From NCBI GenBank assembly GCA_038897115.1, contig JAWAXC010000008.1, forward strand, positions 1-42,134: a stretch of 42,134 nucleotides of DNA, written 5' to 3'. The notes below the pieces were generated by a model, which saw nothing but the letters and a program-made list of their open reading frames with translations, was not told the DNA's origin and did no database searches. Both the position numbers and the translations under genes were made by a program. Shown here in pieces: positions 1 through 42,134 of the stretch. Position 1 is the stretch's first letter, and each line of letters starts with the position of its first letter. The stretch comes from Sulfolobales archaeon. GTDB lineage: Archaea > Thermoproteota > Thermoprotei_A > Sulfolobales > AG1.

Positions 1-1
1 G

Positions 2-406
2 CTCAGATATGTCGTTGAGAAATATCTAGCTGGAAGAGAGGATCTAGAGATCATAGACCTAGGCTCAGGCTTCGGAGGGGTATGCTTCAAAGCACTAGAG
101 ATACTCCCCAAGGCTAAATGTACAGGGATAGACATAGATCCTCTTAAGGTTATGTGGAGCAGGATCGCATCTAAATTCAAAAAATGCGGTGGAAGAGCTA
201 GATTCATGTGGGGGAACATCTTCAACATAGACCTAGGGGGATATGACTTGATATATATGTTCCTATGGCCACCAGCAGTAGCGAAGATAGAGGATAAGAT
301 CGTGAGGGAGGCTAGGAAGCCAACAGTAGTTATATCCCTAGAACATCCGCTGAAAAAGATCTATAGGGAGAGGTATGGAGACTTCTATATAGGGATCTAC
401 CCATAG
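2..406 (+). CDS. Class I SAM-dependent methyltransferase, C-terminal part (5' end outside window)
   Basis: The frame is open from base 2 and ends at 406, so about 134 residues are present and the N-terminus is cut off by the window edge. The glycine-rich SAM-binding motif I reads IIDLGSGFGG, followed by the acidic end of strand 2 (TGIDIDP) and a strand-4 segment YDLIYMFLWPP. The small size and the MFLWPP stretch recall the FAM173/aKMT type of protein-lysine methyltransferase known from Sulfolobus, but that is inference from general resemblance. Any other small Rossmann methyltransferase is possible. It would act in the cytoplasm. An internal ATG at 152 lies after motif I and is not a plausible start. 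Confidence 0.75.
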   Translation, partial: LRYVVEKYLAGREDLEIIDLGSGFGGVCFKALEILPKAKCTGIDIDPLKVMWSRIASKFKKCGGRARFMWGNIFNIDLGGYDLIYMFLWPPAVAKIEDKIVREARKPTVVISLEHPLKKIYRERYGDFYIGIYP

Positions 407-444
407 CTATGTATATAACATCCGAGGTTTATTATCCACTATCT

Positions 445-1058
445 TCATTTCTTCCTAATCAATATCCTGGGTAGGCTATCTATCTCAACATCGTTCACAA
501 CATATTCTCCCGTTAAGTAATCGATGAACCTACCATCAACCCTTACAACAACCTTACCAATACCCCTGGTCTTAACTAAAACCAAAACCCTATCCCCTCT
601 CCAGAAACCACATACACCATTTGGTGTTCTCATGGGCTTGTATGCTAGTGAATTTATGTTGAGGTCTCTTCTCAGCTTTAGAAGCCTATGGGTTATATAG
701 ATTTTTATTCTGCCATCATCCATATTGCTGATCATCTCCTTATCAAAGGATCTAGATCTCTTCAGAAGATCTGCCAGTTCCTTGAAGTTAACAGGTCTCC
801 TATTATCTGGATCTGTTAGCAGATATCTCCAGGCCTCGGTTCCCTAGTAGATATCTGGCACACCAGGCGACATGATCTTTAGTGCTACTAGTGAGAGGGA
901 CTTCTCCATACCGACTCTTCTGATCTTCGCTTCAAACTTGGAGAAGCTGTTGATAAAGCTTCTATTCGTAAATGCCTCTTCAACGAGATCCGGCATTACG
1001 CGCTCATACTCTATATTCGGGTTGAGCCAGCTTGTATATATGCTTGCCTCCCTCAGGA
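445..1058 (-). pseudogene. treY: Remnant of maltooligosyltrehalose synthase (treY), C-terminal third with in-frame amber stop
   Basis: On the minus strand the frame reads [20 protein letters not shown], then MSPGVPDIY, stop, GTEAWRYLLTDPDNRRPV, then DGRIKIYITHRLLKLRRD and on to the end at 445. These are conserved C-terminal TreY motifs; the family normally has Gln between PDIY and GTE. Here that codon is TAG (844-846), one C-to-T change from CAG. The N-terminal two thirds of TreY are absent; the frame runs directly into treZ sequence near 1050-1060. TreY converts the reducing end of maltodextrins to a trehalosyl group. This copy cannot make a working enzyme. Confidence 0.85.
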
Positions 1059-1692
1059 CCTATGTGGTTATAAACCACATCGAGGATCACAGCTATCCTC
1101 CTCTTATGAGCCTCATCCACAAGCTTTGCAAGCATCTTGGGCCCTCCATAGCTATTCTGCACAGCATAGAGAAACACTCCATTATAGCCCCAATCCATTT
1201 CTCCAGGGAATTGTGTAACCGGCATTAGCTCTATAGCATTAACACCTAGATCTACTAGGTAGCCCAGCTTCTCGATAACGCCTAGGAAATCACCCCTTTC
1301 TGTAAAGATGCCAACATGGATCTCGTAGATCAGAAGATCCCTCAGATCCACCCTCTTCCCCAGCTCCCTTATCTCAAAACATAGATCAACAAGCTGGGAT
1401 GGCCCATGAACACCTAGCGGTTGATACTTCGAAGTAGGATCAGGGATCTCCTCACCATCAACAAGAAAACTATATAGCTCCCCTCCTTAACACCATCAAG
1501 CTCCAATCTAAAATACCCCCTATCATCCCTCTCAGCCTTAAAAACACCCCTACCATGGAGCTTAACGCTGAGCTCCCTAACATATGGAGCCCACACCTCA
1601 AAATAAGCGGAAACACCGTTAATCAAACTCGTACCATAGATCGCTCTACCATATCTGCTACAGACCAACAAGACACCTATAATCCATACCAA
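1056..1692 (-). pseudogene. treZ: Remnant of maltooligosyltrehalose trehalohydrolase (treZ), N-terminal part, frameshifted
   Basis: The minus strand encodes a CBM48-like start (YFEVWAPYVRELSVKLHGRG), then after a one-base frameshift near 1465-1475 continues [56 protein letters not shown] and [14 protein letters not shown]. These are the GH13 TreZ motifs up to the end of conserved region I (DVVYNH). The catalytic Asp and Glu regions that should follow are missing and treY sequence begins instead. TreZ releases trehalose from trehalosyl-maltodextrin. The order on the minus strand (treZ then treY) matches the known treZ-treX-treY type clusters, so a deletion may also have removed treX. Confidence 0.85.
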
Positions 1693-2358
1693 AAAACCAC
1701 CAAATATCCCTTACCCGGATACATTGAATAAATCTAAGCTTATAACAACCCTAAACATCCAATGTGATCCAACACTTCTCAGAAACTCTAAGCTATTATG
1801 CAAAGCCCATAACAAAATTTCACCCACCCAACCAGGGGATCAAAAATATATAGTAAATAATATAAATAACTGCTATGTATTACCAATAAAAATTATAGAG
1901 AAAAATACTGTGAAACCCTACTAATAATACCGATCTATAATTTAAGATCAAAGAAGTATTATTACTATAAAAGCTTATAACAACCCTTTTCATTAACTAT
2001 ATATCGGGAGGGGGCAACAGACAGGCGCCCCCTAACCCACAAACCATATCTCTAAGCCTTGAGGGTAACCTCAGGGCTTAGGGGTATGGGTAGTGGGCTA
2101 GGGACAATATGTCTGTTGCCCCCTCCCACCTTTTTATTTCAATATTAGAATTCTCATGTTTCCTAGACTTTGTTTCTAGCTACTTAATGGTGTGGATGAA
2201 AAGAGTGTGTCTTGATTTAGATGCTTTAATTAATATGAATCATGTTTTATCTTGATCCTCTATGCATATGCTACTGTGATTTCACCTATTATATATCCCT
2301 AGCCATATGTTTTCATATGTATGTATATATCATCTCATCTATGGTATAAGTATTTGGT
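1693..2358. other. Intergenic region with a repeated promoter-like sequence and an RNA candidate
   Basis: No convincing gene is seen; the 66-codon frame at 1724-1924 is AT-rich and resembles nothing. The region holds the palindromic RNA candidate at 2006-2127 and a 17-base direct repeat, AAGCTTATAACAACCCT, at 1736-1752 and 1971-1987. Both copies contain a TATA-box-like CTTATAA. The stretch 2130-2340 is AT-rich and probably carries the pstS promoter. Confidence 0.5.
2003..2138 (+). ncRNA. Candidate structured RNA: 17-bp perfect terminal stem with nested stems
   Basis: GGGAGGGGGCAACAGAC (2006-2022) is exactly complementary to 2111-2127. Inside it, CCCTAACCCAC (2030-2040) pairs with GTGGGCTAGGG (2093-2103) with one mismatch. 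CTAAGCCTTGAGG (2052-2064) pairs with 2069-2081 around a GTAA loop, with one G-U pair on the plus strand. A TATA-like box (CTTATAA, 1974-1980) lies about 26-30 bases before the first stem and a T-run (CTTTTTATTT) follows the last. Promoter, stem and T-run together suggest an independent short transcript. It matches no RNA family I can name; a palindromic mobile element (MITE) is the main alternative. Confidence 0.5.
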
Positions 2359-2364
2359 GTGTGT

Positions 2365-3609
2365 ATGAATAAAGTTCTTTTGATCTCGGTTGTAGTTATA
2401 GCTTTGGTGTTATTGGGTGTGATAGCTTATATATATTTCCAGGGCTCTAAGCCGTCCTACGCTCCAACTACTATACAGCATATAACAAGTACGCCTTTAC
2501 AGACGCAGAGCTCTTCCCAGTCTTCTCAGCTGGTGTTTAGCTATGGTGATATCACTGTTAAGGCGATTCTTCCAAGCAGGCCTATAACTATTACTGGTGG
2601 AGGCTCTACCTTTGTTAATGTACAGATGCAGTCCTGGATCCAGAAGTTCAGATCTGTGTCCAGCGGCCTTGTAACGGTTAATTACCAACCCATTGGTAGC
2701 GGGGCTGGTGAGGCGAAGTGGTTTGATCGAAGCCTTGATTTTGGAGCATCTGATGTCCCTATATCCAATGTAACATATCAGAGACTAGTAGCCTCTGGAT
2801 CTGATTTCATCCAGATACCAGTAATAGCGGGCTCAGTAGCGATCATATATAACCTCCCAGAGTGGGATGAGAACCGCTGTGGAGCCCTCAGGCTAAGTGG
2901 TGAGGTGCTGGCCAACATATATCTTGGCAAGATAATATACTGGGATGATGATAGGATAAAAGAGCTTCAGATAGAGGGGTGCAGAGCCCTACTACCCCAC
3001 GAACCTATAAGGGCGATCCATAGGAGCGATGGAAGCGGTACAACAGCCCTCTTCACCCTCTACCTCTCAGACGTGTCTGAGGAGTGGAGAACCAGGATAG
3101 GCTATGGATACACAGTCGAATGGCCTAGAGACGCTCTGGGATATGGTGAGGGAGGTAGGGGTAGTGACGGTGTGTCTGCAAAGGTCAAGGGCACGGCATA
3201 CTCAATAGGATATGTTGAATACGCCTATGCAATAGTGAATAAGCTTCCAACTGCAGCTCTAAAGAATAGAGATGGCAACTTTGTAAAGCCCACCCCCGAA
3301 ACCGTCTCTGAGGCTCTTAAGAGAGGGGCTAGTAACCTGCCACCTCCGAATGCATATTGGGGAGATATTCCGAAGAGCTTCATCAACAGGGAGGGGCAGA
3401 ATACATATCCAATTGCTGGGCTATCATATATATTTATATATAAGGATATTACCAAAGATCCCGATATGGCGAAAGCGGTCTCAGCGTTTCTGAAGTGGAT
3501 CCTGACCGAGGGTCAGAAGCCGGAGAACCTGGTAGAGGGCTACCTACCCCTCCCACCAGAGCTAGCGAAGATAGCTGTTAAATATGTGGAGCAAGGCTTA
3601 GGAATATAG
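2365..3609 (+). CDS. pstS: Phosphate ABC transporter, phosphate-binding protein PstS
   Basis: This is the extracytoplasmic receptor that hands phosphate to PstCA. One N-terminal membrane segment (MNKVLLISVVVIALVLLGVI) is followed by a Ser/Thr/Gln-rich linker, as in other crenarchaeal binding proteins tethered to the membrane. The PstS fold follows: ITGGGSTFVNVQMQSW, QPIGSGAGEAKW, DFGASDVPIS, ANIYLGKIIYWDD, IHRSDGSGTTALF and a C-terminal IGYVEYAYA. The phosphate-binding serines and the SDGSGTT loop are present. An in-frame GTG lies 6 bases upstream (2359); ATG 2365 gives a better signal sequence. It heads the operon pstS-pstC-pstA-pstB-phoU, with pstC starting 3 bases after its stop. Confidence 0.95.
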   Translation: MNKVLLISVVVIALVLLGVIAYIYFQGSKPSYAPTTIQHITSTPLQTQSSSQSSQLVFSYGDITVKAILPSRPITITGGGSTFVNVQMQSWIQKFRSVSSGLVTVNYQPIGSGAGEAKWFDRSLDFGASDVPISNVTYQRLVASGSDFIQIPVIAGSVAIIYNLPEWDENRCGALRLSGEVLANIYLGKIIYWDDDRIKELQIEGCRALLPHEPIRAIHRSDGSGTTALFTLYLSDVSEEWRTRIGYGYTVEWPRDALGYGEGGRGSDGVSAKVKGTAYSIGYVEYAYAIVNKLPTAALKNRDGNFVKPTPETVSEALKRGASNLPPPNAYWGDIPKSFINREGQNTYPIAGLSYIFIYKDITKDPDMAKAVSAFLKWILTEGQKPENLVEGYLPLPPELAKIAVKYVEQGLGI

Positions 3610-3612
3610 TGG

Positions 3613-4530
3613 GTGACCCCTATACAGGGCTTTTTAAAGAGAAGAGATCTTTTTAGATTAATAGGGATCTCAAATATAGCTATAATAATAACCGTGGTTC
3701 TAATCGTAGCTATACTAAGCGCCGAGGGCCTCAGGATCTTTATTAGAGAGGGTCTAAGCTTTATATCGACAAGTATTTGGAGCGGGGCTAGGGAGAGATA
3801 TGGGATACTATTCGCACTGGGGGGGACCCTTATCACCAGCGTCATAGCGATAGTGATAGCCCTTGTGATAGCTATAGCATCATCGATAACGATCGTTGAG
3901 ATCTTGCCTAGAAGGCTTAAACCCCTTATCAGCTCACTCGTAGATCTCTCTGCCAGTATACCAACAGTAATATATGGCCTCTGGGGACTATTCATATTAG
4001 CACCTTTAATAGCAAATATAGCTGGGAACCCCCTATTAAGCACTATCAAGAGCTACCTGGGATCCCCAGGATCTCTTGGCACCTCCCTTTTCGCGGCATC
4101 AATACTACTCTCAATCATGATCTCGCCCTTCGCAACAGCGATAATTAGGGAGGCGCTATATAATGTTCCGAAATATGTTGATGAAGCCCTATACTCGCTT
4201 GGATTAACAAGATTCGAGGTTGCGATGTTAAAGATAAGATATATTAGAAGGGCTATCCTCGTTGCTGCTATGATAGCATATGGAAGAGCCGTTGGGGAGA
4301 CCATAGCTGTGTCAATGGTTGTTGGTAATGTGGTGAACCCAGAGTTCTGGAAGATCCTAAATCCAGGCTATACCATTGCAAGCCTAATAGCTGATCAGTA
4401 TCAGAATGCAGAGTCATACTACTATATGGTTCCAGCGATATTCGGAGCCGCGTTGGTATTATTCGCGATAGGCCTCTCAGTCAACATAGCTGTTATATGG
4501 ATCTCGAGGGGGGCTAGATATGGAGGCTAG
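3613..4530 (+). CDS. pstC: Phosphate ABC transporter permease PstC
   Basis: This is one of the two membrane subunits of the high-affinity phosphate importer. The product has about 305 residues and six likely membrane segments. The ABC-importer loop reads EALYNVPKYVDEALYSLGLTRFE, followed by AYGRAVGETIAVSMVVGN, the typical PstC cytoplasmic coupling region. It starts with GTG directly after the pstS stop and its last 11 bases overlap the pstA start (ATG 4520), so it is probably translationally coupled. Position 1 of the permease pair and the shorter N-terminal periplasmic part favour PstC over PstA. Confidence 0.93.
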   Translation: MTPIQGFLKRRDLFRLIGISNIAIIITVVLIVAILSAEGLRIFIREGLSFISTSIWSGARERYGILFALGGTLITSVIAIVIALVIAIASSITIVEILPRRLKPLISSLVDLSASIPTVIYGLWGLFILAPLIANIAGNPLLSTIKSYLGSPGSLGTSLFAASILLSIMISPFATAIIREALYNVPKYVDEALYSLGLTRFEVAMLKIRYIRRAILVAAMIAYGRAVGETIAVSMVVGNVVNPEFWKILNPGYTIASLIADQYQNAESYYYMVPAIFGAALVLFAIGLSVNIAVIWISRGARYGG

Positions 4531-5398
4531 GATGCTGAAGTCCTATGCAGGGCTAGCCATTGCGGTGGTGATTACAATAGCTGGTCTAGCACCCCTAGTA
4601 CATCTAATAGCGGTTGTCACAGTCAACGGTGTTAAAGCTATAGCAAAGAACTTCCCAGGCTTCTTCATAGAGGAGAGAGCCCTTCCAGGCTCCGAGGCAA
4701 TCGGAGGTGTTGGACCATATATCGTTGGAACACTCATCCTCACGGCCATTGCATCCCTCATAGGGATACCAATATCTATATTGGCTGCGGTCTACGCAAC
4801 ACAGAGTGTTAGGAGCAGGCTTGGCCCCCTAACATCTATATTTGTCAGGACTATGATCGAGTTTCCAACCATTATAATAGGCCTCTCGGTATATGGTACC
4901 CTAAGGCTCCTGGATCTCGCCCTCCAGGTGATAGGACTCCATAGCCCTATACCTAGGTTCAGCGCCCTCTCAGGCTCCATAGCCCTAGCTATAATCATGA
5001 TCCCATTCATATACTCCCAGGTGGAGGAGAGCCTGAAGGGGGTTCCGATGCACCTTAGAGAAGCGATCTACTCCCTAGGGGGTTCGAGGCTTGTATCATC
5101 ATATATATTGCTGAGATATGTAAGGGCATCTATATTAGCTGGGATAGGCATAGGGGTTGGAAAGGCTATGAGTGAGACGGCTCCCCTCCTATTCACAGCA
5201 TTTGGGAGTGAGTACTACCCCTCTGGAGGATTAGAAGCCCTTTTAAAGCCCATAGGAGCTCTAACACTTGGAATATATACCATGGCTCTATCAGGCTATA
5301 GCAACTGGGTCGAGGCCTCATGGGGAGCCGCGTTTATCCTGTTAGCAATATCTATAGCTCTTTTCACAGCTATAAGGATTATATCTGGAAGGAGGTGA
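4520..5398 (+). CDS. pstA: Phosphate ABC transporter permease PstA
   Basis: This is the second membrane subunit of the phosphate importer, about 292 residues with six likely membrane helices. The coupling loop reads [22 protein letters not shown] and is followed by [18 protein letters not shown], the PstA counterpart of the PstC loop. The ATG overlaps the end of pstC by 11 bases in another frame, and pstB starts 4 bases after the stop, so the four transporter genes form one transcription unit. A GGAGGTGAGG run just before pstB serves as its ribosome binding site. Confidence 0.93.
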
Positions 5399-5402
5399 GG
5401 CT

Positions 5403-6176
5403 ATGGGTTCCAAGGGTGCATCGATAGAGATCCAGGGGCTGAGGGTCTGGTTAGGCTCTAGAGAGGTTATAAAGGGGATCAGCCTATCGATACCAAGCAA
5501 CACAGTATTCACAGTAATGGGGCCCTCTGGGAGTGGCAAGTCAACCCTTTTAAGGGCTATAAACAGGATTCTAGATCTATATCCAGAGGCTAGGGTCGAG
5601 GGTAGGGTTGTGGTTGATGGTCTCGATATATATAGCGATTCGGTGGATCCCTCATCGGTTAGGAGGATGATCGGGATGGTTTTCCAAGTCCCCAACCCAA
5701 TACCGAATATGTCTATATATGAGAACGTAGCCCTAGGACCTAAGATCAACAGGATGGTTAGGAGCAAGAGGGAGCTTGATGAGCTTGTCAGATGGGCTCT
5801 TGAAAGGGCCTATCTATGGGATGAGGTGAGGGATAGGCTTGATATGCCCGCTGGTAAGCTCTCTGGTGGGCAGCAGCAGAGGCTATGCATAGCAAGGGCC
5901 CTCGCTATGAAGCCGAAGGCTCTTCTAATGGATGAGCCAACATCGAATCTAGATCCCGTGGCCACATCAAAGATCGAGAGCCTAATAACAGAGCTCAGGG
6001 AATACCTAACAGTTGTTCTGGTAACCCATAATCCATTCCAAGCCTCTAGGGTCTCTGACTATGTTGCCTTCATATACGATGGAAGGCTCGTCGAGGTAGG
6101 CCCATCATCCAAGATCTTTACGAGACCTGAGAACGAGCTTACAGAGAAATATGTTACGGGGAGGCTGGTGGCTTGA
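5403..6176 (+). CDS. pstB: Phosphate ABC transporter ATP-binding protein PstB
   Basis: This is the ATPase that powers phosphate import, about 257 residues, the usual PstB length. Walker A is GPSGSGKST (residues 40-48), the Q-loop region is [20 protein letters not shown], the signature is LSGGQQQR, Walker B is ALLMDEPTS and the H-loop is VTHNP. The VFQxPNPxP stretch is characteristic of PstB rather than other ABC ATPases. A good ribosome site, GGAGGTGAGG, lies just upstream of ATG 5403. The stop (TGA 6174-6176) overlaps the TTG start of the PhoU gene. Confidence 0.96.
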
Positions 6177-6793
6177 GGCCTATAGATCAGCATATATCTA
6201 GGCTCGAATCAAGGCTTAGAGAGCTCTCAGCAATCTCAGAGAAGATCGTTGAGGACGTGGTTACACTAAAGGCATCGCCAGAGGTGATAAGGGGGAGGGT
6301 TGATGAGGTTAAGAGGAGAAGGCTTGAGATACACAGCAGTATTATAGAGATAATAGCTAGGTTCCAACCAACAGCATCAGATCTCAGGGGCTTGATAGCG
6401 TCTCTAGAGATATCCTACGGGCTATATAGATTCGCTAGATATGCTCTAGACATATCTACAATATTATCAACAGTGCTTAGAGGATCTAGCGAGGTATGCG
6501 AGTTAAAAGGGTCATCGGAGGTTGCTGGATATGTTAGGGAGATGGTGGTTGCTGGATATGTTAGGGAGATGGTTAGGAGGAGTATAGAGGCGTTTCTAAA
6601 GAGGGATAAAGATTTGGCGAGGAGTGTTATAGAGATGGATAGATCTGTTGATGAGAAGCTATTCCAAACCCTCTCTAGAGCATCCAGATCTACGGATCTA
6701 TGCTCAACCCTGGATCTGCTGATCCTAATGTACCTGGAGAGGATAGCGGATCACAGTGTGTATATAGCTCAGGAGACTGTTGAGATGTTATAG
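6173..6793 (+). CDS. phoU: PhoU-family phosphate regulator with internal 9-residue duplication
   Basis: Last gene of the pst operon. It starts at TTG overlapping the pstB stop and encodes about 206 residues of mostly helical sequence, the size and position of PhoU, which modulates PstSCAB activity in bacteria. The N-terminal helices ([19 protein letters not shown]) and the C-terminal [19 protein letters not shown] carry the usual PhoU helix with the RIADH metal-site motif. A 27-base tandem duplication at 6521-6574 repeats VAGYVREMV twice, adding exactly nine residues to a helix. The family assignment rests on the RIADHS motif and context; overall sequence is divergent. Confidence 0.8.
6521..6574 (+). 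repeat. 27-bp perfect tandem duplication inside phoU
   Basis: Two adjacent copies (6521-6547 and 6548-6574), each beginning GTTGCTGGATATGTTAGG, keep the frame and duplicate VAGYVREMV. The copies are essentially identical, so the event looks recent. A helix lengthened by nine residues (about 2.5 turns) could alter the PhoU bundle. Confidence 0.9.
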
Positions 6794-6845
6794 CGGAGAT
6801 ATGAAATAGTTTGTTCCCAGCTATCCACTACCCTTTTAAAAAACC

Positions 6846-7136
6846 TTATCTCTTTACCTTGATAACAATCTCTATCGTAGATACCCTAGACCTCTTACCC
6901 TCCTTGCTCTGCAGCTCCTCACTCCCTATGTTTATCCTCTCTATGGTGATTCCGTCTTTGAGGAATCTGCTCCTCACAATCTCAACAGCATCTACAGCCC
7001 TGCTAATAGCCCTCCCCCTTGCCTTGACAACAACCTCGTTCACTCCTTGGCTAGCTAGCTGTAGTATTGCTAGTACATAGCTCATAACAGGCTTCTTACC
7101 TACTAGCACTGTGTTTACAGGCTGTGGCTGTGCCAT
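6846..7136 (-). CDS. albA: DNA/RNA-binding chromatin protein Alba
   Basis: This is a small archaeal chromatin protein that binds DNA and RNA as a dimer. From ATG 7136 it has 96 residues, the standard length. Diagnostic segments are [16 protein letters not shown] with the paired lysines (16/17 in the Sulfolobus numbering) targeted by acetylation or methylation, [20 protein letters not shown] and [11 protein letters not shown]. Two in-frame GTG codons upstream (7142, 7145) could extend it slightly, but the GAGGTGG run fits a ribosome site for the ATG. It converges on phoU and is divergent from the ABC exporter at 7273. A second, divergent Alba-like gene is at 25844-26173. Confidence 0.96.
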
Positions 7137-7175
7137 CTCCACCACCTCAGAATCCTGTCACATGAATGTAAGGCT

Positions 7176-7192
7176 CTGGGCTTTATAAGCTT
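7176..7192 (-). promoter_or_regulatory. Probable alba promoter (TATA box)
   Basis: On the minus strand AAAAGCTTATAAAG, centred near 7185, matches a crenarchaeal BRE/TATA element. It would place transcription start near 7158, about 20 bases before the alba ATG at 7136. Confidence 0.6.
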
Positions 7193-7272
7193 TTAATAAG
7201 ATCCTGCTTCATGTAGATATATACCTTATCAGCGATAGTATTATTTGCAGAGCGTTTAGGAGGATCAAATCC

Positions 7273-8196
7273 ATGGAGGCTATAAGGGCTGAAAACGTTA
7301 CAAAGAGATTCGGATCCTTTGTAGCTGTGGATTCAGTCTCTATAACAGCTAATAAGGAGATCCTAGCTATTATGGGGCCCAATGGGAGTGGAAAGACAAC
7401 CCTTCTATCAATGCTAAGCGGCGCTCTAAGACCCTCATCTGGGAGGATATATGTGAAGGGCATAGATCTATGGGGAACTGGGGATGAGATGGAGAGGGCT
7501 AGGAGATATATAGGATTCTCACCCCAGGCCACGGTATTTGAGAGATCTCTGACTGGGTATGAGAACCTAGTATGGATTGGAATGGCTAGGGGGCTGGGTA
7601 TACGGGATTCGAGGAGGAGGGCTAGAGAGCTTATAGAGGCTCTAGGACTTGCTGAACATGCTAACAAGCCTGTTTCTAAATATAGTGGTGGGATGCTTAA
7701 GAGGCTATCAATAGCCTCAGCCCTGATCCACGATCCAGAGGTTATAATCCTAGATGAGCCCGGCTCAGGCCTTGACCCCACAGCCCTACAGGATCTCTGG
7801 AGCCTCCTCCTAGAGATAGCGGGGGATAGAACCATTATCTACTCAACCCACAACCCATATGAAGCCGAGAGATACTCAACGAGGGTGCTTATAATGCATA
7901 GGGGGAGGATAGTGGTGTCTGGAAGCGCCTCAGAGCTTATAGAGAGATATGCTCCAAAGCCCCTAATAGCTATATACCTCCCAGAAGGGGTAGAGCCACT
8001 AGATCTAGAGGGCTTCCAGGGCATTGATAATGGTGAGAGGGTTGCTCTATATGAGGCCAGGGATCCTGGGAGGGATTTGGGGGCTATAGTGGCGGCATAT
8101 ATAGCCAAGGGCTACACGCCGGAGAGGGTTGAGGTTAGAAGGCCGGGTCTTGGAGAGGTCTTTCTAAGGGTTACTGGCGAGGCTATGGAGGTGTAG
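7273..8196 (+). CDS. ABC-2 type exporter, ATP-binding protein
   Basis: This is the nucleotide-binding subunit of an ABC-2 (DrrA/NatA-like) exporter, about 307 residues. Walker A is GPNGSGKTT (residues 35-43), the Q-loop is GFSPQATVFERSLTGYENL, the signature is YSGGMLKRLSIA, Walker B is VIILDEPGSG and the H-loop is YSTHNPYEAE. After the ATPase core comes an ~80-residue C-terminal domain ending LGEVFLRVTGEAMEV, common in multidrug or sodium exporters. GGAGG precedes ATG 7273. The permease begins 3 bases after its stop, so the two form an operon. The substrate cannot be read from sequence. Confidence 0.93.
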   Translation: MEAIRAENVTKRFGSFVAVDSVSITANKEILAIMGPNGSGKTTLLSMLSGALRPSSGRIYVKGIDLWGTGDEMERARRYIGFSPQATVFERSLTGYENLVWIGMARGLGIRDSRRRARELIEALGLAEHANKPVSKYSGGMLKRLSIASALIHDPEVIILDEPGSGLDPTALQDLWSLLLEIAGDRTIIYSTHNPYEAERYSTRVLIMHRGRIVVSGSASELIERYAPKPLIAIYLPEGVEPLDLEGFQGIDNGERVALYEARDPGRDLGAIVAAYIAKGYTPERVEVRRPGLGEVFLRVTGEAMEV

Positions 8197-8199
8197 CTA

Positions 8200-9396
8200 T
8201 TGCCTGCTTCCCAATACCTATACGAGGTATATGTATATGTGAAGTCCATGTTTAGGGAGAGACAGACTCTCTTCTGGACAATAGTTTTCCCCCTGGTCTA
8301 TCTATCCATAATATTTGCTGTGTTCGGAAACCCAGGCGGATCTAATATAAGTTTCTCGGTAGCGATCCAGGATCTCGATAACTCCACACTCTCAAGGATC
8401 TTCATAGATGCTATGAGAGATACGGGAATATACAGGGTTGCCTATGTGAACAGCAGCTTGGAAGATGCTATTAGAAGCGGGAGGTATGATGTGGGAATTG
8501 TTATCCCAAGAGGTTTTGGAGAGAATCTAACCACAGCGAATCAAACGTATATCTCCATAGCATATATTAGCAATCTCCAATCCTCTGAGGCTGCGAGGAG
8601 CTCACTAGAGTCTTTTATAAGCAGGTTTGGATCTATATATGTTGAGAGGATCATCGAGGTAGCAAAGAGCTTCATGCCTAGCGATGCATATAGATACGCG
8701 ATCTTCATAGCAAAACCGATCAACACATCATATATAGAGGTTAGGGGGAGCTATATATCAAGCCCAGGGGGTATCAGGACATACTATATGATTAGCACCA
8801 TAGGATTCATGATCCTATATAGCGGGCTATTCACATCAATAGGCTCTATAGTCGAGGCTAGGAGAAGCGGTGTTCTCCAGCTAATACTCTCAAGCCCCAT
8901 TAAGGGTCATAGGATATTCATGGCAAGGATCTTAGCCGGGCTCGCATCTATATCCATAACATCTATAGCAGTGACACTGCTGGGGATAGCACTAGGGGCG
9001 GATATACATAGGATCCCAGCATATGCATGGACAGCCATAGCTATCCTCCTGCTGATAGGCGCCATAGGAACGATGGGCCTGGGATTCATAATAGCACCGT
9101 TTATTAAAACCCCAGAGGCTGCAACAGCGATCGCAAACATGATAGCGTTCCCCACAATGTTCATAGGAGGAATAGCGATCCCCAAATTCCTACTACCCAG
9201 CAGCCTCCAGATCTTCGCTGACATATACCCACTATCAAGGATAGTGGATAGCGTTAGAAACATAGCAGTATATGAATGGGATCCCATCCAGGCAATCCTA
9301 TATTCAGCCCCCGCAATAATAGCCAGCATAGCAATAATCATAATAGGATGGATCCTATATAGAAGAGCGCTAGAGAAAGCCATTGAAAACCCATAA
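8200..9396 (+). CDS. ABC-2 type exporter, membrane protein
   Basis: This is the membrane partner of the preceding ATPase, about 398 residues from a TTG start. A short cytoplasmic N-terminus (FRERQTLFWTIVFPLVYLSI) leads into helix 1, then an external domain of roughly 150 residues (AIQDLDNSTLSRIFIDAMRD onward). Five more helices follow, including LQLILSSPIKGHRIFMARIL and the GLGFIIAPFIKTPEAA region typical of the ABC-2 family. This NatB/YhgE-like layout belongs to exporters of drugs, ions or lipids. No substrate can be named. Confidence 0.9.
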   Translation: MPASQYLYEVYVYVKSMFRERQTLFWTIVFPLVYLSIIFAVFGNPGGSNISFSVAIQDLDNSTLSRIFIDAMRDTGIYRVAYVNSSLEDAIRSGRYDVGIVIPRGFGENLTTANQTYISIAYISNLQSSEAARSSLESFISRFGSIYVERIIEVAKSFMPSDAYRYAIFIAKPINTSYIEVRGSYISSPGGIRTYYMISTIGFMILYSGLFTSIGSIVEARRSGVLQLILSSPIKGHRIFMARILAGLASISITSIAVTLLGIALGADIHRIPAYAWTAIAILLLIGAIGTMGLGFIIAPFIKTPEAATAIANMIAFPTMFIGGIAIPKFLLPSSLQIFADIYPLSRIVDSVRNIAVYEWDPIQAILYSAPAIIASIAIIIIGWILYRRALEKAIENP

Positions 9397-9652
9397 CACA
9401 GATAGGATCAAACATTATTAGAAAATCAAATCGTTCCCCTACTCCAAAGAGCATATCCCTTGATATAGACCCTTACAACTCCGTTGAAGCTTATCTCATT
9501 GAGTTCCACGTACCGCTTCTAAAAAGCATAGCAAACCTATTAAATTAGATATGGTGGAACCATGTTTCCAGACAATATCTTGGGAGCGCTCACACGGCAC
9601 AGTCACTAAGGATAGGTAGACAGTTAAATCCAATATTAACATTATTGATCAT

Positions 9653-9898
9653 CTATCCCTTATGCTCTTCATCGATGATCTTTGCAAGCTCATATAGATC
9701 TACTTTACCCTCTAAACTCCTCAGCTCACTAAGAATCTTTTCAGCGTTTTCCCGCTCAATATTCTCTAGTTCCTCAAATAACTTTCTCTTCACAAGCTCG
9801 GATATATTGATACCATAGCTCTCAAGCTTTTCCTTCAACCACCTCGGGATCCTAATACTTATAACAACACTCAAAACAAACCCTGTATAGATAACCAT
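9653..9898 (-). CDS. vapB: VapB-family antitoxin, apparently without an intact toxin
   Basis: About 81 residues. After a short leader comes VVISIRIPRWLKEKLESYGI, the ribbon-helix-helix DNA-binding start of archaeal VapB antitoxins, then NISELVKRKLFEELENIERE and a helical toxin-binding tail. VapB normally sits directly before a PIN-domain VapC. The next minus-strand frame (ATG about 9644) begins MLILDLTVYLSL, which resembles the first strand of VapC, but it becomes unrecognisable and stops after about 48 codons. The antitoxin therefore looks orphaned, or paired with a decayed toxin. A start at one of the in-frame GTG codons just before VVISIR is also possible. Confidence 0.75.
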   Translation of the reverse strand: MVIYTGFVLSVVISIRIPRWLKEKLESYGINISELVKRKLFEELENIERENAEKILSELRSLEGKVDLYELAKIIDEEHKG

Positions 9899-9984
9899 GT
9901 ATACGGATTATTTATATCTAAAAACGTCTGATAACGAAGATACTATAAGGAATATAACTTGGGGAAGATATATGGATCATAATA

Positions 9985-10020
9985 GCTGACCTCTCCTCTG
10001 GAGGACGGGGGCTTTCAGTT
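9985..10020 (-). repeat. Solo hairpin of IS200/IS605 end type (copy a)
   Basis: The minus strand reads AACTGAAAG, then a hairpin-forming stretch, then GAGAGGTCAGC. The flanking words are shared with the copy at 26715-26754, and the hairpin class also occurs at 36451-36482 and before tnpB at 41674. In archaeal IS200/IS605 elements such a hairpin followed by GGGGAGGAGGTCAG marks an element end near tnpB. No tnpB or tnpA lies next to it here. Confidence 0.55.
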
Positions 10021-10207
10021 GCAAAAGCCTCGGGATATCGTATCTGGCTTTTTACTTTAAGGGGCAAGATTCCCACAGGGTGAAGCGGAGATCATGTTCT
10101 CTCTAGGTTGTGGATGTTTTTCTAACTCTTAGCGGATGTCTCCATATAAGGGTAGGTTGAAAGGGCGTATATATTATCTCAAGACCTCTATGGAATGGGG
10201 GTGTGGG

Positions 10208-11299
10208 TTGAAGATAAAAGATATAAAGGTGGAGATTTTCTCCCATAAAGTCGATCTAGCAGATTTTGGAGGGGGAAGAGATCTCGCAGTGGTGAGGGTT
10301 ATAACGGATGATGGGGTGGAGGGTATCAGCTATGTTCCAGGTTTCTCGCATATTCCAACCCCCCTTTCAAGGGCCTTCAAGGAGATTGTGGAGGGTGTTA
10401 TTAGGGAGAACATAGTGGGGCTGGACCCCACATCTATTGAGGCGATTTGGAACAGGTTATTCCACAGACTCACTAGATGGGGTAGGCGGGGCATAGTTAT
10501 ACAGGCTATATCAGGCATCGATATGGCTCTCTGGGATATACTCGGCAAGATCTCGGGTCTTCCTCTCTGGAGACTCTTGGGAGGCTATAGAGAGGATGTG
10601 CCGGCATATGCTAATGTTGCACACCACCTACCTCCAAGGGAGCTTGCTAAGAAGGCTATTGAGTATTATGAGAAGGGTTTTAGAGCTTTCAAGATAAGGG
10701 GGGCTAGGACTGAGGTTCCATTTGAGGAGGCCACAGAGAGGATCAGGGCTATTAGGGATGCTCTTGGATATGATGTTAAGCTAATGGTTGATATGAACGG
10801 ATCTCTGGATACACATCAAGCCATAGAGTATCTGAGGAAATGGGAGAGATATGATCTCTATTGGATCGAAGAACCCCTACACCCAGATAACCTAGAGGGA
10901 TATAAGAGGATTAAGAAATACTCTAACACCATGATCGCTGCTGGTGAGCAACACTCAACAGTACATGACTTCAGAGTCCTCGTAGAGGATGAGCTTGTCG
11001 ACGTAGTGCAGCCTGATGCCTCCTGGTGTGGTGGGATAAGCGAGTGGCTCAAGATCTGGTCCATAGCAACAGCATATGGAGTACCAGTCGCACCCCACGC
11101 ACTACACCCCATACATGCTCACCTAGTGGCTGCCAAGCCGAACACCATGTGGGTGGAGTACTTCTACCCCGATAACCCCCTCTACTCGCTGGTGTATGAG
11201 GTGTTTGAAGAGCCCAGAGAATCTCTATATGCTGAGAAAGGATCTCTGAAAGCCCCTAAGAGCCCGGGTCTAGGGCTTAAGCTGAAGAAAGCTTCATGA
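10208..11299 (+). CDS. Enolase-superfamily (mandelate racemase/muconate lactonizing type) sugar- or organic-acid dehydratase
   Basis: About 363 residues from TTG 10208 (KIKDIKVEIFSHK); an ATG at 10136 would add 24 residues with no family similarity. The barrel carries FRAFKIRG at the first catalytic strand, metal ligands in MVDMNGSLDTH, YWIEEPL and MIAAGEQH, and a distal histidine in APHALHPIHAHLVAA. The WIEEPLxPDN and AGEQ words recall the galactonate/gluconate dehydratase-like branch. The usual K-x-K reads K-I-R here, so the exact chemistry is uncertain. It would remove water from, or epimerise, a carboxylic acid next to the carboxyl group. It converges on the ABC importer genes and may work with PrpD/PrpF nearby. 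Confidence 0.85.
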   Translation: MKIKDIKVEIFSHKVDLADFGGGRDLAVVRVITDDGVEGISYVPGFSHIPTPLSRAFKEIVEGVIRENIVGLDPTSIEAIWNRLFHRLTRWGRRGIVIQAISGIDMALWDILGKISGLPLWRLLGGYREDVPAYANVAHHLPPRELAKKAIEYYEKGFRAFKIRGARTEVPFEEATERIRAIRDALGYDVKLMVDMNGSLDTHQAIEYLRKWERYDLYWIEEPLHPDNLEGYKRIKKYSNTMIAAGEQHSTVHDFRVLVEDELVDVVQPDASWCGGISEWLKIWSIATAYGVPVAPHALHPIHAHLVAAKPNTMWVEYFYPDNPLYSLVYEVFEEPRESLYAEKGSLKAPKSPGLGLKLKKAS

Positions 11300-11351
11300 T
11301 CTCCCCTTCCTTGCTTAACAATATAAATGATCTTTAATGATATGATTACAG

Positions 11352-12410
11352 CTAGATATATATGTTGGAAGCTATACACCTCTCGATCCTAGCCTTAACC
11401 CTTTTCTGACTAAGATCTCTATCCATATATATTCTAATCATTTTACCGCCTAGCTCTGCCACAGCCTCGTAGTACTCGCCTGAGAATGTTGTGCTTATAA
11501 TATTAACTTCGAGATCCCCATCACCAATAGCCACATCCCTGGGCGAGAAGTATATAAGAGCATCGGATCCCTCCTTTAGATCACCCCTAGCTGTGCACTT
11601 AATAGTAGCACCCCCTATATCAACCTCTACAGAGTCTCTATATACCCTGACTACTCTACCCCTTACAATGTTAAATCTTAGTAGGCTAGCTAGCACAGGA
11701 TCATCAACAGATCTATATATCTCGCTTGGTGTCCCAACCTTTCTGAAGAGACCATCAGATATAAGGGCGATCCTGTCTCCGAGGGCAAATGCCTCCCTTA
11801 TATCGTGTGTAACATATATCGAGGTGATTCTAAGGCTCTTTATAGTCTCTCTAAGCCATATCCTAGCCTCATCTCTAAGGGCTGCATCTAGATTAGATAT
11901 GGGCTCGTCCAGGAGCAGTAGAGAGGGCTCTAACACTATGGCCCTTGCAAGTGCTACCCTCTGCTGCTGCCCACCAGAGAGCTGCCATGGGTATCTATCT
12001 AGCAGATGATCTATCTTTAGAGACTCGGCAACAGATTTAACTCTCCTCGCTATCTCTTCCCTAGGCATCTTCTTGATCTTGAGGCCAAAAGCTATGTTAT
12101 CCCAAACCTTCATATGAGGCCATAGACCCCATGTCTGGGGCACATATCCTACAGATCTCTTTTCCGGGGGTAGGTTGATTCCCTTTGAATAGCTGAAGAC
12201 CTCCTTACCACCTATAACTATCTCCCCCTTATCAGGGGTTTCAAGACCTGCTATGCATCTCAGAAAGGTTGTTTTACCACTGCCTGATGGGCCTATCACC
12301 ACGAAGATCTCTCCCTTCTCAATACCCAGAGATCTACCCTCCATATTGAGGGCCACAACAGAGCCAAACTTCTTCACAAGGTCTGAGACATAGAGGATGC
12401 TCATATACAT
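11352..12410 (-). CDS. ABC importer ATP-binding protein (Fe3+/polyamine/thiamine family, FbpC/PotA-like)
   Basis: This is the ATPase of the importer encoded by the next two genes upstream. Walker A is GPSGSGKTT, then the Q-loop region VGYVPQTWGLWPHMKVWDNI, signature [14 protein letters not shown], Walker B LLLLDEPISNLD and H-loop YVTHDIREA. A C-terminal TOBE-like beta domain (residues about 240-350) is typical of the iron/polyamine group. The start ATG 12410 shares bases with the permease stop (TGATG), so translation is coupled; a second in-frame ATG at 12404 is equally possible. Ferric iron is the default annotation, but related crenarchaeal systems may carry organic ligands. Confidence 0.92.
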   Translation of the reverse strand: MYMSILYVSDLVKKFGSVVALNMEGRSLGIEKGEIFVVIGPSGSGKTTFLRCIAGLETPDKGEIVIGGKEVFSYSKGINLPPEKRSVGYVPQTWGLWPHMKVWDNIAFGLKIKKMPREEIARRVKSVAESLKIDHLLDRYPWQLSGGQQQRVALARAIVLEPSLLLLDEPISNLDAALRDEARIWLRETIKSLRITSIYVTHDIREAFALGDRIALISDGLFRKVGTPSEIYRSVDDPVLASLLRFNIVRGRVVRVYRDSVEVDIGGATIKCTARGDLKEGSDALIYFSPRDVAIGDGDLEVNIISTTFSGEYYEAVAELGGKMIRIYMDRDLSQKRVKARIERCIASNIYI

Positions 12411-14044
12411 CACCCATAGGGCTTCCAACCCAGCCTAAATATAGCTATGGTCATAGCCAGTATAATTATAACCAACATCGATGAGAGCGCAGATACAACA
12501 CCTATCTCTCCAGAGCCATATGACATTATAAGAAACGCTCCGACAACCATTGTCTGGGGTAGAACTAGTAGAGTGGCTATCGCATAATCACGAATAGAAT
12601 ATATGAACATAACCAGCCAAGAGATCAGAACAGCCCTTTTAACCAATGGCAATACAACCTTCCTAAGGGTTATAGACGCGCTGGCCCCGTGAACCCTTGC
12701 AACCTCCTCCAGCTCGGGGGAGAGCTGGCCTAGGCTTGATACCAGCACCCTTGTACCCATGATAGACCATGCAGTAACATGGGCTATCGCTATCCCTAGG
12801 GGGGTATATAGAATTGGCCTGAGGGGTGTGAAGAGATATATCCACAGAAATGCTAGGCCCATCACAATACCCGGCATAGCTCTGGGAAGCGTTGAAACCA
12901 CATCGAATAACCTACTCTCAAAAACATTTCTACTCCTCATGATAGAGAGTGAGAAGCCTATACATGCTAGAGTGCCTAGAGAGGCTGCTATTAGCGCTAT
13001 CTCTAGCGTATTCATAATTATCCCTCTATGATATTCAGAGGATAGAATTGTTATATAGTAGTCAAGCGAGAAACCTCCTTTACCACCATAGAGAGGATTA
13101 AGCGATCTCATTATTAGAGAGGCTAGTGGTATGAGCACAGCGAATACGAGATATAATAGCAGAGCAGCTGTGGCAACTCCTCTCCACACCGGTGAAACAG
13201 CTATTTTGGCGATGCTCCTGACCCTAGATCCTAGAACAGCATATCTTCTTGAAAGCCTCATAGCTAGGTATCTCTGAAGGAATAGAAGAGATAATGCCAT
13301 GTAGATGAGTATTGATGCTGCTACAGCCTCTTTAGGATAGTTAGGGGTTATGCTGAGAACCTGTTGCTGATATATATAGGTGGTCAGCACAAGCCCCCCA
13401 ACCGATGTATAGAATAAAAGTGGGATGCCAAATTGCTCCATCCCCAATATAAAGAGTAGAATTGCTGAAAACACTATAGAGGGCCTTATCAATGGCATCA
13501 CCACCCTCGTGATCACTAGCAGCGCTCTCGCCCCATGAGACCTGGCCACCTCTTCATAGGAGGAATCTATCCCCAGAATCGATGTTGATATGATTACATA
13601 TGCATTGGGCACATGGATCAATGCTGATATAATTCCACTAGGGATCAAGCCATATATATCTCCCCACAGATTTGGAAACACACCAGCAGGCCCATATGAA
13701 TATAGCCATGCAAAGCCCCAGATAATGGGTGAGATGAACATGGGGATTATCAGCATGGGCTCTATAACCCTAGCCCCATATACCCCTATCTTGTGGATAG
13801 CTATAGCTGCGAACAAAGCTATTGGAAGCGCTAGTACTGTGAGCGCTGCTATAGCGAGCGAACCTATCAAAGCTCTATAGAAATCATGATCTCTGAGGGT
13901 AGATAGATAGCTATCTATCGTTACATGGAGACCCTTTTCATAAAAGGCTGCTCCTAGAAAGGATTGATAGACAATTATACCCATAGCCAGCACAGCTATT
14001 GCGGCGAAAAAAATAGATACTATTTTGAAGATCTGGTTTATCAA
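12410..14044 (-). CDS. ABC importer permease, fused two-domain (FbpB-like)
   Basis: About 544 residues with roughly twelve membrane segments forming two tandem permease domains. Each carries an EAA loop: YEEVARSHGARALLVITRVVMPLI in the first half and LEEVARVHGASASITLRKVVLPL in the second. The fused layout is typical of the Fe3+/thiamine/2-aminoethylphosphonate importer family, where one polypeptide provides both halves. It lies between the binding protein (stop 14046, one base away) and the ATPase (overlapping start), giving the order SBP-permease-ATPase on the minus strand. Confidence 0.93.
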   Translation of the reverse strand: MINQIFKIVSIFFAAIAVLAMGIIVYQSFLGAAFYEKGLHVTIDSYLSTLRDHDFYRALIGSLAIAALTVLALPIALFAAIAIHKIGVYGARVIEPMLIIPMFISPIIWGFAWLYSYGPAGVFPNLWGDIYGLIPSGIISALIHVPNAYVIISTSILGIDSSYEEVARSHGARALLVITRVVMPLIRPSIVFSAILLFILGMEQFGIPLLFYTSVGGLVLTTYIYQQQVLSITPNYPKEAVAASILIYMALSLLFLQRYLAMRLSRRYAVLGSRVRSIAKIAVSPVWRGVATAALLLYLVFAVLIPLASLIMRSLNPLYGGKGGFSLDYYITILSSEYHRGIIMNTLEIALIAASLGTLACIGFSLSIMRSRNVFESRLFDVVSTLPRAMPGIVMGLAFLWIYLFTPLRPILYTPLGIAIAHVTAWSIMGTRVLVSSLGQLSPELEEVARVHGASASITLRKVVLPLVKRAVLISWLVMFIYSIRDYAIATLLVLPQTMVVGAFLIMSYGSGEIGVVSALSSMLVIIILAMTIAIFRLGWKPYG

Positions 14045-14045
14045 C

Positions 14046-15302
14046 CTATCCTATCCCCAACCACTTCTTCCACATCGATATAAAGCTATTCCTAACATCG
14101 GGTTTTAACAGCTCGTCAATAATGCCATCGCCAAACCTAACTATCATTGGTTTCCTAACGTTTGCCTGGATATATTTGAGGGATAGCTGTGGGTAGAACG
14201 GATTATCTCCCATAACAATTACATTTGATGTTTGGGCCAACGCTTTCTGCCCCTCGTCGGAGAAGACGAATTCCATGAAGAGCTTAGCTGCATTGGGATT
14301 CCTAGCCTCCTTAGTTATGAACATTGTTATAGGCATGAGAACTACTATATCTGTGGGGATAAACACGCCTACCCTCGGATCATTTACGGCTTCTCTAAAC
14401 GCGTAGTTGGCGAAGAGGCTTGTAGATATCACAGCCTGCCCGGTCTTGATCATCTCGATCTGAGGCCCTGTTGCTGTATGCATAACAACGCCGATGGAGC
14501 CAGCGGCTGTGAAGATCTTCTGTATCAGGTCGGGTTCTCCCTTATACAGGTAGTAGGTGAATGTTAAGGCAAAAGCGCTCCCCTCAATATTAAACGTTGC
14601 CACACTCCTTGGAGGGAAGAGATCCTTCCTCTCTGTTAGCAGTTTAAGTATATCCGAGTAGGACTTAGGCGCCAAGTCTTTTGGAACCTTTTGAGTGCTA
14701 TATATAGGGGCTACCAAGCCGAAGAACGGTATATATACTAGATCTCTGTATTTAGCTGCCTCAGGTATCCTATCATATATAGTCAATCTATACGGCTGAG
14801 CACTACCATTTTGGATAAGCAGATACTGTAGATCAGCTCCTGAGGACCACAGAATATCAGCTGTAGGAGCACCCGCAGCCCTCTCGCTAACATATCTATT
14901 ATAGAGCTGTACCGAGTTAAGCTCTACATATTGAAGATCTATAAAGGGATACTTAGCCTTAAAAGCATTTAGAAGAGGCTCTGCACTCGGCCTATCAACA
15001 GTGCTATATATTATGAGCTTGCCCTCTTTTCTAGCAGCCTCAACTATAGGTGCTAGGAGCTGCTCGGGAGTAGGTGTCTGAGTAGCTGTTGCTATGGGTG
15101 TCTGGGGCGGTGTTGTTGCAGGCTGTTGGATCGTTGTTACATATGTTTGTGTAAACACCTGGGTAGCTGTTCTCCATATTGTTAGCGTCTGCTGTGTAGC
15201 TCCAGGCGCATAGGACTGACCGGCTAGGAAGCCTGCTACCGCTGCAACAACGATCGCTATGATCATTATAACGTATAGCATTCTACTAGATTTAATAGCC
15301 AT
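14046..15302 (-). CDS. ABC importer substrate-binding protein (family 1, FbpA-like), copy 1
   Basis: About 418 residues. An N-terminal membrane anchor (MLYVIMIIAIVVAAVAGFLAG) is followed by a Thr/Pro/Gln linker and then the binding fold from AARKEGKLIIYSTVDRPSA. Further motifs are ADILWSSGADLQYLLIQNG and FVFSDEGQKALA. This is the extracellular solute-binding family 1 group that includes ferric-binding proteins. A paralogue at 18406-19644 shares long identical stretches. It is the first gene of the importer operon. The ligand is not determined; the PrpD/PrpF neighbours make a carboxylate or metal-carboxylate ligand worth testing. Confidence 0.9.
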   Translation of the reverse strand: MAIKSSRMLYVIMIIAIVVAAVAGFLAGQSYAPGATQQTLTIWRTATQVFTQTYVTTIQQPATTPPQTPIATATQTPTPEQLLAPIVEAARKEGKLIIYSTVDRPSAEPLLNAFKAKYPFIDLQYVELNSVQLYNRYVSERAAGAPTADILWSSGADLQYLLIQNGSAQPYRLTIYDRIPEAAKYRDLVYIPFFGLVAPIYSTQKVPKDLAPKSYSDILKLLTERKDLFPPRSVATFNIEGSAFALTFTYYLYKGEPDLIQKIFTAAGSIGVVMHTATGPQIEMIKTGQAVISTSLFANYAFREAVNDPRVGVFIPTDIVVLMPITMFITKEARNPNAAKLFMEFVFSDEGQKALAQTSNVIVMGDNPFYPQLSLKYIQANVRKPMIVRFGDGIIDELLKPDVRNSFISMWKKWLGIG

Positions 15303-15410
15303 ATCTGACCCTCATTAATCAGTTAATTAGCTGGATATATATTATTGTATGTTATAGCCCTTTTAGTTTTTAGGATTAGATGTGTTTTAGATTTGGTAAA
15401 AACATGGTTT

Positions 15411-16814
15411 TTAATAAAGCATATTAGCTATATATCTAATACTATGTCTCTCAATGCTCTTAATAGCATCCACAAAGTCTCTGCCTATGTGGGCGAACTT
15501 TGTATTTGCTATGTTTTCATAGAACTTCTTCTCCTCATCACCCCATGTGAAGGGGTTCTTAGGAGATCCTCTGTGGTTTATAACCTCCTCTTCATATGCC
15601 CTCCCATCGGTTGTTAGCAGCTTAGCCCTAGCCGGTATAACTGCTTCTCGAGCTAGTCTATCGTATTCAGGGTCATGGATACATTTGACCTTGCCTGTAT
15701 ATTTGAGGAGCTCTTCATCCCCAATATTCTCCCAGGTGAAGTCTCTAAGCCCCACCCAGCCCTTTTTAATAGCGATTATGGCTAGAAATGGCACGCTGAA
15801 CTTGGCTTCATAGGGGTTTCTAGGTCTTATTCTTTTCTCCCATGGCTCACATACAAGATCTATAGCTGTTTTTGGTAAATAGAATATCAGCTCCTTTATA
15901 TCTGATAACCCTACACCATATTTCTCCCTCAACATGATAGCAGTGTCGATCGGGGCTACGGCGGCATGTCCAACCGGGTATGGCTTTATAGCTATGTTGA
16001 GAGTCTCCCACCTAACCCCTAGATCCTCTACTACTCTACCGAAAACAGGCTCCTCCCCCCAGAGATATGATCTGAAGAAGCCCCATTCACCCTCTAAAAC
16101 CATTTTAGGGCCCTCAACACCATTCATAGCCAATAGAGATGCTAGGATCCCGTTATGCGATGCTATAGCTGGGTGGAGGGGTTTTAACCAGATACCCTCT
16201 CTATGTCCCTGCATAATCCCAGATGCCATGCTACCGGCAATCCCAAGGGCGTTTAAGATCTTCGAGGGATCTAGGTTTAAGATCTTTGATGAGGCAGCCA
16301 CAGCTCCAAATACACCGACTACCGATGTTGGGTGAAAGCCTCTCTCATGGAGCTTTCTACCTGCTGCGAGCGCTATTCTAATGCTAACCTCATAAGAAGC
16401 TACAACAGCCTCGACAAACCTTTTACCATCTATATCCATCGCCTCTCCCATAGCAAGGGCTGTGGGGATAGCGACACAGCTTGGATGTATTATAGGCTCT
16501 AAATGCGTATCATCATAGTCAGCGCTATGGGCCATAGAGGCATTCGCTATCACAGCGCTGGCTGCAGCAACTCTAAAGCCATGACCTATAACCACGCTTT
16601 CCTCAGATCCCCCTAGAGCCCTTACCATATTAACAACTTTTTTAACGTTCTCATCACTATGCATCGCCATCATTATACCCATGAGATCTAGAATATGTAT
16701 CTTCGCCTTCTCTATGACGCTAGAGGGTATATCGCTATAGCTTAGATTATATATGAATTCTGAGATCACCTGAGCCAATGACCTCCTCTCCAATTTAGAC
16801 ACCCTATGCAACAT
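15411..16814 (-). CDS. prpD: MmgE/PrpD family protein (2-methylcitrate dehydratase or cis-aconitate decarboxylase-like)
   Basis: From ATG 16814 (MLHRVSKLERRSLAQVISEF) it has about 467 residues, the normal family length. A much longer open frame continues antisense through the PrpF gene and is not a credible N-terminus. Family features seen are FIYNLSYSDIPSSVIEKAKI, HILDLMGIMMA, the SADYDDTH motif and HPSCVAIPTALAMGEAM, then IKPYPVGHAAVAPID and NPYEAKFSVPFLAI. Known members dehydrate 2-methylcitrate, decarboxylate cis-aconitate or lyse iminodisuccinate. It is divergent from PrpF with a 52-base gap that must hold both promoters. Confidence 0.9.
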   Translation of the reverse strand: MLHRVSKLERRSLAQVISEFIYNLSYSDIPSSVIEKAKIHILDLMGIMMAMHSDENVKKVVNMVRALGGSEESVVIGHGFRVAAASAVIANASMAHSADYDDTHLEPIIHPSCVAIPTALAMGEAMDIDGKRFVEAVVASYEVSIRIALAAGRKLHERGFHPTSVVGVFGAVAASSKILNLDPSKILNALGIAGSMASGIMQGHREGIWLKPLHPAIASHNGILASLLAMNGVEGPKMVLEGEWGFFRSYLWGEEPVFGRVVEDLGVRWETLNIAIKPYPVGHAAVAPIDTAIMLREKYGVGLSDIKELIFYLPKTAIDLVCEPWEKRIRPRNPYEAKFSVPFLAIIAIKKGWVGLRDFTWENIGDEELLKYTGKVKCIHDPEYDRLAREAVIPARAKLLTTDGRAYEEEVINHRGSPKNPFTWGDEEKKFYENIANTKFAHIGRDFVDAIKSIERHSIRYIANMLY

Positions 16815-16866
16815 GCAATACAAGACCCTTATATATCGATTATGGTTTAGAGTAATGGGTGAGGTT

Positions 16867-17991
16867 ATGCCGTTAAAAGGTATACCCTGTGTTATCATGA
16901 GGGGCGGGACTAGTAAGGGGCTTTTCTTCAAGAGAGAGGATCTTCCAGCTGATGAGAAGAAGCGGGATGAAATCATAATGAAGATCTTTGGTAGTGGAGA
17001 TCCTATGCAGATAGATGGGCTAGGAGGATCCCACACCCATACGAGCAAGGTGATGATTGTTTGGAGAAGCAACATACCTGGAGTCGATGTTGAATATCTA
17101 TTCGGCCAAGTTGGTATAGAGAGGAGGTTTATAGATTGGAGTGGGAATTGTGGAAATCTGACATCTGCGGTAGCACCGTTCTCAATAGATGAGGGCTTGG
17201 TCAAAGCAACGGGTTCTAAAACCCTGGTGAGGATGTATAATGTAAATACCGGGAAGAGGATTGACGCTATAGTCCCAACCAAGGATGGGATGACCGATTA
17301 TGAGGGGGATTATATGATCGATGGTGTTCCAAACCCAGGGTCTAGAATAGATGTAATATGGCATGAGCCAGGGGGCTCACATACAGGGAAGCTCCTGCCA
17401 ACAGGCAACCCTGTTGATAAGATAGTAGTTGGTGGGAGAACATATGAGGTCTCTATAGTTGATGCAGGTAATCCAGCTGTCTTTATAAGGGCTAGAGACC
17501 TCGGTCTCACAGGGGCCGAGATGCCTGGCGATATAAGCAGAGAGACTCTAGATAGGCTAGAGGCTATAAGATCTAAGGCTGCGGAGATCATAGGGCTAGT
17601 AGATAGAGCAGAGGATGCAACCATAAAGAGCCCCCACTTCCCATTCATAGCAATTATAGGTGAGAAGAAAGACTACAGAGCAGCCGATGGAAGGATCATA
17701 TCCAAAGAAAAATATACAGTCCTTGCAAGGCTATTCTCAATGCAGAAGATGCACCACGCATACCCAGTAACAGGGGCTATATGTACAGCAGCCGCAGCCA
17801 AAATCCCCGGGACAATCGTTAACCAGCTCTCCGAGGATAGAGGAGATATTGTGATAATAGGCCATCCCAAGGGAATCATAGATCTTAAGGTAGATGCAAG
17901 GCCCTCGGGGGAGAGTGTCCACATAAACAGCGTCACAGTAGGGAGAACAGCCAGAAGACTCATGGCCGGCATAGCATATTACATAGAATAA
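16867..17991 (+). CDS. prpF: PrpF family isomerase (2-methylaconitate/oxalomesaconate isomerase-like)
   Basis: About 374 residues from ATG 16867, preceded by GGGTGAGG; an ATG at 16813 would add 18 residues overlapping the prpD start. The signature VIMRGGTSKGLFFKREDLP opens the protein, then GLGGSHTHTSKV and WSGNCGNLTSAVAPFSIDEG, all typical of PrpF (PF04303, diaminopimelate-epimerase fold). Family members isomerise trans-aconitate or 2-methylaconitate, or tautomerise 4-oxalomesaconate. With the divergent PrpD it suggests handling of an unsaturated tricarboxylate. No citrate synthase or lyase gene lies nearby, so a complete methylcitrate cycle is not shown here. Confidence 0.92.
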   Translation: MPLKGIPCVIMRGGTSKGLFFKREDLPADEKKRDEIIMKIFGSGDPMQIDGLGGSHTHTSKVMIVWRSNIPGVDVEYLFGQVGIERRFIDWSGNCGNLTSAVAPFSIDEGLVKATGSKTLVRMYNVNTGKRIDAIVPTKDGMTDYEGDYMIDGVPNPGSRIDVIWHEPGGSHTGKLLPTGNPVDKIVVGGRTYEVSIVDAGNPAVFIRARDLGLTGAEMPGDISRETLDRLEAIRSKAAEIIGLVDRAEDATIKSPHFPFIAIIGEKKDYRAADGRIISKEKYTVLARLFSMQKMHHAYPVTGAICTAAAAKIPGTIVNQLSEDRGDIVIIGHPKGIIDLKVDARPSGESVHINSVTVGRTARRLMAGIAYYIE

Positions 17992-18405
17992 GTAAAAACA
18001 ATCCTTATAGAGACTAGGCTTTTAAGAATTAAAGCTAAAGATATCAAAGTAGAACCAGTATATTGTAACTACGCCCATGCCTAACAGCCCACTCAATTAA
18101 AAGACTTGTTCTTCTGTAAGAGATAGTGATAAACTTACTAAGCTCCGAAGCTATTGTTATCAATTGTGACAATGAGATAGTAATAAGGACTCTAGCTCCC
18201 AACCCCATCAAACACTCTTAGCGTTGATAATATAAATTTATTATTTAGGATATAACTCTTCTGAAGCTCTTATTGAGGGTCAAGATAGCATCTAGATAAC
18301 ATAGCAAAGGGATAATTCTCTTTCAATCAAAAACCTATTTATAATGCCCCATCTCCTCACGAACTATGATGTTTATATTAAAAAATCTATATTTATAGTG
18401 GGCTT
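17992..18405. other. 414-base AT-rich gap, no gene recognised
   Basis: Neither strand holds a frame that looks coding. There is a weak inverted repeat around 18152-18173 (ATTGT ... ACAAT). It lies between two convergent genes (prpF and the second binding protein), so no gene requires a promoter here. It may be a decayed gene, but I recognise no remnant. Confidence 0.4.
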
Positions 18406-19644
18406 CTACCCTATTCCGAGCCAGCTTTTCCATGTAGATATGAAGCTGCTTCTAACATCGGATTTTAGAAGCTCATCTAGGATTCCATCGCCGAATCTAA
18501 CGATCATTAATTTTCTCACATTAGCCTGTAGGTATTTTATTGAGAGCTGGGGGTAATAGGGATTATCTATCGTTACAACAACTTCGGAAGAGGCAGCAAG
18601 GGCTTTTTGTCCCTCGTCGGAGAAGACGAATTCCATGAAGAGCTTAGCTGCATTGGGGTTTCTAGCCTCCTTGGTTATGAACATAACCCTGGGTACTAGG
18701 ACTGCTAGATCTGAGGGTATAAAGACCCCGATCCTAGTGTCGTTTCTAGCCTCTCTAAATGCGTAGTTAGCTATTAGGCTGAGGGATATATATGCCTGTC
18801 CTGTCTTCACCATCTCTATCTGTGGGCCTGTCGATGCCTGGAGTATGATGCCTATTGATGATGCGGCCTTAAATAACCTCTGGATCAGATCTGGATCTGC
18901 CTTGTATTGGTAGTATGTGAATACAAGGCCTAGAGAGCTCTGCTCTATATTAAATGCTACGATAGATCTCGGAGGAAATAGATCTTTTCTCTCTGTTAAT
19001 ATGCTCAAGAGATCCGAGAATGACTTGGGATATAGGCTCGCCGGGATCTTCTCCGAGTTATATATAGGGGCTATTAATGTGTAGGAAGAGACATATGCTA
19101 GATCTCTGTATTTTGCTGCCTCAGGTATCCTATCATATATAGTCAATCTATACGGCTGAGCACTACCATTTTGGATAAGCAGATACTGTAGATCAGGACC
19201 TGCTGACCACAGAATATCAGCTGTAGGGGCTCCCGCTGCCCTCTCACTAATATATCTATTGTAGAGCTGTATCGTGTTTAACTCTACATACTGTATATCT
19301 ATGAATGGATACTTAGCCTTAAAAGCATTTAGAAGAGGCTCCGCACTCGGCCTATCAAGCGTGCTATAGATCACTAGTTTACCCTCTTTCTTAGCTGCCT
19401 CCACTATAGGTGCTAATATCTCTTCCTGACTAGCAGTTCGCGTCTGTGTCTGTATAGCTGTTATAGCCTGTTGAGCCGTGATAACCTGTGTATATGTAAC
19501 CATCTGCGTAGCTGTAGCCCATGAGGTAGCTGTTTGGGGAGCCTTGCTAGGTGTTGTCATCTGCCCTGCTAGAAAACCGGCTACCCCGGCTATAACGATC
19601 AAAACTACCATAATAGCATATATAACTCCCCCCGGCCTACTCAT
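18406..19644 (-). CDS. ABC importer substrate-binding protein, copy 2 (paralogue of 14046-15302)
   Basis: About 412 residues with the same layout as copy 1: N-terminal anchor (VIYAIMVVLIVIAGVAGFLAG), Thr/Gln linker, then AAKKEGKLVIYSTLDRPSA and ADILWSAGPDLQYLLIQNG. The two proteins are very similar over the whole binding domain, but no permease or ATPase follows this copy. It probably shares the transporter encoded by 11352-14044 and widens its ligand range, or it is a spare duplicate. It is transcribed alone from a promoter near 19680. An 82-base stretch identical to copy 1 points to recent gene conversion. Confidence 0.9.
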   Translation of the reverse strand: MSRPGGVIYAIMVVLIVIAGVAGFLAGQMTTPSKAPQTATSWATATQMVTYTQVITAQQAITAIQTQTRTASQEEILAPIVEAAKKEGKLVIYSTLDRPSAEPLLNAFKAKYPFIDIQYVELNTIQLYNRYISERAAGAPTADILWSAGPDLQYLLIQNGSAQPYRLTIYDRIPEAAKYRDLAYVSSYTLIAPIYNSEKIPASLYPKSFSDLLSILTERKDLFPPRSIVAFNIEQSSLGLVFTYYQYKADPDLIQRLFKAASSIGIILQASTGPQIEMVKTGQAYISLSLIANYAFREARNDTRIGVFIPSDLAVLVPRVMFITKEARNPNAAKLFMEFVFSDEGQKALAASSEVVVTIDNPYYPQLSIKYLQANVRKLMIVRFGDGILDELLKSDVRSSFISTWKSWLGIG

Positions 19645-19674
19645 AATATGCCCCGATAGATGTACTATAACATG

Positions 19675-19686
19675 GGTTATAAATAC
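19675..19686 (-). promoter_or_regulatory. TATA box of the second binding-protein gene
   Basis: The minus strand reads GTATTTATAACC at this position, about 36 bases before the ATG at 19644. That allows a transcript start near 19655 and a short leader. Confidence 0.55.
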
Positions 19687-19754
19687 CGGCTGAGATCTCT
19701 ACTCTTCTTTGGCTTTATTATTAGGAGAATCAAATAATATAATGTGGGGATATA

Positions 19755-19982
19755 GTGGAGGAAATCATAGAGGAGCTTAGAAGGAGATTTGAGGAGGGTA
19801 GAGAGATTAGAAGAAAAGAAGCAGACTGGGATTTCATAAATAAGCAACCGCCGAGGATAAGGGCTGCACTGATATACTATATAGAGAAAGGGGATCTATA
19901 TGTTGCTTCTCGAATAGCTGGGGTTTCTATGGAGGAGATGAACGATCTCAGGATCAAGGCTAGAATCCCGAATACAAATTAG
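19755..19982 (+). CDS. Small helical protein, putative UPF0175-like antitoxin, copy 1
   Basis: 75 residues from GTG 19755. The central block EADWDFINKQPPRIRAALIY is shared almost exactly with the protein at 20474-20707. The C-terminal half (IEKGDLYVASRIAGVSMEEM) looks like the helix-turn-helix of UPF0175 antitoxins, which pair with DUF3368 PIN toxins. The gene directly downstream encodes a PIN-like protein in another frame whose open frame overlaps this gene's stop. The role as antitoxin is inferred from size, helix-turn-helix resemblance and position. No intact catalytic motif is expected. Confidence 0.65.
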   Translation: MEEIIEELRRRFEEGREIRRKEADWDFINKQPPRIRAALIYYIEKGDLYVASRIAGVSMEEMNDLRIKARIPNTN

Positions 19983-20490
19983 CGAGGCTGTTGCAGACAC
20001 CTCTTTCCTAATCGACTGGGCTAGATATTCTAAGAGAGATCTTATTTTTGAGATATTCCAAATCATATATCTCCCTGAGAGTGTTCTTAATGAGGTTAGG
20101 AGTGAATCCACAATATATTGGATCACAGATAACATGGTGAGAGACAGGATAGCCCTTTTCACAGAGACACCCGAGATTAGGGAGGAGGCTATGAGGATTA
20201 TGAGGATATCGAGGAGATATCCTGTGAGGAGCATTGACTATCCAGAAGCAATATGCCTGAGCATAGGGAAGGCACTAGGGATCACAGTGCTTAGTGAGAA
20301 TGGAGGTGCATATGCCTCCCAATACATATATCTTAAGGGTATAAGGGTGTGGAGGGCTTTTGAAGTCCTATTAGAGCTATATAGAAGGGGGCTGATAGAT
20401 GTGAGCGAGTTCATAAGATACCAGGAGGAGACCCACCATAGATTCTCACGAAGAGATCTAAGGGTGCTAGGGATTGGAGAAACAGTTTGA
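19978..20490 (+). CDS. PIN-domain (DUF3368-like) nuclease toxin without a canonical start codon
   Basis: The frame reads ISEAVADTSFLIDWARY, then IYLPESVLNEV, DYPEAICLSIGKALGITVL and GIRVWRAFEVLLELYRRGLI. DTSFLIDW is the first acidic motif of PIN nucleases and GLID at the end of a long helix is typical of DUF3368. The third acidic site, usually a D-rich turn, reads SENGGA here. The frame is closed by TGA at 19939-19941, and no ATG, GTG or TTG lies between that stop and ADTSFL. Only ATA (19972) or ATT (19978) are available, both overlapping the antitoxin end. The ATG at 20134 would remove the first catalytic Asp. The toxin may use a rare start, a +1 frameshift from copy 1, or be inactive. Confidence 0.65.
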   Translation: MSEAVADTSFLIDWARYSKRDLIFEIFQIIYLPESVLNEVRSESTIYWITDNMVRDRIALFTETPEIREEAMRIMRISRRYPVRSIDYPEAICLSIGKALGITVLSENGGAYASQYIYLKGIRVWRAFEVLLELYRRGLIDVSEFIRYQEETHHRFSRRDLRVLGIGETV

Positions 20491-20707
20491 AGAGATCTTG
20501 AGGGAATACGAGGAGGAAGGTAGAGAGATTAGGAGGAGAGAGGCAGACTGGGATTTCATAAATAAGCAGCCACCCAGGATAAGGGCTGCGCTGATATATT
20601 ACATAGAAAAGGGGGATCTGAGGATGGCCCAGAGACTCTCAGGATTATCCCTAGAAGAATTCATTGAGCTCCTAGAGAAAGCAAGAATACCCAGAACCTA
20701 TTTCTAG
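20474..20707 (+). CDS. Small helical protein, putative UPF0175-like antitoxin, copy 2
   Basis: 77 residues from TTG 20474, whose first 17 bases overlap the end of the PIN gene. It repeats the copy 1 core (EADWDFINKQPPRIRAALIY) and ends in the same helix-turn-helix-like segment (GDLRMAQRLSGLSLEEFIEL) with a different tail. The two copies are near-identical in the core at DNA level but differ at both ends. The arrangement antitoxin-toxin-antitoxin is unusual. No second toxin follows; the next 100 bases are noncoding. Confidence 0.6.
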   Translation: MEKQFEEILREYEEEGREIRRREADWDFINKQPPRIRAALIYYIEKGDLRMAQRLSGLSLEEFIELLEKARIPRTYF

Positions 20708-20812
20708 ATCATGATCTTAAGAATCAATACACGTCTAGACAGCCCTAGATAGCTGATAAACTATTCTCCCTATTCCATAGAGATCGATATCCAGAATAAA
20801 AATATTTCAATC

Positions 20813-22075
20813 CTACTTGGGATAGCCTCTGTAGCTTGCACTCACACTAATAGAGTTGCTATCCCACTCAGCCTTTGCCGTATTTGTGAATAGCTTGTAG
20901 TTTCCTAGGGGTCCTGTGCCGCTGTTGAAATAACCTAGATCATATGGGTTATCTTCTCCAGCGAACTCAGTTTTGATCACTATCACTATGTGTTCCCCTG
21001 GGCCGATGGTTATCCCTGTAATGTTTATCCTGATCACCTGGTTTATCCCTGGAAAGCTACCTGTTCTCGTTATGTTAACCATTATTGTGCCGCCTCCAAA
21101 GGTATAGGTATTCATATAGTTGCCTCCCCCATAGCTAACAACAGTGGCTAGCTGTGTTCCTCCTGTGCATGAGAGGCTAGGCCATCCCGAGCCATATGGG
21201 AATCCGCTTGGTAGCGAGGTGTATTTACACATAGCTATGCTATTACCACTTGGCGATGCTATCCAGTCGACTGGGAGGTAATCCGTTATATTGAGGCTAC
21301 TTATGGCACTTCCACCATTCTGAAAATCTATTATGTGAACCACGTGCTGTGGATTAGTACCGTCAAACCTTTTGTTTCCTGGCGGACCCTTGCTGCTTAT
21401 ATTTACGTAGAAGCTCTGCCCATCATATGGTAGCTGGCCGCCCGTACTGTTGGTGAAGAACTTCCTGATCTGGGGTTGTAGGGGTGGAGGTGGTGTTGTG
21501 GTTGTTGGCTCCTCGTTCCACTGGTGGAACATTAGGTAGATCTGCCCTTTATATATTTGATTCTCCTGTGCGGATTGTAATACGTGGCAGCTTATCTTGA
21601 ACCAAGCACTCTGCCCAGGATCTATCTGTATCTCTGTGAAGTTAGCTATACAGATCACATACGTGCCGTTCCAGCTGTTGAAATCGCTATCAGTAGTTAC
21701 ATGTGGTCCTTTAACCGGTATTGTTCCTGTGTTCCTCACCTCGAAGGTTATTGTGCAGTTATAGCTTGGATATGCATTTACAATCGTTATATTTAGATCT
21801 AGATCGTTGTTGCCGCTGGGATTCCCTTGATCCTCGTTCTCAATCTCTACCTTATTGGCGTAGCACGTGCCCACATTCTTAGTATATCCTGGATCAACAG
21901 AGCCTTCAGGATCATTGGTGCTTATCTCTCCGAACTCAACATCAACATCCCCGGTGTTGATGGTGGTTTTTATCTTTAGGCTATCGCTCCACATTGCTAT
22001 AGCAGCTCCCATGATGACTAGGATCATGGTTAGCGATGATATGTGCATAAGCATCCTAGATCTCTCTAGCCCCAT
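20813..22075 (-). CDS. Secreted TasA/archaeal-bundling-pilin-like surface protein with a second beta domain
   Basis: About 420 residues. A signal segment (LMHISSLTMILVIMGAAIAM) leads directly into SDSLKIKTTINTGDVDVEFG, the layout seen in SipW-dependent TasA/camelysin proteins and their archaeal relatives, which polymerise into extracellular filaments. The first domain (to about residue 195) has four cysteines and many Asn-X-Ser/Thr sites. A Thr/Pro hinge (EEPTTTTPPPPLQPQ) separates it from a second beta-rich domain (HVVHIIDFQNGG onward) with further sequons. It stands alone on the minus strand. The TasA link rests on the signal/first-strand pattern; an S-layer-associated protein is the alternative. 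Confidence 0.6.
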   Translation of the reverse strand: MGLERSRMLMHISSLTMILVIMGAAIAMWSDSLKIKTTINTGDVDVEFGEISTNDPEGSVDPGYTKNVGTCYANKVEIENEDQGNPSGNNDLDLNITIVNAYPSYNCTITFEVRNTGTIPVKGPHVTTDSDFNSWNGTYVICIANFTEIQIDPGQSAWFKISCHVLQSAQENQIYKGQIYLMFHQWNEEPTTTTPPPPLQPQIRKFFTNSTGGQLPYDGQSFYVNISSKGPPGNKRFDGTNPQHVVHIIDFQNGGSAISSLNITDYLPVDWIASPSGNSIAMCKYTSLPSGFPYGSGWPSLSCTGGTQLATVVSYGGGNYMNTYTFGGGTIMVNITRTGSFPGINQVIRINITGITIGPGEHIVIVIKTEFAGEDNPYDLGYFNSGTGPLGNYKLFTNTAKAEWDSNSISVSASYRGYPK

Positions 22076-22280
22076 CTAAATCATCATAGAGATATAGCTA
22101 CTATTGTAATTATCTCTATGTGGGCAGGTGCTCCAGCTGTATATAAGCGATTGTAGCATGTGACTCTATCTATATATTAGCATGGAAGACCTCTTGATCC
22201 TAGTTATCTGTTATTCTCGGCTCTAAGCCATTGTAGATCTTTAATTTATATGTGTTAAAATAGATCTTCTGGAGGGAAAT

Positions 22281-22290
22281 GCTTATAAGG
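22281..22290 (+). promoter_or_regulatory. Probable ilvB operon promoter (TATA box)
   Basis: GCTTATAAGG sits about 45 bases before the TTG start of ilvB. The expected transcript start is near 22312, giving a short leader. Confidence 0.55.
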
Positions 22291-22329
22291 CTGGATAGGT
22301 GATGGTTTTTCGGTGGTTGTGATGGAACT

Positions 22330-24099
22330 TTGGGTGATGCCCTTGGAAATCAGGTGAGGGTAAGGGCTGTAGATGCTCTTGTTAATGCTATGCGGAGACT
22401 CGGAGTAAAACATGTCTTCGGAATACCTGGCGGGAGTATAATGCCCCTCTATGATGCCCTCTATGATGCAGAGGATATCAAGCACTTTCTATTTAAGCAT
22501 GAGCAGGGGGCTATACATGCTGCAGACGCATATGCGAGGATCACTAGGAAGCCAGGTGTTGTGCTTGTTACCAGCGGGCCTGGGGCAACCAACCTTGTTA
22601 CTGGGCTTGCAAATGCGTATATGGATAGCTCTCCTGTTGTAGCTATAAGCGGCCAGGTAGCCACATCGATCCTCGGGAGGGATGGGTTTCAGGAGACAGA
22701 TATAATTGGTGTTACATTCCCAATCACAAAGCTCAACATACAGGTGAGATCCCCTGATGATGTTGTTAGCTCATTCATAACAGGCTATATAGCGTCTACC
22801 CAGGGTAGGCCGGGCCCTGTGCTCATAGATATCCCCAGGGATGTCCAGCTCGGCATGGTAGTTGATAACCCCAACCCTAGGCTTAGGATAAGGCCTAGAG
22901 TATCCAGCCCTGAGCCGGATAGGGAGGATATATTGAGGGCCCTAAAGATCCTTATAAGGGCTGAGAGACCGGTTATGCTCATAGGGGGAGGGGTATGCTG
23001 GAGCGGGGCCTGGGATGAGGCTATATCGCTAGCCGAGATCCTCTGGATGCCGATAGTCTCGACATTCCCTGGGAAGAACTGTGTGCCAAACGATCACCCC
23101 CTCTATATGGGGCCTGCTGGGATGCATGGAAGGCTAGAGGCTGATGCCGCGTTAGCCAACGCAGATGTGGTGCTAGCCGTTGGGACTAGGTTTAGTGATA
23201 GAACCGTTGGTAGGTTTAAGGAGATGAATGCTAAGAGGATAATCCACATCGATATAGATCCAAGCGAGATAGGTAAAAATGTTAGGACAGAGATAGGTAT
23301 TGTATCAGATGCTAAGAAGGCCCTTAAAAAGATGTTAGATCTACTCCCAGAGGTTCTCGCTATAGAGGCGCAGAAACCAGTAGATGGTAGGAGGAGCTTC
23401 CTAGCATGGCTAAGGGATATTAGGAGGAAATACGAGGATCACATAGCTAGGAAGGCGGATGAGATGAAGCCCTTCGCACCGTGGAAGGTGCTTAAAATCC
23501 TCAGAAGAGCACTACCCCCGAGCTCAATTGTAACCACTGGGGTTGGGAGTCATCAGATGTGGTGCGAGCTCCACTGGGACGTCTATATACCAGGTACATT
23601 TATAACAAGTGCTGGGCTGGGAACAATGGGCTTTGGATTACCAGCTGCCATAGGAGCTAAGATCGCTGCTAGGAACAGGCCTGTTGCGGTAATAGATGGC
23701 GATGGATCTTTCCAGATGACTATGAACAACCTATCCCTTATAAGGGATTATAACCTCCCAGTTATAGTGGTTATATTCGATAACAGAGCCCTCATGCTGG
23801 TAAAGCAATGGCAGATCTATATGTACTCAAGAAGAGTTATAGCTACTGAGTTCAGCAGCATACCCGATTTCATAAAGATTGGAGAGGCATATGGGATAGA
23901 TGGTTATAAGCCCTCCACCTACGACGAGATCGAGTCTATTGTTAGGAGATATGTGAGGAATGATGAGCCTGTGATCATAGATATAACCCTAGACAGGGAG
24001 AAGGATATCGTGCTACCATGGGTAAAGCCTGGAGAATGGCTTGCAAACGCGATCCCGCCAGAGGGGCTGGAGGTTGATCTCATATGGAGAGGGTCTTAG
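22330..24099 (+). CDS. ilvB: Acetolactate synthase, catalytic (large) subunit
   Basis: About 589 residues from TTG 22330 (a GTG at 22354 would also fit). It condenses two pyruvates, or pyruvate with 2-oxobutyrate, in the first shared step of valine, leucine and isoleucine synthesis. Seen are VFGIPGGSIMPLYDAL, the catalytic Glu in FKHEQGAIHAADAYAR, SGPGATNLVTGLANAY, the FAD-region GRDGFQETDIIGV, and the ThDP/Mg motif GDGSFQMTMNNLSLIRDYNL ending in the FDN turn. The complete set of ALS motifs, and ilvN and ilvC directly after it, make the assignment firm. Confidence 0.96.
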   Translation: MGDALGNQVRVRAVDALVNAMRRLGVKHVFGIPGGSIMPLYDALYDAEDIKHFLFKHEQGAIHAADAYARITRKPGVVLVTSGPGATNLVTGLANAYMDSSPVVAISGQVATSILGRDGFQETDIIGVTFPITKLNIQVRSPDDVVSSFITGYIASTQGRPGPVLIDIPRDVQLGMVVDNPNPRLRIRPRVSSPEPDREDILRALKILIRAERPVMLIGGGVCWSGAWDEAISLAEILWMPIVSTFPGKNCVPNDHPLYMGPAGMHGRLEADAALANADVVLAVGTRFSDRTVGRFKEMNAKRIIHIDIDPSEIGKNVRTEIGIVSDAKKALKKMLDLLPEVLAIEAQKPVDGRRSFLAWLRDIRRKYEDHIARKADEMKPFAPWKVLKILRRALPPSSIVTTGVGSHQMWCELHWDVYIPGTFITSAGLGTMGFGLPAAIGAKIAARNRPVAVIDGDGSFQMTMNNLSLIRDYNLPVIVVIFDNRALMLVKQWQIYMYSRRVIATEFSSIPDFIKIGEAYGIDGYKPSTYDEIESIVRRYVRNDEPVIIDITLDREKDIVLPWVKPGEWLANAIPPEGLEVDLIWRGS

Positions 24100-24310
24100 T
24101 GGTGAGAGCATATATGGGGATAGACTCCCTCGCAAGGATCATAAACATTGTTAGAAGAGGCAGGATACAGATGATCGAGATGTCCTCCAAATTCGGCTCC
24201 AACGGGGATGTCGAGGTGATTATAAGGGTTAGGGGTGAGGAGTCTGAGATAGAGTGGGTTAGGAAAAAAATATTAGTCTCTCTAGATGTAGAAAGTGTTG
24301 AGGTGATTTG

Positions 24311-24311
<1 letters not shown>
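24084..24311 (+). CDS. ilvN: Acetolactate synthase, regulatory (small) subunit, minimal ACT protein
   Basis: 75 residues from ATG 24084, overlapping the end of ilvB by 16 bases. The sequence ([40 protein letters not shown]) is one ACT-like domain. Bacterial IlvN usually has an ACT domain plus a C-terminal domain and is about twice as long, so this is a reduced form. Position between ilvB and ilvC supports the call. Its job would be to stimulate the large subunit and perhaps bind valine. Confidence 0.8.
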
Positions 24312-25293
<982 letters not shown>

Positions 25294-25297
<4 letters not shown>

Positions 25298-25399
25298 CCG
25301 TTCCCCCGAGAGCGGTTTTGGCCACTCCCGGGCTCATCACGGTCTCCCCGGACCCCCTCACCGCGGTTCAGCCACGGGTCTTGGAAACCCGGGGTCACC
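25294..25399 (-). ncRNA. Candidate structured RNA with a kink-turn-like motif
   Basis: A GC-rich block in an AT-rich gap, with a TATA-like element just upstream on the minus strand (TTATAAGTATT, 25401-25411). Minus-strand stems: CGGGT/ACCCG around TTCCAAG; CCGTGG/CCGCGG around CTGAA; and GACCGT/ACGGTC enclosing CCGGGAGTGG/CCGCTCTCGG. The inner stems contain G-U pairs only when read on the minus strand. Between the last two stems, GATGAG faces GGA, which can form a 3-nt bulge with tandem G-A pairs, a kink-turn as bound by L7Ae. The spacing would put the transcript start inside the block (about 25380). It is not a tRNA, SRP or RNase P RNA by any signature I know. Confidence 0.45.
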
Positions 25400-25554
25400 A
25401 ATACTTATAACCTCCTGAGCCTATATGTATCAGCATAGCTAATAGCCCTGAAGGGTATTAACCATGAACCCATATAAAAGCTTCTAAAGACCATCAAAGA
25501 CGTTTCAACCCCTCCCCACGGTTTAGATCTAGCGATAAGATCGGTTTGTAGATG

Positions 25555-25833
25555 CTAGCTAGCCCTCGATATAAAGATCTTTCTGAGGTATTTAATAGCC
25601 ATCCACCAGCCGTAGAGCCACATAGCTGTTAGTATAACCCCATATATAGCCATTATAGCCTCCCTACCCTGGATCCTCAGCTCCAATAGGATCCTTATCC
25701 CCATCCCGAGAAGAAATACATATATAAGTAGTATAGAGAGACCTATGATATAGACTATAAGGAGGTTTCTCAGAGAGTTTATAACGTTCCCCAAATCGAT
25801 TCTCCAGGGATCTGGGTCTTTCGAGGAGCCCAT
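25555..25833 (-). CDS. Small two-helix membrane protein, unknown
   Basis: 92 residues: a polar N-terminus (SSKDPDPWRIDLGNVINSL), a first membrane segment (LLIVYIIGLSILLIYVFLLG), a charged loop, and a second segment (AIYGVILTAMWLYGWWMA) with a basic tail. I recognise no family. It is the last gene of a minus-strand operon that begins at 26529, 10 bases after the Alba-like gene. Confidence 0.6.
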   Translation of the reverse strand: MGSSKDPDPWRIDLGNVINSLRNLLIVYIIGLSILLIYVFLLGMGIRILLELRIQGREAIMAIYGVILTAMWLYGWWMAIKYLRKIFISRAS

Positions 25834-25843
25834 ATAGGATCCT

Positions 25844-26173
25844 CTAGATCTTCCTAGAGATCTTTATCTCTATATATGAGATCCTCCTATTTTTCTTATT
25901 ATATGTCGAGCCTATGTTAACCCCTCTAAGCTCTAAAGCAGCTCCAAGCCTATCCCTGAGGATATTATATACGGTTATAGCCTTTGGGATATTCTTATCC
26001 CTCCCAATAATCGTTATATTATCGCTCCCCTGGTTCATCCTAACAATTATATCGAGAGCATATCTATACGGCCTCTCCCTCCCAACCACGACAACCTCAT
26101 CCCTCTCCCTTGCAGGCGTTATAGAAGCCACTATCCACACCATAACCAATTCTCCACACACATTAATAACCAC
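25844..26173 (-). CDS. Divergent Alba-family protein in an operon with membrane proteins
   Basis: About 109 residues. The segment VVVVGRERPYRYALDIIVRM aligns with the Alba start ([18 protein letters not shown]), then NITIIGRDKNIPKAITVYNI with [25 protein letters not shown] with INIGSE, and SYIEIKIS with STIEIVIK. The two lysines modified in classic Alba are replaced by Arg-Glu. It overlaps the stop of the upstream membrane protein (TAGTG, GTG start) and precedes another membrane protein. Alba paralogues bind RNA or alter chromatin in other crenarchaea; a membrane link would be new. The first 20 residues may not be translated if a later start is used. Confidence 0.75.
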   Translation of the reverse strand: MVINVCGELVMVWIVASITPARERDEVVVVGRERPYRYALDIIVRMNQGSDNITIIGRDKNIPKAITVYNILRDRLGAALELRGVNIGSTYNKKNRRISYIEIKISRKI

Positions 26174-26529
26174 TACAAAGCTGAGCCCCTAGCACCCCTT
26201 CTAACTATTGTGAGGCCCACAGCAATCATTATAATAGCTATTAATGAGGATGTAATGAATATCCAGGGCAGGATCTCAAGAATAGCCATCCCCCTAACAG
26301 CCCTCTCACTAGCAACCTGAATGCTCTCCATATAGCTTGATACAGTGGATATATAGGATAGCTGTTTAAGAGCGTCCTCAGCATTCTGAGCGATACCAGG
26401 TAGTATTCTAAGGATATTGTTTATAGGGCTGAGGATCGCTGATATGTTCTTCATAATATTAAGACCCTTCACATACGGATCACTATGGCTTATATTATAT
26501 ATCATAGAAACATCATCCACCCAACCCAT
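26173..26529 (-). CDS. Small membrane-anchored protein, unknown
   Basis: 118 residues. The first 85 are helical and soluble-looking (GLNIMKNISAILSPINNILR, NAEDALKQLSYISTVSSYME), followed by one strong C-terminal membrane segment (WIFITSSLIAIIMIAVGLTI) and a short RRGARGSAL tail. No family is recognised. It heads a three-gene operon with the Alba-like protein and a second small membrane protein; the stop shares one base with the next start. Confidence 0.55.
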   Translation of the reverse strand: MGWVDDVSMIYNISHSDPYVKGLNIMKNISAILSPINNILRILPGIAQNAEDALKQLSYISTVSSYMESIQVASERAVRGMAILEILPWIFITSSLIAIIMIAVGLTIVRRGARGSAL

Positions 26530-26650
26530 GGCTCTCTATCTATAGATGCTGCTTCTATCTTGTTAATATCTTATGAGATATGCATATGCAGGCCATATAT
26601 CCCATATTTCTGAAAAAGATACAGCCTAGAGATCCGATGATAACATATAG

Positions 26651-26696
26651 CTATCATAGATTCCTAAGCTCTATAGAGCTTAGAACCTCTAGATAG
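26651..26696. repeat. Palindrome and extended stem-loop
   Basis: CTAAGCTCTATAGAGCTTAG (26664-26683) is a perfect 20-base palindrome. Outer arms CTATCATAGA and TCTAGATAG extend the stem with small bulges. It lies upstream of the 26529 operon and 19 bases before the IS200/IS605-type hairpin at 26715. Regulatory site or transposon end are both possible. The rest of this 356-base gap shows no gene. Confidence 0.5.
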
Positions 26697-26714
26697 CCAG
26701 GATCGAATTTCCGC

Positions 26715-26754
26715 GCTGACCTCCTCCCCGCCTTAAAGGACGAGGCTTTCAGTT
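26715..26754 (-). repeat. Solo hairpin of IS200/IS605 end type (copy b)
   Basis: The minus strand reads AACTGAAAG, CCTCGTCCTTTAAGGCGGGG, then AGGAGGTCAGC. The stem CCTCGTC/GGCGGGG forms with G-U pairs on the minus strand. It is the best-preserved of the four copies and shares GAGGTCAGC with copy a. No transposase gene is adjacent. Confidence 0.6.
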
Positions 26755-26885
26755 ATAAAGCCTCTAAGGAGTTTCAAACCGGTGATCATTAATAGAAGAA
26801 GGTCGCAATAGGTCGTAGCGTTCTCTAGATATTATAAATATATTTTAGTTAAATTAATAGATATCTAGGTAGGTTGGGCTAGCTA

Positions 26886-27437
26886 ATGGATGTAAATGTG
26901 ATCGATATTCTAGCGGTGCTGATCCCTATTCTATCTGCTCTTGGAGGGATAACATATTGGCTTGGTAGGAAGTTCTCTGAGATCGATACTAGATTTAATG
27001 AGATTGATAAGAGGTTCGAGGCGATTGATAGGAGGCTCGAGGAGCTTAAGGAATATATAGATAGGAGGATCACGAGGCTTGGAGAGGCATTTAGATCTTA
27101 TCAGGAGTTCTTCATAGAATACCTAACCTCCCAAGGATGGTTAAAACCATTAGAGGCGTCGATGCTAAAGAATGAGGCTACTAGAATTGTGAAGCTAGCC
27201 ACTATGAACCCTATCTCCAAGGAGGAGTGGATGAGGATCAAAGAGCTTTTAGAGAAAGACGAGCTAACACTTGAAGAAGCCCTGGAGCTCAGAGAGCTAG
27301 CTAGAAAGGTCACCGATGAATATGGCGATAGGCCTGAGGCGTGGAAGCTACATATATACGCATCAATGATGGTTGGATACGCACTAAGGAAGATGAGGGA
27401 GAAAGAGGAAAAGAGAGAAAAAGAGGAGAAGAAGTAG
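26886..27437 (+). CDS. Membrane-anchored coiled-coil protein of unknown function
   Basis: 183 residues: one N-terminal membrane segment (IDILAVLIPILSALGGITYW), a coiled coil of heptad type (EIDTRFNEIDKRFEAIDRRL), then a helical domain (NPISKEEWMRIKELLEKDEL, YGDRPEAWKLHIYASMMVG) and a Lys/Glu-rich tail. I believe similar proteins occur in other crenarchaea, but I know no function. A promoter-like ATATTATAAATA lies at 26829-26840. It stands alone. Confidence 0.7.
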   Translation: MDVNVIDILAVLIPILSALGGITYWLGRKFSEIDTRFNEIDKRFEAIDRRLEELKEYIDRRITRLGEAFRSYQEFFIEYLTSQGWLKPLEASMLKNEATRIVKLATMNPISKEEWMRIKELLEKDELTLEEALELRELARKVTDEYGDRPEAWKLHIYASMMVGYALRKMREKEEKREKEEKK

Positions 27438-27628
27438 CATTGCCTATATCCACCAGCCAATGAACACGTATTTATACGAATATATAGCCCACCCCTTATC
27501 CATGGCTAGTCAGTTGTTCTTCATACCCATTATTCTATATATGGGCGGGGTTTCCACCGGAGAGAGGGGAGATTGATGATCTAATCGCTTCTATATCCCT
27601 TCCTTAGTATATATCAGATTGTGGGACT

Positions 27629-29266
27629 ATGCCTACAACTGCAAGAATAATCCTTGAAACACTTAGGAACCTCGGCGTTGACAAGATCTTCATAGTATCT
27701 GGAACGGACTACCCAGCTTTCATAGAGGAGAAGGTGAGGGATGAGAGTCTCCCAGATCTTGTTGTGGTTCCACATGAGATCACCGCTGCAGCGGTTGCGA
27801 TGGGATACTCCCTCGGGGGGAAAATAGGTGTTCTAGCTGTACACACAACACCTGGAACCGCTAATGCTCTAGGGGTTATAATGAACTGCTATATATCTCG
27901 AATACCATTGATAGTTATTGCTGGAAGATCCCCCTACACGGAGGATCTCGATAGGGCTTCAAGGAATATAAGGATCCACTGGCCTCAGGAGGCCAGGGAT
28001 CAAGGGGGTATCGTTAGACAATGGGTTAAGTGGGAATATGAGATCAGGGTTGGGAGGCAGGCTCTAGATGTGATCCTAAGGGGGTTTCAGATAGCATATA
28101 GCGAGCCCAGAGGCCCTATATATATAATGATCCCCAGAGAGGTAAGTGTGGAAGAGGTAGAGCCTAGAAAGCCCTATCCCAGGGCCCCCAGCGAGCCTGG
28201 GATATCTAGAAGGGCTGTTGAGGAGGCTTCGAAGATGATCAATGAGGCTGAGAGACCTGTGATCATAGCCTGGAGATCTGGTAGGAGGAGGGAGTGGTTT
28301 GAATCGCTAAAGCGATTCGCAGACGGTGTGGGAATACCTGTTATAAACTATGTTGGTGAGACGCTTAACTACCCTTCAAGGGGTTCTATGGCTATTGATA
28401 GCTATGATATAGAAAAGGCAGATCTATTAATAGTTATAGAGAACGATGTACCCTGGATCCCAAGGATACAGAGACCAAGGGCTGGTGCTAGGGTTATATG
28501 GATCGATGTTGATCCTATTCAAACATATATACCCTATAACGGCTTCCAATGCGATCTATGTATACAATCCACAGTATCTGACGCCCTCGATAGTATATTG
28601 CCTCATACCAAGCCTAAGGATTATATGAAGGAGGAGATCCGTGCTCTCAAAGCGGAGCAGGAGGAAGAGAAGAAGAGATATATTGAGAGGATCTCGAATC
28701 AAAGGCCTGTGAACCCTGCATATCTATCCTATGAAATAGGAAGACTAGCATCTAAATATGGCTTAGCAATCCTAAATGAATACCCATTTAACCCTAGATA
28801 CGCCGATCTTAATGAATATGGATCATACTTTGGGAACCCCTCCATGGGCTACCTTGGATGGGCTTTAGGAGCTGCGGTGGGATATAGAATTGCTAGTGGT
28901 AGAGACGCTATAGCCGTAGTAGGAGATGGATCGTTTATATTTGGTGTGCCAGACGCCTTCTATTATATAGCATATAAATACCCTGTTCTCGTAGTGATCT
29001 TCGATAATGGTGGGTGGCTGGCTAGTGCAAGAGCTGTGAAAGATCTATTCCCCGATGGCGAGGCTGTTAAAAGATCATTCTTCCCAGGAGCTATGTTCGA
29101 TATTAGACTCCCCCTTGGCGAGAATGTGAAGAGCCTTGGAGGCTATTACTCCCTCGTAGAGGATCCAGAGTCGATATGGGGGGAGCTGGAGAAGGGTTAT
29201 ATACATATGAAGAAAACCTTGAAACCATCAGTGATCCAGGTGATCGTTGAGAGGGTTAGAAGCTAG
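27629..29266 (+). CDS. Thiamine-diphosphate enzyme of the acetolactate synthase/benzoylformate decarboxylase superfamily
   Basis: About 545 residues. The PYR domain shows IFIVSGTDYPAF, the catalytic Glu in VVVPHEITAAAVAMGYSLGG and HTTPGTANALGVIMN; the central domain (PVIIAWRSGRR) is Rossmann-like; the PP domain has VVGDGSFIFGVPDAFYYIAY and VIFDNGGW. The enzyme should cleave or form a bond next to a 2-oxo acid or acyl-CoA carbonyl. It lacks the acetolactate synthase FAD motif GRDxFQE seen in the ilvB product 5 kb away, so it is not a second ALS. No partner gene lies next to it, so the substrate stays open. Confidence 0.85.
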   Translation: MPTTARIILETLRNLGVDKIFIVSGTDYPAFIEEKVRDESLPDLVVVPHEITAAAVAMGYSLGGKIGVLAVHTTPGTANALGVIMNCYISRIPLIVIAGRSPYTEDLDRASRNIRIHWPQEARDQGGIVRQWVKWEYEIRVGRQALDVILRGFQIAYSEPRGPIYIMIPREVSVEEVEPRKPYPRAPSEPGISRRAVEEASKMINEAERPVIIAWRSGRRREWFESLKRFADGVGIPVINYVGETLNYPSRGSMAIDSYDIEKADLLIVIENDVPWIPRIQRPRAGARVIWIDVDPIQTYIPYNGFQCDLCIQSTVSDALDSILPHTKPKDYMKEEIRALKAEQEEEKKRYIERISNQRPVNPAYLSYEIGRLASKYGLAILNEYPFNPRYADLNEYGSYFGNPSMGYLGWALGAAVGYRIASGRDAIAVVGDGSFIFGVPDAFYYIAYKYPVLVVIFDNGGWLASARAVKDLFPDGEAVKRSFFPGAMFDIRLPLGENVKSLGGYYSLVEDPESIWGELEKGYIHMKKTLKPSVIQVIVERVRS

Positions 29267-29355
29267 GGTATAGAGCTTTATTAAGGGTTCAAAAGAATGG
29301 ATTATCAATTCATAGATTGTGGATCCTTAGAACTGCTTTTATCTCCTAGGGATTT

Positions 29356-30390
29356 CTATGGCTTAGCAAATGTCTTGACTATTCCGAGGCTTGAGTCTGT
29401 CTTTGCAATGCTTCTCCTCCAATCCCTCTCAATACCGGTTATAGCCCTTATAGCATCTATATTCTCTGGTATCACAATCGCCTCCTGATGTATCGCTTGG
29501 ATCAGGCTTACCTCGTTCCCCCTAACATCTATGCTCTCCTCCCACACCACATTCTCATATATATCGCCCCTAGGCCTCCCCATATCCCTTGCAACCTCTA
29601 TAATCTCTGCTGTAGATGTTATCCCACTCTGATCCGAGCTAACTGTTGCGATCCTAGGGGTCTCCCCAAGTATCTCTAGGATCCTCTGTTTAGTTGTGTT
29701 TTCAGAGAGCCTCATGGTTATCATGTGAACATGCATAAGGGTTGTGGGGGCTGCGACAGCCATTGTAACAATATCCATATCTCCGAGCACGCTCTTCACA
29801 TCATCTGCATGGTGGCTAGGTATCTTGGGAGGGTCTAGGACTATCGCATTTATAGGACCCCTACCGATCTCCTTGGGATCTGCTGCCCTCCTCACAATAT
29901 ATGCCCTCACCTTCTCAACCCTATAGTGATTAGATATAGCCTTTATGATCCTCACAAGGCCTGTGGTGTTGCAGCTCACAACCCTCACAGATCTCGAGCC
30001 TATGGCTTTATCATAGTTGACAAGGGCGTTGAAGCTGATCTCCGCGATGGATGCCTTCTCACCACCCTGGAAGATCATCTTAACCCCGTGTTTCTCGTAG
30101 ACAGGTCTATAGCTCTCACCAACCTTAGAGGGTGTTGTATCTATAACCACATCAACCTTGCCCAAGAGATCCTCGAGAGTACCCCTAACAGGTATGCCCC
30201 TCTTCTCAAACTCTCCAACCCTTTCAGGGCTTGTATATATTGGATAGCCCTTTCTATATGCTATATATGCCTCGTAGTTAGGCCTATTCTTATATATACC
30301 AACGAGGATCATATCTCCTTGCTTCGCAACAGCATCAGCAACCCTCTTCCCAATGGTTCCAAAGCCATTTATAGCTACCCTCACACTCAT
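29356..30390 (-). CDS. gap: Glyceraldehyde-3-phosphate dehydrogenase, archaeal type II (phosphorylating)
   Basis: 344 residues from ATG 30390, which overlaps the pgk stop (ATGA). It interconverts glyceraldehyde 3-phosphate and 1,3-bisphosphoglycerate with NAD(P). The Rossmann start is VRVAINGFGTIGKRVADAV and the catalytic cysteine lies in VVSCNTTGLVRII. Further archaeal-type motifs are RRAADPKEIGRGPINAIVLD and PSHHADDVKSV. In hyperthermophilic crenarchaea this enzyme mainly serves gluconeogenesis. It follows pgk in one operon, as in Sulfolobus. Confidence 0.96.
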   Translation of the reverse strand: MSVRVAINGFGTIGKRVADAVAKQGDMILVGIYKNRPNYEAYIAYRKGYPIYTSPERVGEFEKRGIPVRGTLEDLLGKVDVVIDTTPSKVGESYRPVYEKHGVKMIFQGGEKASIAEISFNALVNYDKAIGSRSVRVVSCNTTGLVRIIKAISNHYRVEKVRAYIVRRAADPKEIGRGPINAIVLDPPKIPSHHADDVKSVLGDMDIVTMAVAAPTTLMHVHMITMRLSENTTKQRILEILGETPRIATVSSDQSGITSTAEIIEVARDMGRPRGDIYENVVWEESIDVRGNEVSLIQAIHQEAIVIPENIDAIRAITGIERDWRRSIAKTDSSLGIVKTFAKP

Positions 30391-31622
30391 CCCCACCACC
30401 TCCTAGCAGAGATCCTTAGCGCCTCAAGAGCTGGAAGAGGCTCTCCAGATAGATATGTTAGCAAAGCACCACCACCTGTTGAGACTAGAACTCTGGATCT
30501 ATCGTAGTCCTCTGGAACCATAGAGCCTAGATGGCCCCCACCAATTATAACCCTAGCCCTTGAAGAGAGAGCCTCTCTAAGCAGGGCCTCAGTACCGGCT
30601 CTAAACCTCTCATCCTCTATATATCCCGCGGGACCCCTCATAACTATTACCCTAGCACCCCTCATGATCCTGCTATACTCCTCTATAGTCTCCTCACCTA
30701 TATCGAGAGCTCTTCCACCAGCCTTGAGATCGCTTACCCTGAGGTTCTCCACAGCCTCCCCTCTGAGAACCCTATAATCCCTTGGAAGTATTATAGGCAC
30801 CCCAGCCCCCATGGTCTCCCTAGCATCTTCTAGAAGCTGGGTATAGCCTTTCGAGCTTAGGAAGGATCTATTCTCATCCCCTAGATCCGTTCCCAAGGCC
30901 ATGTGATAGACAAGGGATATAACCCCTGTTAGGAGTATAGCGTCAGCAGCTCTTCTAGAAACAATATTCCTTATAATTTTCACTGTATCCTGCACCTTAG
31001 CACCCCCTAGAACGAAGATCCTGGGTCTACTCTCCTCGGAGAAGGCTTTTGAGAGCTCTAAGAGCTCCCTCTCCATTATAGGCCCAGCAACACCCCTCAT
31101 AACAACTGGGAACCCCACGATGCTGGGCTGAGATCTATGGGATGCTCCAAATGCATCGTTAACATATATATCGAAGTATTTTGAGAGCTTTCTAACATAG
31201 ATCCTATTGGCCTGAGCCTCTGGAGGCGCCTCGATCATCTCCTCGGAGAGGAATCTGATGTTCTCAAGCATTATAGCCTCGCCAGGCTCTAGAGAGGAGA
31301 TCCTCTTTATAGCATATGGTCCTATAATATCGTCTACATACTCAATGTTATAACCTGTGTATTTAGATAGCCTCTCACAATGCTCCATAAGAGTTGTGAA
31401 ATCGCTATCCCCAGGCCTCCCCTGATGAGCTATAATAACAATGCTAGCTCCCATCTCTATTAGCTTCTTAACACTCTCAGCATGGGCCTTTATCCTGCTA
31501 TCATCTGATATCCTCTTAGACCTAGGATCTATTGGGGAGTTAAGATCAAGCCTTAAGAGGATCTTTTTAGAGGATAGATCTATATCTCCGATCCCATAGA
31601 ATCCGAGGATCTTGTACGACAA
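30387..31622 (-). CDS. pgk: 3-phosphoglycerate kinase
   Basis: 411 residues from TTG 31622 (SYKILGFYGIGDIDLSSKKI). It transfers phosphate between ATP and 3-phosphoglycerate. Motifs include LLRLDLNSPID, SDDSRIKAH, VIIAHQGRPGD, LENIRFLSEE, VNDAFGASHRSQPS and, near the C-terminus, VIIGGGHLGSM. The Lys of the usual R-V-D-x-N-V-P loop reads LRLDLNSP, an archaeal variant. It is the first gene of pgk-gap. The upstream gap holds repeats of a TATACCCAT word and a palindrome that may be its control site. Confidence 0.95.
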   Translation of the reverse strand: MSYKILGFYGIGDIDLSSKKILLRLDLNSPIDPRSKRISDDSRIKAHAESVKKLIEMGASIVIIAHQGRPGDSDFTTLMEHCERLSKYTGYNIEYVDDIIGPYAIKRISSLEPGEAIMLENIRFLSEEMIEAPPEAQANRIYVRKLSKYFDIYVNDAFGASHRSQPSIVGFPVVMRGVAGPIMERELLELSKAFSEESRPRIFVLGGAKVQDTVKIIRNIVSRRAADAILLTGVISLVYHMALGTDLGDENRSFLSSKGYTQLLEDARETMGAGVPIILPRDYRVLRGEAVENLRVSDLKAGGRALDIGEETIEEYSRIMRGARVIVMRGPAGYIEDERFRAGTEALLREALSSRARVIIGGGHLGSMVPEDYDRSRVLVSTGGGALLTYLSGEPLPALEALRISARRWWG

Positions 31623-31662
31623 AAACTTCTCCCCATATCATATATCCAAGGAGGCTATTAAG

Positions 31663-31740
31663 ATTATACCCATCTACTATGTATATACCCTAGTATCTAT
31701 ATTTATCCACCTCTATATGAGTATTAATGGGTATACCCAT
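31663..31740 (-). promoter_or_regulatory. pgk-gap control region with repeated GGGTATA sites
   Basis: ATGGGTATACCCAT (31727-31740) is a perfect 14-base palindrome. Half-sites recur as ATTATACCCAT (31663-31673) and GTATATACCC (31681-31690). The minus-strand copy near 31668 (GGGTATAATC) is also the best TATA-box candidate for pgk, about 45 bases before its TTG start. The pattern suggests a repressor or activator of the glycolytic/gluconeogenic operon binding as a dimer. Confidence 0.5.
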
Positions 31741-31745
31741 TCTAC

Positions 31746-32804
31746 CTAGCCCCTCAATAGATCTCTAATAACTGTTATAAGCTCCTCATTATCCCTCCTC
31801 CCCCTCACAGAGATCCTCAGATATCCCTTCCCCAAGCCTTTGAAGGAGCTGCAATCCCTAAGAGAAATCCCCCTCTCCAACAGCTCATCTAGGATTTCCT
31901 CGGCTTTATCGCCAAACCATGTTAATATGTAGTTAGCAATACTTCTATAGACCTTCGGAACCCCTGCTCCTCTAAGGCTCTCTATAAGGAAGCCCCTCTC
32001 CCCAGCTATATATACCCTGGATCTCTCGATGAAGTTCTTCATCTCAGCCGGGTATATAGCTAGTAGCTTTGAAATAGCGCACTCAGCTATAGAATTAACA
32101 TTCCAGGGAGGTCTTATATCATCAAAAACCCTTAGAACCCTTTTCGACGAGGTGTATAGAAATCCAAGCCTTAAGCCAGGGATTGAGAGCCATTTCGTAA
32201 GTGATCTGAGGATCACCATGTTCTCCGGAGGCTCCACAGGCTTTAGTGGACATATATCACAGAGCTCTGCATATGCCTCATCTATGACTATATAGCCTCT
32301 GCATCTATCCAGAGCTCTATAGAGCTTCTCTATATCTATATAAGAGCCTGTTGGGTTGTTAGGATTGCTCATATATATCATAGTATATGGATCTCTGCAG
32401 AGGCTCTCCAAATCCCCAAGATCTTCTTCATTCAGGATGAATCTATCCCCTCGCTCCTTATACTGTATATAGATGCTCTCAATACCAAGAGATCTACAGG
32501 CCAGCATGTGATCTCCGAATGTTGGCTCTATAGATAAGACCCTCCTAGGCCTGAAAGCTAGCAGGGCTAGTGTGAAGCCCTCTGAAGAGCCGTTAAGGGG
32601 TAGTAATGAATCCTCATCAACCCCATAGAATTCGGAGAGGCTTCTCCTAAGATCTCTATAGCTATAGTCGGGATATCTCTTCAACATATCCTCTAGAGCA
32701 CAGATGCCTCTCAGAACCCTGTAGAGCTCCTCCGGCGGGCCCAGAGGATTTGTGTTCACGCTGAAATCCAGCCTAGCCCTTACCGAGCCACCGTGGATCC
32801 GCAT
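31746..32804 (-). CDS. cobD: CobD/CobC-like aminotransferase-fold enzyme (threonine-phosphate decarboxylase)
   Basis: 352 residues, PLP fold type I. The start HGGSVRARLDFSVNTNPLGP is the hallmark of the CobD/CobC branch, then NPNNPTGSY, VIDEAYAELCD and the PLP lysine in SLTKWLSIPGLRLGF. CobD makes aminopropanol phosphate for the cobamide side chain. It is the last gene of cobT-cbiZ-cobY-cobD and its start overlaps the end of cobY. Histidinol-phosphate aminotransferase is the close alternative family; the HGG/DFSVNTNP start and the operon argue against it. Confidence 0.88.
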   Translation of the reverse strand: MRIHGGSVRARLDFSVNTNPLGPPEELYRVLRGICALEDMLKRYPDYSYRDLRRSLSEFYGVDEDSLLPLNGSSEGFTLALLAFRPRRVLSIEPTFGDHMLACRSLGIESIYIQYKERGDRFILNEEDLGDLESLCRDPYTMIYMSNPNNPTGSYIDIEKLYRALDRCRGYIVIDEAYAELCDICPLKPVEPPENMVILRSLTKWLSIPGLRLGFLYTSSKRVLRVFDDIRPPWNVNSIAECAISKLLAIYPAEMKNFIERSRVYIAGERGFLIESLRGAGVPKVYRSIANYILTWFGDKAEEILDELLERGISLRDCSSFKGLGKGYLRISVRGRRDNEELITVIRDLLRG

Positions 32805-33328
32805 ATCTCCTCAGCCCTCGCAAGATCCTCCGGGGTATCTATATCCATGAATATCTCTGAGTATTGATAGTCTATATTAGCCCAGGAAGTTCCATCACCG
32901 GTTATGAGGGATATACCTATAGGCTCACAAGATCCTTCCCTACATATTCTAAGGGTGACCACAGGCTCTCCAGCCTCGAATGCTCTTGAGAGGAAAGATT
33001 CTATAGCATCTGGTGTTATGAAGGGAAGATCGGCTGGTAGAACAAGCACGGGTTTATCGAGCTTTGAAAGAGCCTCAGAAAGATCCCATGGATATCCCTT
33101 CCCACTTGTTTCTATGCATCTATATATCCTACATAGATCCTCGGAATAGGCCTTAGTATGGGGAGACACAGCTATATATACATCTCCCAGCCCAGATACA
33201 GCTTCTAAAACCCTGTCTATGAGCCTCTTACCACATACATCTATAAACACTTTGCCAGGGCCTCCGAATCTCCTGCTAAGCCCTCCAGCCATCACGAGGA
33301 TCGAGACTCTATTTCTCCGCCTCTCCAC
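32780..33328 (-). CDS. cobY: Adenosylcobinamide-phosphate guanylyltransferase (CobY)
   Basis: About 182 residues from GTG 33328, overlapping the cbiZ end by 20 bases; the frame is open further but would reach far into cbiZ. The nucleotidyltransferase start ILVMAGGLSRRFGGPGKVFI, then VLVLPADLPFITPDAI and IDTPEDLARAEEI, are typical of CobY, the archaeal replacement for CobU that activates cobinamide phosphate with GTP. A molybdopterin guanylyltransferase would look similar; neighbours decide. GAGAGGAGAG upstream is a plausible ribosome site. Confidence 0.85.
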   Translation of the reverse strand: MERRRNRVSILVMAGGLSRRFGGPGKVFIDVCGKRLIDRVLEAVSGLGDVYIAVSPHTKAYSEDLCRIYRCIETSGKGYPWDLSEALSKLDKPVLVLPADLPFITPDAIESFLSRAFEAGEPVVTLRICREGSCEPIGISLITGDGTSWANIDYQYSEIFMDIDTPEDLARAEEICGSTVAR

Positions 33329-34142
33329 AGTCTCTCCTCTCACCGAGATTCTCAAGAGCCCTTCTGATCTCTTCGAAACTCTCATCATCTATCCAAGGGA
33401 TAATGGCGAGTCTTCTGAGCTGGGTTATAAGGAGTGAGAGTCTCTTTATAAGTAGCTCCCTCGCCTCGATACCATGGTGCCCAGAAGATCTCTCTAGCCC
33501 CATATATCTTAGATAGTCCTTGGAATCCCTTCTAAGCATATGCCTCCTAATAATTTCCAACACAGCTGAAGCAGCTAGAAACCCAACAGTGGTTCCCAGG
33601 CCAGCATATGTATTGGTGCCTGGTGGAGATGCAACTACAGTTGCATCTGAAACGGTTCCCACAGCTGGGAGGCCTTCACATGATAAGCCCAGGATCGAGA
33701 TTATCCCTGCCTTAGCCTCTGACACGGATCTGAATAGATCTGTGATTCCTGTTTCATCAAGCCCTAGATCTGTGGCTAGAAAGATGTTAATAGTGCCCAC
33801 CCCCCTTATACCTCTAGGCTCTAACCCGATGCATGCTGGATGTGTAAGCCCTACGGTAGCTATAGCCTCAACCCTAACCCCATCCCTCTCCAGAGCTACG
33901 TATATGTATTCGCTAACATCAGCAGCTGTTAGGAAAACAGCTGGATTTCTTCTAACCATTGTTGCAATGGATCTTGCATATTCCTGGGGTGATGGGTTGG
34001 AGAAGCATTTATCCACCTTCTTAAATATAGCCGAGTCGATCCATGCCAGCCCTCCCCCATAGACAGTTGTTCCAAGGGATCTCATAGTGGTTGGGAGCTC
34101 TACAAGCAGTGTCTCGCCATCTAATAGCCTAGGTCTTAGCAT
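33309..34142 (-). CDS. cbiZ: Adenosylcobinamide amidohydrolase (CbiZ)
   Basis: 277 residues. CbiZ cleaves the side chain of adenosylcobinamide to adenosylcobyric acid so that imported corrinoids enter the archaeal pathway. Family motifs are SLGTTVYGGGLAWID, TAADVSEYIYV, ATVGLTHPACIG and GTVSDATVVASP. A C-terminal helical extension (LLIKRLSLLITQLRRLAIIP) is present. The start ATG 34142 overlaps the cobT end by 14 bases. Presence of cbiZ implies the organism scavenges cobinamides. Confidence 0.9.
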   Translation of the reverse strand: MLRPRLLDGETLLVELPTTMRSLGTTVYGGGLAWIDSAIFKKVDKCFSNPSPQEYARSIATMVRRNPAVFLTAADVSEYIYVALERDGVRVEAIATVGLTHPACIGLEPRGIRGVGTINIFLATDLGLDETGITDLFRSVSEAKAGIISILGLSCEGLPAVGTVSDATVVASPPGTNTYAGLGTTVGFLAASAVLEIIRRHMLRRDSKDYLRYMGLERSSGHHGIEARELLIKRLSLLITQLRRLAIIPWIDDESFEEIRRALENLGERRDCGEAEK

Positions 34143-35193
34143 AATTTGTTAGCACCCCATACTCCCTATATATGGAGGATAGCACCTCATCAAGGCTATA
34201 CCCTTTTAAAAGGGCTAGCAGGCATGTTCCCCCAGCGCCTACACCTTCTTTCACATAGCCCTCATCATATTTTCTAAGACCTGGATAGGGTGATCCGCTA
34301 AAACTTAGATCTATATATGCTAGGGATACCTCGGGGGCTATCTCTCTAAGCATACCCGATAGATCAGCTGTTGGATCCTCTATAACCCATCTAGTTGTTG
34401 CAACGTGTAGACCCTCCAGAGACCCTCGGATCCTCTTTGCAAGAGCCACCGCAGAGGCCATCTGGGTGCCTCCAGCAAGCAATACCTCAGAGCCTCTCTC
34501 GAGGGCCCCAACAGCTATCCCAGCTATAGATATGTGTAGGGGGTCGCCAACGCTATCGTTAAGATCAAATAGATCCATATTCCTCGAAACCCTTTCAAGG
34601 GCCTTCGAAACAACCCTCCTCTTAAGCTCCAAAGGGTTATCCTTTGAGGAGCTGCTCACCGCAGCCCTATAGCCTAGGGCCTCGAGGATCGACATAGCGG
34701 TTGTTGTACCCCCAGGCATGCTCTCCCCTATAACCAGCAATCCATAGCTTCTACCGAGAACCCTACCCAAAATCCTTGCCTCGCTAAACAGCCTTCTAGA
34801 GGTGCCGCGCGGAAGAGCGTTCTCAACATCTATAGAGCCTCCCACAACCCTGCTAGAGAGATCTATATGGGTTATCATGGGCTCAACATAGGAGCCCGAG
34901 TCAACGACAAGAGGCTTCCTACCAAGAAGGTTAAGACACGCCCTTGTAAGAAGAGCTGGGGTTGGAAGACCATCAGGGGTTACAGGGATCACATCCATGG
35001 TTCTAGGCCTTCCACATGAGAGATACTCAACATCAAGGGCAGGTGTATATAGGGTTAGCTGGGGGGTAGCCCCTGCAATAGAAATCCCCGGGATGGTTGA
35101 GGTTTTTGTGGAAGCGATGAGGTAGATGGTTACATAGCTATCTAGATCCAGATCATCTAGAGACCCCCTTAAAACCCTGAAACCTCTGCCCAT
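34129..35193 (-). CDS. cobT: Archaeal CobT-like nicotinate-nucleotide:dimethylbenzimidazole phosphoribosyltransferase (UPF0284 type)
   Basis: 354 residues. It should activate the lower-ligand base of cobamides. Motifs include TIPGISIAGATPQLTLYTPA, VVDSGSYVEPM, GESMPGGTTTAMSILEALGY, VLLAGGTQMASAVAL and the C-terminal GVGAGGTCLLALLKGYS. This is the archaeal family annotated as CobT-like. It heads the operon and the TATA-like AAATAAATATATATGG (35208-35223) lies just upstream, fitting a nearly leaderless transcript. Confidence 0.88.
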   Translation of the reverse strand: MGRGFRVLRGSLDDLDLDSYVTIYLIASTKTSTIPGISIAGATPQLTLYTPALDVEYLSCGRPRTMDVIPVTPDGLPTPALLTRACLNLLGRKPLVVDSGSYVEPMITHIDLSSRVVGGSIDVENALPRGTSRRLFSEARILGRVLGRSYGLLVIGESMPGGTTTAMSILEALGYRAAVSSSSKDNPLELKRRVVSKALERVSRNMDLFDLNDSVGDPLHISIAGIAVGALERGSEVLLAGGTQMASAVALAKRIRGSLEGLHVATTRWVIEDPTADLSGMLREIAPEVSLAYIDLSFSGSPYPGLRKYDEGYVKEGVGAGGTCLLALLKGYSLDEVLSSIYREYGVLTNYAKT

Positions 35194-35447
35194 ATGGATA
35201 TACCATCCATATATATTTATTTAGGAATATATAGAAGCCATCGGAGGGCTATTCAATGATCAGCCCCGGATCTATCCTCCTCATATATTCAGATCATAAC
35301 CCCCTCATCACACCATATCTAGAGTATATTCCGAGATATAAATATCTATACTTAAGGTATGCTGCTTTTTAGCTTTTATAGATTAGAATGCTCTCAAGAA
35401 CCTAGCATTCTATAGCGGGGCTTATATTTTTTATTTAATGCACTACT

Positions 35448-36224
35448 ATGGGAAGGGCTGTGACGTCTCGAGAGGGTTTGCAAAGCATTGCTATCCCTGT
35501 TGCGAGATATTTAGCTATATCATTTATTCTAGGTGTTGGTGTTTTTATTCTCTATATAGGGTTGATAATGCTCTTCCTGATCCTTCTAGGCTTTCCAATG
35601 CCCTTAAGTATTTTGATCATCGTCATAGGATCGATTCTATGTTTTGTGGGGATGGGTATTGCAGCTCCAAGCATAATATATCTGGGAGGAGCTCTATCAA
35701 CACATGCTAGGGACTCTGCTTCGAAGCTCAGTAGTTATCTCTCATCAAGGGGGATAGATATACAGGGCTTCTCAGCTGAGATAAATGCTATTAGAAGTAA
35801 TAGACCCTCCCTTTTAACAAGCCTCAAGCTACTCATAATATCTATGGTACTCCTATTCCTCTTCCTACTATCAATTCTAATCCCCCTAGATCCTCTGATA
35901 AGGTTAGCACTAGTACTTATAACAGGGGTAGCATCACCAGTAGCTGTGATCTCCTCTATCTATTCACTAATAGAGGATCTTGAGGTATGGCTCTACATAC
36001 ATAGATCTCAAGAGATATCTATTATAAGAAAAATATCTAGAGAAGATCCACTTATAGAAGGGGTTAATAGCAAGAGAAGCTCTATATCCCTCGGGATCTT
36101 CCTCGCAATTATAACACTAGGGCTCTATATCATCTACTCCCTATCAACCTCTATACTAAATCTCAGCAGGCATATGGAATGGCATTCAGAGCTAGACGAA
36201 GCATTGAGCGGAGGTAGATCATAG
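35448..36224 (+). CDS. Integral membrane protein, unknown
   Basis: 258 residues with an N-terminal pair of membrane segments (LAISFILGVGVFILYIGLIM, LSILIIVIGSILCFVGMGIA), a soluble loop of about 50 residues, a second pair (LKLLIISMVLLFLFLLSILI, LALVLITGVASPVAVIS), and a last segment near the C-terminus (LGIFLAIITLGLYIIYSLST). No family is recognised. It lies alone between the cob operon and the RNA candidate at 36245, in convergence with the latter. Confidence 0.65.
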   Translation: MGRAVTSREGLQSIAIPVARYLAISFILGVGVFILYIGLIMLFLILLGFPMPLSILIIVIGSILCFVGMGIAAPSIIYLGGALSTHARDSASKLSSYLSSRGIDIQGFSAEINAIRSNRPSLLTSLKLLIISMVLLFLFLLSILIPLDPLIRLALVLITGVASPVAVISSIYSLIEDLEVWLYIHRSQEISIIRKISREDPLIEGVNSKRSSISLGIFLAIITLGLYIIYSLSTSILNLSRHMEWHSELDEALSGGRS

Positions 36225-36244
36225 CTATTCTTTCAATTCTTCTT

Positions 36245-36412
36245 TCAATTCTCTAGTAGATCACCATGGTCTCTCGCATGGTTTAGCCCTAGGCCGGGTC
36301 TCCAGCCAGTTACCCCCATCCCCTCTCGGGGATCCGGGGCTATAGATGCCAGCCCCCATCCATGATCATCCGGGGACCTGGTTGCCAAGCACATCACTAC
36401 CTCATCATCTAA
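36245..36412 (-). ncRNA. Candidate structured RNA beside an IS200/IS605-type hairpin
   Basis: GC-rich block with a minus-strand TATA-like GCTTATAATC (about 36431-36440), placing the start near the GATGATGAGG word at about 36408. Minus-strand stems: CTTGG/CCAGG around CAA; ATCCCC/GGGGAT closed by a GAGA (GNRA) tetraloop and flanked by a further CCCC/GGGG; GGCTGG/CCGGCC around AGAC; and CCATG/CATGG. A 61-codon frame covers it but looks accidental. The hairpin (36451-36482) followed by TATA box and structured RNA repeats the order seen before tnpB at 41674. The RNA family is unknown. Confidence 0.45.
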
Positions 36413-36450
36413 CCAAACCACCAGCATCAAAGATTATAAGCATATAGCCA

Positions 36451-36482
36451 TCCCCGCCCTAAAGGGGCGAGGTTTTCAGTTG
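36451..36482 (-). repeat. Solo hairpin of IS200/IS605 end type (copy c)
   Basis: The minus strand reads CAACTGAAAA, then CCTCGCCCC TTTA GGGCGGGG, then ATGGC. The stem CCTCGCCC/GGGCGGGG has one G-U pair on this strand. It shares the AACTGAAA lead with copies a and b but lacks the GAGGTCAGC tail. Confidence 0.6.
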
Positions 36483-36485
36483 TAA

Positions 36486-37499
36486 CTAAGAGGATCTATT
36501 TATTAGCGATGAAATAGCTATCATATCTAGAACATACTCTGCTATATCTGTTATATAGTCATAGATCCTCATTATATGGTAAGCTGTTATATCCTTCTCA
36601 AGCCCTGCTTCGGCTACCATGCTGTGGATTTTCTTCTTGCTCTCTATAAGATCTACGAGTCTCGATATAACCCTTTTAAGAGGCTCCCTACCTCTTCTAC
36701 CCATCTCCTCATCTTGTAGATTCTGCTTGATAAGCTCTTCAATCATTGTGTAATAGCTATATATATTGCTGAGCATCGAGTGAATCTTAGCTCTATCCTC
36801 CTCGGAGCTCTCTGTATATTGTGCAATAGCTACTAAATGGTCCGAGATCCTCTCGATCACCCTCGCTATCTGAACCATTATATATGATTTCTGAAGAAGC
36901 TTTGAATCACCGTCTAGCCCAGGGCTTGTCAGCATTATGTTGAAAATCCTCTCAGCCTCCCTCCTAATAGCATCTATCTCGCTATCCAGCTCCTCAAGAT
37001 CCTCTTCAGCTCTATCCCCACCATATGTTTTTATAACATATTCGAATAGGGATCTCGCATTAAGGATTATCCTCCTAACAACTGTGTTTAGCTCAGACCC
37101 CCTTCTAACCTCTCTAAGAACCAGAAAGTTCCTAGCCTCATCGAACAGGCTAAAACCAGGCATATGCTTAACATAGATGGATATCATCTTCTTAACCTCA
37201 CTAGACAATGGCTTTTTAGAGACAACCTTGATCTGCTCGGCTCCCGAGATATAGAGTGAGATCAGCATATGGTATAGAGAACCCTCGCCAATCTCATCCA
37301 AATCCACATCAGAGTATAGCCTAATACGGGGAGCCTCTGAAGGCTCTATAACAAGCTTAGAGCCAACCCTCTTAATAAGAACCCTGGAACCCTTTCCAAG
37401 ATTGAGATCCCTACACCACTCCTTCGGAAGATAGAGGATATATGAACCCCTAACCTCCTGGATCCTCCTCTCCTCCTGCAGAGAAGTAGACATATGCAT
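36486..37499 (-). CDS. AbrB-domain/PhoU-domain phosphate uptake regulator
   Basis: 337 residues from ATG 37499 (or 37493). Residues about 10-55 form a SpoVT/AbrB DNA-binding domain (RGSYILYLPKEWCRDLNLGK, GSRVLIKRVGSKLVIEP). The rest holds two helical PhoU-like repeats, with ARVIERISDHLVAIAQYTES and IMRIYDYITDIAEYVLDMIA as the paired metal-site helices. Such AbrB-PhoU proteins are thought to regulate phosphate genes in archaea, so it may control the pst operon at 2.4 kb. A TATA box (ATTATAAGCTT, minus strand, near 37525) fits a leaderless mRNA. Confidence 0.88.
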   Translation of the reverse strand: MHMSTSLQEERRIQEVRGSYILYLPKEWCRDLNLGKGSRVLIKRVGSKLVIEPSEAPRIRLYSDVDLDEIGEGSLYHMLISLYISGAEQIKVVSKKPLSSEVKKMISIYVKHMPGFSLFDEARNFLVLREVRRGSELNTVVRRIILNARSLFEYVIKTYGGDRAEEDLEELDSEIDAIRREAERIFNIMLTSPGLDGDSKLLQKSYIMVQIARVIERISDHLVAIAQYTESSEEDRAKIHSMLSNIYSYYTMIEELIKQNLQDEEMGRRGREPLKRVISRLVDLIESKKKIHSMVAEAGLEKDITAYHIMRIYDYITDIAEYVLDMIAISSLINRSS

Positions 37500-37717
37500 C
37501 CATAATAAAACATGCTATAGAAGCTTATAATATGATAAATATGTATACATATGGAAAATGCTGAAGAGAAAAACCCTTTTAAGCTTCTCAGCCATTAAGG
37601 AGCCCCGGTTTATATGGGTTTTACTAGACAGATGAATGGTCAGCCCTAGCCTCTAATTAAATATCTCGAGGAAATATGATAGAGCCGAAGGATCTATATC
37701 CATCCAGTAAATATGAT

Positions 37718-38272
37718 CTAGCAAATGCCAGTAACCCTCACCAATATACCCTCCGCTCCTCTGGGGGCTATGTATTTGTTGTAGAAATTTGTATCAAGTT
37801 CTATGAAATAGTCATGCTGCGATCTAGCAGAAACAATATATGGCTCTCTACCTGGTTCCATATATATTACTTCAACAGCTATATCTCCTACCCCTTCAAC
37901 AGGTGTTATATGGAGAAGATATAGTGGGAAGATAACATTTCTCATAGTAAATGCAACTGTATAGCCTGGCTGGGTTGATATGTTGAAGAGCATCCCAACA
38001 GCACCTACCCCGAGGAAGTCGGTTGAGTTTTTAAACATATACCCCTCTGCCTGTTTCGATGGTGTGTCAGCTAGATATAGCTTTGCCTCAACACCATTTA
38101 TCAATAAACATATTAGCCGCCACGATTGGGTCGCGGTTATAGATGATATACTACTACCCAACGTGTTAGAGGCTTTTTCACCTTGGTTAGCGATTATAAG
38201 GGATGCTATTACCGCTAAAATCACCATGGCTATTGCTATATATACGGAAATCCTAGGGGATTTTCTAAACAT
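37718..38272 (-). CDS. Secreted or membrane-anchored DUF192 protein
   Basis: 184 residues: one N-terminal membrane segment (VYIAIAMVILAVIASLIIAN), a short linker, and a DUF192 domain. Domain landmarks are AKLYLADTPSKQAEGYMF, GMLFNIS, FTMRNVIFPLYLLHI (normally FWMKNTxxPLDxxFI) and YFIELDTNFYNKY. DUF192 proteins are small, often exported, and of unknown function. The gene stands alone on the minus strand. Confidence 0.85.
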   Translation of the reverse strand: MFRKSPRISVYIAIAMVILAVIASLIIANQGEKASNTLGSSISSITATQSWRLICLLINGVEAKLYLADTPSKQAEGYMFKNSTDFLGVGAVGMLFNISTQPGYTVAFTMRNVIFPLYLLHITPVEGVGDIAVEVIYMEPGREPYIVSARSQHDYFIELDTNFYNKYIAPRGAEGILVRVTGIC

Positions 38273-38374
38273 AGCCTATCCTTAGAGCTATTCCGCTACT
38301 CCACGATATAGCTTTTTAACGGGGAACATCGACTCGCTAAGCTGGAGTTGGGTTTAAAAGGGGTTGCAGACGTA

Positions 38375-39316
38375 TCAGATCATCTTCTGGTTTAGTATTG
38401 CTAGAACCTCATCCAGCCTTGGCATCCCCTCCTGGGCCCCCTTCCTTGAGATCTTTATCGAGGCACATGTGATCCCCATTTTAACGGCTTCCTCAACACT
38501 CTTGCCCAAGGCTACTGCGTAGGAGTAGCATGCTGTGAAGGAATCTCCCGCCCCCGTTGTATCCACCACCTTTTCAGGCTTGATAGCTGGTATAATAGAT
38601 ATATGTGTGGATTTTCTGGTATAGTATGCAGCCCCTCTATCCCCCAGCGTTATAACAACATTCTCAACCCCCTTTTCTATGAGCTTTCCAGATATCTCCT
38701 CAAGATCTCTCTCCTTAACATCCTCTCTAGGCTCTATCCCAAGGATCTTATACGCCTCAACCTTATTTGGCACTATCGTGTGGATCTCTCTAAGAACCTC
38801 ATCCGGGATCTTCTTAGCTGGTGACGGGGTTAGGATAAACTTAGCACCTATATCCCTTGAGAGTCTAGCGATCCTAGCAACCGTTTCAACAGGGATCTCT
38901 AGCTGTGAGAGCACTATGTCAGCCCTCCCAATCGATCTCAGGGCTTTCTCCGCATCCTCAGGTCTTAAGAGCCTATTAGCCCCTGGAGCAACAGCGATCA
39001 TCGTGCCCCCATGCCTATTAACAAATATAAACGCCACCCCTGTGTGGCTCTTATCACTCCTCCCAACATAATCCACTATAACCCCGTTCCTCCTGAGATT
39101 CTCGATAGCCATATCACCAAAGCTATCCATCCCCACAAGACCAACCATATATACCTTCGAACCCAGCCTAGCAAGGCCAACGGCTTGGTTAGCGCCCTTC
39201 CCGCCAAAGTGGATCTCGAAGACACCATCACTCACAGTCTCATCAGGGCTTGGAAACCTATCCAGATAGATCATGAAATCCACATTTATGCTACCAACAA
39301 CAACAGCTATAACCAT
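38375..39316 (-). CDS. rbsK: Ribokinase-like PfkB-family sugar kinase
   Basis: 313 residues. Signatures of the PfkB family: VVVGSINVDFMIYLDRFP, FGGKGANQAVGLARLGSKV, VPNKVEAYKILGI, NVVITLGDRGAAYY and the catalytic DTTGAGDSFTACYSYAVALG. The GGKGANQAV form is typical of ribokinase, which phosphorylates ribose at O5. The enzyme would feed ribose from nucleotide turnover into metabolism. No transporter for ribose lies next to it; other sugars or nucleosides are possible substrates. Confidence 0.88.
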   Translation of the reverse strand: MVIAVVVGSINVDFMIYLDRFPSPDETVSDGVFEIHFGGKGANQAVGLARLGSKVYMVGLVGMDSFGDMAIENLRRNGVIVDYVGRSDKSHTGVAFIFVNRHGGTMIAVAPGANRLLRPEDAEKALRSIGRADIVLSQLEIPVETVARIARLSRDIGAKFILTPSPAKKIPDEVLREIHTIVPNKVEAYKILGIEPREDVKERDLEEISGKLIEKGVENVVITLGDRGAAYYTRKSTHISIIPAIKPEKVVDTTGAGDSFTACYSYAVALGKSVEEAVKMGITCASIKISRKGAQEGMPRLDEVLAILNQKMI

Positions 39317-39414
39317 ATCACAGCCCAGCCAATATACTTCCCCTTAAACCCTCATATACTCAAAGCTATAGGGGCTATTTAAATATTTAAGCATCACTAG
39401 AGGTGGAAGGTAGA

Positions 39415-39978
39415 ATGGCCCTGCAGATCGTGCTACCAGGTATTGCTGATATCCCCCTTATCTTTATGCAGCTGATCTCCACATATATCCTTGCATCAAC
39501 CAGCTATAGATTATTCCATGCCGCGAGATCCACGGATGATGATGCTCTCACAATGCTCTCTCTAGCCTTCTCACTTCTACTAGGATCAATAGTCCTGTCT
39601 CTCGCATCATTCTTCATAGGCGATCTATTTGTGTTCTCATCCCTAATCTTGTTCTCAACCTATGCCTCCATCTCTGGCTATATTCTAATCATAGCATGTA
39701 GGTTCTCAAAGATCTATGTGGAAGCGCTCATATTTCCCTTGGCATATTACTATGTTTATGGCGAGCTAATAGGGCTTGTGCTCTCTACCCTCATAGCAGT
39801 TAGATCTAGATCAGCGCCTATCATAGCCGGATTCCTGCTACTCTCAGCCTCACACCTACTCAGATTCATAGTATCGATCGCCCCAGCGCCATATGGATTC
39901 ATAGTGATCTCTATCGCAGAGATCCTCAGGACAGGGGGGTTTCTATCTATATCCCTAGGTATAGGTGTGCATAGATGA
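39415..39978 (+). CDS. Multi-helix membrane protein paired with a winged-helix regulator
   Basis: About 187 residues from ATG 39415 (a GTG at 39403 is in frame; GGTGGAAGG fits a ribosome site for the ATG). It has about six membrane helices (IPLIFMQLISTYILASTSY, FSLLLGSIVLSLASFFIGDL, LIFPLAYYYVYGELIGLVL) with short loops. No family is recognised. Its last four bases overlap the start of the winged-helix gene (ATGA), so the two are made together and may form a sensor-regulator pair. Confidence 0.65.
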   Translation: MALQIVLPGIADIPLIFMQLISTYILASTSYRLFHAARSTDDDALTMLSLAFSLLLGSIVLSLASFFIGDLFVFSSLILFSTYASISGYILIIACRFSKIYVEALIFPLAYYYVYGELIGLVLSTLIAVRSRSAPIIAGFLLLSASHLLRFIVSIAPAPYGFIVISIAEILRTGGFLSISLGIGVHR

Positions 39979-40247
39979 AGAAAAGATCTAGAGCTAGGAT
40001 TGTATATGATATACTATATCACCTAGCATATAAGGGCTCAACAACAATAACAGGCCTCACATATATCGCTAGAATGCCCTATGATAGGCTGGAGAACCTG
40101 CTTAAAGAGCTTGAGGGGAAAGGACTTGTATTGATAGCCTATGAGGGGTCGTCGAAGAGGGTGTCGATAACGGAGAAGGGGTTGAAGAGTCTCGAGGATC
40201 TTGAGAAGGCGATTAAGATCCTCGAAAAGCTAGGCCTCGAAGGTTAG
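39975..40247 (+). CDS. Winged-helix transcription regulator (MarR/ArsR-like, single domain)
   Basis: 90 residues. RARIVYDILYHLAYKGSTTI, GLTYIARMPYDRLENLLKEL and the wing GLVLIAYEGSSKRVSITEKG form a winged helix; a short C-terminal helix follows. The layout resembles archaeal winged-helix proteins that read as 'YDIL..LAxxG.T.IxxxAxMsYxxLxxxLxxL'. It is translationally coupled to the preceding membrane-protein gene and lies just before the copper-type pair, which it might control. Confidence 0.8.
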   Translation: MKKRSRARIVYDILYHLAYKGSTTITGLTYIARMPYDRLENLLKELEGKGLVLIAYEGSSKRVSITEKGLKSLEDLEKAIKILEKLGLEG

Positions 40248-40331
40248 CAGACTCTTGAGACTATAGGTTTTCTCTCTACTCTAGGAAGGGTTCTAGCACT
40301 AACAGATCGTTAGTACAGATCGTGAGCAGCC

Positions 40332-40341
40332 CTTTTAAATA
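40332..40341 (+). promoter_or_regulatory. Promoter of the Met/His-rich protein operon
   Basis: CTTTTAAATA is 30 bases before ATG 40371 and would start transcription near 40364. GGTGAGG just before the ATG serves as a ribosome site. Confidence 0.55.
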
Positions 40342-40370
40342 TCCCTGCACCTTTGATCTTGGTGAGGTAT

Positions 40371-41147
40371 ATGAGGATAGGTGTAGTTGCTATAGCTTTG
40401 GCATCTGCGGTACTGTTGATCCCTATTATAGCTATAGCACAGGCGATAGCATATGGCTGGGGCTATATGTTCAACACAGCATATATGGGCGTGCAGAGCG
40501 CCATGGGATCATATGGTATGCCAGGCGCCATGCATGGTATGGGGGGTATGATAGGGTGGGGCAACAGCTATATGGGCCGAATGTCCTCCATGGCTGGGAT
40601 GATGTCGATGAACTATAGCCAGACCGGGCTGAGCGGTGTTTTCCTAGTGACAAGCGATATCGAGGATATGGAACACATGGCAATCCTGGTCGATAGCAGA
40701 GGCGGGCGTTATGCCTTAGTGCTCCCAGCTGAGGAGTGGGTGGTTATATCACCTAATGGCACAAGAGCTATTCTTGATCTAGAGGATCTGAGGAAGACGC
40801 TGAACAACACAAGAGTCTCTATAGAGGGAATCTATATGGGTAGCATGGCAGATATGTGCAACATGATGGGATGCGGCATGATGGGCATGATGGGAGGGAT
40901 GATGCATGGAACAGCTATGTGCCACAACCTCCAAGGATACCCAGCACAACAAAGAGGTATGGGGGGTATGATGCATAGCATGGGCCATATGGTGAACCAC
41001 CATATGGGGGGCATGGCTATGGGGGGTGAAAATCACAGCGACGAGGAAGAGCACCATATGGAAGCATGTGAAGCCCTCATGAACCTGCCCCACATAATAG
41101 TCAGCAAGATCAGCTTCAACGGCTACACAGCAATTCCAAATAAATAA
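40371..41147 (+). CDS. Secreted Met/His-rich, probably copper-binding protein
   Basis: About 258 residues from ATG 40371; TTG 40353 is in frame but less likely. A signal segment (IGVVAIALASAVLLIPIIAI) is followed by two Met/Gly/His-rich blocks (GMPGAMHGMGGMIGWG; MGGMMHGTAMCH to HHMGGMAMGG) around a short ordinary domain (GVFLVTSDIEDMEHMAILVD, YALVLPAEEWVVISPNGT). A DEEEHHMEACE cluster comes near the end. Met- and His-rich repeats of this kind bind Cu(I)/Cu(II) in periplasmic copper-tolerance proteins. The DUF411 gene follows after 26 bases. Confidence 0.8.
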   Translation: MRIGVVAIALASAVLLIPIIAIAQAIAYGWGYMFNTAYMGVQSAMGSYGMPGAMHGMGGMIGWGNSYMGRMSSMAGMMSMNYSQTGLSGVFLVTSDIEDMEHMAILVDSRGGRYALVLPAEEWVVISPNGTRAILDLEDLRKTLNNTRVSIEGIYMGSMADMCNMMGCGMMGMMGGMMHGTAMCHNLQGYPAQQRGMGGMMHSMGHMVNHHMGGMAMGGENHSDEEEHHMEACEALMNLPHIIVSKISFNGYTAIPNK

Positions 41148-41173
41148 TTTTTTATTTCCCCCTTTCTTTGGTG

Positions 41174-41650
41174 ATGCCTATGACTTCAAGAAAAACCCTT
41201 TTCACCGTTGCCTCCATATCCCTAGTGCTAGCTATAGTTGCCCTCTACATTGTGCTGGGTATGCGGGGTGAGAATAAGGATCTCAGCGGGTTAAGCATAG
41301 CACTATATAAGTCTCCTGGTTGTGAGTGCTGCACTAGATATGCAGGGTATCTCTCTAGCTTGGGTGCTGAGGTAGAGGTTGGAGTTATAGATGATATAGA
41401 TGGGTTGATGGATAAGCTGGGAATCCCTGCGGAGCTAAGATCCTGCCACATATCAATAGTAGAAGGCTACATAGTAGTAGGGCACGTGCCCGCAGAGGCT
41501 ATTAAGAAGCTCATCAACGAAAAACCAAATATCAAGGGAATATCTCTTCCGGGGATGCCACAGGGATCCCCGGGAATGCCAGGGCCTAAGGAGGGGCCAT
41601 TTATTATATATAGCTTCGACGGCTCGATCAAAGTATTCGCTGTGCTATAA
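41174..41650 (+). CDS. Membrane-anchored DUF411 metal-binding protein
   Basis: About 158 residues from ATG 41174 (TTG 41168 and ATG 41180 are in frame). One N-terminal membrane segment (LFTVASISLVLAIVALYIVL) precedes the DUF411 domain: IALYKSPGCECCTRYAGYL, ELRSCHISIVEGYIVVGHVP and SLPGMPQGSPGMPG. DUF411 proteins are small metal-binding proteins found beside copper-resistance genes in bacteria; the GCECC cysteines and the SCH motif are the likely ligands. Pairing with the Met/His-rich gene upstream supports copper handling outside the membrane. Confidence 0.9.
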   Translation: MPMTSRKTLFTVASISLVLAIVALYIVLGMRGENKDLSGLSIALYKSPGCECCTRYAGYLSSLGAEVEVGVIDDIDGLMDKLGIPAELRSCHISIVEGYIVVGHVPAEAIKKLINEKPNIKGISLPGMPQGSPGMPGPKEGPFIIYSFDGSIKVFAVL

Positions 41651-41673
41651 AGGGTTACATAAAATAGTTGGCA

Positions 41674-41697
41674 AACCTCGACTTTAAAGGCGGGGTT
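41674..41697 (+). repeat. IS200/IS605-type hairpin upstream of tnpB (copy d)
   Basis: AACCTCG and CGGGGTT form a 7-base stem (one G-U pair) around ACTTTAAAGG. It matches the hairpin class of copies a-c but lies on the plus strand, ahead of tnpB. TTTTTAAG (41701-41708) follows at once as a TATA-like box. Confidence 0.6.
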
Positions 41698-41730
41698 AGA
41701 TTTTTAAGTTTTTGTTTCGATATATGCTCT

Positions 41731-41814
41731 GGGCTTCCGAGATGGTGGGTCAATCTACTAGGATGAGGGGCGGGGGCCGATTATCCCCCGCAATACCCAC
41801 CATCTCGGAGGCCC
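41731..41814 (+). promoter_or_regulatory. Strong stem-loop leader of tnpB
   Basis: 41731-41750 pairs with 41795-41814 over 20 bases with a single G-U pair; the loop carries a second perfect 7-base stem, GCGGGGG (41770-41776) with CCCCCGC (41785-41791). A TATA-like TTTTTAAG lies about 26 bases before the stem. The ATG at 41742 is buried in it. The structure may control tnpB translation, be an element end, or be a separate RNA. Confidence 0.6.
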
Positions 41815-41825
41815 CCTCCTCGAAT

Positions 41826-42134
41826 GTGAGAACCAACGTTATCAGACTCCTACCGAGCGGTAGCCAGCATAGGAAGTTGCTGAAGCTAGCTGATGTCTGC
41901 GCCAGGTTGTATAATGAGCTTAACTACGAGAGGAGACAACAGTTCTTTAGAAACCAGCGGGTGGACTTCGAGGGAACCTGGAGGAGGTACTATAAGAAGT
42001 ATAAAAATGTTCTAGGTGTTAACGCCCAGGCCGTTATTCAGAAGAATAACGAGGCCTGGAACTCGTTCTTCTCACAGCTTAAGGCTATGAAGGAGGGGAG
42101 GCTACCTCCCTTCATTAAGAAGGTCAGCCCGCCT
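41826..42134 (+). CDS. tnpB: IS200/IS605-family TnpB RNA-guided nuclease, N-terminal part (3' end outside window)
   Basis: Open to the window end. From GTG 41826 it reads RTNVIRLLPSGSQHRKLLKL, ADVCARLYNELNYERRQQFF, YYKKYKNVLGVNAQAVIQKN and AWNSFFSQLKAMKEGRLPPF, the conserved N-terminal domain of OrfB/TnpB. An ATG at 41742 would add 28 residues lying inside a strong hairpin, so the GTG is preferred. TnpB is a transposon-encoded, omega-RNA-guided DNA nuclease. No tnpA is seen upstream, so the element looks like a tnpB-only type. The RuvC residues are beyond the window. Confidence 0.88.
   Translation, partial: MRTNVIRLLPSGSQHRKLLKLADVCARLYNELNYERRQQFFRNQRVDFEGTWRRYYKKYKNVLGVNAQAVIQKNNEAWNSFFSQLKAMKEGRLPPFIKKVSPP

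Follow-up and report, generated by a model that had tools for sequence, protein, structure and literature searches.

The locus and its neighbours

The window analysed here is a contig (C8) of 42,134 nucleotides from the genome of a Sulfolobales archaeon, referred to below as G000 and assembled into 188 contigs of 2.44 Mb in total. Near the beginning of the window a palindromic element of 122 bases lies on the plus strand at 2006-2127, between a broken alpha-amylase-type gene and pstS. The amylase-type gene covers 445-1692 on the minus strand and is left as three open frames (445-735, 1004-1351 and 1414-1692), with the frame lost between the pieces; two of these pieces were scanned, and only 1004-1351 matched a Pfam family. 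The GC content of the element is 58% and that of its flanks is 29%, a contrast that RNA genes of hyperthermophiles usually show.

The opposite end of the window (41660-42134) carries the start of a TnpB element that is cut by the contig end. It has a short end-type hairpin (the CCTCGACTTTAAAGGCGGGG region) and a second hairpin of 20 bp at 41731-41814 (z -5.4), which falls in the 5' portion of the reading frame. G000 has seven long copies of this TnpB element, together with several lone copies of its first 36-49 bases elsewhere in the genome, and a full copy (L148) matches OrfB_IS605 and Cas12f1-like_TNB. A kinship between the 122-base element and the TnpB hairpin at 41731-41814 was considered and dropped, since by eye the similarity is confined to a short G-rich stretch.

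Fold of the element

The hairpin is real and far beyond chance. The predicted RNA fold of 2003-2138 has an energy of -98.5 kcal/mol, compared with a mean of -47.5 (sd 4.0) for shuffled sequences, which gives a z score of -12.8 with none of 200 shuffles as good. The opposite strand of the same interval reaches -90.2 kcal/mol (z -10.4). The element is the lowest in energy among 1401 sampled windows of 122 nt across the 42 kb, and its arms (59 nt, 80% complementary) are the longest among the 17 inverted repeats listed in the window.

Folding, which the sequence-only reading had proposed as a check, agrees with most of what that reading saw, i.e. a perfect terminal stem that encloses two more long stems, with almost all of the 122 bases paired. 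There are 49 pairs within 2006-2127 covering 98 of the 122 bases, both inner stems are found, and the terminal stem is indeed perfect; its length is 18 bp and not 17 bp. From base to apex, helix 1 pairs 2006-2023 with 2110-2127 over 18 bp, and it is followed by a 6x6 internal loop (loop 1) in which GGCGCC at 2024-2029 faces ACAATA at 2104-2109. Helix 2 has 11 positions, including one A.C mismatch, and pairs 2030-2040 with 2093-2103. A 3x3 internal loop (loop 2), AAA at 2041-2043 facing GTA at 2090-2092, leads to helix 3 of 21 bp, whose arms at 2044-2064 and 2069-2089 are closed by a four-base apical loop at 2065-2068.

A homologue with conserved pairing

One homologue was found, in G001, which is the sole other genome of the genus among those searched. 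It occupies 219 nt on the reverse strand of L016 (1509-1727) and has the same base with a larger head: the basal 9 bp of helix 3 are kept, and the apex is exchanged for a head with two hairpins that is 97 nt longer. The strand of the G001 form that matches the plus strand of the window folds with a z score of -14.3 and is more stable than its opposite, and hence the more stable strand is the same in both forms.

The basal core of the two forms is identical at 81 of 94 letters. The identity is 33 of 36 letters in helix 1, 12 of 12 in loop 1, 15 of 22 in helix 2, 5 of 6 in loop 2 and 16 of 18 in the base of helix 3. As a scale, the PstS proteins of the two genomes share 266 of 415 residues, and the third codon positions of these identical residues agree in 127 of the 266.

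The pairing is conserved through most of these differences. The 38 basal pairs have taken 12 substitutions, 10 of which are transitions, and 37 of the 38 pairs are formed in each genome. Four pairs changed on both sides, and three of these changes are compensatory (A-U to G-C once and C-G to U-A twice). In helix 1, 16 of the 18 pairs are unchanged, one shows a compensatory change and one went from A-U to G.U in G001; in helix 2, two pairs changed in a compensatory way, the A.C of our element is A-U in G001, and one pair is broken in G001. Compensatory changes in homologues had been named beforehand as support for an RNA and a missing transcript together with a lack of conserved pairing in relatives as evidence against one, so the three compensatory double changes and the retained pairs argue for the RNA, on comparative evidence that consists of two sequences from one genus.

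We compared these numbers with several controls. When 12 random substitutions are placed on the sequence of the element, at least 37 pairs survive with P 0.0002; the corresponding probabilities are 0.002 for four double changes and 0.007 for three compensations. Column shuffles, a weak control with two sequences, reached three double changes in 66 of 500 trials and the observed share of paired positions in 19 of 500. Sliding the partners by 1-3 columns lowers the pairing from 91% to 30-53% and the double changes to 0.

It is possible that such compensatory changes also come from arm-to-arm correction of quasi-palindromes in DNA. The element might then act as DNA, as a cruciform or a protein-binding site (e.g. 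for replication, segregation or a regulator), its arms being kept alike by selection or by such correction, with no RNA product. The nearly invariant sequence of helix 1, the strong folding on both strands, the occurrence of one palindrome per genome and the retention of a long palindrome in G001 though the letters of its head differ would all fit this explanation. Against it, the same strand is energetically favoured in both genomes, and the non-Watson-Crick pairs outside the replaced head show a small excess of G.U (4) over A.C (2) when read on the plus strand. The sequences around the hairpin bear on the same question.

Upstream region, candidate promoter and T-run

About 180 nt upstream of the hairpin are homologous between the two genomes. 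By local alignment the shared stretch in the window runs from about 1834 up to the hairpin (1834-2005, plus strand); it is AT-rich (29% GC over 1700-2005), and it may serve as the promoter and control region. The 200 upstream bases align with a local score of 34, which was reached by 1 of 1000 dinucleotide shuffles and by none of 719 GC-matched segments of G001 and 1205 of G000. The similarity of the 60 upstream bases was equalled or bettered by 5 of 3000 GC-matched segments of G001 and, among 1000 dinucleotide shuffles, by 2. Taken alone, positions -180 to -61 are less distinctive, with 35 of 1000 shuffles as good. Downstream of the element, 153 of 1000 shuffles are as good over 60 bases and 19 of 500 over 15 bases, and the T-run alone is common to both genomes.

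The upstream region contains a TATA-like box, TTATAA, at 1975-1980, i.e. at -31 to -26 from G2006, which we take to be the usual spacing of an archaeal TATA box. G001 has CATATAC at -31 to -25, in register with TTATAA on the alignment. The run TTTTT at 2131-2135 follows the last helix and is a likely end of transcription; its counterpart in G001 is GCCTATTTTTA. A TATA box of its own at the right spacing and a T-run after the element had both been pointed out from the window, and both recur in the second genome. Further upstream lie two copies of a TAWTACC motif, TATTACC at 1878-1884 (-128; at -125 in G001) and TAATACC at 1925-1931 (-81; at -79 in G001), which may be operators.

A palindrome that works only as DNA gives no reason to expect TATA-like boxes in register near -26 and T-runs on the same side in both genomes, and with the strand preference described above these make that explanation unlikely. 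The conserved unit, as judged from the two sequences, is the upstream region, the hairpin and the T-run together. This layout is that of a small RNA gene and not that of a miniature inverted-repeat transposable element (MITE), since the homology between copies of a MITE should stop at the inverted ends.

Genomic places and the pst operon

The element occupies different places in the two genomes. In G001 it is flanked by a radical-SAM gene and by a tetrapyrrole-methylase gene, and it is divergent from the latter. The element is absent from the orthologous pstS locus of G001 and from the related methylase locus of G000, and its orientation relative to the neighbouring genes differs between the two. 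Different places with shared upstream DNA fit a genome rearrangement since the species split; alternatively, the whole unit of upstream DNA and hairpin may have been relocated.

The sequence-only reading had placed the element before the pst operon. It does lie upstream of pstS in the window, where it ends about 230 nt before the gene on the same strand and is followed by the T-run, an arrangement that could be expected of a leader, attenuator or terminator acting in cis on the pst operon. However, the association with pst is accidental, since the G001 element sits elsewhere, and the different neighbours and orientation there indicate that the element does not serve pst in cis. The stretches before pstS in G001, G002, G004 and G005 contain no comparable hairpin, and the contig of G003 ends just upstream of pstS and is uninformative. 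In addition, TATA-like sequences closer to pstS (2321-2328 and 2344-2350) suggest that this gene has a promoter of its own. A role in cis for pst is thus extremely unlikely.

Copy number and distribution

The element is single-copy in G000. A BLAST search of this genome with E values up to 10 returned the element on its two strands and, beyond that, only matches of no more than 27 bases. Among the six genomes of the family, including G000, the homologue is found in G001 only, none being detected in the other four, and homologues are known in 2 of the 214 genomes of the order.

Searches with each form of the element gave the same two genomes. BLAST with our element against 147 genomes of the order gave matches in four, of which G000 and G001 are true; the matches in G026 and G090 are short and by eye without the palindrome, and these genomes were not counted as members. 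When the G001 element was the BLAST query, five of 229 genomes of the class matched, the same two of them being true; the three other genomes match over 23-30 nt only and failed the check for the arm pattern. An arm pattern of the element was sought in the 214 genomes with three mismatches allowed, and 30 genomes matched; only G000 and G001 match without mismatches, and the other 28, which have 2-3 mismatches, were not inspected singly. An inner pattern matched four of the 214 genomes, and the two extra matches do not fold as such an element.

A covariance search in relatives had also been suggested for this locus. We ran it with a model made from the two sequences with the head trimmed, over the 214 genomes of the order and six of the family, and it found only our own copy. 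Since even the known homologue in G001, with a head longer by 97 nt, escaped it, the negatives of the model say little, and the distribution given here is based on BLAST and patterns.

Viruses and plasmids gave no clear further members. A viral collection was searched with four patterns. Here 38 records with pattern matches have no paired arms, except for L055, which has a partner with three mismatches at 438 bases; the 5' arm pattern alone was sought in 22 further records of the collection and not found, and two longer patterns matched none of its records. Phage and plasmid records gave none, save for one chance match of 32 bases between a plasmid and the G001 query. A scan of genome contigs for the exact 18-mer of our own form, a query that could not match the G001 form, returned one unrelated Streptomyces record.

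These counts bear directly on a MITE or another non-autonomous mobile element with terminal inverted repeats. Such an element would account for the perfect 18-bp inverted ends, the size (which is in range) and the different location in each species. The sequence-only reading had expected it to show many near-identical copies with target duplications. The element has one copy in each of the two genomes and no target duplication (the flanks differ and there is no abutting direct repeat), and no transposon with matching ends was found among the places inspected. Besides the four ends of the two elements there are 16 places with a similar 18-mer, and none of the 11 inspected has a partner end within 600 bases. 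The homology of about 180 nt past one end is also at odds with a MITE. We consider a mobile element very unlikely, and the preference for an RNA over a MITE that was first proposed from the window alone is supported by the comparison.

Comparison with known RNAs

The earlier remark that the element resembles no RNA family holds for Rfam, which gave no matches in the window at its gathering thresholds. The matches below threshold are mostly to eukaryotic microRNA models, which reward any long hairpin, and were dismissed. We found no description of such an element in the open-licence literature, including PMC2864571, and this is not proof of its absence in print.

A hairpin scan covered 431 kb of G000 and 400 kb of G001 and required perfect inverted arms of 13 bp or more. 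In G000 the other long rod rich in GC that it picked out is the SRP RNA (RF01857, 190 bits), at 6358-6667 on the minus strand of L176 (contig C7), with a perfect helix of 30 bp. Its detection elsewhere in the genome by the same scan is a positive control, and it means that the element is something other than the SRP RNA. Further inverted repeats were listed in each of the two genomes, and none resembles the element.

Several other repeats of G000 are recorded here for themselves. L185 (contig C17) has repeats GATGATCTACTATAGAATTGAGAG at 1767-1929, presumably of the CRISPR repeat type of Sulfolobales, with one copy inverted relative to the others, which is either an array junction or an assembly fault; it also has a perfect palindrome of 64 bases at 6521-6584, with 32-bp arms and no spacer. 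L189 (contig C86) has a MITE-like stretch of 134 bases at 3123-3256, with perfect inverted ends of 20 bp (TGTTAGGAAATCCCCTAACA).

The element shares features with four known systems. Like the archaeal SRP (7S) RNA it is single-copy, GC-rich and rod-like, has a very long helix and stands alone in an AT-rich gap; however, the SRP RNA is about 310 nt long versus 122 nt, and the element has no match to the RF01857 model. Archaeal H/ACA guide RNAs, like the element, form a hairpin whose symmetrical internal loop lies beneath a helix of about 10 bp, but the element differs by its 18-bp lower stem; by eye there is no ACA after the stem (ACC in our element and GCC in G001) and no GA/AG tandem of a kink-turn in its loop 2. 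Bacterial 6S RNA is a long rod with an internal bubble; it is a bacterial family, however, and the element has no Rfam match and a bubble of only 6x6, and binding of the polymerase is not implied. MITEs, REP and PATE-type palindromic mobile elements have inverted ends and fold as hairpins, and the element differs from them by its single copy, the lack of a duplication and the homology beyond its end.

A candidate gene for a standalone structured RNA

The element is probably a gene, present once per genome, for a standalone structured noncoding RNA, as judged from its fold and the comparison of the two genomes. With the TATA-like box at 1975-1980 as its promoter, the transcript would begin near G2006 and stop at the T-run after 2130, which predicts an RNA of about 122-130 nt, and of about 220-230 nt in G001. 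This RNA would fold into a rod made of the 18-bp terminal helix, the 6x6 loop, the second helix, the 3x3 loop and the third helix with its species-variable head. Loop 1 is unchanged, and the terminal helix is more conserved in sequence than pairing alone would require. Contact with a protein is the likeliest source of this constraint, and we infer that the two may form a surface on which a protein docks, although the identity of loop 1 by itself is not striking beside that of helix 1. The head would be a filler of variable length, and the paired TAWTACC motifs could be the site of a regulator.

What such an RNA would do is a more tentative matter. The role that we find likeliest, though with low confidence, is that of a scaffold for a ribonucleoprotein acting in trans. 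By analogy it might work as a scaffold in the manner of the SRP RNA or as a decoy in the manner of 6S RNA, both being meant as ways of working and not as membership of these families. A bolder and rather improbable proposal is that the element represents a novel class of RNA particles, long and rod-like and confined, as sampled, to one archaeal genus, in which the 18-bp base of nearly fixed sequence and the invariant 6x6 loop would bind a protein and the head could lengthen by about 100 nt between species; it would then be a possible decoy or regulator of a nucleic-acid enzyme, expressed from its own promoter with paired TAWTACC sites. The limited spread over the order suggests that any function would not be widely needed.

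To our knowledge, descriptions of standalone structured RNAs that belong to no known family are few in this archaeal group. The element offers one with comparative support and a delimited gene with a candidate promoter. If it is transcribed, it would provide a handle on a ribonucleoprotein of unassigned role, and it would be an example of a single-copy structured RNA that one genus has kept and its relatives lack.
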